Source of the DNA: an uncultured Muribaculaceae bacterium
GTDB lineage: Bacteria; Bacteroidota; Bacteroidia; Bacteroidales; Muribaculaceae
DNA length: 64,000 nt
Direction: 5' to 3'
Assembly: GCA_944321875.1 (NCBI GenBank)
Contig: CALUMX010000001.1
Location: forward strand, 1 to 64,000
Shown here: positions 1-64,000 of the stretch, in pieces
How positions within the stretch are numbered: position 1 is the first letter of the stretch
Layout: every line of letters starts with the position of its first letter
The notes under the pieces: generated by a model
Seen by the model: only the letters and a program-made list of their open reading frames with translations
Told to the model about the DNA's origin: nothing
Databases searched by the model: none
Translations under genes and position numbers: made by a program

Positions 1-35
1 GTGCGCTTAACGTACTTTGTTTCTGCCTTTTCCAT
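1..35 (-). CDS. Partial CDS running off the left edge (N-terminus only)
   Basis: An ATG on the minus strand at 35 opens a frame that reads MEKAETKYVKR and continues past the left edge. A purine-rich stretch (AAAAAAGGTAAC) lies about 5 nt upstream and could serve for ribosome binding. Eleven residues are too few to name a product. It lies downstream of, and on the same strand as, the phosphatase operon, but a terminator-like hairpin separates them, so it is probably a separate transcription unit. It could also be a chance frame. Confidence 0.45.
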   Translation of the reverse strand, partial: MEKAETKYVKR

Positions 36-86
36 AATGTTACCTTTTTTGTTGTAACGCTATTTTAGGACTAGACAATCTAATAC

Positions 87-123
87 AAAAAAGAGGCGGC
101 ACTCCATAACGGAGCACCGCCTC
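87..123 (-). terminator. Terminator of the TonB receptor-lipoprotein-phosphatase operon
   Basis: The arms 93-105 and 111-123 (GAGGCGG...CCGCCTC) form a 13-nt stem with two mismatches and a 5-nt loop. Read on the minus strand, the stem is followed by a run of T. It lies just after the phosphatase stop codon, so it should end that operon. Confidence 0.7.
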
Positions 124-148
124 AACACACAATCTGAGTCCAATGTTT

Positions 149-1081
149 CTACTTGGTTCTAATTACCGAATGAAGCACATTCCCTTTCTTATCAATCATA
201 AACAGTTTCAATGACTTCTTGTCAGCCGTCACCACCGAGAAGCCCGGCTCACCGCTACAGTACACCGTGCCTTCCGTCGGCTTCACGTCGCGTGCCAGCG
301 AACCGGATGAATTCACGACATAGTCAATATCGCTTCCCTTCATGCGGATGTGCTGGAAATTGTGGATATGTCCGCAGATATACATGTCGACATGATGCTT
401 GCGAAGAATCGTATCCAGACGCTTCTGCATGTCCTGACGTTCCTTCACCGACTTCTCCGTGTCGGCATAGATAGGATGGTGACCGGCAACAATCACCCAA
501 TCTTCCTTAGCAGCCGTCAAAACGGAATCCACCCACTGAAGCTGACGGTTGTAGTCGCGCTTCGACGCGTCAGGATAGTCCTCCGTATCCTTGCGGTACT
601 TGTCAATCATCGGAGTTGTATCCACCCAAACGACACGCACCGTCGTGCCCTCTTCCTCAAAGGTCTTCGTGTAGTAGAACGCCGGCATCTCCCAACGGCG
701 GCTGACCGCAGAATAGTCAATCACCGCCTGCGTGTTGCCTCTGTACTCGTGGTTACCGCAAATCGGGAACCAGTCAATCATCAAGTCCGGATGGCTGTAA
801 ATCAACTCATAATTGGTCATCCACAAAGGGTCGCTGACACTCTGCACCCCCTCAAAGTGATGCACATCGCCCGTTGCCAGCACGAATTCCGGGTCGACCA
901 CCTCGGCCATCTGCCCCATCAGTTCGGCAATCGGCTTTTGGTCATAATATCCGTTACGGCCCAAATCGTTGGCAACGTAAAAATTCAATTTGTCCTCAAA
1001 CATTGCAGGGTCGTCAAGACGCTGCTGTGCTGAAACAGCCGCCGCACCCATCAGCAATGCCGCCAAAAATATTTTTCTCAT
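149..1081 (-). CDS. Secreted metallophosphoesterase (purple acid phosphatase-like)
   Basis: A 310-residue protein with an N-terminal signal peptide (MRKIFLAALLMGAAAVSAQQ, cleavage near residue 19). The dinuclear metal-site motifs of calcineurin-like phosphoesterases appear in order: ATGDVHH, GNHEYRG, AGHHPIY and GHIHNFQH. The size and motif set resemble tartrate-resistant/purple acid phosphatases, which hydrolyse phosphomonoesters outside the cytoplasm. It is the last gene of a minus-strand operon, 35 nt after a beta-helix lipoprotein and a TonB-dependent receptor. That context suggests release of phosphate from an organic ligand that the receptor imports (inference). The true substrate is not visible from sequence. 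Confidence 0.85.
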   Translation of the reverse strand: MRKIFLAALLMGAAAVSAQQRLDDPAMFEDKLNFYVANDLGRNGYYDQKPIAELMGQMAEVVDPEFVLATGDVHHFEGVQSVSDPLWMTNYELIYSHPDLMIDWFPICGNHEYRGNTQAVIDYSAVSRRWEMPAFYYTKTFEEEGTTVRVVWVDTTPMIDKYRKDTEDYPDASKRDYNRQLQWVDSVLTAAKEDWVIVAGHHPIYADTEKSVKERQDMQKRLDTILRKHHVDMYICGHIHNFQHIRMKGSDIDYVVNSSGSLARDVKPTEGTVYCSGEPGFSVVTADKKSLKLFMIDKKGNVLHSVIRTK

Positions 1082-1116
1082 ACTGAATGAATAATCTTAT
1101 TTATCAAATATACCTC

Positions 1117-2499
1117 TTATTTTCCAAATGCACCAAACCAAGGTTGCGGAGTCGGAGACACATAGTTCTTTCCGTTGACGGTCATACCACCGGCAAAATA
1201 CGGTTGCATCTTCTCGTCGTTACCGCTGTATGCACCCTTCAGCGCAGGAGAATCGGCAGTCAGATGGAAATCCCAGTTCTCGTCATAGACATAGCTTGTA
1301 AGCGGATTCGTATTGTATGGGAAGTTGACAAACTTCGGGTCAGTAGCATCGTCACCGGCAGAAGCACTCACTACGCTGTGCAAGTCGACGTTCGGACTGT
1401 ATTTCTCGTTAGGAAGCGTATAGCCAAGGAAAGCATTTGTTGTTCCGTCAGCCACATCCTGGTCCAAAGTACTTTCAGACTTTCCGGCAGCATAGTAGTT
1501 GTAATCGATAACCGAAGCATCAGCGTAACCTTCCTCCGGGTTGTTAGGAATCTCCCATGACGGAGTCATCGCCTTAAACTTACAGTTGACAAGCAGGTTG
1601 TTGAACACGCTTACCAATGCGTTCTTCTCTACGTAGATGCAACCGCCTTTCACTCCGTCACGACGCCATCCGGCATTGATAATCGTATTGTTGTAGGCTC
1701 TTACCATTGCCTGCGCACGTCCGCCCTCGTCGTTCTGACCTGAGCTGGAGAGTTTCAGACCGTTGGTATTCGGGCTGTACATAATGTTCTGTGCCACGTC
1801 GACCTTGCAACCAGCCTTGACATTCACGGCCTCGCCGCCGTCAGAACCGTTGGCATAGAACTTATTGTTGGTGATGATACCGTTACCGCCCATCATATAG
1901 ATAGCGTCGGAAGCACCGTAGCGGAGCACTGAGTTAGTCACCACATATCTACCGTTCACGTTGTTGGTAGTGATTTGCGGATCAAAGTCCTCACCGGCCT
2001 CATAGATACCCTTGACAGCAGAAGGTGAATCCTTCAAGACGGCACCACCCGTATATTCGATAACCGTGTTGTCAATAACAAACTCGCCGCACTTGTCGGT
2101 AGCTACGATACCACCCCACAGACCTGCGAAGGCATTTTCCTCCGTACGCTCGTTCTCCTCAACCGACAAAAGCACAGGATTTTCCTTTGTGCCCTGGCAG
2201 TAGAGATTACCGTCAAGGATGAACTCAATCGGAGTGTGGCTGACACCGACGCCGTTAGAGCTGAAAATGACCTTTACGCCCTCTTCAATCACCAACGATT
2301 CGCCTTCCGGCACCGTGATGTGTCCGCTGACGCGCACAACGCTGTTCTTCGTCCATACACCAGAGACGTTGCCCTGAACATCCTCGATTTCCGGACCCTC
2401 TTCAGGGGTTCCATTACCACCATTGTTTTCTTCCTCACAAGCTGTAAACGATAATGACAAGGCAACAAGACCAGCCATCATCCATGTCTTAGTTTTCAT
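1117..2499 (-). CDS. Predicted right-handed beta-helix lipoprotein
   Basis: The protein has 460 residues. I chose the ATG at 2499 because it gives a proper lipoprotein signal (MKTKTWMMAGLVALSLSFTAC, lipobox FTAC) followed by an acidic, Asn/Gly-rich linker, typical of surface-exposed Bacteroidetes lipoproteins. Upstream in-frame codons would add a non-signal stretch. The body is rich in repeated short strands with N-N-x and V-I-E-Y steps (for example ITNNKFYANGSDGG), as in parallel beta-helix proteins, but no catalytic motif is evident. It lies between a TonB-dependent receptor gene (31 nt upstream) and a phosphatase gene (35 nt downstream). It may take the place of a SusD-like binding protein in this receptor system (inference). 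Confidence 0.7.
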   Translation of the reverse strand: MKTKTWMMAGLVALSLSFTACEEENNGGNGTPEEGPEIEDVQGNVSGVWTKNSVVRVSGHITVPEGESLVIEEGVKVIFSSNGVGVSHTPIEFILDGNLYCQGTKENPVLLSVEENERTEENAFAGLWGGIVATDKCGEFVIDNTVIEYTGGAVLKDSPSAVKGIYEAGEDFDPQITTNNVNGRYVVTNSVLRYGASDAIYMMGGNGIITNNKFYANGSDGGEAVNVKAGCKVDVAQNIMYSPNTNGLKLSSSGQNDEGGRAQAMVRAYNNTIINAGWRRDGVKGGCIYVEKNALVSVFNNLLVNCKFKAMTPSWEIPNNPEEGYADASVIDYNYYAAGKSESTLDQDVADGTTNAFLGYTLPNEKYSPNVDLHSVVSASAGDDATDPKFVNFPYNTNPLTSYVYDENWDFHLTADSPALKGAYSGNDEKMQPYFAGGMTVNGKNYVSPTPQPWFGAFGK

Positions 2500-2530
2500 A
2501 ATTCTTTTGATTTTATAATGTAATCTTATT

Positions 2531-5215
2531 TTAGAGTTTAAAACGGAATCCAATCACGAATGTCTGCCCCGTGTGCTCCTTGCGCTCAAGAATACCCTTT
2601 GAATTGCGCTGAATCTTGTCGGGGAAGTTCACGTTCTGGCTATTGAACGGAATGTATCTGACCAACTCGCTGTTCAGCAGGTTGTTTGCCTTCACAAACA
2701 CGCAATAACGCTTTTTGAACGTCTTTTCCAGCGATAAGTCAAGCTGGAAGTAACCGGCTTCCCAGATGTCGTCGTTATAATATTTTGAAACCTCCGAAAG
2801 TCGTTTGCCCGTATATCCTCCGGCCACCTGACCCTCCCAGCCGTGACGGCCGTCGCGGAAGAGCAATGAGAGGTTTGCCATGTGGGCTGCCTGACCAGCC
2901 AGCGGACGGGTCTGCTCCACACTGCGTGTCACGGTCGTAATGTCGCCGTTTGCGTCCGTCTGCTCCACGATGGCGGTTTTCTTCGTTGTAATCTCAGAAT
3001 TGGTAAATGTATAGTTGGCCTTTATGCCGAACCAGTTGAAATATTTCATCACGTCAACCTCCACACCCAGGTTACGAGCCGTTCCATAGTTGGCCGGCGT
3101 GAAATAGGTGTCCTGTCCGGACGTGTCAAAACCGTATTCAATCGGGTCTTTTATCTTCTTATAGAACAATCCCACCATGAACTGCTCGGAAGAGCCGGGG
3201 AAATACTCATAGCGCAAATCGAAGTTGTCGGCTACCGTGTGTTTCAAATCCGGATTACCACGCTCGCTGTAGTCCTCGTTGATGATTTTGTAAGGCACAA
3301 TCTCGAAGAAGCTCGGGCGGTTGATGGCACGGTAGTAGGAAGCGTGAATCTTGGCATTCCGATGAACGTCATACTTTATATGAACGTCGGGCAACCAGTC
3401 GTAGTAGTTCTGCGAGCCTTCATTGCGTGCACCCTCCGTAGCGAAATGCAGGTAATATCCCTGGTCGGTATGCTCGACACGCAATCCGGCTATCGCCTCC
3501 AGACGGGCAATGGAGAATTTCACCGAGCCGTAACCCGCTCCAATCTGCTCCGACGCATCGTAGTTCAGAGGGTCGCTCAACGAACCGTAACGACGCACAT
3601 CCCAAAGAATCTCGTCAAAATTGTTCCAGTCGCGGCCTCTCATCTGAGAAAGTTGCGATGAGATGGGACTGAAGAAATATTCATGGAAGAAACTTGTACG
3701 CTGCTTGTCGCGAAACATACCGCCGATGGCAAAATCAAACGTAGCGGCCGACGGCTTCCAGCGGTAGGTCAAATCCACATATCCCGCAAAATCACGGTCA
3801 GAGTTATGCTCCCAACGGCGTGTCGTTCCGCTGCGCGACACGGTTTCCATACCGTTGCTGGCCGTCGTCAGGCAAATCTCGGCGTTGTCAGGAGTCTGGT
3901 TGTAGGCTTTCGAAGCAACGGCCGACCATTTCAGCTTCAAGGCGTGATTCTCAAGAAATCCGTGTTCGCCTTTGAGCGTGGAATTGAAAATATACTGGCG
4001 GTTCCAGCGCATTCTGACTTTCTCCCACTCCGGATTGACAGCATCGCGCACCTGAGCGTTGCGCATGTCCATATAGCCGGCATAGAGCGTATATTTGTGA
4101 TTCCGCAACGCGTAATAGTCGAGCTTCAAGTGTGTGCCCAACCGCATCTGCTGTTCCGAATAGGAACGGTCCGTCACACCCGTATAGGTGGAACCCGGCT
4201 GATAATGCAGCTCGCTGTCCTTGCCGCGATAGCTGTTGCTGAAGCTTGCAGCCACCATCAGGCCGAGGTTGTCGCCGAAGAAACGGTCACCGTAGGAGAA
4301 TCCGGCCACCATATCGGGCAATGCCGCCGCATTCGTCATGTGAAGGTTGGATGTCGTAAAGTCCGTCATGCTCACCGGCGCGTCAAGCCCCTTTATCTCG
4401 TTGGGCGAACGGCGGTTGATGTCGGAATGGCGGAACGACTGAAAATCGTTGTTGAAGAACAGCGCGCTGTAGCCCGTCTCGACATTGAACGTCAGTTGAC
4501 GCTGTGCCGGAGCATCCTTCATCTCCAGATTGACAGCACCTCCGATTCCATCACCTTCCAAGTTAGCCGTCAATGACTTATGCACCTCCAGACGGTCAAG
4601 CAGCTCTGAAGGGAAGATGTCAAGCGGCACAAAACGGTTCTTATTGTCAGGGCTCGGAATTTTCACCCCGTTGACCAACGTATAGTTATAGCGCTTGTCC
4701 ATACCGCGCAGGATGGCATACTGGCCTTCACCCGTGTTGCTCCGCTCCACTGTCACTCCCGACATACGGCGGATGACATCTCCGACCGTATGGTCTGGCG
4801 ATATTTCCATGGCTCTCGCGCTCATTACGTTCACCACATTCATTGATTCCTTCTCGATTCCACGGGCTGCAGCCTCCGTACGGCCGCTATTGTGTCCCAC
4901 CACAACAACTTCCGACAACTGATTCGCCTCGCTTTCCAATGCAATCTCTACATAATCCTCGTTAGAAGCCACCTGTTTCTCAAATTTCTTATAACCCATA
5001 TAAGAACATACCAGAGTGCAGGTCTTATCGTCCACACTGAAAGAATAGCTTCCGTCCAATCCTGATATAGCCCCTTTTTGCGGAGATTCTTTCAAGGAGA
5101 TACATGCTCCTATGATTTCCTCTCCTGTCGATGCGTCCCTGATTTTGCCTTTAATGACTTTGGCATTTGCAACAATTGAAAGACACAACAAAATACCCGT
5201 TAAATACAATTTCAT
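2531..5215 (-). CDS. TonB-dependent outer-membrane receptor
   Basis: The protein has 894 residues from the ATG at 5215, which gives the signal peptide MKLYLTGILLCLSIVANA. An earlier in-frame ATG at 5239 would only add MRQKKQVI. Residues about 20-105 form a carboxypeptidase-regulatory-like domain (KVIKGKIRDASTGEEIIGA), followed by a plug domain (VGDVIRRMSGVTVERS) and a long aromatic-rich 22-strand barrel ending TFVIGFRFKL. Such receptors import ligands energised by TonB-ExbBD. No SusD is adjacent, so it belongs to the non-SusC class. It heads an operon with a beta-helix lipoprotein and an acid phosphatase, suggesting uptake of a phosphorylated compound or a metal-phosphate complex. The ligand cannot be told from sequence. 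Confidence 0.9.
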   Translation of the reverse strand: MKLYLTGILLCLSIVANAKVIKGKIRDASTGEEIIGACISLKESPQKGAISGLDGSYSFSVDDKTCTLVCSYMGYKKFEKQVASNEDYVEIALESEANQLSEVVVVGHNSGRTEAAARGIEKESMNVVNVMSARAMEISPDHTVGDVIRRMSGVTVERSNTGEGQYAILRGMDKRYNYTLVNGVKIPSPDNKNRFVPLDIFPSELLDRLEVHKSLTANLEGDGIGGAVNLEMKDAPAQRQLTFNVETGYSALFFNNDFQSFRHSDINRRSPNEIKGLDAPVSMTDFTTSNLHMTNAAALPDMVAGFSYGDRFFGDNLGLMVAASFSNSYRGKDSELHYQPGSTYTGVTDRSYSEQQMRLGTHLKLDYYALRNHKYTLYAGYMDMRNAQVRDAVNPEWEKVRMRWNRQYIFNSTLKGEHGFLENHALKLKWSAVASKAYNQTPDNAEICLTTASNGMETVSRSGTTRRWEHNSDRDFAGYVDLTYRWKPSAATFDFAIGGMFRDKQRTSFFHEYFFSPISSQLSQMRGRDWNNFDEILWDVRRYGSLSDPLNYDASEQIGAGYGSVKFSIARLEAIAGLRVEHTDQGYYLHFATEGARNEGSQNYYDWLPDVHIKYDVHRNAKIHASYYRAINRPSFFEIVPYKIINEDYSERGNPDLKHTVADNFDLRYEYFPGSSEQFMVGLFYKKIKDPIEYGFDTSGQDTYFTPANYGTARNLGVEVDVMKYFNWFGIKANYTFTNSEITTKKTAIVEQTDANGDITTVTRSVEQTRPLAGQAAHMANLSLLFRDGRHGWEGQVAGGYTGKRLSEVSKYYNDDIWEAGYFQLDLSLEKTFKKRYCVFVKANNLLNSELVRYIPFNSQNVNFPDKIQRNSKGILERKEHTGQTFVIGFRFKL

Positions 5216-5236
5216 AATCACCTGTTTTTTCTGCCG

Positions 5237-5244
5237 CAAAATTA
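5237..5244 (-). promoter_or_regulatory. -7 box for the TonB receptor operon
   Basis: On the minus strand this reads TAATTTTG, a perfect TAnnTTTG Bacteroidetes -7 element, 22 nt before the receptor start codon. No TTTG is seen at the -33 spacing, so the promoter may be weak or activator-dependent. Confidence 0.5.
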
Positions 5245-5428
5245 TTCACACGGTATCACCCGGTTATTTCAGAACGGTAAAATTATTATAACAAAACCAT
5301 AACACAACGACCGCCCAAATTCCCGGAATAAGGCGACAAACCATTAATAAACAGCCATATACGGCAATAACATTTTTGTAACAAGAAAAATTAAGAGTCC
5401 CGCGGAATGAAAAACCGACGGTATTTTG

Positions 5429-5436
5429 TAAATTTG
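5429..5436 (+). promoter_or_regulatory. -7 box for the DUF2148 gene
   Basis: TAAATTTG matches TAnnTTTG, 28 nt before the ATG at 5464. It lies downstream of the alternative ATG at 5407, so the transcript would start after that codon. This supports 5464 as the true start. No clear -33 box is present. Confidence 0.5.
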
Positions 5437-5463
5437 AATGGAACAAAAAAACAATCTACCGCT

Positions 5464-6006
5464 ATGATACAAAACGAACGAACACTGCGCCACCAGCTCG
5501 TGGTGGAAGCTGCCCACAGGATGATGACGGCGGCCCGTACGGCACCGAAGGGAAAGGGCATCGACGTCGTGGAAATCGCATTGGTTTCCAACCGTGCCGA
5601 CCTGGAAACACTCGCTGAGGCCATGCGCCGGAAAGCGGCCGAATCGGGCATGAAATTCCTGCTGCGCGACGCCGACAATATCCTGCAGGGTGAGGCCGTC
5701 ATCCTCATCGGCACACGCCGCCAGCCGCAGGGACTGAACTGCAAGTACTGCGGATATGCCACCTGCGACGAGAACCCTGCGGCCAATCCCTGCGCCATCA
5801 ACAGCATCGACGTGGGCATCGCTGTCGGCTCTGCCTGCTCCATGGCCGCCGACCTGCGCATCGACACCCGCGTGATGTTCTCTGCCGGATGGGCTTCGGA
5901 ATCCCTGCCGTGGCTGCCCGGCTGCACGCAGACCATTGCCATCGCCCTCAGCGCATCGTCCAAGAATCCGTATTTCGACCGCAAGCCGAAAGAAGAGAAC
6001 AAATAA
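5464..6006 (+). CDS. DUF2148 ferredoxin-like domain protein
   Basis: The protein has about 180 residues and resembles the DUF2148 family of predicted iron-sulfur proteins. The cysteine pattern CKYCGYATCDE...NPC, together with the later GSACSMAADLRIDTRVMFSAG segment, is typical. No signal peptide or membrane segment is seen, so it is probably cytoplasmic. The start at 5464 (MIQNERTLRHQ) fits the family N-terminus and lies after the probable promoter; a start at 5407 would add 19 basic residues. It stands alone, divergent from the TonB receptor and convergent with the LytTR regulator, and ends in a strong terminator. The biochemical role of the family is not established. Confidence 0.8.
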   Translation: MIQNERTLRHQLVVEAAHRMMTAARTAPKGKGIDVVEIALVSNRADLETLAEAMRRKAAESGMKFLLRDADNILQGEAVILIGTRRQPQGLNCKYCGYATCDENPAANPCAINSIDVGIAVGSACSMAADLRIDTRVMFSAGWASESLPWLPGCTQTIAIALSASSKNPYFDRKPKEENK

Positions 6007-6028
6007 GGTGCGCCTACAAAATAAGAAA

Positions 6029-6068
6029 GCGGGAAGAAGTTGCAAAACGACTTCTTCCCGCCTTTTTT
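6029..6068. terminator. Bidirectional terminator between DUF2148 and the LytTR regulator genes
   Basis: A perfect 12-bp stem (GCGGGAAGAAGT with its complement, 6029-6040 and 6050-6061) with a 9-nt loop is followed by T6 on the plus strand. The A-rich left side gives a shorter T stretch on the minus strand. It lies between the convergent ends of the two genes. Confidence 0.85.
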
Positions 6069-6082
6069 ATAGGAAAAAACGA

Positions 6083-6844
6083 CTAAAACCAATCCTTGAA
6101 TTCTGCCACCTTGGCTTTGCTGATGATGACGCGCTCCGCCGTCGGAACACACAGATTGACAGCAAGCCGGCCGTTGAACCACAGACTGATGTCCCTTACG
6201 GCCTTTCTCGACAGCAGATACTGACGGTTGGCGCGGAAAAACTCCCGAGGGTTCAATTGCTCGGACAGCTCGTCGAGCGACTGTGGAAAGACGTATTCCT
6301 CATGATTCTCATCGACCGCCTTCACCAGACCGTCCGAGATATAGAAAAACAAAATCGTCCCCACCGACACCGGACGCAGCCGGTCGCCCTTGACGGGCAC
6401 CAGGAAATGCGTCTTGTAGCTTTCCTCCCTCTTCAACTCGCGCAGGATACCTGTCAGGTCGGTCGGTGGGACCGGCTCCGTCCTGCGGCTGCACAAGTCC
6501 TCCAGCTTGTCGAGGGCTTTCCTCAGGTCGCTGCCGCTGATTGGCTTCAGCAGGTAAGCGATGCTGTACACGTTGAACGCCCGCAAGGCATACTCATCGT
6601 AGGCAGTCGTGAAGATGATGGGACAGGTGATGTTCACATGCTCGAAAATCTCGAAAGCCGACCCGTCGGCAAGGTGTATATCCATAAAAATAAGGTCAGG
6701 CATGGCATGCGTCTCCAGCCAGCCGATGGAATCGACAATACTGTCGGTCTCGCCGACAATCTCCATATCGGCCGCCACCTCATTTATCACCGCCTTCAAG
6801 TTGCGCAGGGCGGCACTCTCATCCTCAATAATCAGAACTTTCAT
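6083..6844 (-). CDS. LytTR-family response regulator
   Basis: The protein has 253 residues. The N-terminal receiver domain has the acidic pair EDE near residue 7, the phosphoacceptor Asp55 in FMDIHLADG and the conserved Lys in YLLKP. The C-terminal half (about 150-253) is a LytTR DNA-binding domain (FFRANRQYLLSRKAV, VIISKAKVAEFKDWF). Its start overlaps the sensor kinase stop by 4 nt (ATGA), so the two are translationally coupled. The pair sits at the end of the metal-type RND efflux operon, suggesting that it controls or senses that pump (inference). Confidence 0.92.
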   Translation of the reverse strand: MKVLIIEDESAALRNLKAVINEVAADMEIVGETDSIVDSIGWLETHAMPDLIFMDIHLADGSAFEIFEHVNITCPIIFTTAYDEYALRAFNVYSIAYLLKPISGSDLRKALDKLEDLCSRRTEPVPPTDLTGILRELKREESYKTHFLVPVKGDRLRPVSVGTILFFYISDGLVKAVDENHEEYVFPQSLDELSEQLNPREFFRANRQYLLSRKAVRDISLWFNGRLAVNLCVPTAERVIISKAKVAEFKDWF

Positions 6845-7881
6845 ATGACAGGTATTTTTACGATAAACTTTCCGCTGTCCTCCATCACGACAATGTCTCT
6901 GCGGTTCAGCAGCCGGTAACGCTTCGACAGATTGTCAAGCCCGACTCTCGTCCCCGAACTTCCGGTGAGTTTCGGCTGCCTGGCATTCTCTACCACCAGC
7001 ATGTCATCCTCCATATAAATCTTGACAGTCAGCGACTTGCGACGGCTTATCTCATTATGCTTCACGGCGTTCTCCACCAGCATCTGCACGGCCATCGGCG
7101 GCACACGGCGGTCCATCATTCCCTCCGGGATGTCGATGTCAAACCGCAGATTCTCCTCATAGCGCATTTTCAGCAGATAGATATAGGAATTGACAAACTC
7201 CAGCTCATCGCGCAGCATGACCAGGTGCGAGCCGTTGTCCTGCAACGTATAGCGCAGCACTCTCGACAGTTCCTGCAGATAGGCCTGTGCCTTGTCGGAC
7301 GACTCGCGGATAAGCATCGAGAGCGTATTCAGCGAGTTGAAGAGCATGTGCGGATTCAACTGACTTTTCAGCGCCTCATACTGGTTGGCGATGTTCTCCG
7401 TGCGCAACAGTTGGTTTTCCAGCTTCACCGTGTTGTTCCGCCGGTTCTGATAAAGCAGGAAACAACTGCCTGTGACAACCGTGGAAATCAGGAAGTCACG
7501 GAAGGGATGCAGATAGTGGTGAAGCATGGCGTCGATGGCCGGAATGCCCAAATTATGATGGAGAAAGACAAACGCCTTCCCCAAAATATTGCTCAGTATC
7601 CAGACCACGACAAACGAGCACAGCACTTTCAGCCAGCTTATCTCGCGCACCGTACTGTTGAACTTGAACAACCGCTCGTTGACGAAAAACAGCAGAAGCA
7701 GCGAAATGTAGGTAAACAGCATCTCATTGCCCACCTCCGTCCAATGCATGCCGGGGAAAATGATTTCCTCAACGTCGGGACTGAACAGGGAGATTATCTC
7801 CGGAAAATGGGTAAGGAATGCCACCATGATGGAGATGGCATTCACGATTAACAGATACTTGTTGGACAATATACGCTTCAT
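6841..7881 (-). CDS. LytS-type sensor histidine kinase
   Basis: The protein has 346 residues. Four or so hydrophobic segments fill residues 8-145, with short loops and no large periplasmic domain. The kinase core is the His_kinase (PF06580) type: QLNPHMLFNSLNTL holds the phosphorylated His178. The ATP-binding region has NAVKHN and GTRVGLDNLSKRY. The family pairs with LytTR regulators, here encoded immediately downstream with a 4-nt overlap. It starts 9 nt after the RND adaptor stop, so all four genes probably form one operon. The signal sensed is unknown; the absence of a periplasmic domain argues for sensing within the membrane. Confidence 0.92.
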   Translation of the reverse strand: MKRILSNKYLLIVNAISIMVAFLTHFPEIISLFSPDVEEIIFPGMHWTEVGNEMLFTYISLLLLFFVNERLFKFNSTVREISWLKVLCSFVVVWILSNILGKAFVFLHHNLGIPAIDAMLHHYLHPFRDFLISTVVTGSCFLLYQNRRNNTVKLENQLLRTENIANQYEALKSQLNPHMLFNSLNTLSMLIRESSDKAQAYLQELSRVLRYTLQDNGSHLVMLRDELEFVNSYIYLLKMRYEENLRFDIDIPEGMMDRRVPPMAVQMLVENAVKHNEISRRKSLTVKIYMEDDMLVVENARQPKLTGSSGTRVGLDNLSKRYRLLNRRDIVVMEDSGKFIVKIPVI

Positions 7882-7890
7882 GCCCTAAAG

Positions 7891-8787
7891 TTATCGACTT
7901 TTTTCGGCATAGACATACATACCGGGGCGGAATTCCGTGCCCGGATTCTTGATTCGCAGATAGATTTTCACCGAGCGGTTCTCGTCGTCGACCATCTGGT
8001 CTACCGACAACAGCGTGGCTTTGAACGTCTTGTCGGCAATACCGTTGACATGGAAGTCGAATTCGTCGCCAATCTTCAATTTATCCAAATCCTTCTCGTA
8101 GGCCGTCAGCTCCAACAGGAGGGAAGCCTTGTCAATCACGTCGCAGATAGGGTCGCCTGCGTTGAAGAACTTACCCACATTCCCGTTCATGTTCGTCACA
8201 TAACCGCTGATAGGTGCCTTGACCTCCAGATAGGAGGAGATACCCGAATCCTTCAGACGGGCAACGTCCACGCCGAGCAGCCTCAACTGAGCGGCCGCGG
8301 CATCCACACGGCTCTTCATCGAGTAATGCTCCGCCTTGCTCTGTTGCAGACGCTTCTGCGAGGCGGCTTCCTGCGATGAAAGGTTCTGCTGACGCACGAA
8401 CTCCTTTCCCAGGAACTCCAGCTGTGAGGATGCGTCCAGGTATTCCTGCTGAAGGGTGATGAATTCCGGATTCTTCAGCGTAGCGATAACCTGGCCTTTC
8501 TTCACATACTCACCGGGGAACATGTCCATGCTGTTGACCGTGCCGCCCATCGTGAGCGTAACGGTGACGTGCTTCTGCGGAGGAAGTACGATAACGCCGT
8601 TGAATGCCGGCGGATTGACCACCGCCGTCGCTCCCGTCACGGCATCCACCGCCGTATCCTTATCCTTTTCTGCCGGTTGCTCAACAGCCTGCTCTGCCTG
8701 AGCCGTTTCCGAATCCGCCGCGCCCTGACCGCTTCCGCAAGCCGCGAGCAACGGCAACAATGCCAATGCTAAAAATATTTTTTTCAT
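7891..8787 (-). CDS. RND efflux periplasmic adaptor lipoprotein (CusB/CzcB-like)
   Basis: The protein has 298 residues from the ATG at 8787, which yields a lipoprotein signal (MKKIFLALALLPLLAAC). Residues 22-55 are a low-complexity Ala/Glu/Asp linker. Then come the barrel-sandwich half motif (GGTVNSMDMFPGEYVKKGQ), an alpha-hairpin (about 115-175), the second lipoyl half (VKAPISGYVTNMNGNVGKF) and a beta-barrel domain ending PGMYVYAEKSR. The adaptor bridges the inner-membrane pump to the outer-membrane channel. It begins 13 nt after the pump-porin fusion. It lacks the His/Met-rich C-terminal tail of some metal-specific adaptors, so the substrate is uncertain. Confidence 0.9.
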   Translation of the reverse strand: MKKIFLALALLPLLAACGSGQGAADSETAQAEQAVEQPAEKDKDTAVDAVTGATAVVNPPAFNGVIVLPPQKHVTVTLTMGGTVNSMDMFPGEYVKKGQVIATLKNPEFITLQQEYLDASSQLEFLGKEFVRQQNLSSQEAASQKRLQQSKAEHYSMKSRVDAAAAQLRLLGVDVARLKDSGISSYLEVKAPISGYVTNMNGNVGKFFNAGDPICDVIDKASLLLELTAYEKDLDKLKIGDEFDFHVNGIADKTFKATLLSVDQMVDDENRSVKIYLRIKNPGTEFRPGMYVYAEKSR

Positions 8788-8800
8788 CTTTCCGTTTGAT

Positions 8801-11800
8801 TTATTCTGTATATAATTCCAATTCCAACACGGAGACATTGTAGTTGAACACCGTCTCCATATAATTCTTACGAATGTCGCGCGCCACAATCAGGCTCTGA
8901 ATCAGTTCAGCAATGCCCGTCTCGCTCTCCTGAAACTTCAGCAACGCGCTCTCCTGAAGCGAAGTAGCCTCACGCAAGGCCGCCTTCTCATAGTAGTCGA
9001 GGCTCTTGCGCTGCTGCTGAATGCGTCCGCGAAGCTCGTCCACCTTGTTCTCCAACTGTGTCCGGCTGTCCTCCGCCTCCCACTCTGCCACGGTCATGGC
9101 AATCCGGGCCTGCTTCGCACGGCTCTGCTGCGGGAAGAACAGAATCGGGAACGACACGCCCACCGTCCAGGAGTTCAGGCCGCTGAGAGGCGACATCTTC
9201 TGCCGGGAATAGCCTACGGAAAGCTCCGGGAAAAAGCGGCTGCGTTCCACGCGCCACATCTCCTTCTTCTCCTCCACTCCTGACGACAGATAGTTCAGGT
9301 GGTCGGCCGAGACGATTGACGGCTCTTCCCGGAAAGGAAGAATCGCCAATACGCTGTCCTGAGGCAGAATATCCTCACCCGCATAGCAAGCCCAGCCGAA
9401 ACGTTTCTCCGCCAGACGAAGCTCCTCGCCCGCCTGCAGCCAACGCGTGTGGATGTCGGCCGCCGTGCTGGCTATCATGTTGCGCTCCGCCAGGTCGATG
9501 TCGCCCTGCTGATAGCGGAGGTCGCCGCTTGCCTGCAACTTCTCGGCCAGCTCCTTCTGTTCGCCGTAGAGCTGATACAGATTGTAGGCATACAGATAAT
9601 AGGCCCATGCACGCTTCACCTCGGCCGTAATCTCTTTCTGCACAAGATTGCGGAAATGCTCGCCTCTGGCTGTCTGTGTCTTGACCAATGCGTTCTTGTA
9701 GAACGGAGTCAGCAGGGAGCCGAGCGACTGCTCGACTACCAGTTCGTTGTCCTTCTTATATTCTCCGTTGAGTTGACCCCAGGAGTAGCTGAGCGATGTG
9801 CTGCCACCGTCCCACACCTCACCGCGGGAAGCCCGTACGCGTTCGATTTCAGCATTCGCCATTTTCAACCGCGGATGATTCTGTACGGCTATTTCCACAG
9901 CTTCCTCCAGCGTTACCTTCCGCGGCGCATCGGCAGCCTGTGCCGTACCGGCAGCCGACAGCAATACTGCCACGACCACCGCCATGCCCTTGCCCGAAAG
10001 TCTTTTCCTGCGCTTCCAGGCATACGTCATGCTGTTGACCAGTTTATAGAATGCCGGAACAATCACCAGCGTCATGGCTGTCGATACAATCAGACCGCCA
10101 ATCACCACCGTAGCCAACGGACGCTGTACCTCAGCTCCGGCCGATTTCGCCAGCGCCATCGGGACAAAGCCCAGTGATGCCACCAAACCCGTCAGGAATA
10201 CGGGACGCAGCAAGTGCTGGCAACCGTGGGATAAAATTCTGCTCGTACACATCTTGTATTTTCTTTCCTTGCTCAAATCATTGAAATGGTTAATCATCAG
10301 AATACCGTTGAGAACGGCCACACCAAACAGGGCGATGAAACCGACTCCGGCCGAAATGCTGAACGGCAGACCGCGCAGCCAAAGGGCTACGATACCGCCA
10401 ATCAGCGAGAGAGGAACGGTGGAGAATACCACCAGCGAGTAAACCACACTCTTGAAAGCGAAGAACAGCAACAGCAGAATCAGCACCAGTGCAATCGGAA
10501 TGACAACCGACAGCGTGTCGATGGCCTTCTGCAGGTTCTCAAACTGTCCGCCGTACTCAAAGTAGTAGCCCGGTGGCAGCTTCACGTTCTTTTCGAGCGA
10601 CTCGCTGATTTGCGAAACCACCTGCTGAATGTCGGCGTTGCGCACGTTCACGCCAATCACCACGCGCCGCTTCGTCGCGTCACGGTTAATCTGCAACGGT
10701 CCTTCCACCAGGTCGATGCTTGCCACCTCGCTCACCGGAATCTGCACGCCTTCGTTGGAACGCACGAACAATTTGTCGATGTTCAGATTCTTCACCTTGT
10801 CCTTGTCAAGGCGCACCACCAGGTCAAATCTCCGCTCGTTCTCGAAAACCACACCGGCAGTCTCTCCGGCATAGGCAGAACGGATAATCGTATTCAGTTC
10901 CTCGATGTCAATGCCATAGCGGGCAATCTTCGAGCGGTTGTAGTTGATGAGCAGCTGCGGCAATCCCATCGTCTGCTCGACAATGACATCCGACGCGCCC
11001 GGCACCTTCTCCACATAGCGGGCTGCCTCCTGTGCCTTCCGGAAAAGCTCATCCATGTCCTCACCGTAGAGCTTGATGGCGATATCTGCCTTCGCACCCG
11101 TCATCAACTCGTTGAAACGAAGCTGAATGGGCTGGCTGAAGTTGAACTCAGCGTCCGTAATGCCTTCCAGCGACTTCTTCATCTTGGCCACCATTTCCTC
11201 GCGGCTGCTGGCCGAAGTCCATTCGTCGAAGGGCTTCATCACAATCATCACGTCGGCATCCTCAACCGCCATCGGGTCGGTCGGCACCTCGGCCGTACCG
11301 ATTTTAGCCACCACATGCTTGATTTCCGGGAAATCAGCCTTCAACTTTTTCTCAGCGGCGAGCGACACCTCGATGCTCTTCGACAGCGAGCTACCTGCCG
11401 GGAGGGTCATCTGCATGGCGAAGTCACCCTCGTCGAGCGTCGGGATGAATTCCGCTCCCAGACGCGTAAACAGCACCAGCGAAAGCGCCAGAATACCGAA
11501 CGAGATGGAAATCGTCCACCAGATATGGCGCAATGCCAGACGAAGCGTACCCTTATACCAGCGGTTGAGCCAGTTGAAGAAGCGGTCGGCAAGCGTCGGC
11601 TTGAACGACTGCGTACGCTTCAGCACCACGGATGCCATCATCGGCACATAGGTGAGCGACAGCAGCAAGGCTCCGATAATACAGAACACCAGCGTCTTCG
11701 CCATCGGCGTAAAATATTTACCCTCAATTCCGTCCAAAGCCAGAATCGGGAAGAACACAATCAGGATAATCAGGACGGCAAACGTGGCACTGCGCACCAC

Positions 11801-13132
11801 CTTGCCCGCACCTTTCTCAATTTCGGCATCCATTTCCTCACGGGTCAGCCTGCGGCCGGCCAGCGACTTACCGTAGAGATGGGCCAGAATACCTTCCAGA
11901 ATCACAATCGAGCCGTCAACCACGATACCGAAGTCGATGGCACCGAGGCTCATCAGGTTGGCCGAAACGCCGAACAGGCGCATCATGATGAATCCGAAGA
12001 GCATGGCCAGCGGAATGACAGAGGCCACAATCAGACCCGCACGCAAGTTGCCGAGGAACACAATCAGCACGAGGAACACGATTAACGCACCCTCAATCAG
12101 GTTGCGCACCACGGTCGAGATGTTGCGGTTGACGAGTTCCGAGCGGTTCAGATAAGGCTCCACGCTGACACCCTCAGGCAGCATCTTCTGCACGGCAGCC
12201 ACACGCTTCTCCAACTCTTTCGTTACAACGTTGGCATTCGCGCCTTTCAGCATCATGGCAATACCGCCCACACATTCGCCCTCGCCGTCCTTCGTCATGG
12301 CGCCGAAACGCTTGGGCGCGCCGAAACGCACCTTACCGATGTCACTCACATGCACCGGCACGCCGCCACGGTTGGTCACGACAATCTGCTCGATGTCACG
12401 GATGTCCTTTATCATACCCTCCGAACGGATATAGTAGGCTCTCTCCGATTTCTCGATGTAGCTTCCTCCCGTGTTCTGGTTGTTGCGGCTCAAGGCCGAG
12501 AACACGTCGCTAATAGTGATGTTGAGCGAATAGAGAGTCTCCGGGTCGACAGCCACCTCATACTGCTTGAGATAGCCTCCGAAACTGTTGATTTCCACAA
12601 TGCCCGGAATGCCTGAGAGCTGGCGCTTCACAATCCAGTCCTGGATGGTGCGCAACTCCATGGCGTCGTATTTGTCCTCATAGCCCGGCGCCACCTTCAG
12701 CACATACTGGTAGATTTCGCCGAGACCCGTCGTAATCGGCATCAGCTCGGGCGTTCCCAATTCCGGGGGTATTTCGCCTGAGACCGTCTGAATCTGCTCA
12801 TTGACGAGCTGACGGGCATCCAGCACCGGCACGTCCTCCTTAAAAACCACCGTCACCAGCGAAAGTCCGAAACGGGAAACCGAGCGAATTTCCTCCACAT
12901 TCATGATGTTGCTCATGCTCACCTCTATGGGCTGCGTAATCAGCTGCTCCACTTCCTGCGGAGCAAGTGTCGGCGAGACGGTGACAATCTGCACCTGATT
13001 GTTCGTAATATCAGGCACAGCGTCGATGGGCAACGTCAGCATCGAATAAATTCCTCCCACCAGCAAAAGCAATGTAGCCAGCACCACAATCACCTTTTTC
13101 CGGAGAGAGAACCGCACAATCTTCTTAAACAT
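8801..13132 (-). CDS. CusA/CzcA-type RND pump fused to a TolC-like outer-membrane factor
   Basis: The protein has 1443 residues. Residues 1 to about 1030 are a full heavy-metal-type RND transporter. It begins MFKKIVRFSLRKKVIVVLA and carries the HME signature DFGIVVDGSIVILE, whose acidic residues form the proton relay in CzcA relatives. After the last transmembrane helix, a short basic linker is followed by a second signal-like hydrophobic segment (GMAVVVAVLLSAAGTAQAA). The remainder, about 1060-1443, is a coiled-coil TolC/CzcC-like outer-membrane factor. This pump-porin fusion is recurrent in Bacteroidetes and may be processed after export. It heads an operon with the adaptor and a LytS/LytTR pair. 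Probable role: export of a divalent or monovalent metal. Confidence 0.92.
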   Translation of the reverse strand: MFKKIVRFSLRKKVIVVLATLLLLVGGIYSMLTLPIDAVPDITNNQVQIVTVSPTLAPQEVEQLITQPIEVSMSNIMNVEEIRSVSRFGLSLVTVVFKEDVPVLDARQLVNEQIQTVSGEIPPELGTPELMPITTGLGEIYQYVLKVAPGYEDKYDAMELRTIQDWIVKRQLSGIPGIVEINSFGGYLKQYEVAVDPETLYSLNITISDVFSALSRNNQNTGGSYIEKSERAYYIRSEGMIKDIRDIEQIVVTNRGGVPVHVSDIGKVRFGAPKRFGAMTKDGEGECVGGIAMMLKGANANVVTKELEKRVAAVQKMLPEGVSVEPYLNRSELVNRNISTVVRNLIEGALIVFLVLIVFLGNLRAGLIVASVIPLAMLFGFIMMRLFGVSANLMSLGAIDFGIVVDGSIVILEGILAHLYGKSLAGRRLTREEMDAEIEKGAGKVVRSATFAVLIILIVFFPILALDGIEGKYFTPMAKTLVFCIIGALLLSLTYVPMMASVVLKRTQSFKPTLADRFFNWLNRWYKGTLRLALRHIWWTISISFGILALSLVLFTRLGAEFIPTLDEGDFAMQMTLPAGSSLSKSIEVSLAAEKKLKADFPEIKHVVAKIGTAEVPTDPMAVEDADVMIVMKPFDEWTSASSREEMVAKMKKSLEGITDAEFNFSQPIQLRFNELMTGAKADIAIKLYGEDMDELFRKAQEAARYVEKVPGASDVIVEQTMGLPQLLINYNRSKIARYGIDIEELNTIIRSAYAGETAGVVFENERRFDLVVRLDKDKVKNLNIDKLFVRSNEGVQIPVSEVASIDLVEGPLQINRDATKRRVVIGVNVRNADIQQVVSQISESLEKNVKLPPGYYFEYGGQFENLQKAIDTLSVVIPIALVLILLLLFFAFKSVVYSLVVFSTVPLSLIGGIVALWLRGLPFSISAGVGFIALFGVAVLNGILMINHFNDLSKERKYKMCTSRILSHGCQHLLRPVFLTGLVASLGFVPMALAKSAGAEVQRPLATVVIGGLIVSTAMTLVIVPAFYKLVNSMTYAWKRRKRLSGKGMAVVVAVLLSAAGTAQAADAPRKVTLEEAVEIAVQNHPRLKMANAEIERVRASRGEVWDGGSTSLSYSWGQLNGEYKKDNELVVEQSLGSLLTPFYKNALVKTQTARGEHFRNLVQKEITAEVKRAWAYYLYAYNLYQLYGEQKELAEKLQASGDLRYQQGDIDLAERNMIASTAADIHTRWLQAGEELRLAEKRFGWACYAGEDILPQDSVLAILPFREEPSIVSADHLNYLSSGVEEKKEMWRVERSRFFPELSVGYSRQKMSPLSGLNSWTVGVSFPILFFPQQSRAKQARIAMTVAEWEAEDSRTQLENKVDELRGRIQQQRKSLDYYEKAALREATSLQESALLKFQESETGIAELIQSLIVARDIRKNYMETVFNYNVSVLELELYTE

Positions 13133-13173
13133 ATCCTTTCCTAAATTATTTTGTTATTATTCGTCTTTTGCCG

Positions 13174-13181
13174 CAAAAATA
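13174..13181 (-). promoter_or_regulatory. -7 box for the RND efflux operon
   Basis: On the minus strand this reads TATTTTTG (perfect TAnnTTTG), about 41 nt before the pump start codon. No good TTTG is found 19-21 nt further upstream, which would suit control by an activator such as the operon's own LytTR regulator (inference). Confidence 0.45.
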
Positions 13182-13291
13182 GCCGTATGTCCCTACCGAT
13201 TTTATTTTAAAATGTGAAGCTGACAAATTAGGAGTTGGAATCGCCGAATCTGCCGGTGAAAAAACGGGCAAAAAGGACTCTGTCCCGGAAA

Positions 13292-13348
13292 AACGAAGTA
13301 AAGTAGTAGTGTTTTTTATCCTTTCAGGTCCCGAAAAACTTACTTTTG
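13292..13348 (+). promoter_or_regulatory. Candidate activator site and -7 box of the upstream GH144 gene
   Basis: AACGAAGTAAAGTAGTA at 13292-13308 matches the susC upstream motif AACGTAGTGGCGTAGTA at 13 of 17 positions. A perfect -7 box, TACTTTTG, lies at 13341-13348, exactly 49 nt from the motif start, the same distance as at susC. No -33 TTTG is present, as expected for an activated promoter. The rest of the 13133-13427 gap shows no gene. Confidence 0.5.
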
Positions 13349-13427
13349 CACCACGGCCGGCAGCTCGCACTCCGGCTGATAGCAAAACCTTACTAAAAAC
13401 AATCGCACTTAAAAAAACATTTACCCT

Positions 13428-15008
13428 ATGAAAATTTACAGCTCCCTATTATGTCTGCTGGTCGGCCTCTTCGCCATGTCATGCAGCGAGGAGAAGGAAA
13501 CTCCGACACCACCATCCAATTCCGTCAACTTTACGGTAACAGCCAACGGCACCGACATCACTCTCAGCTGGGATGCCGACGGCAAGGCTTATGATATCTG
13601 GCGCGCCTGCGACGAAGATGAGTTTGAGAAAGTGGGCGAAAACATCAAGAACAGTCCGTTCACCGAGCGGGTCGACAAGCCCGACAACACCTGTCTGACC
13701 TACCGCATGGTCGAAGCCGGTGGCGACGTCTACAGCCAGGAAGCCCGCAAGACGGAGCAAAGCGTGCGCATCAGCCTGCTTTCCGAGGATGAACTGCTCG
13801 ACATCGTGCAACAACGCACACTCAAATATTTCTACGATTTTGCACAGCCTGACAGCAAACTGGCCCGCGAGCGCGACTCCAGCGGCGACGTAGTGACCAC
13901 AGGCGGAACAGGCTTCGGCATCATGGCGCTGATTGCCGGTGCAGAGCGCAACTTTATCTCCCGCAACGATGCCTACAACCATATCCACAGCATCGTAGAG
14001 TTCCTGAAGAAGGCTCCCCGCTTCCACGGTGCATACGCCCACTGGTATAACGGAAAGACGGGTGCCGTCAAGCCGTTCAGCGAGAAGGACAACGGCGGTG
14101 ACCTCGTTGAGACTGCCTTCCTGATGCAGGGTCTGCTTACGGCAAAGGCTTATTTCGGAGCAGAATCGGCATCCGCCGAGGAAAAGGCACTGGCTGCCGA
14201 CATCGACCAAATCTGGCAGGAAGTGGAATGGGACTGGTACGAGCGTGACGGCATGCTGAAATGGCACTGGTCACCCGACTATGACTTCGCCATGAACCTC
14301 GGCATCTCGGGTTGGAACGAGGGTCTTATCGCCTATGTGCTGGCTGCCTCCTCTCCTACTCACCCGATTGAGAAGGCTACCTACGTCAACGGCTTCACGC
14401 ACAACGGTTCCATCCGCAACGGCAACAGCTTCTACGGCATCACGCTTCCGCTCGGAAGCCAGGCCGAACAGGGCGGTCCGCTCTTCTTCGCCCACTACTC
14501 GTTCCTCGGCCTCGACCCGCGCGGACTGAAGGACGACGTATGCGACAACTATTTCGAACAGAACCGTGCGCACACGCTCATCAACCGTGCTTACTGCATC
14601 GAGAATCCGAAAAATTACAAGGGATATTCCGAGAACTTCTGGGGTCTGACAGCTTCCGACTGTCCGGTAGCCGGCTACATCGCACACGCCCCGGGCAACA
14701 ACGACAACGGTACGGTCAGCCCGACAGCCGCTCTTTCTTCCATGCCTTACACGCCGGAAGAGTCAATGAAGGTGCTTGAATACCTCTACCGCGAGCTTGG
14801 CGACGAGGCTTTCGGCGAATACGGCTTCTATGATGCCATCAACTTGAGCGTCGAGAAGGACAAGCAGGTTGTAAAATCGTACCTTGCCATCGACCAGGGT
14901 CCGATTGTCGTAATGATTGAAAACTACCGCTCACAGCTTCTCTGGAACCTCTTCATGCAGAACAACGACGTCATCAACGGTCTGCAGCGTCTTGGCTTCA
15001 CCCGCTGA
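13428..15008 (+). CDS. GH144-type glucoamylase-fold lipoprotein with N-terminal Fn3-like domain
   Basis: The protein has 526 residues. The lipoprotein signal MKIYSSLLCLLVGLFAMSC is followed by a Ser/Glu/Pro linker and an Ig/Fn3-like domain (about 35-105). The catalytic (alpha/alpha)6 glycoamylase domain (PF10091) spans about 120-526: TGGTGFGIMALIAGAER, DNGGDLVETAFLMQGLL, WHWSPDYDFAMNLGISGWNE, GPLFFAHYSFLGLDPRG and SSMPYTPEES. Characterised members are GH144 beta-1,2-glucanases. A paralogue lies in the susC/D locus at 27-28 kb, sharing the same block order. This copy stands apart from that locus but shares a promoter motif with it. It would act at the cell surface on long glucan chains (inference). 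Confidence 0.85.
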   Translation: MKIYSSLLCLLVGLFAMSCSEEKETPTPPSNSVNFTVTANGTDITLSWDADGKAYDIWRACDEDEFEKVGENIKNSPFTERVDKPDNTCLTYRMVEAGGDVYSQEARKTEQSVRISLLSEDELLDIVQQRTLKYFYDFAQPDSKLARERDSSGDVVTTGGTGFGIMALIAGAERNFISRNDAYNHIHSIVEFLKKAPRFHGAYAHWYNGKTGAVKPFSEKDNGGDLVETAFLMQGLLTAKAYFGAESASAEEKALAADIDQIWQEVEWDWYERDGMLKWHWSPDYDFAMNLGISGWNEGLIAYVLAASSPTHPIEKATYVNGFTHNGSIRNGNSFYGITLPLGSQAEQGGPLFFAHYSFLGLDPRGLKDDVCDNYFEQNRAHTLINRAYCIENPKNYKGYSENFWGLTASDCPVAGYIAHAPGNNDNGTVSPTAALSSMPYTPEESMKVLEYLYRELGDEAFGEYGFYDAINLSVEKDKQVVKSYLAIDQGPIVVMIENYRSQLLWNLFMQNNDVINGLQRLGFTR

Positions 15009-15030
15009 TACGTATTTCCGAAAACCAATA

Positions 15031-15069
15031 AAAAAACCGTGCGGCACTCAACTCTGCCGCACGGTTTTT
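15031..15069. terminator. Strong bidirectional terminator
   Basis: A perfect 10-bp G+C-rich stem (CCGTGCGGCA / TGCCGCACGG) with an 8-nt loop is flanked by A6 on the left and T5 on the right. It ends the GH144 gene on the plus strand and corA on the minus strand. Confidence 0.9.
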
Positions 15070-15109
15070 CTATTTTTTCTCCTCTTAGGGATAATTCCTC
15101 AAGGATTGT

Positions 15110-16150
15110 TCAGCTCCATTTCTTGTATTTCAGATAGACGAAGACAAAGACGGCGACACACACCATCAGCCCCCATGCCACAAAATAACCGTACCTCCAT
15201 TCCAGTTCGGGCATCCAATGGAAATTCATTCCCCAAATACCGGCAAGAAAGGTCAACGGTATGAAAATCGTCGAGACAATCGTCAGCTGCTTCATGATGC
15301 TGTTCATGCGCTGGTCGTTGTTCGACAGATAAAGGTCGACGAGCGACGAAAGCATGTCGCGGCATCCCTCCAACGTCTGCAGAACAAACTGCAAGTGGTC
15401 GTTGACATCGTTGAAAAACGGGCGGCTGGCTTTGTGCAGCAACGCGCTCTCCCGGTAGAAAAGCCGTCCCAACTGCTCCTTCAAGGGCAGTACCGACTTC
15501 TTTATCAGCCGGAAATTGCGCCGGTGGAGCTGTATGACGTCAATACCAGGCTGCTGCTCGGGCTTGGTCGAAAGGAAACATTCCTCCAGGTCCTCCAGCT
15601 CATCCTCCATCTGCGATATGACGGACATATAGTTGGTCATCACGCTGTTGAGCAACACGCTCAGCAGATAGTCCGAATGGCGCGAGCGTATTTTCAGCAC
15701 ATTATTCCTCAATGCCGCATAGACATCGTCGAAGAAATCGGTCTCCATCTCCGTAAACGTCAGGATGAAGTCCGCTCCCTGCACGATGCAGAGCTGCTGC
15801 ACGCCGTAGATACCGTCTGTCCGCGGAAGCAGATGCTTCAGAATAACAGCGTTGTAGCGGTCGTGTACCTCTATTTTAGTCAGGTGTTCCGCATTGAGAA
15901 TGTCCTGTGTGAGAAGGAATTCAATTCCGAAATGGCAACAGATATCCTGCACCAGCTTCGTGTCACGCAGACCGTGAACCTGAATCCAGTTTATCGCATC
16001 GGGCCGCAGAAGCGACAGCATCTCATCAAAATCCCGGCAATTGTGCGACTCCACGTCGGTCACATTGTAACTGCACAGATGCACATGGGTAGGTGTCTGG
16101 CTGTCACCCGTGTAACTCAGACCCTCGCTCAACAGATTGTTATTTGTCAT
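15110..16150 (-). CDS. corA: CorA-family magnesium/cobalt channel
   Basis: The protein has 346 residues: an N-terminal cytoplasmic alpha/beta domain, a long helical stalk, then two C-terminal transmembrane helices. The signature GMN motif (GIWGMNFHWMPE) lies between the helices, and the C-terminus is basic (YLKYKKWS). CorA pentamers carry Mg2+ (sometimes Co2+ or Ni2+) into the cytoplasm. The gene stands alone on the minus strand. Its link to the neighbouring carbohydrate locus is probably positional only. Confidence 0.93.
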   Translation of the reverse strand: MTNNNLLSEGLSYTGDSQTPTHVHLCSYNVTDVESHNCRDFDEMLSLLRPDAINWIQVHGLRDTKLVQDICCHFGIEFLLTQDILNAEHLTKIEVHDRYNAVILKHLLPRTDGIYGVQQLCIVQGADFILTFTEMETDFFDDVYAALRNNVLKIRSRHSDYLLSVLLNSVMTNYMSVISQMEDELEDLEECFLSTKPEQQPGIDVIQLHRRNFRLIKKSVLPLKEQLGRLFYRESALLHKASRPFFNDVNDHLQFVLQTLEGCRDMLSSLVDLYLSNNDQRMNSIMKQLTIVSTIFIPLTFLAGIWGMNFHWMPELEWRYGYFVAWGLMVCVAVFVFVYLKYKKWS

Positions 16151-16221
16151 ATTTCCTGTTTTTATCCAATTTTGATATGCCTTGCCTGCCCGACGCTGTT
16201 TCCTCCGGCACCCGCACGGCT

Positions 16222-17106
16222 TTAACGCACGGGAAGGAGTGTGGCCGGGAGAGCCACTTTCTGAAGGTCAGTGACCGCCAGCGGCTTCTTGACAGCCTCA
16301 TGGGCTGCATGCTGCGCGATAAGACGCTGATATTCCGATATGCCGACAGGCGCATAGGCATTGCCCACGACAGAGCGGCCGAAGATGGCCTCAAACCATG
16401 TGCAGGCTGCCGTATAACGGCCGTAGAGCAGGTTCAAATGATAGCCGTCGCGGTTAAGCGTATCGCCAAGTTTGGAAGTACGGGCATTCTGAATGGCCGT
16501 ACCCGACGGAATCAGAATGTCAAACGGCAGTTGTTTCATAACCTTGCCGGCAGCATCAGTGATGGCCTTATACATCACCGACTGCGAGCGGTCGTAATTC
16601 TTGAACCCGTCGTGGTTGGAATCCTTTGCATAGGCCCACGTCATGTGGAACATAATCTTCGCCGAAGGCTTCACATGGGCTTTCACGTATTCAAACAACT
16701 CACTCACATAGGGATTATACGTTTGAAACTGACCGGAGAAATGGCTGGCCTGCTGAAGGCTCACATAGTCCCAGTCCTCATCGGCAAGAGCCTTGTCGAT
16801 AGTCATGTCGGGAGTCTTCACCATCACGCCGTTCATCACCTTGCGGTAGTTGTAGTCCTTAATGTCGTTGTGCATGTTGTTGGCATGACGCTCCAGCGAA
16901 CATCCGGGGTGGTAGAGGTTGGCTACAATCACCTGAATACCGTCGGCCTCTGCCAACTCATAGAAATTCTGCTCAATGGCGTCTTCCGAGAAACTGTTGC
17001 CGATGGCAAGGATTTTCACCACTTTGTCGGCAGCCTCCACCGAGAAGCTGCCCAATGCCAACAGCAAAAAAAGCGAGAATAGTAGATAGAATGGTTTGCG
17101 AATCAT
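16222..17106 (-). CDS. Secreted DUF4886 SGNH-like hydrolase
   Basis: The protein has 294 residues from the ATG at 17106, with signal peptide MIRKPFYLLFSLFLLLALGSFSVEA. The SGNH-type block I is KILAIGNSFSED, with Ser as candidate nucleophile. Block V is probably near DTLNRDGYHLN (Asp-x-x-His). Members of DUF4886 are often found with polysaccharide loci and may be esterases (family inference). The start lies 7 nt after the stop of the SusR-like regulator, so the two are probably cotranscribed. It could remove an acyl or other ester decoration from the glycan target; succinyl or similar groups occur on some beta-1,2-glucans (inference). Confidence 0.78.
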   Translation of the reverse strand: MIRKPFYLLFSLFLLLALGSFSVEAADKVVKILAIGNSFSEDAIEQNFYELAEADGIQVIVANLYHPGCSLERHANNMHNDIKDYNYRKVMNGVMVKTPDMTIDKALADEDWDYVSLQQASHFSGQFQTYNPYVSELFEYVKAHVKPSAKIMFHMTWAYAKDSNHDGFKNYDRSQSVMYKAITDAAGKVMKQLPFDILIPSGTAIQNARTSKLGDTLNRDGYHLNLLYGRYTAACTWFEAIFGRSVVGNAYAPVGISEYQRLIAQHAAHEAVKKPLAVTDLQKVALPATLLPVR

Positions 17107-17113
17107 AATATAC

Positions 17114-19975
17114 TTATTTAAAATCAATTAGGAACTCAATAAGCGACTTCTTCTCCGGCAAGTCAAACTTCTTGCGCAGACGATAGCGGGCAGCCTCCAC
17201 ACCGCGGATAGTCAGGTTGGTGACTTTCGCGATGTCCTTCGTCGACAGGTTCAGACGCAGGAGGGCGCAGAATTTCAAGTCGCTGGCCGTCAGCGACGGA
17301 TAGCGGTCGCGCAACTTCTGGAAGAAGTGGTTGTGAATCATGTCGAAATTCTTCTGATAGATGCTCCAGAACTCCAAGTTGCTCGTGCCCGACTCAAACT
17401 TCTTGAGCAGAGCCTCCATATCCTTCTGACTCATAGAGCCTTGCTGCTTCTGAGTGATGGAGTCCTTCAAGCTCTCGATAATCTGCTCCTTGGCATACAT
17501 ATCGAGAGCGAGGTTGGCCAGTTCCTTGCTCTTCGACGAAAGTTCCGACTCCAGCAGCTGCTGCTGTTGCTGTGCGATGAGCTTTTCCTGCTCAAGCATC
17601 TTGATGTTCTGCTTGTCACGCTCTACCTCATATTCCTTCTTACGCTTCTCCAACGCCTTGTTGGTGTGCCATTTGGAATAGAAGAAGATGCCGATACCCA
17701 GCACAATCACATAAATCAGGATGGCATAGACCGACAGATAAGCCGGACGGGGTACCGTAAACTTATAGGTCACCGTGCTGACAACCTCACCGCGCTCGTC
17801 AATGGCGTCGGCTTGCAACGTATAATCGCCGTAGGAAAGGTTGCTGAACACGACCATCGGCTCCTGGTTCTGCTGCTCAATCTCGTCAGCTCCCGTAAGC
17901 CGGTAGTGGAAACGTATCTTGTCTTTCTCAAAATTGGGGAAACTGAACAGGAACGTCACGCTTCCCTCGGAGTTCACACTTTCATTACCATCGTTGCTGA
18001 CAGGCAATGAGACAACGTCGCCGTTACCTCTCTGATAATAGACGGAACTGATTATCAACTTGGGTGTAAACCGCTTATTATCGGTCGATTTTCCAATCCG
18101 GCAACGGGCCACGGCATTATTCAGGTTGAAATAGACCATATCGTCGTCCTGAACGAACACATGACCGTTGTTCTCATTGTTCTGCAAACCGAAGAAGTCG
18201 ACCGGAATGTATCTGACACGCTTGAAGTTACCGTTCTCAAACTTCAGCTGCACATACTCCTGCTCGCCCGAAAGCCAGAACAGATTGTCGGTAACAGGAG
18301 TCGAGGAGTGGATGTTGCCGACAAGCGACAGCACATCGTTCAAATCCTTGTAAGGCACAATCTCTCCTGAAATATCGTCATAGGTATAGAGCTTTCCACC
18401 GCCGGAGAAGACAATCCGGCCTCTGATTTTCATCACATAGTTGGTCGTCGCGTCGTCACCGTCGAGCGTACGGAAATAGTGCATGTTGGTCACTTTCGTC
18501 AAGTCACGGTTCAACTCTATACGATAGATACCCACGTTCATATTGGCAGCCCACACCGTACCGCTCTGGTCCACCTCCAACTGCCTGACAGGAGCCGAGA
18601 AACCCTCCACGTACCCCGAAATTGCCCAACGGCCGTTATGCTTCCGGTAAACGCGAAGTTCCGAATAAGTGGATTCAAGAATCACGTCCTCGCCGTTCAG
18701 ATGGCAGAGCACCATCGACGTACTACTGCTGCGCGAGCCGGGGACAGGAACCACGTTGCCATTCTCCAGCTCCAGCGTCTGCGTGTTATGTCCGACAAAC
18801 GTCTGATTTCCAAAAGTCGACACATGCCAGTTCTGCCCTCCCGTACCGTCAACCAGGTGAATGTTTCCGGTCAGGAAATCGTAACGGTAGAAGCCCTGGT
18901 TCGTAGCGAGATACATATCGTTACCGTGAATATCTACGTCGTAAATCATACCCAACTGGTCCTCACCCCGCTCAGGCATCATGATGGAGAACTCCGAACC
19001 GGTGTGAATCAGCGCCACACCATTGTCGAGTGCCGCCCATACATTGTTTCTCCGGTCACAGAACAGACCAAGTACGGAGTTGTTGTTCAGACCGTTTTCG
19101 ATATTGTAACGCCAGCGCAGCTTGCCGTCCAACCCGATGGCATAGATACCGTCGAGAATCGTACCCACGATGAGCAGCGAGTCTTGCGTCATGACCGCAC
19201 GGTTGATTTTAAAGCGCGAGAGCTTGCCGTCCACTTCTGTCTCGAAACGGCTCACCTCCGTCCCGTTCAGACGGTACAATCCGCTCGTTTCCGTACAGAG
19301 AATGGCTTTGTCATCACCCATTCCCATGGCTGCCACCACATTGTCTTTCAGCACACTGTAGGGGATAATCTCATTGAAGTTACGGCCGTCGAAAAGGAAA
19401 TAGCCCTTTCCTATCATCTGAGCGTAGAGCTTACCGTTGAGCTTATGGAAATAGAGCGGCCGTTTACCTGAGTTATACCACCTCTTCACCGTCTTGCCGT
19501 CGTAGGTAAAATAAGAGTTGAACGACTGGAAATAGATGACGCCGTTCAGCTCCCAGATGTTCCATATCTCCTCATTGACCATCTCCGACTTCTTCAGCGG
19601 CGCACTGAGCGACTTGTAGTTCAGCACTCCGTTGCCGTCTTTCTGGAAATAGCCGAATTCCTCATAGGAGCCGACATATATCTTTTCGTCCAGCACATAC
19701 AGACTGCGGATGACAAACCGTCCCGGAATCGCCACCTGCTTCCAGAAATAGCCGTCATAGATGAGCAGACCCTTGTTGTTTCCCACGTAAATTTCCCCAT
19801 TCTCACTCTGCGACAGCGACCAGTTCTGAATGCCCATCCCGGCACCATAGTCCTTCGTCGTATAGTTAGTCACCACCGGCTTAAAGCTGGCGGCGAATCC
19901 GGCCATACTGCCGGCTATGCAGCACATCAATAAGGCGAGTACCCGGAATATGTAGGTAAATTCTTTAAATTTCAT
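17114..19975 (-). CDS. SusR-like membrane-spanning transcription regulator
   Basis: The protein has 953 residues from the ATG at 19975 (signal-anchor MKFKEFTYIFRVLALLMCC); the frame extends 17 codons upstream without a plausible signal. Residues about 40-650 carry repeated Reg_prop/beta-propeller blades (NGEIYVGNNKGLLIYDG, GTVWAANMNVGIYRIE), then a Y_Y_Y domain (LSYGDYTLQADAIDERG). A transmembrane helix follows (YAILIYVIVLGIGIFFYS), then a Gln/Glu-rich coiled coil and a C-terminal LuxR-type helix-turn-helix (LNLSTKDIAKVTNLTIRGVEAAR). There is no kinase domain, so this is not a hybrid two-component sensor. The periplasmic part should sense a glycan fragment and the HTH should activate the divergent susC operon. 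Confidence 0.88.
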   Translation of the reverse strand: MKFKEFTYIFRVLALLMCCIAGSMAGFAASFKPVVTNYTTKDYGAGMGIQNWSLSQSENGEIYVGNNKGLLIYDGYFWKQVAIPGRFVIRSLYVLDEKIYVGSYEEFGYFQKDGNGVLNYKSLSAPLKKSEMVNEEIWNIWELNGVIYFQSFNSYFTYDGKTVKRWYNSGKRPLYFHKLNGKLYAQMIGKGYFLFDGRNFNEIIPYSVLKDNVVAAMGMGDDKAILCTETSGLYRLNGTEVSRFETEVDGKLSRFKINRAVMTQDSLLIVGTILDGIYAIGLDGKLRWRYNIENGLNNNSVLGLFCDRRNNVWAALDNGVALIHTGSEFSIMMPERGEDQLGMIYDVDIHGNDMYLATNQGFYRYDFLTGNIHLVDGTGGQNWHVSTFGNQTFVGHNTQTLELENGNVVPVPGSRSSSTSMVLCHLNGEDVILESTYSELRVYRKHNGRWAISGYVEGFSAPVRQLEVDQSGTVWAANMNVGIYRIELNRDLTKVTNMHYFRTLDGDDATTNYVMKIRGRIVFSGGGKLYTYDDISGEIVPYKDLNDVLSLVGNIHSSTPVTDNLFWLSGEQEYVQLKFENGNFKRVRYIPVDFFGLQNNENNGHVFVQDDDMVYFNLNNAVARCRIGKSTDNKRFTPKLIISSVYYQRGNGDVVSLPVSNDGNESVNSEGSVTFLFSFPNFEKDKIRFHYRLTGADEIEQQNQEPMVVFSNLSYGDYTLQADAIDERGEVVSTVTYKFTVPRPAYLSVYAILIYVIVLGIGIFFYSKWHTNKALEKRKKEYEVERDKQNIKMLEQEKLIAQQQQQLLESELSSKSKELANLALDMYAKEQIIESLKDSITQKQQGSMSQKDMEALLKKFESGTSNLEFWSIYQKNFDMIHNHFFQKLRDRYPSLTASDLKFCALLRLNLSTKDIAKVTNLTIRGVEAARYRLRKKFDLPEKKSLIEFLIDFK

Positions 19976-20014
19976 GGAATAAATTGTAAAATAGTGGTTT
20001 GCTACTTCTGTCCA

Positions 20015-20022
20015 CAAAGTTA
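20015..20022 (-). promoter_or_regulatory. -7 box for the SusR-like regulator
   Basis: The minus strand reads TAACTTTG (perfect TAnnTTTG), 39 nt before the start codon at 19975. The -33 region is poor. Confidence 0.45.
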
Positions 20023-20190
20023 GCAAAGATTATCAAACTTCATAATCCTTCCCCTAAAAGGCTTTTGCTTATTTGACTATTTTAACACTTCGAAAAACAC
20101 CCCTTCCGGAATCGTATAAGACATCCACAGCACTTCAAAGACGTGGTATTTTTAGCGAATATATTGTCATTTAAGGTGTTAAATCTAAAA

Positions 20191-20279
20191 AACGTACCAA
20201 AAACGTAGTGTTGTACAACATAAACGTAGTGGCGTAGTATACAATTATTTATTTTAAAAAATGTAATAATGTTTCTTTG
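20191..20279 (+). promoter_or_regulatory. susC control region: phased CGTA repeats, palindrome and -7 box
   Basis: CGTA-containing repeats begin at 20193, 20204, 20225 and 20233; the first gaps are 11 and 21 nt, one and two helical turns. AACGTAGTG occurs at 20202 and 20223. Between them is the perfect palindrome TGTTGTACAACA (20209-20220). A near-consensus -7 box, TTTCTTTG, is at 20272-20279, 44 nt before the susC start. There is no -33 TTTG, as expected for an activated promoter. The rest of the 19976-20322 gap shows no gene. Confidence 0.5.
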
Positions 20280-20322
20280 CAGTGTGAAAAACAATTTACC
20301 GATAAATTTAAGCACAATAAAA

Positions 20323-23300
20323 ATGAGAAAGCAATTCTTTACATTTTTACTTGGTCTTACGTTTGTTTCCTCAGCGGCATTCGCCCAACAGACAAAGACA
20401 GTAAAAGGTACGGTGGTTGACAAAGACAACCTCCCGGTAATCGGAGCCACCATTATGGTAAACGGCTCATCAATTGGTACAGTTACCGACATCGATGGTA
20501 ACTACACATTGAACAATGTTCCTGAAAACGCGATCATCTCCTATTCTTATATAGGTATGAAGTCTCAGGAAGTAAAAGTTGCAGGACAATCCGAAATCAA
20601 CATCACAATGACTCCGGATGCCCAGAATCTTGAAGACGTTGTCGTAATCGGTTACGGTTCGGCAAAGGCCAAAGACTTGACAGCTCCTATCGCAGTAGTA
20701 AAGGGTGACGAATTGATTACTCAACCGACATCTTCACCGATGGCAGCCCTCCAAGGTAAAGTTCCAGGTGTAAACATTCTTAACTCAGGTACTCCGGGTG
20801 CCGGTCCTAAGGTAAAAATCCGTGGTATCGGTTCATTCTCTGACTCTACTCCGTTGTATGTAGTCGACGGTATGTTCTACGACAACATCGACTTCCTCAA
20901 CAACGCCGACATTCAGGAAATGTCAATCCTGAAGGACGCTTCTGCATCAGCTATCTATGGTGTGCGTGCCGCTAACGGTGTTGTCATCATCACAACAAAG
21001 AAGGGTCGCAAGAACCAAGATGCAAAAATCACTTACAACGGTTATGTAGGTATCCAAAAGGCAACCAACGTATTGGAAATGACCAACTCTTCTCAATACG
21101 CAGAATTGCTCCGCGAAGCTGGCGAAGATGTCTATGGCAGCTATCTCCAATCATCCATTAAAAACTGGGGCGGTGACTACGAAAGCAATCAATACAATGC
21201 CGATACAGACTGGTATGACGAAATGCTCCGTACAGCCGTTATGACTAACCACAGCCTCAGCATCACTGGTGGTAGCGAAAAGGCTACTTACTCTGCCGGT
21301 CTTAGCTATCTTTCACAAGACGGTATCATGAATATGGAAAACTATTACCGCCGTCTTAACTTCCGTGCAGCTTTGGATTACGACGCAACAAGCTGGTTGA
21401 AGATTGGTTTCAACGGTATCTTCAGTAATTCAGAACAACAGTTGCCTAACAACACAGCTTGGGTATATGGCTACGATATGGCTCCAATCATGCCGGTTTA
21501 CGATGCCAACACTACTACAAGCAAGGACGGTTGGGCTTCTCCACAAGATTTAACTGGTATCAGCTCCAATCTCTACAACCCGATGACTGCGTTGGAAAAT
21601 TATGATTCCCGCAACGATAACTATCAGGTATTGACTAACTTCTATGCTCAACTGAACCTCATCCCGAGCAAGTTGACATTCAAGACTAACTACAGCTATG
21701 ACTACTCTAACATCCGTGGAACAAACTTCACGCCGACATACTATGTAAGCTCATGGCAGAAGAACGAAACCAACTCTTTGACAAAATCGGTTTCAACTTA
21801 CTACAAGTCTATCTGGGATAACACATTGAACTACAACGACCGTTGGGGCGACCACAAACTTGGCGTAATGCTCGGTCACTCAGCTCGTTGGGAAAACTAT
21901 CGCTACCTCTCTGGTACAGCTACCAACATCCCGGAAGGCGCTGACGAGTACAAGTACCTCAACCTCGGTAACTACGAAGGCCGTACATTGAGTGACAATG
22001 GTACTTCATATCGCGGTCTCTCTTTCTTCGGTCGTGTAAACTATGACTACGCAGGCAAGTACCTGTTGATGTTCACAATGCGTGCCGATGGTTCTTCCAA
22101 GTATCAGGAAAAGTGGGGTTACTTCCCATCAGTAGGTGGTGCATGGGTTATCTCTGAGGAAGAATTCATGAAAGACCAGAAAGCATTTGACTTCTTGAAA
22201 CTCCGTGCAAGCTGGGGTCGTCTTGGTAACGATAAGGTAGCTGCCAGCGACGGTTTCGCATCTATCGCTACCGGTAACGGTGCATCAGGTGTATTCGACG
22301 GCGTTGTCGTTGACGGATGGCAGAACACTACTTACTTCAGCTGGTTGCGCTGGGAGGTTGTTGACGAAGCCAATGTCGGCTTGCAGTTCACAACTTTGAA
22401 CGACCGTTTCGATGTTGACGTTGACTGGTATCACCGTATGACAAAGAACGCTGTCATCAGCCCGCAAATCCCGATGACTAACACTTACATTGCAAAGAAC
22501 ACAGGTGAAATCCTCAACACAGGTCTCGACCTGCAAATGACTTGGTCAGACAAGATTGGTAAGGACTTCAGCTACTATATCGGTGCAAACCTTTCTTACC
22601 TCCACAATGAAGTAAAAACACTTGACGGCGGTCTGCAACTCGTACGCGGTGGCAAGACTGTACAAAAAGTTGGTGAAAAGATGAACTCATTCTGGGGCTA
22701 CAAGGTAGCAGGTGTATATCAAACAGCAGAAGAGTGTGCAAATGACCCAATCGCTGTAGCCAACGGCTTGAAACCTGGTGACTTGAGATATGAAGACTTG
22801 AATAACGACGGTAAGATTGACGGTCAAGACAAGCAAGTTCTTGGTTCTTACATTCCTGACTTCACTTACGGTATCAACCTCGGCTTCTCTTACAAGAACT
22901 TTGACTTTGCTATTTCCGGTTACGGACAGGCTGGTGCTGAACTTTTCAACCGTAAACGTGCACACCGTTACGCTTGCTCATACTTCAACTTCGATAAGGA
23001 CTTCTATGAAAACCGTTGGACAGGAGAAGGAACATCCAATACTTACCCTTCAGCAGAAGGTATGACAAGAACTTGGAACATCGGTGACCAGAACGTCAGC
23101 TCATTCCTTGTTGAATCAGCCAACTACTTCCGTATCCAGAACATCACACTCGGATACTCATTCAAGAACGTGAAGATGGGTAGCTACACAATGCCGGGCA
23201 TCCGCTTGAGCTTCACTGCTGACCGTCCATTCACTACATTCAAGGCAAACAGCTTCTCTCCGGAACTTTCTGACCCGGAAGGATGGGATACAGAAGTATA

Positions 23301-23346
23301 TCCGTTGACAGCGACTTACACATTCGGTGTTCAACTTGATTTCTAA
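20323..23346 (+). CDS. SusC/RagA-family TonB-linked outer-membrane transporter
   Basis: The protein has 1007 residues from the ATG at 20323 (MRKQFFTFLLGLTFVSSAAFAQQ, a clean signal peptide; upstream frame residues do not look like one). A carboxypeptidase-regulatory domain (VKGTVVDKDNLPVIGATIMV) is followed by the TonB-box-like stretch LEDVVVIGYG. The plug has the SusC hallmarks VRGxx-type KIRGIGSFSDSTPLYVVDG and SILKDASASAIYGVRAANGVV. The barrel ends PLTATYTFGVQLDF. It imports oligosaccharides captured by its SusD partner, encoded 36 nt downstream. Codon choice is biased toward frequent codons, hinting at high expression. Confidence 0.96.
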   Translation: MRKQFFTFLLGLTFVSSAAFAQQTKTVKGTVVDKDNLPVIGATIMVNGSSIGTVTDIDGNYTLNNVPENAIISYSYIGMKSQEVKVAGQSEINITMTPDAQNLEDVVVIGYGSAKAKDLTAPIAVVKGDELITQPTSSPMAALQGKVPGVNILNSGTPGAGPKVKIRGIGSFSDSTPLYVVDGMFYDNIDFLNNADIQEMSILKDASASAIYGVRAANGVVIITTKKGRKNQDAKITYNGYVGIQKATNVLEMTNSSQYAELLREAGEDVYGSYLQSSIKNWGGDYESNQYNADTDWYDEMLRTAVMTNHSLSITGGSEKATYSAGLSYLSQDGIMNMENYYRRLNFRAALDYDATSWLKIGFNGIFSNSEQQLPNNTAWVYGYDMAPIMPVYDANTTTSKDGWASPQDLTGISSNLYNPMTALENYDSRNDNYQVLTNFYAQLNLIPSKLTFKTNYSYDYSNIRGTNFTPTYYVSSWQKNETNSLTKSVSTYYKSIWDNTLNYNDRWGDHKLGVMLGHSARWENYRYLSGTATNIPEGADEYKYLNLGNYEGRTLSDNGTSYRGLSFFGRVNYDYAGKYLLMFTMRADGSSKYQEKWGYFPSVGGAWVISEEEFMKDQKAFDFLKLRASWGRLGNDKVAASDGFASIATGNGASGVFDGVVVDGWQNTTYFSWLRWEVVDEANVGLQFTTLNDRFDVDVDWYHRMTKNAVISPQIPMTNTYIAKNTGEILNTGLDLQMTWSDKIGKDFSYYIGANLSYLHNEVKTLDGGLQLVRGGKTVQKVGEKMNSFWGYKVAGVYQTAEECANDPIAVANGLKPGDLRYEDLNNDGKIDGQDKQVLGSYIPDFTYGINLGFSYKNFDFAISGYGQAGAELFNRKRAHRYACSYFNFDKDFYENRWTGEGTSNTYPSAEGMTRTWNIGDQNVSSFLVESANYFRIQNITLGYSFKNVKMGSYTMPGIRLSFTADRPFTTFKANSFSPELSDPEGWDTEVYPLTATYTFGVQLDF

Positions 23347-23382
23347 TCACTTCACTCACAAAATTCTCTAATATCAAACAAC

Positions 23383-24906
23383 ATGAAATTGATTAAAAGA
23401 ACATTAGCATACGCAGCGTCCGCACTTCTTCTTGTGAGCGGAACTGCTTGTAGCGACTTTCTTGACAAAGCACCGGAAAACAAGGTGCCGGAAGAAAGCA
23501 TCGACTACACTAACCTCAACAACATGTACCAGCCGGTTTCGGGTGTGTACGCAGTAGTAAGAACTGGTGGTCTGCACTGGATTACATTACCGTTGCTCAT
23601 CGTTCGTGATGACGATGTTTGGTCAGGCCGTCACGATGACCAGGGTGACTTGGTAACAATCGGTGAGAACTTCATCTATAACAACAGCTTCTGGGGTCTC
23701 AACGAGTCTTGGAACCAGCACTACAGCATCATCCGCTATGCCAACACAGCACTCAACGACTTGGAGCAATTTAAAGCAAACATCACTACCGATGCTGACA
23801 TGCTCCGCTACAAGACTTATAGCGGTGAGGTTCACTTCCTCCGCGCTTACGCTTACTACCGTCTGACTCAGCTCTTCGGTGACGTAACTATCCTGAAGGA
23901 CAACTTGCAGTCTGACAACACTCGTTCAAAACGTGACGTTGTTTACCAATACATGCTCCAGGAAGACTTGAAGTATGCAATGGAAAACCTTCCGGAAGTT
24001 CACCCGGCCAACGCTGAGCACAAGGGTGCCGTTACAGCCTATACAGCTGCCGCTCTTGCAGCAAAGGTTAACTTGCAGATGGGTAACTACGAAGAAGTAG
24101 AACGCCTGACTGACTACATCATCAACGACGGTAAGTTCAAATTGTATGACGATTTCTACAACCTGTTCAAGACAGCCGGTAAGCTCTGCAGCGAATCAAT
24201 GTTTGAGGTTCAAGTTACTAACTTCGGCGTAGGTTCAGGTGAGGAAATCCGTCCGGGAGAATGGTATGTATTCCAAGGTCCGGTTAACGACGGTGTCGTT
24301 TCAGGATGGGGATTCATCGGCTACCGTGACCAATTCGTTAAATGGGCAGAAGACCGTGGTGAGACAGTTCGTGCCACTACTACCTTCCTGAAGGGTGGCG
24401 AGACAACTCCGAGCGGCGACTACATCAAGGGTACTGACAATATCACAGCTACTAACTGCTGGAATGGTAAATCTTACCTGCCGGCTAACGAGACAATCGA
24501 AGGTCGTGGCTATGGTTCTGGCAACAACATCCGCGTGCTCCGCTATGCTGACGTTCTTCTTATGAACTCTGAAGCTAAGGTTCGCCTCGGCAAAGATGGT
24601 AAGTATGGTTACAACGAAGTTCGTAAACGCGCTCACATGCCGGAAACTACATCTAACCCGTCAATCGAAGAAATCCTCGACGAACGTCGTATGGAGCTCG
24701 CAGGCGAATGGGGTGAGCGTTACATGGACCTCGTACGTACAGGCCAGGCTCAGACAGTGCTCAACGAAGGTGCTGACAGCAACCCGACAGACCGCTACAT
24801 CATTGTCAACGGATGGACTCCTGACAAGACTTACTATCCTATCCCATTAACTCAAATTGAAAACGCTCCGGAGTTGGCTAACGCTCCGAAGGAAACTCTC
24901 GAATAA
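23383..24906 (+). CDS. SusD/RagB-family surface glycan-binding lipoprotein
   Basis: The protein has 507 residues. Its lipoprotein signal is MKLIKRTLAYAASALLLVSGTAC, followed by the typical SDFLDKAPENKVPEES. The TPR-rich body carries the usual RAYAYYRLTQLFGDVTIL block and the C-terminal DERRMELAGEWGERYMDLVRTG segment, ending YYPIPLTQIENAP. SusD lids the SusC barrel and binds glycan at the surface. Its stop codon shares one base with the next start (TAATG), implying translational coupling to the GH43-like gene. Confidence 0.96.
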   Translation: MKLIKRTLAYAASALLLVSGTACSDFLDKAPENKVPEESIDYTNLNNMYQPVSGVYAVVRTGGLHWITLPLLIVRDDDVWSGRHDDQGDLVTIGENFIYNNSFWGLNESWNQHYSIIRYANTALNDLEQFKANITTDADMLRYKTYSGEVHFLRAYAYYRLTQLFGDVTILKDNLQSDNTRSKRDVVYQYMLQEDLKYAMENLPEVHPANAEHKGAVTAYTAAALAAKVNLQMGNYEEVERLTDYIINDGKFKLYDDFYNLFKTAGKLCSESMFEVQVTNFGVGSGEEIRPGEWYVFQGPVNDGVVSGWGFIGYRDQFVKWAEDRGETVRATTTFLKGGETTPSGDYIKGTDNITATNCWNGKSYLPANETIEGRGYGSGNNIRVLRYADVLLMNSEAKVRLGKDGKYGYNEVRKRAHMPETTSNPSIEEILDERRMELAGEWGERYMDLVRTGQAQTVLNEGADSNPTDRYIIVNGWTPDKTYYPIPLTQIENAPELANAPKETLE

Positions 24907-27017
24907 TGATTTCAAGATTGATTTCAAATATTCTCATCAGCTGTGGATTTGCGCTTGCCGGATTGTCGGCAAGCGCCGCTCCCGGCGATTCAGTCGTTGT
25001 TGTCAAAGGACAAGTCAGCGACTATTTTATTACTGTGACGAAAACCCGTATTGTGGAAGGCATCGTCCGCGACGAGAACGGCAAGCCGCTGGAAGGCGCT
25101 ACCGTCATGTTCTTCGCCTCTCCGATGCACTGCACAACCGATGCCAACGGACACTATACAATTAAAGGCTCTGAAGCAGACCGAAAATTGTATGTTTACT
25201 ATCCCGGAAAAGAGATAGCAAACATACAACTCGAATTGACCGACCTGAACGTTGATGTCACTCTGGTAAAGGAAAAGGGCAGAAAAATCATGTACCGCAA
25301 GGCCGCTCAAGCCACAAAATGGTACAATCCTGCATCCTACAAGGCTCGCACATACTGTAACCCGATGAACATCAGCTACAACTACGAGCCGTTCAACAAT
25401 AACGTAAAGCCTAACGGCTCCTTCCGTTCGGCTGCCGACCCGATGGGACTCACCTACAAGGGTGAATACTTCCTCTTCTCGACCAATCAGGGCGGTTTCC
25501 ACTACTCAAAGGATTTGAGCAACTGGGATTTTGCTCCGGCAAGCTTCCAGCGCCATCCGACCGATGATGACCAGTGTGCCCCGGCGGCATTCGTCAGCGG
25601 CGACACGCTGTTCTACACAGGCTCTACCTACTACGGTCTGCCAATGTGGTACAGCGAGAATCCGAAAGGCGGACGCTTCAAGAAAGCCATCGACTGCGGT
25701 GTGCTCCCCTGGTGGGACCCTTATCTGTTCCTCGACGATGACGGTAAGCTCTATCTCTACTACGGTTCCAGCAACGAATACCCGATGAAGGGTGTACAGG
25801 TGAGCCGCGACGATTTCCACCCCATCAGCAAGATTCACGACCTGCTGATGCTCCACCCGAAAGAACACGGATGGGAGCGGTTCGGAATGAACAACGATGA
25901 TGAGACTACTCTCGACCCCTTCACTGAAGGAACGTCGATGACAAAGCACAACGGAAAATACTACCTGCAATACGGTGCTCCGGGTACGGAGTTCAAGGTA
26001 TATGCCGACGGTGTCTATGTGGGCGACTCTCCACTCGGCCCGTTCACCTATCAGAAGCACAACCCGATGAGCTACAAGCCGGGCGGCTTCGTTCAGGGAA
26101 GCGGACACGGAGGTACGTTCTGCGACGTGAAAGGCAACTACTGGCACGTATCCACCTGCATGCTGTCGCTGAAATATAAGTTTGAGCGCCGCATCGGCCT
26201 CTACCCGACGGCTTTCGATGCCGACGGCGTAATGTACAGCTCAGCAGCCTTCGGCGACTACCCTAACTGGAACGCTGATTTCGACATCAAGAATCCGGCT
26301 GACCGCTTTACGGGATGGATGCTCCTCTCTCTCGGCAAGAAAGCCTGCGCTTCAAGCACCGACAGCATCTATGTGGCTTCCAACCTTACAGATGAGAGCA
26401 TGCGTACTTTCTGGGCTGCCGAATCAGGTGAGCCGGGCGAATGGATTTCCATCGACCTCGACGGCGTGAAGACCATCAAGGCTATCCAGCTCAACTATTA
26501 CGACTACAAGACCGTACAGCACAACCGTGCAAACGACGTGTACTACCAATACCGCATCTACGCTTCCAACGACGGTAAGAACTGGGAGCTGGTTGTCGAC
26601 AAGAGCGACAACGACCGCGACTGCCCGCACGACTATGTGGAACTGCAGTCTGACCTCCAGGCTCGCTACCTGAAATTGGAGAACGTACACATGCCGTCCG
26701 GCCATTTCTGCCTGTCAGAGTTCCGCGTGTTCGGCTTCGGCGATTGCGAGAAACCGGCTCCTGTAAAGGGTCTGCGCGTAGACCGCGACAAGAACGACAA
26801 GCGAAACGCTATGATTCGCTGGGAGAAATCGGCTGATGCCTATGGTTACAACATCTACTACGGTATCGCACCCGACAAGATGTACAACGCCATCACCGTC
26901 TATGGAAACAACGAATACGACATGCGTGGTCTCGACCGGGATACTGAATACTACATCACCATCGAAGCTCTGAACGAAGCAGGCGTGTCACAACAAGCGA
27001 AAACCATCAGGAAATAA
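24906..27017 (+). CDS. GH43-like beta-propeller protein with regulatory-like, discoidin and Fn3 domains
   Basis: The protein has 703 residues. A signal peptide (to about residue 25) precedes a carboxypeptidase-regulatory-like domain (about 48-117, VEGIVRDENGKPLEGATVMF). A five-bladed GH43-type domain follows (about 135-470), with the usual acidic residues: SAADPMG, WWDPYLFLDDDGKLYLYYG and FTEGTSM. Next are a discoidin/CBM32-like domain (about 475-620, FWAAESGEPGEWISIDLDG) and a C-terminal fibronectin type III domain (about 625-703). It starts on the last base of the susD stop codon. GH43 enzymes usually remove arabinose, xylose or galactose. In a beta-glucan locus it may trim side groups or act mainly as a binding protein (uncertain). 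Confidence 0.82.
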   Translation: MISRLISNILISCGFALAGLSASAAPGDSVVVVKGQVSDYFITVTKTRIVEGIVRDENGKPLEGATVMFFASPMHCTTDANGHYTIKGSEADRKLYVYYPGKEIANIQLELTDLNVDVTLVKEKGRKIMYRKAAQATKWYNPASYKARTYCNPMNISYNYEPFNNNVKPNGSFRSAADPMGLTYKGEYFLFSTNQGGFHYSKDLSNWDFAPASFQRHPTDDDQCAPAAFVSGDTLFYTGSTYYGLPMWYSENPKGGRFKKAIDCGVLPWWDPYLFLDDDGKLYLYYGSSNEYPMKGVQVSRDDFHPISKIHDLLMLHPKEHGWERFGMNNDDETTLDPFTEGTSMTKHNGKYYLQYGAPGTEFKVYADGVYVGDSPLGPFTYQKHNPMSYKPGGFVQGSGHGGTFCDVKGNYWHVSTCMLSLKYKFERRIGLYPTAFDADGVMYSSAAFGDYPNWNADFDIKNPADRFTGWMLLSLGKKACASSTDSIYVASNLTDESMRTFWAAESGEPGEWISIDLDGVKTIKAIQLNYYDYKTVQHNRANDVYYQYRIYASNDGKNWELVVDKSDNDRDCPHDYVELQSDLQARYLKLENVHMPSGHFCLSEFRVFGFGDCEKPAPVKGLRVDRDKNDKRNAMIRWEKSADAYGYNIYYGIAPDKMYNAITVYGNNEYDMRGLDRDTEYYITIEALNEAGVSQQAKTIRK

Positions 27018-27035
27018 TAAAACGATACTTCAACT

Positions 27036-28409
27036 ATGAGAAAATCTATTTTTACAGCGGCCGTGCTTGGCCTTGCCGTACTTGTATCGGCTTGCGGAAG
27101 CACTAAAAAGCAGGCTCCGTCCATGACGATTGCCGAAATGGCAGAGCAGCATCCGGCAGAGTTTGAGAACGACAGTGTATTCCTCGACTACATTCAGAAG
27201 GTACACTTCAACTATATGTGGGAAGGTGCTGACTCAACTTCCGGTCTTGCCAAGGAAAGAATCCACCTTGACAACAACTATCCGGAAAACGACCAGAACA
27301 CAGTTACCATCGGCGGTAGCGGTTTCGGCGTAGCCGGCCTTATCGTAGCGATGGACCGTGGCTTCATCACCCGTGAGGAAGGCGTGGAGCGTCTGACAAA
27401 AATCGTGAACTACCTGACTAAGGCTGACCGTTTCCACGGTGTATGGCCTCACTGGCTCGACGGTCCGACAGGCAAAGTGAAGCCTTTCGGCAAGAAGGAC
27501 AACGGCGGTGACCTCGTGGAAAGCGCATTCCTGATGCAGAGCCTTCTTTGCGTACGCCAATATATGGACGCCAATGTTGAGACTGAGAAGGTCGTAATCG
27601 ACGGCATCAACAAATTGTGGCACGAAATGGAATTCGACTGGTACCGCAACGGTGGCAAGAACGTACTCTACTGGCACTGGTCGCCTGAATATGCATGGGA
27701 AATGAACTTCCCGTTGGAAGGCTACAACGAATGTCTTATCACTTACGTCCTCGGTGCGGCATCTCCGACTCACGGAATCCCTGCTGAATGCTACCACGAA
27801 GGATGGGCTCGCAGCGGCGGTATCAAATCAGACGCCAAGCCTTACGGTCTTCCTTTGGAACTGAAGCACAACGGTGCTGAGGAAATGGGTGGTCCGCTCT
27901 TCTGGGCTCACTACTCTTGGATTGGTCTTGACCCACGCGGCCTGAAGGACCAGTATGCTGACTACTGGACAATGCTCTGCAACCATGCACTCGTTGACTA
28001 CAAATACTGCGTTGAGAACCCGAAAGGCTTCAAGGGCTACGGTGAGAACTGCTGGGGACTTACAGCCAGCTATTCTGTAAACGGCTACTCAGCTCACTGC
28101 CCGGGCAACGACCTCGGTGTCATCACTCCGACTGCCGCTCTCTCCAGCTTCCCTTACACTCCGGAAGAGTCAATGCGCGCATTGAAGTACTTCTACAGCA
28201 AGGGTGACAAAATCTGGGGCAAGTACGGTTTCTACGACGCATTCTCTGAAACAGACGACTGGACACTCCCGCGCTACCTCGCCATCGACCAGTGCACAAT
28301 CGCACCGATGATTGAGAACTACCGCACAGGTCTGCTCTGGGATTTGTTCATGAGCTGCCCGGAAATCCAGCAAGGCTTGACAAAATTAGGTTTCACAATA
28401 AATAAATAA
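27036..28409 (+). CDS. GH144-type beta-1,2-glucanase-like lipoprotein
   Basis: The protein has 457 residues. The lipoprotein signal is MRKSIFTAAVLGLAVLVSAC. The glycoamylase-fold domain (PF10091) fills about 50-457, with the same blocks as the paralogue at 13.4 kb: IGGSGFGVAGLIVAMDRG, KKDNGGDLVESAFLMQSLL, YWHWSPEYAWEMNFPLEGYNE, GGPLFWAHYSWIGLDPRG and SSFPYTPEES. It lacks that paralogue's N-terminal Fn3-like domain. GH144 enzymes cut beta-1,2-glucan either internally or from the end to give sophorose or longer oligomers. It lies 18 nt after the GH43-like gene and 11 nt before a GH3 gene, a pairing known in Bacteroides for beta-1,2-glucan breakdown. Confidence 0.87.
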   Translation: MRKSIFTAAVLGLAVLVSACGSTKKQAPSMTIAEMAEQHPAEFENDSVFLDYIQKVHFNYMWEGADSTSGLAKERIHLDNNYPENDQNTVTIGGSGFGVAGLIVAMDRGFITREEGVERLTKIVNYLTKADRFHGVWPHWLDGPTGKVKPFGKKDNGGDLVESAFLMQSLLCVRQYMDANVETEKVVIDGINKLWHEMEFDWYRNGGKNVLYWHWSPEYAWEMNFPLEGYNECLITYVLGAASPTHGIPAECYHEGWARSGGIKSDAKPYGLPLELKHNGAEEMGGPLFWAHYSWIGLDPRGLKDQYADYWTMLCNHALVDYKYCVENPKGFKGYGENCWGLTASYSVNGYSAHCPGNDLGVITPTAALSSFPYTPEESMRALKYFYSKGDKIWGKYGFYDAFSETDDWTLPRYLAIDQCTIAPMIENYRTGLLWDLFMSCPEIQQGLTKLGFTINK

Positions 28410-28420
28410 CAATCTATCCA

Positions 28421-30697
28421 ATGAAAATCTTTAAAGCACTTTTAGCATCAGCAATGATGCTGTCGGCATCTGCAGGTACAGTCGCAGCTTCCGACAATGC
28501 CAAAATGGATAAGTTCATTGACGACTTGATGAGCAAGATGACTCTTCAGGAAAAAATCGGTCAGTTGAACTTGCCTGTAACGGGCGAAATCGTTACAGGT
28601 GCTGCAAAGAGCAGCAATGTTGCCGAGAAAATCCGCAAGGGCCAGGTAGGTGGTCTTTTCAACCTCAAGGGCGTAGACCGCATCAAGGACGTTCAACGCA
28701 TCGCCGTTGAAGAAAGCCGTCTGCACATTCCTTTGCTGTTCGGTATGGACGTAATCCACGGTTATGAGACAGTGTTCCCAATTCCTCTGGGATTGTCTTG
28801 TACTTGGGATATGGCCGCTGTTGAGAAATCCGCACGTATCGCTGCCATCGAGTCAAGTGCCGACGGTATCAGCTGGACATTCAGCCCGATGGTCGACATC
28901 TGCCGCGACGCTCGCTGGGGACGTATCTCAGAAGGTAGCGGTGAGGACCCATTCCTGGGCTCACGCATCGCTGAGGCTATGGTAAAGGGTTACCAGGGTG
29001 ACCTGAAGAGAAACGACGAGATTCTCGCCTGCGTTAAGCACTTCGCTCTTTACGGTGCGCCGGATGCCGGCCGTGACTACAACACAGTCGACATGAGCCA
29101 CCTCCGCATGTACAACGAATATTTCCCGCCTTACAAGGCAGCCATCGAAGCCGGTGCAGCCAGCGTAATGGCATCTTTCAATACGGTTGACGGTATTCCT
29201 GCCACTGGTAACAAGTGGTTGATGACGGAAGTGCTCCGCAACCAATGGAAGTTTGACGGTTTCGTCGTAACAGACTTTACTGGTATCTATGAAATGATTG
29301 CTCACGGTATGGGCGACCTTCAGCAGGTTTCTGCACTCGCATTGAAGGCTGGTGTCGACATGGATATGGTGTCAGACGGTTTCATGGGCACTCTCGAGAA
29401 GTCTGTAAAGGAAGGTAAGGTCAGCGAAGAGGAAATCAACACTGCCTGCCGCCGCATGCTCGAGGCTAAATACCGCCTCGGTCTGTTTGACGACCCTTAC
29501 AAATTCTGCGACACTAAGCGTGCGAAAAAGGAAATCTTCACTCCTGAGCACCGTGCGGTAGCTCGCGAAATCGCCGGTAAGTCATTCGTACTTCTGAAGA
29601 ACGAAGGCAACCTGCTTCCGTTGCAACGCAAGGGTAAGATTGCCCTCATCGGCCCGTTGGCCAACACTCGTGCCAACATGCCGGGTACTTGGAGTGTGGC
29701 TGCCGTTTCAAGCCGCTACTCTACTCTCCTCGAAGGTTTGCAGAAGTCAGTAGGCAACAAGGCTGAAATCCTCTACGCAAAGGGTAGCAACCTGATGTAC
29801 GATGCCAAGATGGAAGCTGACGCTACCATGTTCGGCCGCGAAATGCGCGACAACCGTTCTGACAAGGAAATGCTCGACGAGGCTTTGAAGGTAGCTGCTC
29901 AGTCTGACGTTATCGTCGCTGCTCTCGGTGAGTCTTCAGAAATGAGCGGTGAGTCCAGCAGCCGTACCAACCTCGAGATGCCGGATGCACAGCACGACCT
30001 TCTCAAGGCTCTTCTGGCAACAGGCAAGCCGGTTGTACTCGTTCACTTCTCAGGCCGTCCTACAGTATTGTCTTGGGAAGAGGAGAACGTTCCTGCCATC
30101 CTCAACGTATGGTTCGGCGGTAGCGAGGCAGCTGATGCAATCGCTGACGTAATCTTCGGTGATGTTGTACCGAGCGGTAAGCTGACAACTTCATTCCCGC
30201 GCAACGTAGGTCAAGTGCCTATCCACTATAATGAGTTCAACACTGGCCGTCCTTTGCTTGGCGGTTGGTTCACGAAGTTCCAGACTGGTTATCTTGATTC
30301 ACCCAACACTCCGTTGTATCCGTTCGGCTACGGTCTGTCATACACAACATTCGAGTACAGCGACATCACTTTGAGCGCAAACTCAATGACAGAAAACGGC
30401 AAAATCACTGCTTCCGTAACTGTTAAGAACACGGGAAACTACGACGCTGACGAAATCGTTCAACTCTACATCCGTGACCTCGTGGGCAGCGTTTCCCGCC
30501 CGGTTAAGGAGCTGAAGGGCTTTGAGCGCATCAGCCTGAAGAAGGGTGAAAGCAAGACTGTCACATTCACTATCGACGCTGAGCTGTTGAAGTTCTACAA
30601 CTCTGAGCTCAACTTCGTTTGCGAGCCGGGTGAGTTCAACGTTATGATTGGCCCGAACAGCCGCGACGTGAAGACAGCTTCGTTTGAATTGAAATAA
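28421..30697 (+). CDS. GH3 beta-glucosidase (candidate beta-1,2-glucooligosaccharide hydrolase)
   Basis: The protein has 758 residues. A signal peptide without lipobox (MKIFKALLASAMMLSASAGTVAA) points to the periplasm. The (beta/alpha)8 domain holds RWGRISEGSGEDPFLG, CVKHFALYG and the nucleophile motif VVTDFTG (Asp285). The second alpha/beta domain has the candidate acid/base segment LGESSEMSGESSSRTN. A C-terminal Fn3-like domain (about 640-758, LYIRDLVGSVSRPVKEL) completes the usual GH3 order. It would release glucose from imported oligosaccharides after the surface GH144 step. It is the last gene of the locus, followed by a terminator. Linkage preference cannot be read from sequence and is inferred from context. 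Confidence 0.93.
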   Translation: MKIFKALLASAMMLSASAGTVAASDNAKMDKFIDDLMSKMTLQEKIGQLNLPVTGEIVTGAAKSSNVAEKIRKGQVGGLFNLKGVDRIKDVQRIAVEESRLHIPLLFGMDVIHGYETVFPIPLGLSCTWDMAAVEKSARIAAIESSADGISWTFSPMVDICRDARWGRISEGSGEDPFLGSRIAEAMVKGYQGDLKRNDEILACVKHFALYGAPDAGRDYNTVDMSHLRMYNEYFPPYKAAIEAGAASVMASFNTVDGIPATGNKWLMTEVLRNQWKFDGFVVTDFTGIYEMIAHGMGDLQQVSALALKAGVDMDMVSDGFMGTLEKSVKEGKVSEEEINTACRRMLEAKYRLGLFDDPYKFCDTKRAKKEIFTPEHRAVAREIAGKSFVLLKNEGNLLPLQRKGKIALIGPLANTRANMPGTWSVAAVSSRYSTLLEGLQKSVGNKAEILYAKGSNLMYDAKMEADATMFGREMRDNRSDKEMLDEALKVAAQSDVIVAALGESSEMSGESSSRTNLEMPDAQHDLLKALLATGKPVVLVHFSGRPTVLSWEEENVPAILNVWFGGSEAADAIADVIFGDVVPSGKLTTSFPRNVGQVPIHYNEFNTGRPLLGGWFTKFQTGYLDSPNTPLYPFGYGLSYTTFEYSDITLSANSMTENGKITASVTVKNTGNYDADEIVQLYIRDLVGSVSRPVKELKGFERISLKKGESKTVTFTIDAELLKFYNSELNFVCEPGEFNVMIGPNSRDVKTASFELK

Positions 30698-30746
30698 ACA
30701 ATCTATTAGATAACATTATCAATATCTTAGAGAAGATATTGTTTCG

Positions 30747-30805
30747 AAAAAAGCCTGCCTGTCATTTTGTATTATCTATCTTTCATCCGGACAGGCAGCT
30801 TTTTT
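30747..30805 (+). terminator. Terminator of the susC-to-GH3 operon
   Basis: Arms 30751-30763 (AAGCCTGCCTGTC) and 30790-30801 (GACAGGCAGCTT) pair with one bulged C across a 26-nt loop and are followed by T5. It lies 50 nt after the GH3 stop codon. Confidence 0.75.
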
Positions 30806-30839
30806 CACCGGGAGAATGGCTTCTCTCTTCCGTGCTTGA

Positions 30840-31012
30840 ATATTTGTTGGCAAGGAGGGCGCACTTAACGCCCCTTTGCCCTAACAAATAGTCGGATTCT
30901 GAAGACTTATGATTCTCTACATATCCAGAAATGGATATGCATTATTTCATTCAACAAACTCCTTCATTTTTCATTAGTAGAAGAGACTGTAGTGCATACA
31001 GTCTCTTTTTTT
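30840..31012 (+). ncRNA. Candidate structured small RNA or leader with its own terminator
   Basis: An imperfect hairpin starts with ATTTGTTGGCAAGGAGGGCG near 30842 and closes with CGCCCCTTTGCC...AACAAAT by about 30889. About 90 nt later comes a perfect 11-bp stem (AAGAGACTGTA / TACAGTCTCTT, 30981-30991 and 30997-31007) followed by T7. This terminator sits beyond the operon's own terminator and before the next gene, so it must end some transcript that starts in between. No coding frame or consensus promoter was found there. Confidence 0.35.
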
Positions 31013-31045
31013 GTTTACAGGTGTGGCGAGAACCGCCTTTTTCCA

Positions 31046-31053
31046 TAAATTTG
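31046..31053 (+). promoter_or_regulatory. -7 box for the EEP-family gene
   Basis: TAAATTTG (perfect TAnnTTTG) lies 23 nt before the start codon at 31077. No -33 TTTG is seen at the expected spacing. Confidence 0.5.
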
Positions 31054-31076
31054 CATGAAAATATACTCCATCCGCA

Positions 31077-31856
31077 ATGAAAACACTTTTAAGACTGGCA
31101 GTGGCCTGCTTCCTTCTTTTGCTGGCCTGCCCCACCATCCAGGCACAACCCGACACGCTCCGCCTGCGCGTGATGACCTACAACCTCCGATTCGGCGAAC
31201 TCGCATCGCTCGATGAGCTTGCCGCCCATATCAAGGCCTTCAAGCCTGATTTCGTGGCACTGCAGGAAGTGGACGTACGCACCAACCGCTCCATGACCCC
31301 TCACCAGAACGGAAAGGACTTTATCTCTGAACTGGCCTATAAGAGCCACATGCTCGGACTGTTTGGCAAAGCCATTGACTTCGCCGGAGGCTACTACGGT
31401 ATCGGCATCCTCTCCAAATATCCCTACACGAAGGTGGAGAAACTCCTTCTGCCCAACCCCGACAACGAGGAACAGCGCGCCTTGCTGTATGCCGCATTCG
31501 AGGTGGGAAAGGACACCGTGGTGTTTGCCGCAACCCATCTCGACGTAGTCTCGGAAAAGACACGCACCCTGCAGGCTGAATTCATCAGCCGCCACTTTGC
31601 CGGCAGCCAACAGCCGGTCATCATCGGAGGCGACTTCAACGCCGAGGACGACTCTCCGACAACCGCCTTCATGAACCGCTACTGGACTCCGCTTTCCGAC
31701 AAGGCTCTCACATTCCCTTCCAGCGGACCGAAAAAGAGAATTGACTATCTTTTTGCCCTTCCGCAGAAAGGATGGCGCGTCGTGCAGTCGCAAGTGGTGA
31801 GGTCACTGCTCTCCGACCACTGCCCCATCGTCACCGACATCGAATACATCCGATAG
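31077..31856 (+). CDS. Secreted endonuclease/exonuclease/phosphatase-family protein
   Basis: The protein has 259 residues. A signal peptide (MKTLLRLAVACFLLLLACPTIQA) is followed by an EEP fold: MTYNLRFG, the metal-binding Glu in VALQEVDVRT, GIGILSKYP, ATHLDV, GGDFNAEDDSP and the terminal LLSDHCPIVTDIEY (Asp-His pair). All the usual active-site residues are present. Members hydrolyse phosphodiesters in DNA, phosphoinositides or sphingomyelin; with a signal peptide this one acts outside the cytoplasm. It has its own promoter and terminator, so membership in the upstream glucan locus is not required. A role in removing phosphoglycerol-type groups from periplasmic glucans is conceivable but unproven. 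Confidence 0.85.
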   Translation: MKTLLRLAVACFLLLLACPTIQAQPDTLRLRVMTYNLRFGELASLDELAAHIKAFKPDFVALQEVDVRTNRSMTPHQNGKDFISELAYKSHMLGLFGKAIDFAGGYYGIGILSKYPYTKVEKLLLPNPDNEEQRALLYAAFEVGKDTVVFAATHLDVVSEKTRTLQAEFISRHFAGSQQPVIIGGDFNAEDDSPTTAFMNRYWTPLSDKALTFPSSGPKKRIDYLFALPQKGWRVVQSQVVRSLLSDHCPIVTDIEYIR

Positions 31857-31860
31857 AAAT

Positions 31861-31895
31861 AAAAAACACAACCGCATCTACGGTTGTGTTTTTTT
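31861..31895. terminator. Bidirectional terminator between the EEP and GT39-like genes
   Basis: A perfect 10-bp stem (AACACAACCG / CGGTTGTGTT) with a 6-nt loop is flanked by A-rich and T-rich runs. It overlaps the stop codon of the convergent minus-strand gene at 31878. Confidence 0.85.
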
Positions 31896-33422
31896 GTATT
31901 TATAAAGTCCGTCCCAGTCGTTGTAATCCCCGGCAGAGACCAACCCCGGATAATCGAGCAATTCCTGATGCCCACGGGAAGAAATAACGTAAATCACCGT
32001 GTCGGAAGGCAGGGAGAACCGCCGGATGTCGTCCGTACTCCCTACTACGACCACCTCCTGCCGGTCGCCCATGTCGGGAGCCAGCAGTTTCGGAATGTTT
32101 CTCTCATCCTTATCCTCCGGCGAGGCATAGACTATCAGCCGCTGCACGCCTTCCAGCGAGGCTCGCTCAGAAGCTCGGTAGAGATAGAGGTTGTTATATT
32201 CCACCCAGCCGAAAGCCGTAAAACAAACCATCGCCACCACCGTAACCCGACGCATGGTCTGCGCTATGGCAACCAGCAATAAGCCCATATAACACATCAG
32301 AAGCGGGAAAACCGGCACTACAAAGCGCGGCTCCTTCCACGGAGCAAGGAAGAATATCACAACACCCCACACGAGTACGCAAGCCAACAGCCATCGCTCC
32401 GGCATCAGCAAACGCTGACGGTGCACGGCCAGCACGCCAATTCCGGCAACAAGAAGCAACGACACGAACGGAGTGAACGTATACATTCCCATTATGTAAA
32501 TTCCCACCCTTACCGCAACATAGAGATTGGTCAGAAAGCCGTCGGCCGACGTATTGGAAACGACCTCCTCTGTCCTCACATCCGTCAGGAAGTTGAAAAA
32601 GCCTCTGTACATCGCCAGGCACAGCAGCAAAGCCGCCGCAGGCACCACTACGCAGACCGCAGCATTCCGCCATTCCCGACGGCGCACACAAGCCACCAGA
32701 AGCCACAGGAGCGTGAGCGCGACAAAGAGGGCGTTGAAGTAACCGCAGGACAGGAGAAGTGCCGCCAGAACGGCTCCGGAAGCCGTAAAACGCACCGTCA
32801 GTAAGGGAATACCTTCCCTCTGACGGCTGACGGCCAGCAAACTCCAGTAAGCCCATGCCGTCATCAGGCATTCCGCGAGCGCATACTCACGCACATAAAT
32901 CGTATTGTTCACCGAGGCTCGCGACAGGAACGCCAACGCAAGCACAAGACACACAAGCAGTCCGTCGCGGGGAAAGAAGCGTCGGAGCAGTTTCCACAAC
33001 AAAATAAAGGAAACGGCAAAAATCAACAGATTGAGTCCGCAGCCGTACCATTTCAGCATATCCATCGATGGCGTCTGGACCGGAGTCAGCGCACAGCGCA
33101 GCAACATGTAGTAAAGACTGGCATGCGACAGGTCACGGTTGTCTATGTGCAGGGCCGCGAGGTCTTCAGCCAGACCGCCAAGTCCGCCCTGCCGGTCCAC
33201 ATAGGACAGCGCACGAAGTTCCTCGCCCGTATAGACACGGTTCAGCTCAAACGTCTGGTCACCCCATCCCGGCTGATTGTAGGCCAGACAGAGCGACGTC
33301 AGCTCATCACCGTAGAGCGTTTCCTTTTCACTAATCCAGTAGAGCCTGACCGAAAGAGCCAGCAGGAAAATCAGCACCACCGCCCAGGTTGAGCGGGAGC
33401 CGGAGAAATATGTATTTTTCAA
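31878..33422 (-). CDS. GT39/ArnT-like polytopic membrane glycosyltransferase
   Basis: The protein has 514 residues with about ten or more hydrophobic helices. The first is followed by WISEKETLYGDELTSL, the acidic loop (Asp-Glu) typical of the first periplasmic loop in GT39/GT83 polyprenyl-phosphate-sugar transferases. The C-terminal soluble part (about 430-514) holds EVVVVGSTDDIRRFSLPSD. Members move a sugar from a lipid-linked donor to a surface lipid, protein or glycan on the outer face of the inner membrane. The acceptor is unknown. The gene lies 22 nt after dnaX on the same strand and may be read through from it. Confidence 0.8.
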   Translation of the reverse strand: MKNTYFSGSRSTWAVVLIFLLALSVRLYWISEKETLYGDELTSLCLAYNQPGWGDQTFELNRVYTGEELRALSYVDRQGGLGGLAEDLAALHIDNRDLSHASLYYMLLRCALTPVQTPSMDMLKWYGCGLNLLIFAVSFILLWKLLRRFFPRDGLLVCLVLALAFLSRASVNNTIYVREYALAECLMTAWAYWSLLAVSRQREGIPLLTVRFTASGAVLAALLLSCGYFNALFVALTLLWLLVACVRRREWRNAAVCVVVPAAALLLCLAMYRGFFNFLTDVRTEEVVSNTSADGFLTNLYVAVRVGIYIMGMYTFTPFVSLLLVAGIGVLAVHRQRLLMPERWLLACVLVWGVVIFFLAPWKEPRFVVPVFPLLMCYMGLLLVAIAQTMRRVTVVAMVCFTAFGWVEYNNLYLYRASERASLEGVQRLIVYASPEDKDERNIPKLLAPDMGDRQEVVVVGSTDDIRRFSLPSDTVIYVISSRGHQELLDYPGLVSAGDYNDWDGLYKYKKTQP

Positions 33423-33444
33423 AAGCTGAGAATTTTATTGAACG

Positions 33445-35280
33445 TTAGGCAAAACCAAGATGGAAATGGTCGATGAAACGCTTTGCCTTCGGGTTGCGCT
33501 CCACCATTTCAAGCAGCAGTTCTTTCTGAGTCCACAGTTTTTCCTGTGTTCCGGCCTCTCTCACCTTCACCCGCAACTGCAGATTGTCGTTCGAAACCTG
33601 TCCGCGCAAAAACGTCATCAGTTCCGGACGCTTGCTCTCCACCTTGTCGACCTGCGCCTGATTGTCAACGACAAACTCATAAGTCTCGCCGTCCACCTTG
33701 ACCGGAAACGAGGCCTTCATGGCATTGATGAGAATAATCTCGTCGGGATGCGACCTGACAAACTCACACCACGCTTCCCGGAATTCCTCTTCGGTAAAAG
33801 CCTTCGTACGCAGCGGATGCGACTGCGGTTGAGACGCCTCGGCCACTTCCGTTTTCTGTGCGGCAGGTTGTGGAGATGCCGCTCCGCGTATCGACATCGT
33901 CGGTACACCCACAAGACGTGGCGCATTGCCGCCCACCGCCTTTATCGAAGGCATCACATGTACCTGTGGCGCAGCCTGACGCACCGACGGCTGAGGGCTC
34001 ACCGGACGCGGCTGCACACTCGGTGCGGCAGAGGGCTGCGGAGCTGCCGTGCGCATCTGTTGAGCCGGTTGCAGTGCCTGTGGAGCTGAAGTCGGAGCCG
34101 GGGCTGCCGTATGAGTCTGCCCCTGTTGTCCACCGTTTCCCTCCAGCTTCTTCAAGCCCTGCTGAGGTTGTGGTGCAGGCGCATTGCCACCGAAAAGCTG
34201 GCAGATTTTAATAAGCGTGAGCTCAACAAGGAATTGCTTGTTGGTCGCGTTTGTATAGCTCAAGTCGCAGGTATTGCACAAATCCATCGACTGATAGAGA
34301 TGGTTGAGCGAGCAGCGTGCCGACTGGGCGACGTAGCGCTGCGCAATGTCGCCTGTCACCTCCAGCAGTGATGCCAGGGCAGGCGTATGGGCCACGACAA
34401 GCTCCCGCAGATGGGAAGCCAGTCCGTTGATGAATACCTTCGAGTCAAAACCGTGGTCACGCACGTCCTTAAACAACAGCAGCGACTGCTCCACATTGCC
34501 TTCCAGGAAAGCGTCGACCAGACGGAAATAATAATCATAGTCAAGAATATTCAGGTTGTCGATGGCAGCCTGATAAGTGATGTTGCCAAGCGAGGAAGCA
34601 GCCACCTGGTCGAAAATCGACAAAGCGTCGCGCATCGCACCGTCGGCTTTCTGCGCAATCACGTTGAGTGCCTCCGGCTCTGCCGTGTAGCCCTCACATT
34701 CGGCCACATACTGCAGATGCTCGGCAATATCGGCCGGCGTAATGCGCTGGAAATCGTATTTCTGACAACGGGACAGGATAGTAGGAAGAATTTTCTGCCG
34801 TTCCGTCGTAGCAAGAATGAAAATCACATAGGAAGGCGGCTCCTCCAGCGTCTTCAGAAACGCATTGAACGCCGCCGCCGAGAGCATGTGAACCTCATCG
34901 ACGATAAACACACGGTAACGTCCCATTGAGGGCGGAATCAGCACCTGGTCGGTCAGTTGGCGGATGTCGTCGACACTGTTGTTGGATGCCGCGTCCAGCT
35001 CAATGATGTTCATGGAACGCTGCTCGTTGAACGCCTTGCACGATTCGCATTCATTGCAAGGCTCGCCGTCCGGCGTACGGTGCTCACAGTTGATAGCCTT
35101 GGCAAAAATACGGGCCATCGTCGTTTTTCCCACACCGCGCTGTCCGCAGAACAGATAGGAATGCGCAAGACGGTCGGAAACGACCGCATTTTTCAGCGTA
35201 TTGACGAGTGCGTGCTGCCCGACGACCGACTTGAACGTCGACGGACGGTATTTTCTGGCTGATACGACATATTTTTCCAT
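33445..35280 (-). CDS. dnaX: DNA polymerase III subunit gamma/tau
   Basis: The protein has 611 residues. The clamp-loader AAA+ domain has Walker A GQRGVGKTT (46-54), the zinc-binding Cys cluster (CEHRTPDGEPCNECESC), Walker B IVDEVHMLS and sensor 1 ATTERQK. Domain III ends near residue 365. A Gln/Pro/Ala-rich linker (about 370-490) leads to a C-terminal tau-type domain. It loads the beta clamp and bridges polymerase cores. No obvious slippery site for programmed frameshifting was noticed, but I did not check exhaustively. The start codon lies 25 nt downstream of a consensus promoter carried on a dispersed repeat. Confidence 0.95.
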   Translation of the reverse strand: MEKYVVSARKYRPSTFKSVVGQHALVNTLKNAVVSDRLAHSYLFCGQRGVGKTTMARIFAKAINCEHRTPDGEPCNECESCKAFNEQRSMNIIELDAASNNSVDDIRQLTDQVLIPPSMGRYRVFIVDEVHMLSAAAFNAFLKTLEEPPSYVIFILATTERQKILPTILSRCQKYDFQRITPADIAEHLQYVAECEGYTAEPEALNVIAQKADGAMRDALSIFDQVAASSLGNITYQAAIDNLNILDYDYYFRLVDAFLEGNVEQSLLLFKDVRDHGFDSKVFINGLASHLRELVVAHTPALASLLEVTGDIAQRYVAQSARCSLNHLYQSMDLCNTCDLSYTNATNKQFLVELTLIKICQLFGGNAPAPQPQQGLKKLEGNGGQQGQTHTAAPAPTSAPQALQPAQQMRTAAPQPSAAPSVQPRPVSPQPSVRQAAPQVHVMPSIKAVGGNAPRLVGVPTMSIRGAASPQPAAQKTEVAEASQPQSHPLRTKAFTEEEFREAWCEFVRSHPDEIILINAMKASFPVKVDGETYEFVVDNQAQVDKVESKRPELMTFLRGQVSNDNLQLRVKVREAGTQEKLWTQKELLLEMVERNPKAKRFIDHFHLGFA

Positions 35281-35304
35281 AGCTTCAATCCGTGTTTACT
35301 TCCA

Positions 35305-35336
35305 CAAAGATAGTGAAAGGCGAGCGCAGTGGCAAA
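35305..35336 (-). promoter_or_regulatory. Repeat-borne consensus promoter upstream of dnaX (copy 1)
   Basis: On the minus strand, TTTG (35333-35336), a 20-nt spacer and TATCTTTG (35305-35312) make a perfect Bacteroidetes promoter. The spacer sequence is shared with the other repeat copies. The dnaX start codon is 25 nt downstream of the -7 box. Confidence 0.8.
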
Positions 35337-35388
35337 ATGAAACACAGTTTTCGATTCTGACAATGCCGAGCCGCCTCCTATCTTATGC

Positions 35389-35419
35389 AAAGATAGTGAA
35401 AGGCGAGCGCAGTGGCAAA
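35389..35419 (-). promoter_or_regulatory. Repeat-borne consensus promoter upstream of dnaX (copy 2)
   Basis: A second copy lies 84 nt upstream of the first: TTTG (35416-35419), a 19-nt spacer (one A fewer) and TATCTTTG (35389-35396). The two copies form a tandem pair and may drive dnaX from two start points. Confidence 0.7.
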
Positions 35420-35461
35420 CGTAAAACGCAGTTTTCAAGAAAGTCTATCCCGAAGATGTTG

Positions 35462-36319
35462 CTAATCTTTTTTGTTCCTTGAAGATTTCTTATGCACTTG
35501 ATTCTTTGTTAATGATTTCTCTTCCGATTTCAATCGTCTCTCAACTTTTTTCACATCCTCTCCAGCGGGCAGTTGTTCCGGGACGATGCCTCTTTGCAAC
35601 AGCATATTGCGCACTGCCGTGTTATTATCAATATGCTCTCTACAAATTTGCTCCTGTCCGTATAAATCTTTTTGCTGCACGTTGACGGATGTCATTTCCG
35701 CAGCAAAATCTTTAGCTTTAATACTGATAGTCGGTAGAAAATCAGCTAACGGCCGTTTGTCCGGTGCTCCTAATTTTCTTTTTAACAAAGCGGTATCTAA
35801 ATGAAACAAAGCCTTATCTCCCTTTGAGCGTATAACTGCAAAACCACTATTATCAACTCCTCGCTCATATATGATACCCGACAAGCGATTTTCCGTCTCC
35901 GCTAATTTATTACGTGCAGTAACACGCTCATAATCAAGAATTCTTTGCTGTACAAGCTCTGCCCTCCGTGTCTGGACAGCAAAATAATTCTGCGCAAATG
36001 CCACTTGAGGTTTACGGGAGTCTCCGTTTTGGGCAACAAGATAGCAGGCATATCGTGTCAACATATAGTCATTAACCTCACGCTGAGCTCCTTTTGCAAG
36101 GTCTATCATTTTGCTGATGTCAGCAAAATGATAACCGACTTCCTGTCCGGCATTGGTACACGCTGTTTTTGCTTTCTCTATGATATTCTCAAAGTTACGC
36201 CACTGAGCGTACCCTAACAAGCTTGACAAATCTCTGGCACTCCAACACTCTACTCCTTGGTATTCATTGGCTATAGATTCAAATTGCTGGAACAATTCAT
36301 TTATTTCTTCGGCTTTCAT
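35462..36319 (-). CDS. dinD: DinD-family DNA-damage-inducible protein
   Basis: The protein has 285 residues, close to the usual DinD length. The N-terminal BRO/KilA-like segment is [20 protein letters not shown], followed by the DinD block [35 protein letters not shown] basic, Lys-rich tail (KKSSRNKKD) closes it. The E. coli protein is SOS-induced and inhibits RecA-filament activities. The gene is more A+T-rich than dnaX and lpdA on either side, suggesting later acquisition. It has its own repeat-borne promoter. No LexA box was recognised. Confidence 0.88.
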
Positions 36320-36363
36320 GAGTACTTATTTTTTCCTTTAATAATGGCAATTAGTATCTTATG

Positions 36364-36395
36364 CAAAAATAAAGAAAGACGAGCGCAGTGGCAAA
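36364..36395 (-). promoter_or_regulatory. Repeat-borne promoter upstream of dinD (copy 3)
   Basis: On the minus strand, TTTG (36392-36395), a 20-nt spacer and TATTTTTG (36364-36371). The spacer half GCCACTGCGCTCG is identical to the dnaX copies, while the -7 half has drifted but keeps TAnnTTTG. It lies 44 nt before the dinD start. Confidence 0.7.
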
Positions 36396-36406
36396 AGTTA
36401 GTCCAA

Positions 36407-36448
36407 TAAAAAGACGAGGGGAATTGCGTCAACCGCAACTCCCCTCGC
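36407..36448 (-). terminator. Terminator of the glycine cleavage operon
   Basis: A 14-nt stem with a single wobble or mismatch (36415-36428 with 36434-36447, CGAGGGGA...TCCCCTCG) and a 5-nt loop, followed on the minus strand by TCTTTTTATT. It lies just after the lpdA stop codon. Confidence 0.85.
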
Positions 36449-36470
36449 TATTCGTTGAATTCACACACCT

Positions 36471-37811
36471 TTACATGCGGGCTGCCGTCATGACAACCTC
36501 ACTCAGGGTCGGGTGAGTGTGAATGATGTTACGCAAATCTTCTACCGTGCCGTTCTTCGTAATCAACGCACAGGCTTCCTGCACGAGGTCGGACGCGTGC
36601 GGACCATAAATGTGGCAGCCAAGTAGCTTGCCGTCTTCCGCTACAATCAGCTTGCAATAGCCTTCCGATTCTCCAAGACACAAAGCCTTGCCGTTGGCGC
36701 GGAAAAAGGCCTTCTTCGCGCTGTAAGCCACGCCCTGCGCCTTGCAGTCGTCCTCCGTCATGCCTACGGTAGCCACTTCCGGCATCGTGAACACAGCGGC
36801 CGGCATCACATCGAGTCGCAACTCGTCGTCACGGCCCATGATGGCATGCAGCGCACGCTCGCCCTGGAACGATGCGGCATGAGCAAGCATCATCAGTCCG
36901 TTCACGTCGCCGATAGCGTAGATATGAGGCACGGATGTCTGCATGCGGTCGTTGACAACGATACCGCGGCGGTCGGTCTCCACGCCTACATCCGCCAGAT
37001 TGAGCGATGCCGTGTTGGCTCTGCGGCCCACTGCCATCAGCACCTTGTCGGCAACGACCTCTGCCGTCTTGCCCTTGCGCTCATAGATGACCTTCAAGCC
37101 GTCCTCAACAGCCTCGATGGCCGTAACACCCGATTGTGTCTCAATCGTGATGCCACGCTTGCCGAGACTCTGACGCAGACGCTTTGCCAGGTCGGAATCG
37201 AAATGAGGAAGCACTTCCTTGGCAAATTCCACCACCGTCACCTCACTGCCGAACGTGCGGAAAATAGAGGCGAACTCCAATCCAATCACGCCCGCACCGA
37301 TGATGCACAGACGTTTCGGAATGCTGTCAAGGCTGAGCATCTCGCGCGACGTAATCACCCCCGGCAAATCGTGTCCCGGAATCGGCAGCATGGCCGAAAC
37401 AGAACCCGTAGCGATGATGATATAGTCGGCCGTAAATGTCTCGCCGGCAGCCTCCACCGTATGCGCGTCGACAAAACGAGCCGTTCCCTTCACCAACCGA
37501 AGGTTGGGAATGGAAAGAAGCGTCTCCACGCCGCTCTTCAACTGCGCCACAATGGCTTCCTTACGGACCATGACGGCAGGGAAGTTGAGCGTATAGGACA
37601 CGTTGTCCACTCCGTAGCCTGCGGCTTCGGCGAGGTCGGTAAGCAGCGATGCCGTGCGGCACAGTGCCTTTGTTGGGATGCAACCCTCGTTCAGACATGT
37701 TCCGCCCACCTCGTTGGCCTCGATGAGCGTCACGTCGAAACCGTTGCGCGCAGCCGTCGCGGCGGTTTCATAACCGCCGGGACCTGCACCTATGATGATT
37801 ATTTTTTGCAT
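36471..37811 (-). CDS. lpdA: Dihydrolipoyl dehydrogenase
   Basis: The protein has 446 residues. The FAD-binding motif is [13 protein letters not shown], and the redox-active disulfide is in [13 protein letters not shown] (Cys39 and Cys44). The NAD-binding segment is [15 protein letters not shown]. The C-terminal dimerisation domain ends with the catalytic His-Glu region IHTHPTLSE. It reoxidises dihydrolipoyl-GcvH (L protein) with NAD+. Its start overlaps the end of gcvPB by 13 nt, and it is the last gene of the glycine cleavage operon, which favours a glycine-dedicated copy. Confidence 0.95.
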
Positions 37812-39262
37812 AAGCTTTCGCGATAAGTCAGAATCGGGTTCTTGGCAGCGGTAGTCTCGTCAAGACGGCGCACCGGCGTGTTGTGAGGTGCCGAATGCAG
37901 CTCTTCCGGATTGGCGATAGCTTCCTCGGCGATGCGGCGCATCACTTCGATGAAGCCGTCGAGTGTCTCCTTCGATTCTGTCTCGGTAGGCTCAATCATG
38001 ATAGCCTGATGGAACAGAAGCGGGAAGTAGATAGTCGGCGCGTGGAATCCGTAGTCGAGCAGACGTTTCGCCACGTCGAGCGTAGTGATGCCTGTCGACT
38101 TGTCGAGCAAACCGTCAAATACGAACTCGTGCATGCAAGTCATGTCAATCGGCAACTTGTAGCAATCCTTCAGGCTCTCCTTGATATAGTTGGCGTTAAG
38201 CACAGCCAACGGACCGGCCATACGGATGTTTTCCTTGCCGAGAGAGAGGATGTAGGTGTAAGCGCGGATAAGCACGCCGAAGTTACCCATAAAGCCGGAT
38301 ACACGGCCGCAGGAAGTCTCCGACGTAAGCAACTGATATTTGCCGTCAGCACCAAGCACTACGCGCGGATTGGGCAGACAGTCAGCCAGATGGGCAGCCA
38401 CTCCGACAGGGCCAGCACCCGGACCGCCACCACCGTGAGGTGTGGAGAATGTCTTGTGCAGGTTCAGGTGAAGCACGTCAAAGCCCATATCACCCGGACG
38501 TACCATACCGAGCAGCGGGTTGAAGTTGGCTCCATCGTAATAGAGTAGACCGCCGCAGTCATGTACGAGCTTCGCAATTTCCTTAATTTCCGATTCAAAC
38601 AATCCGAGGGTGTTCGGGTTAGTCATCATGATACCCGCAATCGTGTCGTCGAGCAACGGACGGAGCGACTCAATGTCGATTCTGCCGTCTGGTTTCGACT
38701 TCACTTCCACCACGTCGAGTCCGCACACGGCTGCGCTGGCCGGATTTGTTCCGTGAGCACTGTCGGGCACGATAATCTTCGTACGCTTCATGTCGCCGCG
38801 CAACTCATGGTAACGGCGAATCACCATCAATCCTGTCAGCTCGCCCTGCGCGCCGGCAAACGGATTCAGCGTGAAATTGGCCATACCTGTGATGGCTGAG
38901 AGCGAGCGCTCGAGGTTGTAGTAAAGCTCAAGCACGCCCTGTACGGTCGATTCCGGCTGCAACGGGTGAATGTCCTTGAAGCAGGCAAGCGAGGCCATCT
39001 CCTCGTTGATTTTCGGATTATATTTCATGGTGCAGCTTCCGAGCGGATAGAAGCCCGTGTCCACACCGAAGTTCATGTTTGACAAGTTTGTGTAGTGGCG
39101 CACTACGTCGAGTTCGCTCACTTCCGGCAGTTCGGCAGCGGCCGTACGGCGCAAACCTTCAGGAAGAGCATCTGCAGTAGTGTTCCAAGGAGAAACAGGA
39201 AGTGAATATCCGCAACGTCCCGGTTTCGATAATTCGAATATCAATTTATCGTAGTATTTCAT
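37799..39262 (-). CDS. gcvPB: Glycine dehydrogenase (decarboxylating) subunit 2
   Basis: The protein has 487 residues and corresponds to the C-terminal half of one-chain GcvP. The pyridoxal-phosphate lysine is Lys270 in [19 protein letters not shown]. The family N-terminus [20 protein letters not shown] is present. With GcvPA it decarboxylates glycine and passes the aminomethyl group to lipoyl-GcvH. It starts 2 nt after the gcvPA stop codon, so the two subunits are made together. Confidence 0.95.
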
Positions 39263-39264
39263 AA

Positions 39265-40587
39265 CTAAATGCTCTTTATCAGGTCAATCATTCTGTCGAT
39301 TTCTTCACGGGTGCGACGTTCGGTTGCCGCAAACGAAACATAGCCTTCCTCCGTAGCGAGAGCGCCGAAGAAGCCGCCGTCGAGCAATGCCTGTTGCAGT
39401 TTCTCGACAGGGATGGTAGTCTTCAGTACGAACTCTTTCAGGAACGGACGGTCGAATACCGGAGCAAACAGTCCGGTAGCCACCAACTGGTCGTGCAGGT
39501 AGTGAGCGGCACCATACGACTGGTTGCACACTTCCTTCAGTCCCTGCTTGCCCATCAATGAGAGATAGATAGTCACATAGAGAGCCATCAGCGACTGGTT
39601 GGAGCAGATGTTGCTGTTTGCCTTCTCACGACGGATGTGCTGCTCTCTTGCCTGAAGCGTAAGTACGAACGCACGCTTGCCGTCGACGTCGGTAGTCTCA
39701 CCCACGATACGGCCCGGCAACTTGCGCACATGCTCTTTCTTGCAAGCGAGGAAGCCCACATACGGACCACCGAAGCTCATCGGAATACCGAGTGTCTGGC
39801 CGTCGCCACAAGCCACGTCAGCACCCCATTCGCCCGGAGTGCGCACCACAGCCAGAGCCGACGGGTCGGCATAGACCATGAGCAAGCCCTTCTGAGCGTG
39901 AACGGCATCAGCAAAGCCGGTAAGGTCCTCAACGATACCGAAACGGTTGATGCTCGGCACGAGCACACCGGCTACGTCGCCGGCCTCGAGTTGAGCTTTC
40001 AGGTCGGCAAGGTCGGTATTACCATCCTTGTGAGCCACTGTTCCGATAACCACTCCGTGATATTTAGCATAGGTTCTCACCACCTCAGCCACCTGCGGAA
40101 GCAAAGTGTCGGCGATGAGCACGCGCGTCTTCTTGCGGGTAGCCGCCATTGCCATCATCATGGCCTCGGCAGCAGCCGTAGCGCCGTCATACATGGAAGC
40201 GTTGGCACACTCCATGCCTGTCAGCTCGGCAATCATGCTCTGATACTCAAAGATGTAGCGAAGCGTACCTTGTGAGATTTCAGCCTGATAGGGCGTGTAG
40301 GCCGTCAGATACTCAGCACGGCTAATCAACGCCGGAATCACAGCCGGCTGATAGTGGTCGTAGGCACCGCAACCGCACATCACCGTAACCGGCTTGTTCT
40401 TGCGGCCAAGACCCTCGAAACATCTTCTGATTTCCATTTCCGACATGGCAGACGGAAGGTCGTACTCCTTGCGGTAGACCACGTCGGCCGGTACGTCGGC
40501 ATAAAGCTCTTCAAGACTTCCGACACCGATGCGCGCCAGCATGGCGTTCACATCGGCGTCAGTATGAGGAAAATAAGCAAAAGCCAT
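39265..40587 (-). CDS. gcvPA: Glycine dehydrogenase (decarboxylating) subunit 1
   Basis: The protein has 440 residues and corresponds to the N-terminal half of GcvP. It begins [20 protein letters not shown] and contains [40 protein letters not shown] and [21 protein letters not shown]. It lacks the PLP lysine, as expected. It starts 14 nt after gcvH. The split arrangement is typical of Firmicutes and archaea and occurs in some Bacteroidetes. Confidence 0.95.
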
Positions 40588-40601
40588 AATACGGGAAGAT
40601 A

Positions 40602-40988
40602 TTAATGTTCGTTTTCGCAGAATGCTGCATAATCCTCAGCGTTCATCAAGTCTTCCAATTCAGAAGCGTCGCTGAGTTTCACCTTAATAATCCAGTTTTC
40701 GTAAGCGTCCTTGTTGATGAGTTCAGGAGCGTCGGCAAGAGCCTCGTTCACTTCTACAACTTCTCCGCTGATTGGCGCAATCAAATCGCTGGCAGCCTTT
40801 ACACTCTCAACAGCACCGAAGTCAGAATCCTTCTCCACCTCGTCGCCTTCTTCCGGCATATCGACATAAACGATATTGCCCATAGCCTGTTGAGCGTGGT
40901 CTGTGATACCTACATAACCGTATTCACCTTCTACTCTGACCCATTCGTGTGATTCGCTGTAATATAAGCCTTCAATTGTCTTTGCCAT
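40602..40988 (-). CDS. gcvH: Glycine cleavage system H protein
   Basis: The protein has 128 residues, the normal length. The lipoylation site is Lys64 in GAVESVKAASDLIAP. The N-terminus YYSESHEWVRVEGEYGYVGIT is typical. The lipoyl arm shuttles the aminomethyl group among the P, T and L proteins. A lipoate-protein ligase gene at the head of the same operon can attach the cofactor. The preceding gene, gcvT, ends 39 nt upstream. Confidence 0.96.
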   Translation of the reverse strand: MAKTIEGLYYSESHEWVRVEGEYGYVGITDHAQQAMGNIVYVDMPEEGDEVEKDSDFGAVESVKAASDLIAPISGEVVEVNEALADAPELINKDAYENWIIKVKLSDASELEDLMNAEDYAAFCENEH

Positions 40989-41027
40989 AATTGTAATGAT
41001 TTTGTTGGTTTGTTTTATTTGGTTTAT

Positions 41028-42128
41028 TTATTTTTTGTATTTCTTGTCGTAGAAACGCTTCTTGCAGACTACCGCCTTGAAGAGTTTCTTTCTGATTTTG
41101 ATTTCCACTTCCGTGTCGAGAGCGGAGTAAGCCTTCTCAACGAGAGCCGTACATACGCTGCGGTCGGTGGAGATGGTGTGATAGCCCGTAGTAACGACAC
41201 CGACAGTGCGGCCGTCGGCAATCACTTCGTATCCGGCGCGAGGAATAGCCTTTTCCTTCAGCTCGATACCCACAACCTTCTTCGTTGTGCCTTCTGTCTT
41301 CTGCTTCAATACGGCTTCCTTACCGATGAACTCTTCCTTGTCCATCTTCACGAACATACCGAGACCCGACTCAATCGGAGAGATTTCCGGGCTGAGCTCG
41401 TGACCGTAAAGCGGCAAGCCTGCCTCAAAGCGGAGCGTGTCGCGGCAACCGAGACCGCAAGGCTTCACATGAGCGTCGGTCAGCAGGATATCCCAAAGGC
41501 GTACGATTACCTCCGGAGCAGCGTAGAACTCGAAACCGTCCTCACCCGTATAGCCCGTACGGCTGGCAATCAGCGGAGCGTCGTACCAGGTGATTTCCTT
41601 GAATGTATAGAAAGCGAGGTCCGACAATTCCATGTCGAGCACGCGTTCTGCGATTTCCTCCGCCTTCGGACCCTGCAATGCAATCTGTCCCCAGCGTTCG
41701 GAAGCATTGTCAATCTTAACGTCGAAACCTTCTGTCTGACCGCAAATCCATTCCACATCCTTGTCGATGTTGGAAGCGTTCACAACGAGAAGCCAAGTGT
41801 TTTCAGCAGTCATGCGGTAAACCAACAGGTCGTCAACCACACCGCCGTCAGGATAAAGCATCATACCATAGAGTACCTTGCCGGCTTCCAGCCCCTTCAC
41901 GTCGTTGGTGAAGATGTGGTTTACGAAGCGCTCTGCATCAGGACCCGATACGAAGATTTCGCCCATATGCGACACGTCAAACATTCCGACCGTCGTACGC
42001 ACAGCCGTATGCTCATCGATGATGGAGCTATACTCAATAGGCATCATAAATCCGGCGAACGGGCTCATCTTTGCGCCCAAAGCCACATGTTTGTCGTATA
42101 GGCAGGTTTTTTTCAAATTTTCTTCCAT
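41028..42128 (-). CDS. gcvT: Aminomethyltransferase (T protein)
   Basis: The protein has 366 residues, full length. Family blocks seen include FAGFMMPIEYSSIIDEH, MFDVSHMGEIFVSGPD, QGPKAEEIAERVL, RTGYTGEDGFEFY and GLGCRDTLRFEAGLPLYGHEL. It releases ammonia from the aminomethyl-lipoyl intermediate and transfers the one-carbon unit to tetrahydrofolate. It starts 20 nt after the lplA stop codon. Confidence 0.96.
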   Translation of the reverse strand: MEENLKKTCLYDKHVALGAKMSPFAGFMMPIEYSSIIDEHTAVRTTVGMFDVSHMGEIFVSGPDAERFVNHIFTNDVKGLEAGKVLYGMMLYPDGGVVDDLLVYRMTAENTWLLVVNASNIDKDVEWICGQTEGFDVKIDNASERWGQIALQGPKAEEIAERVLDMELSDLAFYTFKEITWYDAPLIASRTGYTGEDGFEFYAAPEVIVRLWDILLTDAHVKPCGLGCRDTLRFEAGLPLYGHELSPEISPIESGLGMFVKMDKEEFIGKEAVLKQKTEGTTKKVVGIELKEKAIPRAGYEVIADGRTVGVVTTGYHTISTDRSVCTALVEKAYSALDTEVEIKIRKKLFKAVVCKKRFYDKKYKK

Positions 42129-42148
42129 GGTGATTAATGATTAATGGA

Positions 42149-43117
42149 TTATATTTTTTTGATTAGATGTATCAGTTGGTCGTTTGTCAGGTTGCGTATG
42201 TAGTCGCCCGCCTGCAAACCGGAGAGGGAGGCCACGGCCTCGTCCACTGTTAGGCCTGCGAAACGCCGGGTCAACTCGGCTGCCAGGTCGTCGAGGGCGA
42301 AAAAGTCGCCGGCGATATGCACCTGGCGTATTTTCTCATGACGCATGTTCAGGCTCAGAATCACCTCGCCCACCCCTTCTATTTTCTCGCGTGCCGAAAC
42401 CGAATAGGCCGGATTGCTTCCGTTGAAGAACCCGTCGTCGAGATAGGTTTTCTCGATTTCCTCGATGCGTGCCACCTCCTCGGGCGTCAGCATCCGGGTG
42501 CCGTTGGTGAATTCATTGATGATAAATGTCTTGAAATCCTCAATACCCATATCGGTATGCTCGCTGAGGTTGGTCACGTGCTGGCGCACGGAAGCCACAC
42601 CCTTACTCTGGAGCTTGTCGGTCGAGGGAGTAATAGCCTCGACAAGATGGTCGAAATTGGTATTGAACAGCATGGTACCATGTACGATGCACTTGCCGGG
42701 CACTTTGTAGAATGCGTTGCCCGACACTTTCTTGCCGGCAATCTGGATGTCGTTGCGGCCGCTGACTGTAGCGGGTATGCCGATTTTACGCAGCGCCAGC
42801 TCTACGAGGCGCAGATAACGGTCAAACACAAAACCCACGTTCTCACCTTTGACTACATAGGAAAGCATCAGGTTGCCCTGGTCGGAATAGACACAGCCGC
42901 CACCGCTCTTACGACGAAATATATTGATTCCATTTGCCTGACAATAAGGCACATTCACCTCTGCTTCCATCAGTTGATTCCGGCCGAAGATAACGGTCGG
43001 ATTCACCTGCCAGAGAAAAAATGCGTCCTCGTCCAGCTCCCGTGCCACAAATTCCTCCATGGCCAGATAGAATATCAGACGGCGCTGAGTATTATCAGGT
43101 AAAACGATGTGTTTCAT
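42149..43117 (-). CDS. lplA: Lipoate-protein ligase
   Basis: The protein has 322 residues. The catalytic core has RRKSGGGCVYSDQGNLMLSYV, the lipoyl-AMP site KVSGNAFYK and the target-binding KLQSKGVASVRQHVTNL. A C-terminal accessory domain (about 240-322) is present, as in LplA proteins. It activates free lipoate with ATP and attaches it to GcvH. As the promoter-proximal gene of the glycine cleavage operon it links cofactor attachment to use. It has a near-perfect promoter upstream. Confidence 0.92.
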   Translation of the reverse strand: MKHIVLPDNTQRRLIFYLAMEEFVARELDEDAFFLWQVNPTVIFGRNQLMEAEVNVPYCQANGINIFRRKSGGGCVYSDQGNLMLSYVVKGENVGFVFDRYLRLVELALRKIGIPATVSGRNDIQIAGKKVSGNAFYKVPGKCIVHGTMLFNTNFDHLVEAITPSTDKLQSKGVASVRQHVTNLSEHTDMGIEDFKTFIINEFTNGTRMLTPEEVARIEEIEKTYLDDGFFNGSNPAYSVSAREKIEGVGEVILSLNMRHEKIRQVHIAGDFFALDDLAAELTRRFAGLTVDEAVASLSGLQAGDYIRNLTNDQLIHLIKKI

Positions 43118-43140
43118 TATGGTCTTGATTAATCAATTCT

Positions 43141-43171
43141 CAAAATTACGTTTTCTATTTGCAACGGCAAA
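43141..43171 (-). promoter_or_regulatory. Promoter of the lplA-gcv-lpdA operon
   Basis: On the minus strand, TTTG (43168-43171), a 19-nt spacer and TAATTTTG (43141-43148): a full consensus match, 23 nt before the lplA start. No glycine riboswitch fold was recognised in the short leader. Confidence 0.8.
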
Positions 43172-43195
43172 GAATTTATATGTGTTTTTCAACAT

Positions 43196-43235
43196 ATAAA
43201 ACAGCAGCCCCGTAACTATGTCGTTACGGGGCTGC
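43196..43235 (-). terminator. Terminator of mutS
   Basis: A perfect 13-bp stem (GCAGCCCCGTAAC and complement, 43204-43216 and 43223-43235) with a 6-nt loop. On the minus strand it is followed by TGTTTTATAT. It lies between mutS and the lplA promoter. Confidence 0.75.
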
Positions 43236-43259
43236 CGCTATGATATGCTTCCTTCGTCA

Positions 43260-45887
43260 TCAGCTTCTCTTGCCGGTGATGATGGTCTTGATTTCGTTCA
43301 GTTTGTTCAGCGCCTCCATCGGTGTCAGGTTGTTGATGTCGGCATTCAGAATCTCGTCACGCACCTGGCTCAGCACCGGGTCGTCGAGCTGGAAGAAGGA
43401 CAACTGCACGGCCTGTCCGCCGATGTTGTCGGTCACCTTCTCCAGACCCTTGTTCACGCTGTCGCGCGAGCTGGATGCCTCCAACTGCTTCAATACCTCG
43501 TTGGCCCGCTTCACGATGCTCTGCGGCAGACCCGCCAACTTGGCCACATGGATACCGAAACTGTGCTCGCTACCGCCTTTCACCAACTTGCGCACAAACA
43601 CGACCTTGCCATCGATTTCCTTGACCGACACGTTGTAGTTGACGATGCGCTTGAAGGTTTTCTCCATCTCGTTCAACTCATGGTAGTGAGTGGCAAAAAG
43701 CGTCTTGGCTCTCATCCGCGGATGTTCGTGGATGTATTCCACGATTGACCATGCAATCGAGATGCCGTCGTAGGTACTCGTACCGCGTCCCAGCTCGTCG
43801 AAAAGCACAAGGCTGCGCTCGCTGAGGTTGTTGAGAATGGCGGCCGCCTCGTTCATCTCAACCATGAAGGTCGACTCGCCCAGCGAAATGTTGTCCGACG
43901 CGCCGACACGGGTGAAGATTTTGTCAACGATGCCGATACGCGCCGACTGAGCCGGCACGAAACAGCCAATCTGGCCAAGCAACACGATGAGCGCCGTCTG
44001 TCGCAGAAGAGCCGACTTACCGGCCATGTTCGGACCGGTAATCATCATAATCTGCTGTGTATCGTTGCCCAGACGCACGGAGTTTGACACATACTGCTCG
44101 CCGGGAGGCAACTGCTTCTCAATCACCGGGTGACGTCCCTCGCAGATGTCGATGTCGAGCGAGTCGTCAATGACCGGACGGCAATAGCGGTTCTCGATGG
44201 ACACTCTCGTAAACGAGAGCAGACAGTCAAGCTGTGCCACCAAGGCGGCATTCAGCTGGATGGCCGGTATATAGGTAGCCGCGGCCTCAACGAGATTGTT
44301 GAATATGCGGGTCTCGATGGAAAGAATCTTTTCCTCCGCTCCGAGAATCTTTTCTTCGTATTCCTTCAACTCCTGCGTGACGTAACGCTCGGCGTTGACC
44401 AGCGTCTGCTTGCGAATCCACTCGGGCGGCACCTTGTCCTTGTGGGTGTTGCGCACCTCGATGAAATAGCCGAACACGTTGTTGTAGGCAATTTTAAGGC
44501 TCGGGATGCCGGTGTTCGCACTCTCGCGCTGCTGTATCTGGAGCAGATAGTCTTTGCCGGAATAGGCGATGTGACGCAGTTCATCCAACTCGTCATCCAC
44601 ACCCTCGCGCACCACGTTGCCGCGGTTGGTGGCATGGGGAGCATCCGGGTTCAGCTCACGCTCGATGCGGTCGCGGAGCGTGGAGCAGGCGTTCAGCTGC
44701 TCGCCGAAAGAGCGCAGCACAGTGTTGTCGGCCTCCTCACAGTAGGCCTTGACCGGCACGATGGCTCCCAGCGAATTCTTCAACTGCACCATCTCGCGCG
44801 GACTGATACGTCCCACGGCAATCTTCGAGAGCAGACGCTCGATGTCGCCAATCATTTCCAGCTGCTTCTGCATCAGCTCGCGGCCTTCCGTATCCTTGAA
44901 GAAATATTCCACCACGTCGTGGCGGTCGGTGATTGTCTTTACCGACTTCAACGGGAACAGCACCCATCGGCGCAACAGACGCGCACCCATCGGGCTGACC
45001 GTACGGTCGATGACATTGAGCAGACTCTTACCGTCCTCTGCCATCGGCTCGATAAGTTCCAGATTACGAATGGTAAAGCGGTCAAGACGCACGAATTTCT
45101 CCTCCTCGATGCGGGAGATGGAGGTAATGTGTCCTGTCTGCGTGTGCTGCGTGAGGTCGAGATAATAGAGGATGGCTCCGGAAGCCACCACGGCATTCGG
45201 CATTTTCTCGATACCGAATCCTTTCAGGTTGCGTGTCTCAAACTGCTTGAGCAACCGCTCGTTGGCAGCCGACTCGGTCATCATCCAATCCTCCAGTTCA
45301 AACGTAAGGTATTTGGCCGTGAACGACTGGTCGAAACGCTTCTTGCACGAACGCTCCACGAGTACCTCCTTAGGGCTGAAATTGGCCAGCAGCTTGTCGA
45401 CATAGTCAACCGTACCCTCCGCTGTCATAAACTCACCCGTACTGATGTCGAGAAACGCTACACCGCATCCCGACTTTCCGAAATGGACGGCTCCGAGAAA
45501 GTTGTTCTCCTTATAGTCGAGCATATTGCCGTTGAGCGCCACACCCGGCGTCACCAATTCGGTAATGCCGCGTTTCACCAGTTTCTTCGTCAGTTTCGGG
45601 TCCTCCAGCTGCTCGCAGATGGCCACCCGCTTTCCAGCACGCACAAGTTTGGGCAGGTAGGTGTCGAGAGCATGGTGCGGAAATCCGGCCAGTTCAATCG
45701 ACTGTCCCGGGCCGTTGGCGCGTTTCGTCAGCGTAATGCCCAGAATCTCGGATGCCGTTATCGCATCCTCCGAGAATGTTTCGTAAAAATCACCCACGCG
45801 ATAAAGCATAATGGCATCGGGATGCTTTTTCTTCATCTCGAAATACTGCTTCATCAACGGGGTCTCAACTATCTTTTTTCCTGCCAC
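43260..45887 (-). CDS. mutS: DNA mismatch repair protein MutS
   Basis: The protein has about 875 residues. The mismatch-recognition motif GDFYETF sits near the N-terminus, and the ATPase has Walker [26 protein letters not shown] and [10 protein letters not shown] chose the GTG at 45887 ([16 protein letters not shown]). The in-frame ATG at 45956 lies upstream of a perfect -7 box, so a transcript from that promoter would lack it, and its first 23 residues do not resemble MutS. It is transcribed alone, with a terminator after it. Confidence 0.95.
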
Positions 45888-45915
45888 GATATTCTGTTTT
45901 TTTGATTGGTCTATA

Positions 45916-45923
45916 CAAAGGTA
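45916..45923 (-). promoter_or_regulatory. -7 box of mutS
   Basis: The minus strand reads TACCTTTG (perfect TAnnTTTG), 28 nt before the proposed GTG start. It decides against the ATG at 45956. The -33 box is not well matched. Confidence 0.5.
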
Positions 45924-46002
45924 AGACTTTTCTTTGAAATCTGTCTTTTGCCCCAAAATCCAAAAAAATCAGGAAAATGAAATTTTTTTATCTTTTACGT
46001 TA

Positions 46003-46216
46003 AACCTTTGCTCTTTTAACGAGTCCAATAAGTACAAAAACAATTTAATAAAACAATTTTTTGCACAATATACAGGCCACAAAGGGTTGTGAATTTGTCG
46101 ACCGACATGGATTCCCTCCCTGCCTGAAAGACAATAGGGACATATTACTACAGCAAGGAAACAAATTATGGTTAAAGACGAACGGGACAGTTTTGATAAC
46201 AGTCCCGTTCTTTTTT
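46003..46216 (+). ncRNA. Candidate plus-strand small RNA ending in a strong terminator
   Basis: Between divergent-looking flanks with no plus-strand gene there is a 9-bp stem (GAACGGGAC / GTCCCGTTC, 46180-46188 and 46202-46210) followed by T6 on the plus strand. A near -7 box, AACCTTTG, lies at 46003-46010. A transcript from there would be about 200 nt. Inner pairing such as AATTTGT with ACAAATT is possible. The hairpin could instead serve the minus-strand sulfatase as a weak terminator. Boundaries are approximate. Confidence 0.3.
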
Positions 46217-46233
46217 ATTCTCTCTCCAAAATA

Positions 46234-47664
46234 TTATTTCTCAAAAGCGAATTTCCAGTTATCGTTGGTCGTGCGCGACGCCTTCATGATAGCCTTCAGT
46301 TCCTTCACCTTCTCCGGGAAAAGATGAGCCACATCGGTCAACTCGCCCGGGTCGGCATTCAGGTTGTAAAGCTCATAAGTTTCCTTTTCCGGCTTGTTGA
46401 CGTTGAGATGCACCAGTTTCCAGCGGTCCTTGATGACAGCCTGCTTGCCGCCCTCCTCGTGAAATTCAAAATAAAGGCTGTCGTGACGCTTCTGCTTGCC
46501 TTTGCCCGTAAGCGTCGGCAAGTAAGAGATACCGTCTGTTCCTTCCGGCAACTTGGCTCCCGTCAGCTCGCAGACAGTCGGCATGAAATCCCAGAACGTC
46601 GATTCATGGAACGACACGGAACCCGGAGCGATGACGCCGTTCCAATTAACGATGAACGGCGTACGGATACCACCTTCATAAAGGTCGCGTTTCGTACCTC
46701 TGTACGGACCGTTACTGTCAAAATAGCGGGGGTCGTGACCACCCTCATGGTGCGTACCGTTGTCGGACGTAAAAATGATAATCGTATTGTCGATGATACC
46801 CTTCTTCTCCAGCATCTGAACTACACGGCGCACATCACGGTCCAACCGTGTCACCATAGCGGCAAACGTAGCACGGGGTTTCTCCTGTGGCGTGTAGCCT
46901 TTTCCTTTCGGATAAGGCACTTCCTCAAACTTGCCGTCGTAGTCGAACAGCTCATTATCGGGCACAATCAGGTCGGCATGCGGAATCGTCGGTGTCAGAT
47001 AGAGGAAGAATGGACTTCCGGCCGTACGGTCGATAAACTCAAGAGCCTTTTCCATAATCAGGTCGTGGGAATACACCTTCTTGTTGAGCATGACCGGCTC
47101 GTTGTTCTCAAACAGCTGTGTCGGATAATAGCGGTGAGCGTTGGCCTGACCAAGATAGCCGAAGAAGTAGTCAAAACCCTGATTGTTGGGATGTCCCTCT
47201 CCTGACGGGCCACCCAATCCCCATTTTCCCACACATGCCGTCACATAGTCGCGCGTCTGAAGCACCTCGCCGAGCGTCACTTCCTCCGATGCGAGATTCA
47301 AATCGTAGGGACGGCCGTCTGCTGCCGTATATCCCTTGTTGCCGCGTATATAGGAATGTCCGGTGTGCTTGCCTGTAAGCAATACGCAACGCGAAGGCGC
47401 GCTGACGGTCGAACCGCTGTAATGCTGCGTAAAAATCATACCGTTGCGTGCCAGCGAGTCGATGGCTGGTGTATGGATGCGTTCCTGTCCGTAGCATCCC
47501 AGGTCGCCGATACCGAGGTCATCGGCCATGATAAACACGATGTTAGGGCGGACAGCCTGGCTCTTCTTTCCGCCGTCAGTTGGTTTTGCCGCACAAGCAA
47601 GTACCGACGAAACAGCAACCGTGCCCGTAACAAGCATGGTGCGATTGATATTCAAATGTCTCAT
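46234..47664 (-). CDS. Serine-type S1 sulfatase
   Basis: The protein has 476 residues. The N-terminal hydrophobic signal may end at a lipobox-like VLAC (Cys24). The metal-binding start IVFIMADDLGIGDLGCYG and the formylglycine motif SAPSR (88-92) are present, with Ser88 as the residue that an anaerobic maturase would convert. Further motifs are GKWGLGG and IIFTSDNGTHHEGG. It removes a sulfate ester, from host or plant glycans or small molecules, outside the cytoplasm. It lies 47 nt after the PaaK-like gene on the same strand, with no clear promoter between, so it could be cotranscribed with the lipid cluster. Confidence 0.9.
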   Translation of the reverse strand: MRHLNINRTMLVTGTVAVSSVLACAAKPTDGGKKSQAVRPNIVFIMADDLGIGDLGCYGQERIHTPAIDSLARNGMIFTQHYSGSTVSAPSRCVLLTGKHTGHSYIRGNKGYTAADGRPYDLNLASEEVTLGEVLQTRDYVTACVGKWGLGGPSGEGHPNNQGFDYFFGYLGQANAHRYYPTQLFENNEPVMLNKKVYSHDLIMEKALEFIDRTAGSPFFLYLTPTIPHADLIVPDNELFDYDGKFEEVPYPKGKGYTPQEKPRATFAAMVTRLDRDVRRVVQMLEKKGIIDNTIIIFTSDNGTHHEGGHDPRYFDSNGPYRGTKRDLYEGGIRTPFIVNWNGVIAPGSVSFHESTFWDFMPTVCELTGAKLPEGTDGISYLPTLTGKGKQKRHDSLYFEFHEEGGKQAVIKDRWKLVHLNVNKPEKETYELYNLNADPGELTDVAHLFPEKVKELKAIMKASRTTNDNWKFAFEK

Positions 47665-47711
47665 TATTTGTATGTTAGGTTTGTAATCGAACAGTAAAAA
47701 CAGCCTGAAAG

Positions 47712-49010
47712 TCAGCGCAAGTCGATAAACTTGATGGCCTTGCGGCTCATGGCCGGCATCTGAATCTTGGCGATATAGTCAGGCGATTCAAACTTGATGG
47801 AAGGAGCGACGCGCACCTTCGAGCGGAACATATCCTTGATTTCCTTCGCCAATGCGTCACTTGCCTCCTCCGTACCGACGCGCACCAGTATCTCATCCGT
47901 ACCGATGTCGTTGGTATAGACCTCAATGACATAGTTGCGTATCTTCACCATGTGGTCAAGAATATCAAACAGCGCCGGCGGATAGAGCGTCGTACCCTTG
48001 TACTTTATCATCTGTCCTTTTCTTCCCAGAATGGAACTGAGCCGTACCGTGTTGCGTCCGCAGGCACACGGCTCACTGTAATGGTAGCAGATGTCGCCGG
48101 TCTTAAAGCGCAGGAGCGGCATTCCCTCCACGCCGAGTGTCGTGACGGTCACCTCTCCGGCCTCGCCTTCCGCAACAGGAAGGTTGTTGTCGTCGAGAAA
48201 CTCTACGATAATCAGCTCGGGCTGCAAGTGGCCGCCGCAGAAGTGGCCGCATTCCGTAAACGACGACTGCATCTCGGTCGAGGCATAGGTGGAATGCATC
48301 TGCAACGCGGGCCATTTCTCATGAATACGCCGGCCCAGGGTGTTCAATTCAAAAGTGCCGGGCTGACGGAGCGCCTCACCGATACAGATACACTTCTGCA
48401 TACTGCAGGCGTTATGGTCAATGCCGTTTTTCTCGGCAAAGTCAATCAATTTCAGCAGGAAAGAAGGGACAACCATGCCGCAGGTAGGATGGATGCGCCT
48501 CACCGTATCCCACTGCAGTTCCGGGATGCCGTTACCCACACGCGCCACTCCCATACCCAACTCGCGCGCTCCAAGGAAATAAGCCAGACCGGCCATGAAG
48601 CGGCGGTCGATGGTCGTCATCAACTGAAGCACGTCGTCGGCCGTACAGCCGGCCGTTGTATAGGAGAGAAACTCGTTATAGGCCAGCCGGTCGAGGTCGC
48701 CGTCGGTCAGCACAAACGTCACGGGGTCACCCAGCGTTCCGGACGTGGTCACATAATCGATGATTTTATTCTTCGGTACGCAGATAAAATCCTTGTTGTG
48801 CGTCTGCAGGTCGGTCTTCGTCGTTACGGGAAGACGCTGCAGGTCGTCGATGGTGCGGATAGTGGAGATGTCGATGCCGTTCTCCTCAAACATCCTCTGG
48901 TAAAACCGCGAATGCGCTTTCAGATAGGCCAGCGTCTCTGCAAGCCGCTGCTCCTGGTAATGCCTGATTTCCTCAGGCGAACGGAATTGTATATCAGGAT
49001 TTCTTTCCAT
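47712..49010 (-). CDS. PaaK-like adenylate-forming enzyme
   Basis: The protein has 432 residues, the length of phenylacetate-CoA ligases. The AMP-binding P-loop is TTSGTLGDPVTFVL, followed by ASTEMQSSF, the Cys-rich EPCACGRN and the hinge SSILGRKGQMIKYKGTTLYPP. It probably activates a carboxylic acid as its adenylate for transfer to CoA or a carrier protein. It overlaps the C45-family gene by 17 nt at the end of a five-gene cluster, so its acid substrate may start or cap the product made by that cluster (inference). A stand-alone phenylacetate pathway is not present. Confidence 0.85.
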   Translation of the reverse strand: MERNPDIQFRSPEEIRHYQEQRLAETLAYLKAHSRFYQRMFEENGIDISTIRTIDDLQRLPVTTKTDLQTHNKDFICVPKNKIIDYVTTSGTLGDPVTFVLTDGDLDRLAYNEFLSYTTAGCTADDVLQLMTTIDRRFMAGLAYFLGARELGMGVARVGNGIPELQWDTVRRIHPTCGMVVPSFLLKLIDFAEKNGIDHNACSMQKCICIGEALRQPGTFELNTLGRRIHEKWPALQMHSTYASTEMQSSFTECGHFCGGHLQPELIIVEFLDDNNLPVAEGEAGEVTVTTLGVEGMPLLRFKTGDICYHYSEPCACGRNTVRLSSILGRKGQMIKYKGTTLYPPALFDILDHMVKIRNYVIEVYTNDIGTDEILVRVGTEEASDALAKEIKDMFRSKVRVAPSIKFESPDYIAKIQMPAMSRKAIKFIDLR

Positions 49011-50649
49011 GTTTTCTCAGTTTTTTCTCCAATGAGGTTCTGACCTCCGCCTTCGGCAACGGAAAGTCAAGCGCTTTCCGCCAGTAGCGGCAGGCCTCTG
49101 TTTTATTTCCCAAAGATAGGCAATAATTGCCAATCAGCTCATAGACATAGTAGAAAGATGGGTTGGAAGCCAGAAATTGACTGATTGTTTCCGGTTCAAC
49201 TTTTCTGCGGGCCGCCGTTGCCATCTCTATTCCGGCTTTCAAGCTGCGATACACCAGCAGGTTCTGATAGTCTTTGCTGCTGAGGAAAGCATCGGCAGGA
49301 AGAGCAGCCTCCGGCTCCGACAACGCTCCAAAAAAATCCTTCTCCCGGGCAAAAATCCGCTTCAGGTCGTAGCAGAGATACTTGCCGCACTGCCACGGCG
49401 GTGCAGATACCCACATGAACAGGTCCTCCGGCCGGAAAATAACGCTGTGATGGGCTATCAGCTGATTGATGGCGGCTTCGTTGGTCATGCCCAGCTTCTT
49501 GCCGTCGATACCGTTACGGTCGCGCAGAATGGCGGCGGCACGCAAGGCATCAACCGGACCGGCGTCGAGCAGCTGACGCAACCGGTGCAACCGGTAGACG
49601 CTGTCAGACGTTGCCATGTTCCGGCGGTTATGGCGGTCGCGACGGAATGCCTCGCTTTGAAAATGGTTGGTGGAAAGCAGGCAATCGTCTGCTATTTCGC
49701 ACAATGCCATCCGACGGGGCGATTTCTCAATGACAACGGCGGCTCCATCGGCAGCGGAACCCACCAGAATGGATTCCGACACAAACGTGCGACGGCGACG
49801 GGCAATGGCCACAGCTTCCTCTATCGTTGAAGCATATTGCAGTATCTCGCGTGTCAGCAGGGAGATGGGCGTAGCTGCCGACAGGGGTAATGCCGACTTG
49901 GCGGCGTTGATAGTCACCGTGAGTCCTTTCTCGTTCATTCCGGAAAGCACACCGACCATACCCGGCCAGCTGACGGAGGCAAACCGCCATCCCTTTTCCG
50001 GAAAGACAAACTGCACTATCTTATTGCGGGCAAAATCATCACCCGCCCAGAAATCAAAATTGCGTCCCACAATCAATTTGCCGTCAGCCGAGCGATGACC
50101 GCGACAGGCAAACGAACTGCAACCGACCATCATATAGTCCTGCAGGGCATGGCCGATGTCGTGCGCCGAATGGTAGTTGAGCTGACGCTTGTAAGCCGAG
50201 CCGATAACGTTCCAGTCGTCGGAGCAAAAACGCGACAGACCATAGATTTCGTTGCGGTACTCCTCCGCCACATTGGCTCCGAGATTACGGTTGTAGAACA
50301 AAATGAAGCAACGGAGAAACCGCAGATAACGATTGGAAGGAACAAGCCGCCGGATTTGCTCGACAAACACTTTTTCCTGATAATAGAGCAGGTCCTCCGT
50401 CAGCTTGCCGATGGCAAAGCCACGGTCAAAGTCGCCACCCGCCACTGTCAGTTCCCAAAGCCCCGACTCATCGTGACGGAGCGTATTACCCCGATAGACG
50501 CGCGTACCACCTCTGACGGTAACCGGCTCGCCGCCGTCGTCAAAGGCGTGGCGCGGCACCAAACGGTTGCGGCGTCTCTGCAAAACAACAGGGACGGCCA
50601 CCACAAGCACCGCGGCAATTATCAGCAATATGAACGCGAAAACCGACAT
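48994..50649 (-). CDS. C45-family autoproteolytic acyltransferase/hydrolase with N-terminal membrane anchor
   Basis: The protein has 551 residues. One N-terminal transmembrane helix (MSVFAFILLIIAAVLVVAVP) is followed by an Ntn-hydrolase domain. The expected self-cleavage point is Gly-Cys in VGCSSFACRG, followed by GKLIVGRNFDFW and GVLSGMNEKGLTVTINA. The C-terminal 120 residues are helical, possibly TPR-like. Family relatives include isopenicillin N acyltransferase and conjugated-bile-acid-type hydrolases. In this cluster it could form or break an amide or ester bond to a fatty chain (inference). It starts 7 nt after the oxidoreductase stop and overlaps the PaaK-like gene. Confidence 0.82.
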   Translation of the reverse strand: MSVFAFILLIIAAVLVVAVPVVLQRRRNRLVPRHAFDDGGEPVTVRGGTRVYRGNTLRHDESGLWELTVAGGDFDRGFAIGKLTEDLLYYQEKVFVEQIRRLVPSNRYLRFLRCFILFYNRNLGANVAEEYRNEIYGLSRFCSDDWNVIGSAYKRQLNYHSAHDIGHALQDYMMVGCSSFACRGHRSADGKLIVGRNFDFWAGDDFARNKIVQFVFPEKGWRFASVSWPGMVGVLSGMNEKGLTVTINAAKSALPLSAATPISLLTREILQYASTIEEAVAIARRRRTFVSESILVGSAADGAAVVIEKSPRRMALCEIADDCLLSTNHFQSEAFRRDRHNRRNMATSDSVYRLHRLRQLLDAGPVDALRAAAILRDRNGIDGKKLGMTNEAAINQLIAHHSVIFRPEDLFMWVSAPPWQCGKYLCYDLKRIFAREKDFFGALSEPEAALPADAFLSSKDYQNLLVYRSLKAGIEMATAARRKVEPETISQFLASNPSFYYVYELIGNYCLSLGNKTEACRYWRKALDFPLPKAEVRTSLEKKLRKHGKKS

Positions 50650-50656
50650 GTGTCTA

Positions 50657-52147
50657 TCAGTAATTTCCTATTTTCTTAGCCAAATAATCCATTCCCAAAA
50701 ATTCGGCGCAGGTGATGACCGACGTGAGTGTCACGCCGAGTGCGCCGTGTACGTTGATATTCTGTCCCGTAAAATAAAGATTCTGCAACTTCGTGCGGGG
50801 CGAGAGCAGGCAAGTCATCGGCGAATGGTAATCTTTCAGAATGCCGTAGGCTGAACCGTCGATGGTACCCGTATAGTCACGGTAGCTGAGCGGAGAATTG
50901 GAATAGATATACTCTACTTTGTCGCTCCAATCAAAACCGTGTCTCTTCATCAATGCCAGCAACTCGGCGATTTTCCGCTCCTTAAAAGCCTTGTAAGCCT
51001 CACCTCTGCGCTCCGGCAGCGTGTCGGACCATTCCGAAAGCTCGTCGATATACATCGGAGTAATAACCGAAATCACATTGGCAAAGCGCTCATCGTCCGA
51101 CATCGGCTGCATCGAAATCAGGCAGCAGTCAATCGGACCGTCGTGACGGACATACCATACGCTCTCACGCTCGTGAATATATTCGTTGCGGTTGACATAG
51201 GGACAGGCGCCGGGTTTCATCAGCAGATACATGGTGAAGAGTCCGTAGCTGTTCTCGAGCGAGCGGATGCGGGTATGAAAGGCTTTCTTGATAACCTTAT
51301 TCTTGTCGAGCAACTCAAGCGTCAGTTGCGGGTGCATATTGGAAATGACGTGCTTGGCTCCGATGCGCTCGCCGCCCCTGAGCTGTACACCCGTCACCCG
51401 GTCACCATCGACCATAATGCGCTCCACCTCACTGTCACACCGCACCGTACCGCCGTTTTTCCTGATTTCATCAACCAGCGAGGTGGCGATGTGCATGCTG
51501 CCGTCGATGCAGCGGTAGGCTCCCTCCATGTAGGAATAGCTAATCATCGCATGCTCATAGAAGGTAGATTTGTCGTACACGCCGCCATAGAGAACGGAGT
51601 TGGCAGCCAACACATTGCGCAAACGCTCATCGGCTATGAGCGAGTCGATGACTCCTGATGCCGACATTCCGAAATAGCTGAGAGCACCGGGATTGGAGAC
51701 ATAACCTTTCTTGAAATTGTCGACACTGATGGAATGCCCCACCTCGCTCAACCGCGCGACGTAACGGCGCAAATTGCCGCTCTCGGCAGGAAACTGGCGG
51801 CTCAGTGTCTCGATGAAGGCTTCCTCACCCATCGCATAGTCGTAGACACCGCCGGCATAGTGAATGCGGTCGAACGCCTCCTCATCGAGTTTCTTCAGAC
51901 GCAGGCGGTCCATAATGCCGAAATAGCTGAAACACTGATGAAGCACCTGTCCGCTGCCGAGACTGCCGATATAGTGCATGCCGGTGTCGAGTTTGTAGCC
52001 GTGGCGCACGTAGCTTTGCAGACAACCGCCCACCTGACGGTTTTTCTCCACGACACAGACGTTAAAGCCTTCCTTGCTCAGCATTACGGCCGTCTCCAGC
52101 CCTCCCAGGCCGCTGCCTATCACGATTATGTCAAATTCATTCATCAT
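50657..52147 (-). CDS. Phytoene-desaturase-like FAD-dependent oxidoreductase
   Basis: The protein has 496 residues. The N-terminal dinucleotide-binding motif is IIVIGSGLGGLETAVMLSKEG with EKNRQVGGCLQSY. The C-terminal FAD motif is NLYFTGQNINVHGALGVTLT. These place it with carotenoid desaturases/isomerases and retinol saturases. A substrate with conjugated or isolated double bonds is likely. It overlaps the upstream fusion gene by 4 nt. In pigment clusters such enzymes adjust polyene chains, which suits the proposed aryl-polyene-like role (inference). Confidence 0.85.
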   Translation of the reverse strand: MMNEFDIIVIGSGLGGLETAVMLSKEGFNVCVVEKNRQVGGCLQSYVRHGYKLDTGMHYIGSLGSGQVLHQCFSYFGIMDRLRLKKLDEEAFDRIHYAGGVYDYAMGEEAFIETLSRQFPAESGNLRRYVARLSEVGHSISVDNFKKGYVSNPGALSYFGMSASGVIDSLIADERLRNVLAANSVLYGGVYDKSTFYEHAMISYSYMEGAYRCIDGSMHIATSLVDEIRKNGGTVRCDSEVERIMVDGDRVTGVQLRGGERIGAKHVISNMHPQLTLELLDKNKVIKKAFHTRIRSLENSYGLFTMYLLMKPGACPYVNRNEYIHERESVWYVRHDGPIDCCLISMQPMSDDERFANVISVITPMYIDELSEWSDTLPERRGEAYKAFKERKIAELLALMKRHGFDWSDKVEYIYSNSPLSYRDYTGTIDGSAYGILKDYHSPMTCLLSPRTKLQNLYFTGQNINVHGALGVTLTSVITCAEFLGMDYLAKKIGNY

Positions 52148-54918
52148 TCTTCCTTTTTAAGTACATAGACGGCATTGGCCGTAATGCGGCTGTCACCGCC
52201 CGGCACGTCCTCCAGCCGCATTCCCAGAGAGGATGCCACTGACTGCAGGTGCGGGCGTGACGTATAGTTGAGTTTTCCCTTTGTCTTGTTGAAAAGGCAG
52301 ACGCGTGTCGACAGAATTTCCGTCAGCACGGTCAGGCGGTGTTTCTTCCGTTCGGCGGCATTGCTGTCGCGCACCACAATCATTCCTCCCGGATTCAGCC
52401 GGGCAGCACAGCGGGCAAGGAGGTCTTCCTGCTCTTTGTCGCCAAGATAGTGAAGCACGTCGCTGATAATGAACGCATCGGAAAGCGGCAGTTCACAACG
52501 GCTTACGTCGGCACACACGAAATGCAGATTGTCGGGGCGGTGCCATCCATGAGCGGCAATGTCGATTTTCCGGCGGTCATAGTCGATACCTGTCACCTGG
52601 CGCTCTGCCGAAGTCATGGCCAGCAAGCGGCAGAGCATACCCATGCCGCAACCGATGTCGGTCAGCACGCCGCCGGCAGGCAGCAAGCGGTCAAACAGCC
52701 GATAATGATGCTCCAAACGGAATTTCACCTTCACATACCATTCCACGATTGGACCTTTGTAGATATAATGATGCAGGAATGCGCTCACTACGTTGGGATT
52801 GTCGGCCGACTGCATCGAGGAGCAAAGGCGGTCATACTCGCGGCGCATCAGCGCGCCTATCCGCTTCGTGCGCTCCTGATAGGTCGCACCGTAAGTCTTA
52901 TCGTCAGCCGGAATCAGCGGCAGAACCCTCACCGCCATAAGTCCGCGATGCACATAGCCGGGCTGCTGCTTCGGGATGATATGCCCGTTGCCATAGAAAA
53001 GCATCGGCAACAGGTCGGCATTCAGCTCCTCTGCCAGATAGAACGCTCCCTTGTGAAACCGCCGGATTCTTCCGTCGGTGCTGCGCGTTCCCTCCGGGAA
53101 AATACCCACTGAATAACCTTCTGCCATTTTCCGCTTCAGATAATCCATGTTTTTCTCATACCCGTCGGCCACACACACGAAACCCGCATAACGGATAACC
53201 GCACCGAATACGGGTGAGTTCCACACCCAGCGGTTCGTGACAATCAGCAGTTTCGGGAAAAGGGCAATCATAATCAGAATATCGACAAACGACTGATGGT
53301 TGGCAATGACAACCGCCGGCTTTGTCGGCAGGCAACCCTCATCGAACAGTTTCTTCTTCCTCACAAAGAAAGCCGACCAAAGCAGGAAACGGCAGGTGTA
53401 GTGCATCAAACCGCAGGTCAACGCCTGTTTCCTGCTTTGCCGTAAAGGCAAAATCAGCAGGAAAGGCAGAACGACGTGAAGGACGATACAGCCAAGAAGA
53501 AAAACGTTGTAGGTAAGAAACGTCTGAAGGAAACCGGCCAGCGTGTAAGGGCGCAGACCGCGGGAAGCAGGCCGCGAGATAAAAATATCGAACAACAAAG
53601 GTACGACGGAATAAGCCGTAGCCAGTTGGGCGGCATAAGTCAGGAAAGCAAGGGAGAAAATTTCGAAAAGAGAGGATTTCGGAAACAGCACCATTGCCAT
53701 TCCGGCCACCATCACGAGGGCTGAATAATACATGACAACTCCATGAAGCCGGTAGCCCTGAATTCCCCGACGGAAGCACCACAACTGCCGCGCTACCGAC
53801 AAGCCGCCCGCCAGTCCTCCTAATCCCATCGCGGCAATGGTCAGCATCTCCACCGTACGGCCATAGACTGTACCGCCATAGCTTTCCAACGCTCCGACAG
53901 ACAGCATTCCCACCTGTATGGGCAAAGATGAGAGAAAAGCCAGTTCGAAACGGCCGAAAACAGCCCATTGCAGGAGTAGAAACACCAACGCCACAATTCC
54001 TCCATCCGACTCCCAGAAAGGATTTCCTACCGCATGAAACCGACAGGAGGAAAAATCAAAACTTACGGAAAAAGCAATGACGGCAAGCATCGAAACCGCC
54101 GTCAGCAACACACTGTAGAATCCCAACTGCCACGCCAGGGCACGCACCAGATTGCGCGGAAAAATCCAGAAGACGCGGAGCAAAACGAGCAGCGTATTGA
54201 GCACACTGATGCGCGTGAAGTCACGCATCGGCCGGAAATGCGACACACGTTCCTCCTGCGGCGGATAATAGACGCGGATGGGGATGCTTCTCACCTCCAC
54301 GCCACCCCAGGCGGCAAAGACAAGGGCTTCCAGCTCAAATTCATATTTGGCCGTGTACCAGAAACGGTCCACGTTCATTTTCTTCAAGGGATACAACCGA
54401 TAGCCCGACTGCGTGTCGGGAAGGGCAATGCCCGTCTCCAGCCGGTACCAGAAATTGGAAAATTTATTGGCAAAGGTGTTCTTTCCCGGCATATTCTCAC
54501 TCTCGATGTTGCGCGCACCGACATAAAGTGCATCGGGATTCTGCTCTGCGGCCTCGATAAACAGCGGTAAGTCGGAAGGATAGTGTTGCCCGTCGGAATC
54601 GATGGTGATGGCCACCCGGTAACCTGACTTTTTCGCCTGTGAAAGTCCGTTTTTCAATGCGGAACCTTTGCCCTTGTTGCGTTCATGGCGGATAACCCTC
54701 ACCGAAGGGAAATTTCTCAACACTTCCTCAGTGCGGTCGGTCGAACCGTCGTTCACGACAATCACATCGGAAGCGTATTCCAACACCTCCGCCACCACGT
54801 CGCCGAGCGTCTTGTCGTTGTTGTAGGTCGGAATAATGACCACTCCACCCAACTTACGCATCCGCTCCGGCCACGACAGTTCCATGCGATTACCGTCAGC
54901 CTTCATTTCACAACTCAT
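52144..54918 (-). CDS. Fusion of GT2 glycosyltransferase, LPLAT acyltransferase and SAM methyltransferase
   Basis: The protein has 924 residues. Residues about 24-250 are a GT2 domain (VVIIPTYNNDKTLGDVV, the acidic motif TIDSDGQH). Residues about 255-500 are a polytopic membrane region. Residues about 510-715 are an LPLAT acyltransferase, with NHQSFVD as the HX4D motif and FPEGTRS. Residues about 770-924 are a class I methyltransferase (LTDIGCGMGMLCRLL). One chain could thus glycosylate, acylate and methylate a lipid head group at the inner membrane. It overlaps the dehydratase gene by 11 nt and the oxidoreductase gene by 4 nt. GT2-acyltransferase fusions are known in aryl-polyene loci; the added methyltransferase is less usual. 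Confidence 0.87.
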   Translation of the reverse strand: MSCEMKADGNRMELSWPERMRKLGGVVIIPTYNNDKTLGDVVAEVLEYASDVIVVNDGSTDRTEEVLRNFPSVRVIRHERNKGKGSALKNGLSQAKKSGYRVAITIDSDGQHYPSDLPLFIEAAEQNPDALYVGARNIESENMPGKNTFANKFSNFWYRLETGIALPDTQSGYRLYPLKKMNVDRFWYTAKYEFELEALVFAAWGGVEVRSIPIRVYYPPQEERVSHFRPMRDFTRISVLNTLLVLLRVFWIFPRNLVRALAWQLGFYSVLLTAVSMLAVIAFSVSFDFSSCRFHAVGNPFWESDGGIVALVFLLLQWAVFGRFELAFLSSLPIQVGMLSVGALESYGGTVYGRTVEMLTIAAMGLGGLAGGLSVARQLWCFRRGIQGYRLHGVVMYYSALVMVAGMAMVLFPKSSLFEIFSLAFLTYAAQLATAYSVVPLLFDIFISRPASRGLRPYTLAGFLQTFLTYNVFLLGCIVLHVVLPFLLILPLRQSRKQALTCGLMHYTCRFLLWSAFFVRKKKLFDEGCLPTKPAVVIANHQSFVDILIMIALFPKLLIVTNRWVWNSPVFGAVIRYAGFVCVADGYEKNMDYLKRKMAEGYSVGIFPEGTRSTDGRIRRFHKGAFYLAEELNADLLPMLFYGNGHIIPKQQPGYVHRGLMAVRVLPLIPADDKTYGATYQERTKRIGALMRREYDRLCSSMQSADNPNVVSAFLHHYIYKGPIVEWYVKVKFRLEHHYRLFDRLLPAGGVLTDIGCGMGMLCRLLAMTSAERQVTGIDYDRRKIDIAAHGWHRPDNLHFVCADVSRCELPLSDAFIISDVLHYLGDKEQEDLLARCAARLNPGGMIVVRDSNAAERKKHRLTVLTEILSTRVCLFNKTKGKLNYTSRPHLQSVASSLGMRLEDVPGGDSRITANAVYVLKKEE

Positions 54919-55261
54919 CCATTTCTGCCTTCATCTTCACACAAGTACGGCCGCCACACATACCCACCGCCTTAACCGTACGGCCATCGACATCGATTTC
55001 CAGCTCCACTACATCGGACAGCGACGGAGTGACCATTGCCAGAAACTTACACGATGACACTTTCCCATATTTCAGGTTACAACCAAGATACCGTTCTACC
55101 AGTTCCCGGATGATAAGCATCGTACATACCCCCGGCAATACAGGAGTACCGGGAAAATGTCCCTTGAACACATCATGGGCATAATTAATTCTGACAGAGG
55201 CTTTCACAGAGCCGCTTTCCGTCTCAAAACGTTCGGTAGAATACAATTGGTCGATTAGCAT
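54908..55261 (-). CDS. 3-hydroxyacyl-ACP dehydratase (FabZ/ApeI-like hotdog protein)
   Basis: The protein has 117 residues from the ATG at 55261. A longer frame exists, but its first 40 codons read through the promoter repeat and are not coding. The hotdog motif HDVFKGHFPGTPVLPGVCTM carries the catalytic His and the FPG turn. It would remove water from a 3-hydroxyacyl carrier during chain building. It is the first gene of the packed lipid cluster and has a full promoter 35 nt upstream. No ketosynthase or carrier protein is in view; these may lie beyond the right edge. Confidence 0.85.
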   Translation of the reverse strand: MLIDQLYSTERFETESGSVKASVRINYAHDVFKGHFPGTPVLPGVCTMLIIRELVERYLGCNLKYGKVSSCKFLAMVTPSLSDVVELEIDVDGRTVKAVGMCGGRTCVKMKAEMDEL

Positions 55262-55295
55262 AACAATTCCGCACTTCTGATAAAAGGCATTTTTG

Positions 55296-55327
55296 CAAAG
55301 ATAGTGAAAGGCGAGAGTAAAGGCAAA
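55296..55327 (-). promoter_or_regulatory. Repeat-borne promoter upstream of the lipid cluster (copy 4)
   Basis: On the minus strand, TTTG (55324-55327), a 20-nt spacer and TATCTTTG (55296-55303). The spacer keeps CTCGCCTTTCAC but differs from the dnaX copies in its first half. It is 34 nt before the dehydratase start. Confidence 0.75.
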
Positions 55328-55370
55328 TGAGAACAAAGTTTTCAAATTTGACTGTACCAAGCCGCATCCT

Positions 55371-55486
55371 ATCTTATACAAAGATAGTGAAAGTCGCGCG
55401 CAGAAAAAAGCAAGTTTACTTGCATATTTCAGCTGAGCTGCATCCTATCTTATCTAAAAATAGTGAAAGTCGAGAGCAAAGACAGC
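55371..55486 (-). repeat. Two decayed copies of the promoter repeat
   Basis: The conserved segment CATCCTATCTTAT introduces CAAAGATAGTGAAAGTCG at 55379 and TAAAAATAGTGAAAGTCG at 55455. With copy 4 at 55296 they are spaced 83 and 76 nt. The copy at 55379 keeps the -7 box but has lost the -33 TTTG; the copy at 55455 has lost both. They look like relics of tandem duplication. Confidence 0.7.
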
Positions 55487-55489
55487 AAC

Positions 55490-55749
55490 AGTTTCCATAG
55501 GCGATTCCTCGCTCGTAGGGATGTACCCCAGGTGCATCCGCCCCGCAAAAATCCGGAACAAACACCTGTAAATCATTGAATCATTCAGCAAAGTGCTGCC
55601 TGCGGGCGCACCTGGTGTACACCCCTAAAAGCCGGTGAAAAATAAATCTGAATATCGGGAATCTCCAAGAGTGATTTTCCACAACACCTATCGGATAAAA
55701 TACCTTGAAATTAGAATATTATGCCTTTTTGCGGATAATAAGCCGCAAA
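55490..55749. repeat. Left copy of the 260-bp direct repeat flanking the restriction island
   Basis: This 260-bp stretch appears again, with no difference that I could find by eye, at 63081-63340 in the same orientation. Inside it, arms 55522-55541 and 55602-55621 form an imperfect inverted repeat (17 of 20 match, core CCAGGTGC / GCACCTGG). It ends in TTTGCGG-N8-CCGCAAA. No convincing gene is contained. Confidence 0.9.
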
Positions 55750-55772
55750 TTTTGCGGTTAATTATCCGCAAA
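55728..55772. other. Two tandem TTTGCGG-N8-CCGCAAA sites
   Basis: Site A at 55728-55749 has arms TTTGCGG and CCGCAAA around an 8-nt spacer ATAATAAG. Site B at 55751-55772 has the same arms around TTAATTAT. One base separates them. Outer arms 55727-55739 and 55761-55773 are also fully complementary. Seven-base inverted arms with an 8-nt centre resemble a tyrosine recombinase core site. The right repeat copy holds site A only. Confidence 0.55.
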
Positions 55773-55817
55773 ACCACATGATTATATGTAACTCATATAA
55801 TTGTTTCAACAATATTA

Positions 55818-58800
55818 TCAAGCTACAATTACTTTACTGATGAAATTTACATAATCAATAAGAGTCTTCGGGGTATTCCGGAATATAGAGGTAAATTTGT
55901 TGAATGGAGGTTGCTGCAAAACAGTTGTCGCGATGTTTCCATTCTCACAGACGTACCGGATTAGCATACGAAGATATTCTTCTTGCTGACGTGTCATCTC
56001 CACACCATGAATCAAGTTCCTATATTTTTCCAAAGCAACATTCTGTTCAATTCCAATAATCGAACGTATGAACGCTGCAATATTTTGCTGATACGGTCTG
56101 TTTTGAGTCTGGGCGTCGAATTCCTCACGAGTACCTAATTCCTGCCAGAATATTTGTTCCAAACGAGCAATATCTATGCTGTCAAGTGGTTCCAGACAAT
56201 ATATTTTCTGTAGAACCACGTCGTTAGAAAGATGCTCTTTCAAATAATCCTCAACTCTCCGACGATAAGTACGTATAGGTTGTATTCTTACACCCGATTT
56301 ATCCTTTTCAAATGTATCGGTTATATTGACAGTGAAGACTTGTCCGGCCGCATTACTGTCAATATACTGCATAAGTTCACGAAGTTCTTTTCTTACACGC
56401 TCCAAAGAATCAAGATTCTTAGATTCCCAAAACTGAACCGTTGAAACTTCGTTAAGCACATCCATTTTTGCCTTCACTTGAGGAATAGATGCCTTTTTCT
56501 CTTTCAGATACTCGGCAATATCCATAATCTTTCGCTCTGATGAAACCGAATTAACAGACTCATCCACGATTGATAACTGGACTTTTAGTATAAGTGCATC
56601 AAATTTTAAAGCCGCCGTATTGGTTACCGCATTTTGCAGCAAAGGAGCTATTTTGGATTTGATTGCCATTACATCTCCCACTGATAAACAAGTCATTGCC
56701 TCCGGAACCGAATATGTCTCTACAGCCCGAAGTTGCAGACGGACATCCAAACGATTTCTGTTTAATTCAGCAATCTGCTTATGCAAAATATCTTTCAACT
56801 CATCATGAAATGCCTTCACGTTCTCATCTGCCTGATATTTTCCGTCCTGCAAAGCAAATTTAATATCGGTTCGCAAATTGAACAACAAGCTGACGATTGA
56901 CTGTGATTGTGGAAGCTGTGCTCCATTCGGATTCATTTCAAAATATTCAAAGTTCCGATAAAAATCAAAGATCAAGAATTCTTTCTTATGAATACCGGAA
57001 CCAAACAAATTCTCACATAGACGGGTTCCACGTCCTATCATTTGCCAAAATTTGATTTTTGAATGAATCGGTTTAAAAAACACCAGATTCACTATCTCCG
57101 GAACATCTATACCCGTATCCAACATATCGACAGAAACTGCTATCTGAGGCTGTTTTTCGATATCTGAGAAACGGGAAATAAGGTCGGAAGCATATTTCTC
57201 ATAATTATCAATCACCCGACAGAAATCAGGGCCCAGTTCCGGATACAATGCGGCAAACCGTTCCGCAATGAGTACGGCATGTCTATGATTATAAGCGAAA
57301 ATAATAGTTTTTCCAATTACAGCCCCATCCTTTATCCGGATTCCGTCGCTCATCAGCCGATTCAGCACATGGTCAACTGTATCAATATTAAATATATATT
57401 TAAAAATTTCAGTAGCACTGATCGTTCGGCTATATGAGTCATCAGGCTCCATCCCCGCCATCATTTTTTCATACTCAAAAATCTCCTCAATCTGCTTCCG
57501 TTCCTCATCTGAAAGATTTTCAGGATGGATACCTTCAGTCAGAATCTTCGAGTTGTCTTTTATCGGTATAAATGGATTCAAATAGCCGTCAGCAATAGCT
57601 TCCTCATACTCATAGCTGTCTGTTGGCTCACCTTGTTCCATACCAAACAGCTCATAAGTAGAACGGTCAACTTCGTTTCTTGGCGTAGCAGTCAGTCCTA
57701 AAAGCAAGCCATCGAAGTAATCAAAAATTGCACCATATTTACCAAAGACACTTCTGTGTGCCTCATCAATAATTATCAAATCAAAGCGTCCTATAGAGAA
57801 TGTCTTGTTGTCTCTATCGAGATGGCCAATCATTGTCTGATAGGTAGAGAACAAGATACGGGCTGTAATGTCTACATCACTGTCACGCAACGAGCTTACG
57901 GTCATATCAGGAAGCAATTTCGTATAGTTCTTTTTTGCTTGGTTGACCAATTCAATTCGGTCTGCAAGAAACAGAACGTTCTTGACCCACTTGTTGCGAA
58001 CAAGTACATCTACCAATGAGATACTGACACGAGTCTTACCAGTACCGGTAGCCATAACGAGTAATGCACGTCTATGCTTGTCATTGTAATGACGGCAAAC
58101 AGACTCAATAACCCGCTTCTGATATTTTCGATTGGTTATCTTGTCAGAAATAGTCAAATCAGTAATGTCATTTCTGTCACGCTGAGATATCAGGCGACGC
58201 AACTCATCAAGGGTGTGGAAGCCCATTACAGAACGTGCCGGATAGCCAATTCCATCAATAATGTTCGTATCAAAACCATTGGTATAATAGATTACGGGGC
58301 GAGGACACGCATATTTTGCTGCGAGACAATCAGCATACAACTCTGCCTGATGCCGGCCCTTGGCAGCATCTACGCTTGTACGTTTTGCCTCTACAACGGC
58401 AATCGGAATGGCATTCGTGTCAAACAATACATAATCAGCATATCCTATACCACTTTCACTGGGCATTCCGTGTACTTCAATTTCCGTACAAGCCTGACGT
58501 GGTATAATCTCACCGTCTTTCTCTGATACTTTCCAACCGGCCTCGTGTAAAAGCAAATCAATATATAACTTCCGAGTCTCAGCCTCTGATAGGTCGTTAA
58601 CTATAGGTTGGGCATTGACGGTTGCCGGAGTCTCATCTGTCGTTTGCTCAACTGTTTCAGCTGCACTTTGAGCAGCATTGGAGGTTATGGTCGCAACTTG
58701 ACCCGGCTGAGGAACAACGGCCACACTACCAAGCGTTGCAACCTGAGGAATAAGGTCTTTATTGAAATCCGGCAATTTATCGATGAGCTTCCATGCAAGT

Positions 58801-59174
58801 AAAACGGAGCCTATGATATAATACAAGTTCAGGACGGCAAAGAAAGATTCCCTGCGTCCTACATATCCGGCATCGCCACCAACGTGTGCCGCATTATTGC
58901 CAATCTTGCGAACATAATGTATTCGCTTCATGAGTTCAGGACTGTCAATAAACTCCTTAAACCTTTCATCAGTGGTAAGAGAAAGTAACGACGTCCTCTC
59001 GCCAACTTGCCAATTTTTGAGTCTATATACCGTCTTTACTATAGATTCCAATGCAAGTCGGGCATTTTGAGCCGAAATCAATGGATTGGCTACTTGAAAT
59101 TCCTCTGCGGTAGCACAATATCTGTGCAATGTAGCCAACCCTCTAATGTCTTTTATTATATCAAAATTCTTCAT
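55818..59174 (-). CDS. hsdR: Type I restriction enzyme R subunit
   Basis: The protein has 1118 residues. An N-terminal DUF4145-like helical domain (about 1-135) precedes the HsdR nuclease domain, with YADYVLFDTNAIPIAVVEAKR as the PD-(D/E)xK-like Glu-x-Lys core. The motor has Walker A ATGTGKTRVS, the DEAH-type box LIIIDEAHRSVFGKYG and motif VI GRGTRLCENLFG. A C-terminal EcoEI-type domain ends the protein. It translocates and cuts DNA lacking the host methylation mark when joined with HsdM and HsdS. It starts 6 nt after fic. The gene is A+T-rich compared with the flanking chromosome. Confidence 0.93.
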   Translation of the reverse strand: MKNFDIIKDIRGLATLHRYCATAEEFQVANPLISAQNARLALESIVKTVYRLKNWQVGERTSLLSLTTDERFKEFIDSPELMKRIHYVRKIGNNAAHVGGDAGYVGRRESFFAVLNLYYIIGSVLLAWKLIDKLPDFNKDLIPQVATLGSVAVVPQPGQVATITSNAAQSAAETVEQTTDETPATVNAQPIVNDLSEAETRKLYIDLLLHEAGWKVSEKDGEIIPRQACTEIEVHGMPSESGIGYADYVLFDTNAIPIAVVEAKRTSVDAAKGRHQAELYADCLAAKYACPRPVIYYTNGFDTNIIDGIGYPARSVMGFHTLDELRRLISQRDRNDITDLTISDKITNRKYQKRVIESVCRHYNDKHRRALLVMATGTGKTRVSISLVDVLVRNKWVKNVLFLADRIELVNQAKKNYTKLLPDMTVSSLRDSDVDITARILFSTYQTMIGHLDRDNKTFSIGRFDLIIIDEAHRSVFGKYGAIFDYFDGLLLGLTATPRNEVDRSTYELFGMEQGEPTDSYEYEEAIADGYLNPFIPIKDNSKILTEGIHPENLSDEERKQIEEIFEYEKMMAGMEPDDSYSRTISATEIFKYIFNIDTVDHVLNRLMSDGIRIKDGAVIGKTIIFAYNHRHAVLIAERFAALYPELGPDFCRVIDNYEKYASDLISRFSDIEKQPQIAVSVDMLDTGIDVPEIVNLVFFKPIHSKIKFWQMIGRGTRLCENLFGSGIHKKEFLIFDFYRNFEYFEMNPNGAQLPQSQSIVSLLFNLRTDIKFALQDGKYQADENVKAFHDELKDILHKQIAELNRNRLDVRLQLRAVETYSVPEAMTCLSVGDVMAIKSKIAPLLQNAVTNTAALKFDALILKVQLSIVDESVNSVSSERKIMDIAEYLKEKKASIPQVKAKMDVLNEVSTVQFWESKNLDSLERVRKELRELMQYIDSNAAGQVFTVNITDTFEKDKSGVRIQPIRTYRRRVEDYLKEHLSNDVVLQKIYCLEPLDSIDIARLEQIFWQELGTREEFDAQTQNRPYQQNIAAFIRSIIGIEQNVALEKYRNLIHGVEMTRQQEEYLRMLIRYVCENGNIATTVLQQPPFNKFTSIFRNTPKTLIDYVNFISKVIVA

Positions 59175-59180
59175 GGGTCA

Positions 59181-60191
59181 TCACTTTTTAAATTCCCAAT
59201 AGCCAATCTTGTCAGAGCCAGTTCGCTCTATGACGGTTCCTTTCAGTTTCTTAATGTGACGTGCCACTGTAGCGCGACCTATACCAAGAGCATCAGCATA
59301 TTCATCGTATGTATAATTCGGATGTTCTTTTATAAGAGCAATAAGCCGGGATACAGTATCACTTGATTTTACAGTATCATTTACAGTATCACCAACAGTA
59401 TTGTCCATAGATTTTTGATACTGTAGAATTCTACTTTCAAGATTGGCAATATGTTGAGCCAGCATTACATCTTGAACAATAGTACTATCTTCATTTTCAC
59501 GGCTATCAATTAAAGCTTGAATGTATTCACCTTTAGCTTCCTTTGTTACAATGGACGGGATAAGACCTAATTGACGCTGTACAATGTTCATAAGCAGGCG
59601 TGTGGCACGCCCGTTACCGTCTACCCACGGATGAATAGTAACAAGTCTGAAGTGTGCTTCAAAACTTAAACGATAGCATGCAGCAACATCGCTCTTATCT
59701 ATTGCAAACAGTTCTTCATTCAGCCATTTACAGAAATCCTCCGTTGCTTTAGGCACTTTATTGTATGCTAAATAACTCTTACCGCCAATTCCTGCACTTA
59801 CATTGCAAAGACGCAGTTCGCCTTTTGACGAATCAAACTTACCTGCTATTGTAGAGTATTCAGCACCCGTACGACGCATAACCATTGCAGAGAGATTGCA
59901 TAAGAAATCTACCGTATAAGGTTTGTGAGACTTCACCCACTCAAAACCAAACACATAGGCATTTTTCAAATCGACATTCATCATTTGTTCATTGAGCGAA
60001 CGTCCTTTTGCGGCGATGCCCTCATCAAAAAGCAACTGGTTCTCTACCTCTGTGACCGTAGAGCCCTCGATAGCTGTAGAATGGGTAATAAGTGAGTAGA
60101 GATAGAATTTTTCATAATCTACCTGCTGTGCGATACCGCAATCTTCATATCGCTTTAATGTCGCCAATAGTTTTAAATCTATCTCTTTCAT
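59181..60191 (-). CDS. Fic-domain AMPylase-like protein with C-terminal winged helix
   Basis: The protein has 336 residues. The Fic core motif is HPWVDGNGR (187-195). An N-terminal STAIEG (38-43) matches the (S/T)xxxE(G/N) inhibitory motif of class II Fic proteins, so the enzyme is probably self-restrained. Residues about 275-336 form a winged helix (YDEYADALGIGRATVARHIKKL). Fic enzymes transfer AMP or a related group to protein hydroxyls. It lies between hsdS and hsdR, 12 and 6 nt away, in the same operon. That position suggests a role tied to the restriction system, such as control or abortive defence (inference). Confidence 0.88.
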   Translation of the reverse strand: MKEIDLKLLATLKRYEDCGIAQQVDYEKFYLYSLITHSTAIEGSTVTEVENQLLFDEGIAAKGRSLNEQMMNVDLKNAYVFGFEWVKSHKPYTVDFLCNLSAMVMRRTGAEYSTIAGKFDSSKGELRLCNVSAGIGGKSYLAYNKVPKATEDFCKWLNEELFAIDKSDVAACYRLSFEAHFRLVTIHPWVDGNGRATRLLMNIVQRQLGLIPSIVTKEAKGEYIQALIDSRENEDSTIVQDVMLAQHIANLESRILQYQKSMDNTVGDTVNDTVKSSDTVSRLIALIKEHPNYTYDEYADALGIGRATVARHIKKLKGTVIERTGSDKIGYWEFKK

Positions 60192-60203
60192 TGCCTTTTA
60201 GTT

Positions 60204-61379
60204 TTAAGAAAAATAATATTGCATCCGTTCTGCCATCAAGGTTTCAGCATCTTTCAACTGTTCCCGTAGTAAATCTTTTTGCTTCTCAATCGCTTCCACC
60301 TGAGAAGCAAAGTGCTGTTGTAATGAAAGAGGAGGAACGATTAGCTTTAAGCCACCTAAAATTTTTTGGTTAAGATTTGGCATTGTTGCTCCAATACATT
60401 TGTCATTTAAAAATTTTTGCACAGATTGTGAAGTATATTGGTAGTAAAATAATATCGGTAATATGTTTTTAAGTTCAAGCATAAAAGAGCCTGTGCCACA
60501 TAGCCAACCATCTTCTTTATCAGTAATAATAGCACATTTACTCAAATCACCTCTACGCGCAATAATTATATTATTAGTTCTCACGATGTACTTTGACAAT
60601 TCTTCAGCCTTCTGATAAGATATTTTTGCTATATCATCAGTTATTATTTTCCTATTATTAATATTCTGAGGATTGATGGATGGAATACCATCAACTGTAT
60701 AATCTGATTTATGTAACATGGAACCAAATGGACCAGTTGACATCTTCATACTTAGATCAGAAACTTTATTCATTTTCCACCCTTTGGGATTTGTAATCGG
60801 ATCTCCAAACATATCAAGGAAGATAGATTGAGCCAAAGCATCAAGGTCTGCCAATTGAGCCTTGTAACCATCTATCATTTCTTGCACAGCATCCAATTCG
60901 GACGCAATAGCTTGTTGCTCATATAAAGAAGGGACTATGACAGGAAATGCTTCTACATTTTTTTTAGAGATTTCCTTAAATGTCACACCATTACCTCTGC
61001 GATTTAGTTCCTTTTGGTTGGCAATGAGATAATAATAAAGAAATCCATTAAAGAACTTGTTTCCACAAACAATATTCTTGAAACCTTGATTGCAGTACAT
61101 TGGCTCAGTTGTTATAGCAACTTTTCCGATGGGAGCCCTTGAAGATAACAACACTGTTCCGGGGGGCATCAGTGTTAATTTCGTTTTACTTAATGCGTGG
61201 TCGGTTATTTGCTTTTGAGTCCTGCCTATATATTTCTCTCCTTTTAATTCTGCCGGAGTGACCCAATTATATTTGTCACCCCAATTTAGAGGATCATCGG
61301 TGCGTGGTGTTGCACCGGAAACAATTATGCCAATATCTTTAAGGGTCTTACGTCCCCATTTCGATTTATCCACCTTCAT
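60204..61379 (-). CDS. hsdS: Type I restriction-modification specificity subunit
   Basis: The protein has 391 residues from the ATG at 61379, 4 nt after the hsdM stop. Two target-recognition domains (about 5-165 and 205-365) are each followed by a helical spacer: EQQAIASELDAVQEMIDGYKAQL and QQHFASQVEAIEKQKDLLREQL. GWKMNKVSDL marks the start of the second half. Each TRD reads one half of the bipartite DNA target. Only one hsdS gene is present, with no extra silent cassettes or recombinase, so phase-variable shuffling is not indicated here. Confidence 0.92.
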   Translation of the reverse strand: MKVDKSKWGRKTLKDIGIIVSGATPRTDDPLNWGDKYNWVTPAELKGEKYIGRTQKQITDHALSKTKLTLMPPGTVLLSSRAPIGKVAITTEPMYCNQGFKNIVCGNKFFNGFLYYYLIANQKELNRRGNGVTFKEISKKNVEAFPVIVPSLYEQQAIASELDAVQEMIDGYKAQLADLDALAQSIFLDMFGDPITNPKGWKMNKVSDLSMKMSTGPFGSMLHKSDYTVDGIPSINPQNINNRKIITDDIAKISYQKAEELSKYIVRTNNIIIARRGDLSKCAIITDKEDGWLCGTGSFMLELKNILPILFYYQYTSQSVQKFLNDKCIGATMPNLNQKILGGLKLIVPPLSLQQHFASQVEAIEKQKDLLREQLKDAETLMAERMQYYFS

Positions 61380-61383
61380 AGCC

Positions 61384-62880
61384 TTACGAATTAAGCAGTT
61401 TCTGAAACTCCGCAAACGCAGCATCAATTTTTGCCTGACGCTCTTTCATTCTCGATATAATCACTTCCGGCGCATCGTAAACTACCACTTCACGTTCTAC
61501 CTCATGGTAGCACTTATAGCTAAGGTCGTAGTTATTTTCACGTATTTCATCCACCGACACTAAGAAGGATTGCTCTTTGCGACTGCGTCCTGCTTCGCCA
61601 CTAAGATTGTGGAATCTACTGATAATATCAGGTATATCATTTTGCTCAGGCATTGGCGTGCGTTGGGTCGTCAACGAGAACCCATCAGCCCGCATATCGT
61701 AGAACCACACTTTATCAGTTCCACCTGTTCCGGTCTTGGTAAATATGATGATTGCAGTAGACACTCCGCTGTAAGGCAGGAATACACCGCTTGGCATAGT
61801 GATAACGGCTTGCAGACAATTATCATCCACCAATGCTGAACGAATGGTTTTATAGGCCTGGGCGTCACCCGTCAGTACCGTATCCGGAACAATGGAGGCA
61901 CAACGGCCACCTGTCTGAAGCATTCTCATCATCAAAGCAAGAAACAGAAGCTCTGTCTTTTTCGTCTTTACTGCCGCACGAAGTGATGGAGCAATATCAT
62001 CCTGGTCGAGACTGCCTGCAAACGGCGGATTGGCAAGGCACAATGTATACTTGTTCGTGTCGTTGTTCTCATCTGAGAGCGAATTTCGATAGTACAACTG
62101 CGGTTCGTCCACGTCATGCAGCATCATGTTCATACATCCGATACGCATCATTGAAGCATCGGAATCTGACCCATGGAAAATTTCACTGCGGAAACGTTTC
62201 ATAACATCAATATTCAAGAGTTCATCGCTCTGATGCTCTTGAATGTACCTCGCCGCTTCCATGATGAAACCGGCTGACCCCATGGCAGGGTCACAAATAG
62301 TATCTTCGAGAGTCGGCTTCATGAGTTCAACCATCATGCGGATAATGTGCCTTGGAGTACGAAATTGACCGTTTGTTCCTGATGCAGCCATTGTGCTAAG
62401 CATGTACTCATACACATCGCCCATCATGTCGGCACCGTCTGCTGCAATTTCCTCTATTCCCTCAACAACACGCGACAATAACCGGGCATTGTTAATCTGA
62501 AAAACGGTATTCTCCATTGCCTTACTGTAGGCAGAGCCTTCTCCGCTTATATAACGAAGAAAAATAAAAACATCATTGCGTACTCTGTTCAGCATCTTTG
62601 CAGGCTCCATATCCTTAAAAATGTGCCAGCGCATTTCCTCATAAGGTACATCCTGATCAGTCGACGGATTGTGCCATAATCCTTTCGGGAATGTAGGGTT
62701 TACCAATGAATCACCCGTCAGATTGGCAATAACCTCTTTTTGCAATTGGCTCTCATCGAGCATTTTCATAAAAAGCAAATACGTTATCTGCTCAAAAATT
62801 GCCGAAGGTTGGGTAAATCCACTGTTCCAGAATGTCTGCCATACGGCATCTATTTTTTGCTTTATTTCGCCTGTAATCAT
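61384..62880 (-). CDS. hsdM: Type I DNA adenine methyltransferase subunit
   Basis: The protein has 498 residues. An N-terminal helical HsdM_N domain begins KQKIDAVWQTFWNSGF. The SAM-binding motif is DPAMGSAGF (198-206), and the catalytic motif is NPPF (284-287) of N6-adenine methylases. It modifies the host target with HsdS. It is the first gene of the operon, with a plausible promoter 26 nt upstream. Confidence 0.94.
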   Translation of the reverse strand: MITGEIKQKIDAVWQTFWNSGFTQPSAIFEQITYLLFMKMLDESQLQKEVIANLTGDSLVNPTFPKGLWHNPSTDQDVPYEEMRWHIFKDMEPAKMLNRVRNDVFIFLRYISGEGSAYSKAMENTVFQINNARLLSRVVEGIEEIAADGADMMGDVYEYMLSTMAASGTNGQFRTPRHIIRMMVELMKPTLEDTICDPAMGSAGFIMEAARYIQEHQSDELLNIDVMKRFRSEIFHGSDSDASMMRIGCMNMMLHDVDEPQLYYRNSLSDENNDTNKYTLCLANPPFAGSLDQDDIAPSLRAAVKTKKTELLFLALMMRMLQTGGRCASIVPDTVLTGDAQAYKTIRSALVDDNCLQAVITMPSGVFLPYSGVSTAIIIFTKTGTGGTDKVWFYDMRADGFSLTTQRTPMPEQNDIPDIISRFHNLSGEAGRSRKEQSFLVSVDEIRENNYDLSYKCYHEVEREVVVYDAPEVIISRMKERQAKIDAAFAEFQKLLNS

Positions 62881-62905
62881 AAATGTACTACTTTGATGTT
62901 ATTTA

Positions 62906-62937
62906 CAATATTAATAAAAATATCAATATTTGCCAAA
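62906..62937 (-). promoter_or_regulatory. Promoter of the hsdM-hsdS-fic-hsdR operon
   Basis: On the minus strand, TTTG (62934-62937), a 20-nt spacer and TAATATTG (62906-62913), one mismatch from TAnnTTTG. It lies 25 nt before the hsdM start. The rest of the 62938-63080 stretch is A+T-rich with no recognisable gene. Confidence 0.5.
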
Positions 62938-63080
62938 TAAGACAAGTTACATTGGATATTATTGCTGTCCGATAAAAAATCCAAGAACTACAACAATCAG
63001 TTGATTTTTCAATCCGCTATCAGATATTCTATTAATAGAAATTGTCGATTGGAGAATTGCCTGAAGATTGCCTATACAAT

Positions 63081-63340
63081 AGTTTCCATAGGCGATTCCT
63101 CGCTCGTAGGGATGTACCCCAGGTGCATCCGCCCCGCAAAAATCCGGAACAAACACCTGTAAATCATTGAATCATTCAGCAAAGTGCTGCCTGCGGGCGC
63201 ACCTGGTGTACACCCCTAAAAGCCGGTGAAAAATAAATCTGAATATCGGGAATCTCCAAGAGTGATTTTCCACAACACCTATCGGATAAAATACCTTGAA
63301 ATTAGAATATTATGCCTTTTTGCGGATAATAAGCCGCAAA
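63081..63340. repeat. Right copy of the 260-bp direct repeat flanking the restriction island
   Basis: Same orientation as, and apparently identical to, 55490-55749 at a constant offset of 7591. It ends with site A, TTTGCGG-ATAATAAG-CCGCAAA (63319-63340); the sequence then diverges to ACCTGAAGAC. It lies 33 nt from the end of the deacetylase gene. Confidence 0.9.
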
Positions 63341-63373
63341 ACCTGAAGACTGAGAAACTTTCGACTCTTTTCG

Positions 63374-64000
63374 TTACGGGAGGAGGGAGTTGAAGGTGTA
63401 GCCGGTGGTTTTCAGATAGGTGAGGATGTCGTGAAGAAGGCGGTCACTGCCGGGCAGGCGGTCGTGGAGCAGGATGATGGCTCCAGGTTTGAGTTTGCCT
63501 TCGATGTGTTTCAACACGGTATCAGGGTCGGAATTACGGGTGTCGTAGGTGCGGATGGTCCATCCTACGGGACGAAGCTCCAACCGACGCACAACAGCAG
63601 CCACGGTGGGATTGGTCACCCCAAACGGAGGTCGGAACAAAGTTACTTTTCTATCCGAAACTTTTTCCAACGCGGCAGAACAAGCCTCCACGTCGGCAAG
63701 CATCGCCTGCCTGCGCAACAGAGGGAAACGGGAAGTATGGGTGTGGGAATGGTTACCTACGGCATGCCCCTCGGCAAGGATACGCCGTACGATTTCAGGA
63801 TGTGCCTCTACTTTCTCTCCAATACAGAAAAACACGGCTTTTGCCCTATGTGCCTTCAGCACGTCGAGCACTTTCGGGGTCTGTTCGGGGTCAGGACCGT
63901 CATCAAACGTAAGATAAACACGTTTCTCCTTCGTTTCCACACGGTTAAGACATTTAAGATAAACACCGCTGTCAATGCTCCACGAAGCGTAGAAGAGCAA
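63374..64000 (-). CDS. Polysaccharide deacetylase (NodB domain), N-terminus beyond the window
   Basis: At least 208 C-terminal residues are in view; the frame is open to the right edge, so the start is outside. NodB motifs are in order: TFDDGPDPEQTPKVLDVL (catalytic and metal Asp), NHSHTHTSRFPLL (two metal His), FRPPFGVTNPT and IILLHDRL. The segment before the domain is short and partly hydrophobic, fitting a membrane-anchored enzyme. It removes N- or O-acetyl groups from a sugar. It lies on the same strand as the lipid cluster, on the far side of the restriction island, and may have been its neighbour before the island arrived (inference). Confidence 0.9.
   Translation of the reverse strand: MLFYASWSIDSGVYLKCLNRVETKEKRVYLTFDDGPDPEQTPKVLDVLKAHRAKAVFFCIGEKVEAHPEIVRRILAEGHAVGNHSHTHTSRFPLLRRQAMLADVEACSAALEKVSDRKVTLFRPPFGVTNPTVAAVVRRLELRPVGWTIRTYDTRNSDPDTVLKHIEGKLKPGAIILLHDRLPGSDRLLHDILTYLKTTGYTFNSLLP

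Follow-up and report, generated by a model that had tools for sequence, protein, structure and literature searches.

Promoter-like repeats in the window

Why does one short sequence recur upstream of dnaX, a dinD-like gene and a FabA-like dehydratase gene in the 64-kb window (the whole stretch of DNA analysed here), and is it a promoter or something larger that carries one? The initial annotation had read the repeat as a dispersed consensus promoter, always pointing into the adjacent gene and spread as a unit. The two tandem copies that it placed upstream of dnaX are both exact, on the minus strand at 35305-35336 and 35388-35419, each with the form TTTG-N20-TATCTTTG; they lie 83 nt apart, not 84, and their spacer is 20 nt long. 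A search with the 18-mer, allowing up to three mismatches, gave three matches in the window versus 0.03 expected from shuffling. The other two copies are present but altered. The one upstream of dinD is a decayed half-unit whose box reads TATTTTTG. Before the dehydratase gene the spacer differs (CCTTTACTCTCGCCTTTCAC), and the copy belongs to an array of about three tandem units that extends from 55293 to approximately 55490. Among the gene names, Pfam bears out dnaX (DNA_pol3 domains) and the FabA-like dehydratase, whereas the gene called dinD is identified just as encoding a Bro-N domain protein. The features are listed in Table 1.

Table 1. Repeat units, promoter-like boxes and target genes in the window
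Feature	Position	Strand	Evidence
Gene-proximal full unit upstream of dnaX	35302..35388	-	R1 91.5 bits, E 2.9e-21
-7 box TATCTTTG of proximal dnaX unit, 24 nt before dnaX ATG	35305..35312	-	sequence
-33-type TTTG of proximal dnaX unit	35333..35336	-	sequence
Distal dnaX unit, left half decayed, right half intact	35385..35473	-	57.4 bits
-7 box TATCTTTG of distal dnaX unit	35388..35395	-	sequence
Decayed right half-unit upstream of dinD, box TATTTTTG at 36364-36371	36361..36399	-	core match with 1 mismatch; 16.1 bits, E 0.2
Gene-proximal unit upstream of FabA-like dehydratase gene	55293..55379	-	90.3 bits, E 5.8e-21
Second, short-type unit upstream of dehydratase gene	55376..55455	-	61.3 bits
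Right half of third dehydratase unit, ends approximate	55455..55490	-	core match at 55465-55479
dnaX (DNA polymerase III gamma/tau), target gene	33448..35280	-	PF13177 and PF22608 over cut-off
dinD-like gene (Bro-N domain), target gene	35462..36319	-	PF02498
FabA-like dehydratase gene, target gene	54908..55261	-	PF07977

Structure of the repeat unit

Alignment gave a unit of 75 to 90 nt, larger than the 32 nt first described, composed of AATAAGATAGGATGCGGCTCGGCA, a variable inner hairpin and TGCGCTCGCCTTTCACTATCTTTG. Conserved sequence reaches about 50 nt past the 32-mer, which bears out, and extends, the earlier remark that conservation exceeds what a promoter needs. The inner hairpin has either a long form (GAAAAC..GTTTTC) or a short form (AAAAAATCAAGC..GCTTGTTTTTT), and among copies it has been swapped for unrelated hairpins of other lengths; the unpaired stretches CTCGGCA and TGCGCTC are conserved in all families. 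A coding origin of the unit was rejected, its lengths varying freely and often not being a multiple of three.

The 3′ end of the unit matches a Bacteroidetes promoter of the sigma-ABfr -33/-7 type. In the host genome, TAnnTTTG ends 76 of the 92 gene-proximal units. Long-type units have TTTG 20 nt upstream of this -7 box; in short-type units a T run takes its place. The description of the repeat as itself a consensus promoter applies to its 3′ end, but the whole is not a bare promoter: it is a covarying hairpin.

In RNA folds the entire unit forms an imperfect hairpin, with z scores of -2.2 to -3.4. The outer arms covary (AAGATAG/CTATCTT, AATATAG/CTATATT, AAAATAG/CTATTTT), and at 7 nt each they constitute terminal inverted repeats, as in MITEs. 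The inner triplet occurs in six complementary types (GGC/GCC, GCC/GGC, GGT/ACC, GTC/GAC, ATC/GAT, ATT/AAT) and is fully complementary in 113 of 125 units, compared with a mean of 49.8 and a maximum of 62 when the right sides were shuffled. A separate MAFFT alignment, built from 50 units of many different genomes, had 44 doubly changed cells, versus 10.1 after shuffling and 1 to 4 with the partner slid. Because related units are not independent, we read these covariation figures as strong indications and not as exact probabilities. On the top strand, wobble pairs comprised 32 A.C versus 12 G.T cells (17 versus 10 in distinct combinations), a bias that hints, too weakly to be of use, that the bottom strand may be the folding one.

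Genome-wide copies and their position before genes

The initial annotation had proposed counting the copies and their directions over the full genome. Run on the 2.70-Mb host genome, the covariance model R1 matched 140 units in 92 arrays of one to four tandem units (52 single, 33 double, 6 triple and 1 quadruple), all to one profile, as the idea of a dispersed family spread as a unit had anticipated. Units abut head to tail, mostly with a period of 75 to 76 or 82 to 86 nt. With ORFs counted as same-strand frames that have an ATG start and at least 60 codons, an ORF starts within 250 nt of 86 of the 92 arrays and within 60 nt of 70; the median distance from unit to ORF start is 23.5 nt. Six arrays have no ORF within 250 nt. 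One of these precedes tRNA-Arg(CCT), whose start lies 11 nt past the unit, and most of the others are close to contig ends. Wherever it could be judged, then, the copies do point into the gene. The median distance matches the most common 5′ UTR of Bacteroides thetaiotaomicron, 23 nt, a species in which the -7 consensus is TAnnTTTG (PMC7366714). The 3′ end of the unit is promoter-like in sequence and in its placement before the ATG and before one tRNA gene, and this predicted promoter-bearing repeat lies, like a mobile promoter, upstream of many unrelated genes of a single genome.

At two host arrays (C8:89627 and C23:28284), a minus-strand open frame continues through the repeats and for 150 nt beyond each end; it may be spurious, or a gene may overlap the repeat there.

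Decay is unevenly distributed along the arrays. In the outermost units the left half is decayed in 32 of the 92 arrays and the right half in 7, and the last units of tandem arrays are nearly all intact on both sides; TAnnTTTG, present in the last units at the frequency given above, is kept by 20 of the 48 other units. With the outer left halves decayed and the last units intact, the pattern suggests that promoter halves are retained by the host and that new units are added close to the gene.

Empty orthologous sites and insertion junctions

The upstream regions of array-bearing host genes were compared with their orthologues in two congeners, sites being scored as filled or empty by a regular expression from which half-units may escape. 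By this measure 69 of 76 orthologous sites were empty, some of which could be losses, and one of the seven filled sites (L275) proved false on inspection. Filled and empty orthologous sites, as expected of a promoter that moves, are seen here at the species level; the congeners are distant (DnaX 63 to 67% identical), so that exact insertion junctions are unreadable from near-identical flanks.

A TAnnTTTG box was present no more than 82 nt before the ATG in 47 of the 69 empty sites, and in 26 of these 47 its spacing was within 6 nt of that in the occupied site (permutation mean, 15.9; p 0.0006). The remaining 22 empty sites had no such box within 82 nt, so some insertions may have occurred away from an existing box, or the box may since have been lost. 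The earlier notion of a portable promoter is correct in that a promoter-bearing unit has spread, but given the 47 boxed sites the unit appears mostly to duplicate or replace a promoter already there. The site upstream of dnaX is empty in three congeners, which have a native -7 box 19 nt (G002 and G003) or 26 nt (G001) before the ATG; plain boxes similar to these also precede dnaX in many other relatives. At yqgF, G003 has a native TATCTTTG plus one unit and G002 is empty.

At the left end of the array, the first unit directly adjoins an exact TAnnTTTG in 18 of the 92 host arrays, with a mean of 0.05 at control positions; some of these 18 boxes belong to a further, undetected unit, and a subset has unrelated upstream sequence. 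In 19 of 31 cases the native box and the unit box have identical variable bases (permutation mean, 9.5; 0 of 5,000 permutations as high). The -7 box flanks both ends with matching variable bases, an arrangement equally expected from target duplication and from an element whose own end carries that sequence. The best identity between units of different loci in the host is 96%, and no very recent jump is therefore seen there.

Insertion-sequence-like ends also adjoin units in the host. One, CTAAGGTTT/NNATAAGA.AGG (the slash marks the junction), recurs three times at the identical unit position (C2:77/78, C18:58710/58711 and C37:29859/29860), and another abuts the unit twice as CTATCT/ATTCTTATGG (C20:55970-55980 and C36:64-145), as if an insertion sequence targeted the unit junction; these ends lie on contig ends, with the full element out of view. 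A further such end, CTAGTCCTAAATAACCGTTACAG, is found at seven host places, including C5:122125 and C6:121300; it lies beside units in two and is mostly intergenic elsewhere.

Distribution across the Bacteroidales

All four genomes of the host genus have many units, and the other genera of the family are patchy. In a sample of 247 Bacteroidales genomes, for which copy numbers are minima because at most 17 units were scored in each, units were matched in 23, about 15 of them with at least 9 copies, and most genomes gave no detected match. The carriers include Paraprevotella clara, P. xylaniphila and uncultured members of Tidjanibacter, Merdimorpha, Caccoplasma, Pullibacteroides and Barnesiella. 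In other families, Paraprevotella included, the layout of the unit is identical to that in the host. A strict-pattern search of viral contigs found none carrying the repeat.

Upstream of dnaX in a genome of another genus (G007, locus L193), there are at least three tandem, divergent copies of about 75 nt (AGATAAGATAAGATGCATTCGGG..TTTTCGTTATCTTT), independent of the dnaX array of the host. The repeat-rich Bacteroidales genomes are mostly small (2.1 to 3.0 Mb) and mostly lack Y1 transposases.

A probable mobile hairpin seated at the -7 box

We consider it probable (about 0.7) that the repeat is a short nonautonomous mobile hairpin of the Bacteroidales that enters at an existing -7 box and recreates it. 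From the species-level comparison, the unit would enter directly downstream of the TAnnTTTG box of an existing promoter. Since the unit ends in the same box, the spacing between a working promoter and the start codon would be preserved, with the native promoter displaced upstream by the inserted unit. Units would then multiply in tandem, the outermost left halves decaying and the gene-proximal promoter halves being kept. Pairing or homology of the unit's ends with the target box probably plays a part in insertion, because the variable bases of native and unit boxes coincide; the way in which native box, left arm and right arm agree likewise suggests, as a hypothesis, that such pairing or homology matters. 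A more specific version, which we put forward tentatively as possible rather than probable, is that of a promoter-homing element: insertion would be directed to the promoter core, perhaps to DNA opened by RNA polymerase, by base pairing or homology of ends that match the -7 box, and the element would regenerate the promoter that it hits and so spread without silencing genes. Of two candidate mobilising enzymes, a Y1 transposase was absent from the host and not found in most repeat-rich genomes, and an integron integrase was not found over the cut-off in 11 genomes.

The strong covariation of the arms and the stability of the RNA folds would also suit a cis-regulatory RNA leader, in which the unit, transcribed from the native promoter, would serve as a structured 5′ leader, with selection preserving the hairpin and the 3′ promoter being secondary; a subset of units begins immediately behind a native -7 box, at the point where a transcript would start. 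We regard this as unlikely, since the part that is lost from outermost units is the left arm (32 of 92) and the part retained is the promoter half, and TAnnTTTG is concentrated in the last units (76 of 92, versus 20 of 48 others). The target genes are moreover unrelated, the unit is nearly absent from most related genomes, unlike a conserved riboregulator, and no Rfam 15 family matched it above the gathering score, the single sub-threshold match elsewhere being a chance one. A host regulon, whose conserved halves would be the site of a DNA-binding regulator and whose copies would have arisen by convergent or vertical evolution, could explain why CTCGGCA and TGCGCTC are unpaired and yet conserved in all families. 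It is quite unlikely in view of compensatory changes in both arms, mostly empty orthologous sites in congeners, targets without functional relation and an inner hairpin that can be replaced by unrelated ones of different length.

Mobility itself could be of a known kind. A REP/REPIN-like repeat might be moved by a Y1 (RAYT/IS200-type) transposase, which recognises a short target and integrates single-stranded hairpins on its 3′ side, and here the geometry fits: as judged against IS200/IS605 elements, the unit has a target-like left flank, the identical sequence at its right end and a complementary arm beside each. Yet Y1_Tnp (PF01797) is absent from the host and, although present in 170 of the 247 Bacteroidales, was not found in 12 of the about 15 repeat-rich genomes, which makes this explanation very unlikely; a current Y1 driver is rejected for the host, leaving a lost or very divergent Y1 enzyme as a possible one. 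Ordinary promoter evolution combined with replication slippage, with strong promoters resembling one another and arrays arising by local tandem duplication, accounts for the tandem periods inside an array once a unit is present. As an origin of the repeat it is highly improbable: about 50 nt beyond promoter needs are conserved between unrelated loci and families, 140 matches fall to a single profile, and the conserved left half contradicts it. The mobile hairpin entering at the -7 box is the reading that we retain.

Were it true, a noticeable share of promoters in some Bacteroidales would have been rebuilt by a mobile hairpin targeting the core promoter, there being 92 arrays in the 2.7-Mb host genome, many of them beside housekeeping genes. 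For a mobile element, such targeting would be unusual and would do little harm. It would also give rise to tandem and duplicated promoters and provide a ready-made collection of natural promoter variants. Which enzyme moves the repeat becomes a concrete question, two obvious candidates having been tested and found absent.

Comparison with known systems

Short dispersed repeats that carry promoters are a known kind of element. For a covarying hairpin that is seated exactly at the -7 box and would regenerate it, no description was found in Rfam or in those open-access papers that were searched, and the repeat may be listed among earlier mobile-promoter predictions. An ordinary sigma-ABfr promoter (TTTG .. 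TAnnTTTG) resembles the 3′ end of the unit and is normally spaced from the ATG, as is the unit, but lacks the conserved spacer and the covarying upstream half. REP/REPIN sequences with their RAYTs are likewise short imperfect palindromes, dispersed between genes and nonautonomous; the difference is that the host and most repeat-rich genomes are without a Y1 transposase. The attC sites of integrons are imperfect hairpins of about this size whose bulges are conserved and whose tip varies, arranged in tandem and in the same orientation, as are the units. An integron mechanism was rejected, with no integrase (TIGR02249) over the cut-off in 11 genomes and no gene cassettes between units.

In the BrickBuilt MITE of Porphyromonas gingivalis, a 23-nt repeat stands between long leader and tail segments (PMC4596501). 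Like the unit, it belongs to the Bacteroidales, is intergenic and contains tandem repeats, and BrickBuilt segments have promoter activity; it has a limited host range and differs in its leader/tail layout, its distance of 49 to 591 nt from coding sequences and its transcription both ways (PMC4596501). Compared with mobile promoters, insofar as PMC8049555 conveys them (Matus-Garcia et al. 2012; van Passel et al. 2014), what we describe here is instead a covarying hairpin, arranged in tandem, that would enter at an existing -7 box.

Follow-up and report, generated by a model that had tools for sequence, protein, structure and literature searches.

How did a restriction operon come to lie between two copies of a 260-bp sequence, in what appears from its sequence to be a flexirubin-like biosynthetic gene cluster, and do these copies record its arrival? 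In the window, the 64,000-nucleotide stretch of DNA analysed here, four genes occupy the space between the copies, all on the minus strand and in the order hsdM-hsdS-fic-hsdR (open reading frames and Pfam). They and their neighbours are as follows.

54908..55381, minus strand: open reading frame of a FabA/FabZ-type dehydratase on the left flank, its coding part probably running from about 55261
55818..59174, minus strand: hsdR, 1118 aa (Pfam ResIII, HSDR_N and EcoEI_R_C; PADLOC REase_I)
59181..60191, minus strand: fic, 336 aa, with motif HPWVDGNGRATR, motif STAIEG and a C-terminal winged helix (Pfam, PADLOC)
60204..61427, minus strand: hsdS (Pfam Methylase_S, two stretches)
61384..62880, minus strand: hsdM, 498 aa (Pfam N6_Mtase and HsdM_N; PADLOC MTase_I, 7.3e-167)
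63374..64000, minus strand: polysaccharide deacetylase gene on the right flank, with an open reading frame extending to 64042 of the contig

The genes hsdM, hsdS and hsdR occur together with intact domains (Pfam, PADLOC and motifs), and by domain content the operon is a predicted type I restriction-modification system; the hsdM and hsdR equivalog models of NCBIfam matched with scores under their cut-offs. The sequences GTGKT, DEAH and D..ExK of hsdR, which we take to be its motor and nuclease motifs, are intact, and in fic we read STAIEG, presumably, as a motif of the inhibitory type. The sequence-only reading had described the block as A+T-rich relative to both sides and devoid of integrases and transposases, and both descriptions hold. 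Positions 55750-62957 have a GC content of 0.406, whereas the two flanking sides reach 0.526 and 0.513, and the lowest of 213 overlapping 7.2-kb segments, the sample minimum, starts at 55801 (mean 0.511 and SD 0.027 over 451,866 sampled bases; the sample is a sixth of the genome, picked non-randomly around contigs C1 and C3 and the copies of the MITE described below). The composition of the operon looks foreign. None of the four genes of at least 90 aa that gene picking left between the copies encodes a recombinase, integrase or transposase, and the block thus lacks the internal integrase gene of an integrase-driven genomic island.

The two nearest relatives of the operon that we inspected lie in mobile contexts. 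The nearest hsdM relative (locus L055, 87% aa identity) has the same gene order, also with fic between hsdS and hsdR, and lies near a relaxase gene, in a mobilizable or conjugative context. The best match in the phage collection, MT835483, is a record that also encodes TraM along with two tyrosine integrases; there the space between hsdS and hsdR is too small for the fic gene that the window's operon has at that place. Unlike both contexts, the block in the window is free of relaxase, tra and integrase genes.

The edges of the block are made of the following elements.

55291..55479, minus strand: a further interspersed repeat lying upstream of the dehydratase gene and carrying two minus-strand TAnnTTTG boxes
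55490..55749, plus strand: left copy of the 260-bp repeat, a truncated MITE body to 55690 and then 59 bases closing with a 23-bp palindromic unit (exact match and family alignment)
55727..55773, no strand: near-perfect palindrome of 47 bases in two units, centred on the end of the left copy; the right copy has one unit (inverted repeat and folding)
62960..63080, plus strand: MITE left end with terminal repeat TATTGCTGTCCG, at the right copy only (family alignment)
63081..63340, plus strand: right copy of the 260-bp repeat, an exact match to the left copy

The two copies, which run in the same direction and had seemed indistinguishable by eye, match at 260 of 260 bases in an exact comparison, and no other direct repeat in the sampled bases exceeds 125 bases with at least 90% identity. 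The base just 5' of the repeat is unlike in the two copies (CAAC vs CAAT), so that 263 of 264 positions match when they are extended by 4 bases upstream. The first 200 bases or so are a degenerate MITE body, followed by 59 bases unique to this locus in the genome, of which the final 23 are half of the palindrome. At the left copy the MITE is truncated and adjoins the other interspersed repeat, and this copy alone keeps the second half of the palindrome; the right copy runs on without a break into the MITE left end. The single mismatch sits at this edge: one base is T, shared with the copy on contig C9 at 13417, and the other is C, shared with those on C14, C19 and at C3:56633.

The family has the attributes of a MITE: short, non-coding elements with terminal inverted repeats and 9-bp target duplications, present in several copies. 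The three copies with both ends measure 254, 344 and 348 bp, two of them with an exact target duplication, and the copies at our locus contain no open reading frame of at least 80 aa. Across the body, identity is 67-86% among the genome's six other substantial copies, and likewise between them and the 260-bp repeat (family alignment). Because the pair shows no difference over 260 bases against this background, both copies seem to derive recently from one sequence, and the far greater divergence of the other copies of the spacer's MITE makes both traceable to a single spacer. By eye, no transposase was shared near the MITE end among 29 loci (some with the MITE end, others with the core, several at contig ends) that would point to a cognate IS. 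An exact 27-mer from the MITE core was absent from the viral contigs searched, and a plasmid search with the MITE left end gave a single match at E = 0.3. When the MITE plus tail was used as query, scoring two candidates per genome, 50 of 397 genomes matched, with a long match in the window's own genome only and short pieces in the other 49.

The palindrome folds more stably than its shuffles (z = -6.55), and its 22-bp unit has no other site in the window's genome at up to 3 mismatches. It is absent from 7 of 7 other genomes tested besides G421, and an exact 24-mer of it is in no viral contig searched. In G421 it occurs in a single place, about 8 kb from the restriction operon of locus L068 (prior inspection was limited to loci around hsdM), in a spacer between other genes and off the operon's edge. 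One locus here and one place in G421 do not support a repetitive family. The L068 open reading frame was dropped as a candidate REP-associated transposase for having no Pfam match, and an Rfam search of the region gave no match at E <= 0.1.

We consider it about an even call that the flexirubin-like cluster received an acquired type I restriction operon by insertion with a long target duplication. The horizontally acquired hsdM-hsdS-fic-hsdR operon would have inserted co-directionally between the deacetylase and dehydratase genes, doubling 260 bases of the resident spacer (truncated MITE, tail and one palindromic unit). On the incoming DNA, a MITE would have directly preceded hsdM and a palindromic unit would have directly followed hsdR. 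Recombination within the MITE would have made the hsdM-side junction, with the hsdR-side one forming at the palindrome, and the spacer stretch would be present twice because the second junction point lay 260 bases beyond the first. Since one of the two junctions falls within an interspersed MITE, homology probably played a role. The order and mechanism of these steps are what we infer around an observed anatomy, repeat identity, foreign composition and family divergence. The lone mismatch at the MITE edge is as expected after a crossover within the MITE, and the end of the left copy coincides with the palindrome's centre, but both junction features could also form after insertion. The GC content, lowest in the sample, and the mobile contexts of the nearest relatives also favor this insertion.

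Insertion of restriction-modification genes with long (variable) target duplication was reportedly described by Nobusato et al. 2000 and Furuta et al. 2010. Our locus resembles such insertions in having a restriction-modification unit bracketed at both edges by long same-direction copies of one local sequence, and differs in that our searches recovered no empty allele with a single copy and that an interspersed MITE contains one of the junctions. Part of PMC1643837 describes long target duplication by restriction-modification units for Helicobacter pylori, and part of PMC3031569 suggests it for all types of restriction systems. The latter portion also discusses a restriction operon flanked by direct IS copies in a composite-transposon-like arrangement. 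Here, too, mobile-element sequence lies in the same direction on both sides, and tandem amplification or loss by recombination is expected, but the element is a non-autonomous relic. The left copy begins within the MITE, without the left terminal repeat, and the right terminal repeat is absent from the right copy; the pair therefore lacks the outer ends that transposition requires and that a composite transposon keeps intact. The locus is probably an example of an already described entry route for restriction genes, not a new kind of mobile element.

Comparison with other genomes is consistent with acquisition. In four fetched relatives, drawn from 22 other genomes with a match to a cluster protein, a lolA-like gene adjoins the dehydratase gene and no restriction genes are found there. 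These genomes are distant (38-40% aa identity for the dehydratase), and the absence of the lolA-like gene here, which had no match elsewhere in the window's genome in a search without positive control, may predate the insertion; both points weigh against the preferred reading. Three other genomes of the genus gave no DNA match to hsdM and no match at E <= 1e-60 to the 924-aa cluster protein. Among 61 genomes, the right flank (660 bases) matched five, its own in full length and the other four over just 30-93 bases, and the left flank matched 19, mostly via the interspersed repeat. The empty site with one 260-bp copy, which the sequence-only reading had proposed to seek in relatives, was not found by these flank searches among 61 genomes that include no close strain, and this also counts against the insertion. 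The removable cassette proposed in that reading is supported as to its foreign composition, its recombinable identical repeats, the lack of restriction genes in the four relatives and of hsdM DNA in the three congeners; neither a trans-acting recombinase nor docking at a shared repeat is supported.

It is rather unlikely, though the best of the alternatives, that the operon had already come in by another route, and that unequal exchange or gene conversion between a MITE by hsdM and the spacer by hsdR afterwards produced the 260-base copies. The right copy has the complete left MITE end and the left copy the complete palindrome, as if each were native to one side. Our survey for direct repeats bears on this. 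It started from 81 loci, of which 68 had hsdM and a plus-strand hsdR match (12 lacked the latter in the stretch and L212 has its operon reversed), and in 59 of the 68 the flanking sequence exceeded 300 bases on each side and was often just a few kb long. At E <= 1e-6 a direct repeat between the flanks occurred in 3 of the 59: L079 (61 bases, 93%), L084 (245 bases, 77%, which looks like a gene duplication) and L106 (54 bases, 94%). Such repeats do not look like a general trait of these operons; fic is present in 2 of the 68 loci. The L106 repeats bracket the restriction operon, but in its relative G491, where hsdR also adjoins metK, the hsdR-metK spacer lacks the 54-base repeat, which is apparently younger than the operon's position. 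Flanking repeats hence need not date from insertion. Yet conversion would have to copy 59 non-MITE bases and halt exactly at the palindrome's centre at the right copy, and the intermediate was in no strain seen.

Quite unlikely is a circle with the operon and one repeat copy that entered through a single crossover with a resident copy and may leave in the same way. The anatomy of two repeats around the operon is the product of such a crossover, and in the circle the MITE left end and the palindrome would adjoin one repeat. However, donor and resident copies would have had to match beforehand, including the 59 bases past the MITE, when other MITE copies differ by 14-33%; one plasmid search gave no match, and none of the plasmid and phage matches listed reaches into the repeat. 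We find it improbable that the repeat led the assembler to place an operon from elsewhere, or from a separate circle, between these flanks: the assembly is a draft of 45 contigs, but this contig runs on to 192 kb and 260 bases should be within ordinary paired-read reach.

Could MITE relics be passive docking sites, their shared homology serving the gain, edge duplication and loss of defence and toxin-antitoxin cassettes by homologous recombination? This operon and a MITE copy on contig C14, which begins 45 bases past a low-GC hipA-type gene, would fit, and we regard the idea as a long shot. The other islands bounded by the repeat that the sequence-only reading suggested looking for were not seen: no low-GC block has the MITE on both sides in the 13-16 kb around the six other substantial copies, and two same-direction copies 6.8 kb apart on C9 flank genes of ordinary GC. 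These observations also oppose a cassette moved by a recombinase encoded elsewhere with its attachment site in the repeat, an extremely unlikely reading despite a palindromic unit that closes each copy, is confined to this locus in the genome and recurs in G421, since the block has no recombinase gene, the L068 palindrome is not at an operon edge, and the repeat joins an eroded MITE to a local palindrome.

Overall, the locus looks like a recent example of a restriction operon settling in the chromosome, in which a defence operon sits within a biosynthetic cluster, in the position that a lolA-like gene takes in the four fetched relatives. Deletion of the operon by homologous recombination between the copies, leaving one copy, is a plausible consequence, and the 260-base repeat predicts a measurable rate of operon loss.

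The restriction block lies between two same-direction repeats that the sequence-only reading could not tell apart by eye, and an exact alignment bears this out, with 260 of 260 bases matching. The features discussed here are:

52144-54918, protein of the flanking gene cluster
55291-55479, interspersed repeat units at 76-83-base spacing, upstream of the dehydratase gene, and two minus-strand TAnnTTTG boxes
55490-55749, left copy of the 260-base repeat
between the copies, minus strand, hsdM, hsdS, a fic gene and hsdR
59181-60191, minus strand, Fic protein
62960, start of a complete left end of a miniature element (MITE)
63081-63340, right copy of the 260-base repeat

When the adjoining CAAC/CAAT is included, the copies match at 263 of 264 bases; the sole mismatch is at the edge beside the MITE left end, and each variant is present among other family members. 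The two copies sit in different surroundings. The right copy is preceded by the complete MITE left end, 79 bases off the hsdM start, lacks the MITE right end, and has a single palindromic unit followed by unrelated sequence. The left copy starts within the MITE, with another interspersed repeat before it, upstream of the dehydratase gene, and runs on into an inverted second palindromic unit, with 44 bases between that unit and the hsdR end. This pair of units folds strongly (z = -6.55 vs shuffles). The TAnnTTTG boxes are similar to Bacteroidota promoter boxes.

The left copy, used as a query on its own genome, hit 26 times. Two hits are the copies themselves, six are stretches of 90-208 bases elsewhere, and the other 18 are short, one of them being the copy's own palindrome. 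Alignment of the copies revealed an element with terminal repeat TATTGCTGTCCG, which we call a MITE because its copies at this locus contain no ORF of at least 80 amino acids. Both ends are kept in three copies (254, 344 and 348 bases), two of which have exact 9-base target duplications. One MITE copy, on contig C14, stands 45 bases beyond a low-GC set of an HTH gene and a split HipA-type gene (Pfam Couple_hipA, HipA_C; L018:4876-6515). The six other copies share 67-86% body identity, whether compared with one another or with the 260-base repeat. In left-copy coordinates, the repeat consists of MITE body to 55690 and then 59 bases, the last 23 of which are the palindromic unit; in the left-copy search these 59 bases aligned nowhere else in the genome, the palindrome itself excepted. 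Another genome (G421) has, at a single place, a 50-base stretch 90% like this palindrome (L068:817-866); it falls in a spacer, and a restriction operon lies some 8 kb away.

Since other MITE copies differ by 14-33%, two difference-free copies, the 59 extra bases included, indicate that both share a single origin, either recent or by way of conversion. The likeliest course, ahead of all rivals and with about an even chance of being right, is that the operon joined resident sequence at the MITE and the palindrome, duplicating the 260 bases between. The hsdM-side join would fall within the MITE and the hsdR-side join at the palindrome, 260 bases away on resident sequence; such joins would give exactly the duplication observed. 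Later duplication or conversion could also have produced the two copies, which we consider rather unlikely. Integration of a circle is improbable, an assembly error more doubtful still, and a recombinase acting in trans very improbable indeed. A working composite transposon was rejected, because the outer ends required for transposition are absent at both copies.

A related type I restriction operon (L106), situated upstream of metK, is closely framed by 54-base direct repeats (8850-8903 and 15811-15864; 51/54 identical) with an internal palindrome; a search of that genome allowing up to 3 mismatches finds these two copies and no other. In a relative (G491), hsdR likewise adjoins metK, and the repeat is absent from the hsdR-metK spacer, the side compared. 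In this case the repeats appear younger than the operon's position, and flanking repeats therefore weigh less as evidence on the mode of insertion.

The motifs of HsdR (GTGKT, DEAH, D..ExK) and Fic (HPWVDGNGRATR, plus inhibitory-type STAIEG) are intact. Of 68 related operons, two (L055, L065) contain a relative of the Fic gene, which here is placed between hsdS and hsdR. The block had been described as A+T-rich, and its GC is indeed 0.406. When 451,866 bases of this genome, a sixth of the 2.70-Mb draft picked around contigs C1, C3 and the MITE copies, were divided into 213 overlapping 7.2-kb windows, the GC minimum fell here.

In a DNA-level search hsdM had matches in 6 of 61 genomes, one being the window's own, and in none of the three others of the genus. 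Among the best 80 loci, the closest hsdM relatives reach best-segment identities of 87% (L055), 82% (L058), 80% (L056) and 71% (L057); the first has the same gene order, fic included, and a relaxase gene nearby. Two records of the phage collection matched as DNA, MT835483 (75-79%) and MT839086 (71.5%). The former looks like a conjugative transposon rather than a phage, because it encodes TraM, two tyrosine integrases, an IS66 protein and a CD-NTase-like gene. The defence genes of this 82-kb record (MT835483.1), labelled bacteriophage, include those for type I restriction and a CD-NTase-like one. Plasmids gave 28 records with 60-80% matches, with query coverage of at most 7% among the matches listed.

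The genes at the flanks match a cluster, which we name flexirubin-like because two genes of one relative (G057) match NCBIfam LolA2_flexi (above cut-off) and LolB2_flexi (below cut-off). At E <= 1e-60 the 52144-54918 protein has matches in 23 of 148 genomes, a count that includes the window's own and none of the three others of the genus. Its 924 residues fuse glycosyltransferase, acyltransferase and methyltransferase domains, the first being separate in several relatives. We fetched four relatives (G057, G056, G054, G010), and restriction genes are absent at the corresponding place in all of them. A LolA-family gene stands between deacetylase and dehydratase in the first three and directly upstream of the dehydratase in G010, where no deacetylase match was found within the fetched stretch. 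In all except G056, the LolA-family gene is separated from the dehydratase by a second small gene. The G057 LolA protein found no match in the window's genome, in a search without positive control.

Insertion of restriction systems with long target duplication was reportedly first described in Nobusato 2000 and Furuta 2010. PMC3874152 and PMC12255303 leave the argument unaltered. PMC3031569 suggests from genome comparison that restriction systems of all types can insert with long, variable target duplications, and notes that several have direct IS copies as flanks, forms that may move or amplify; PMC1643837 describes insertion with long target duplication in H. pylori. Because these papers report such duplications for restriction systems, this locus is most likely a further case of an already described type of insertion.
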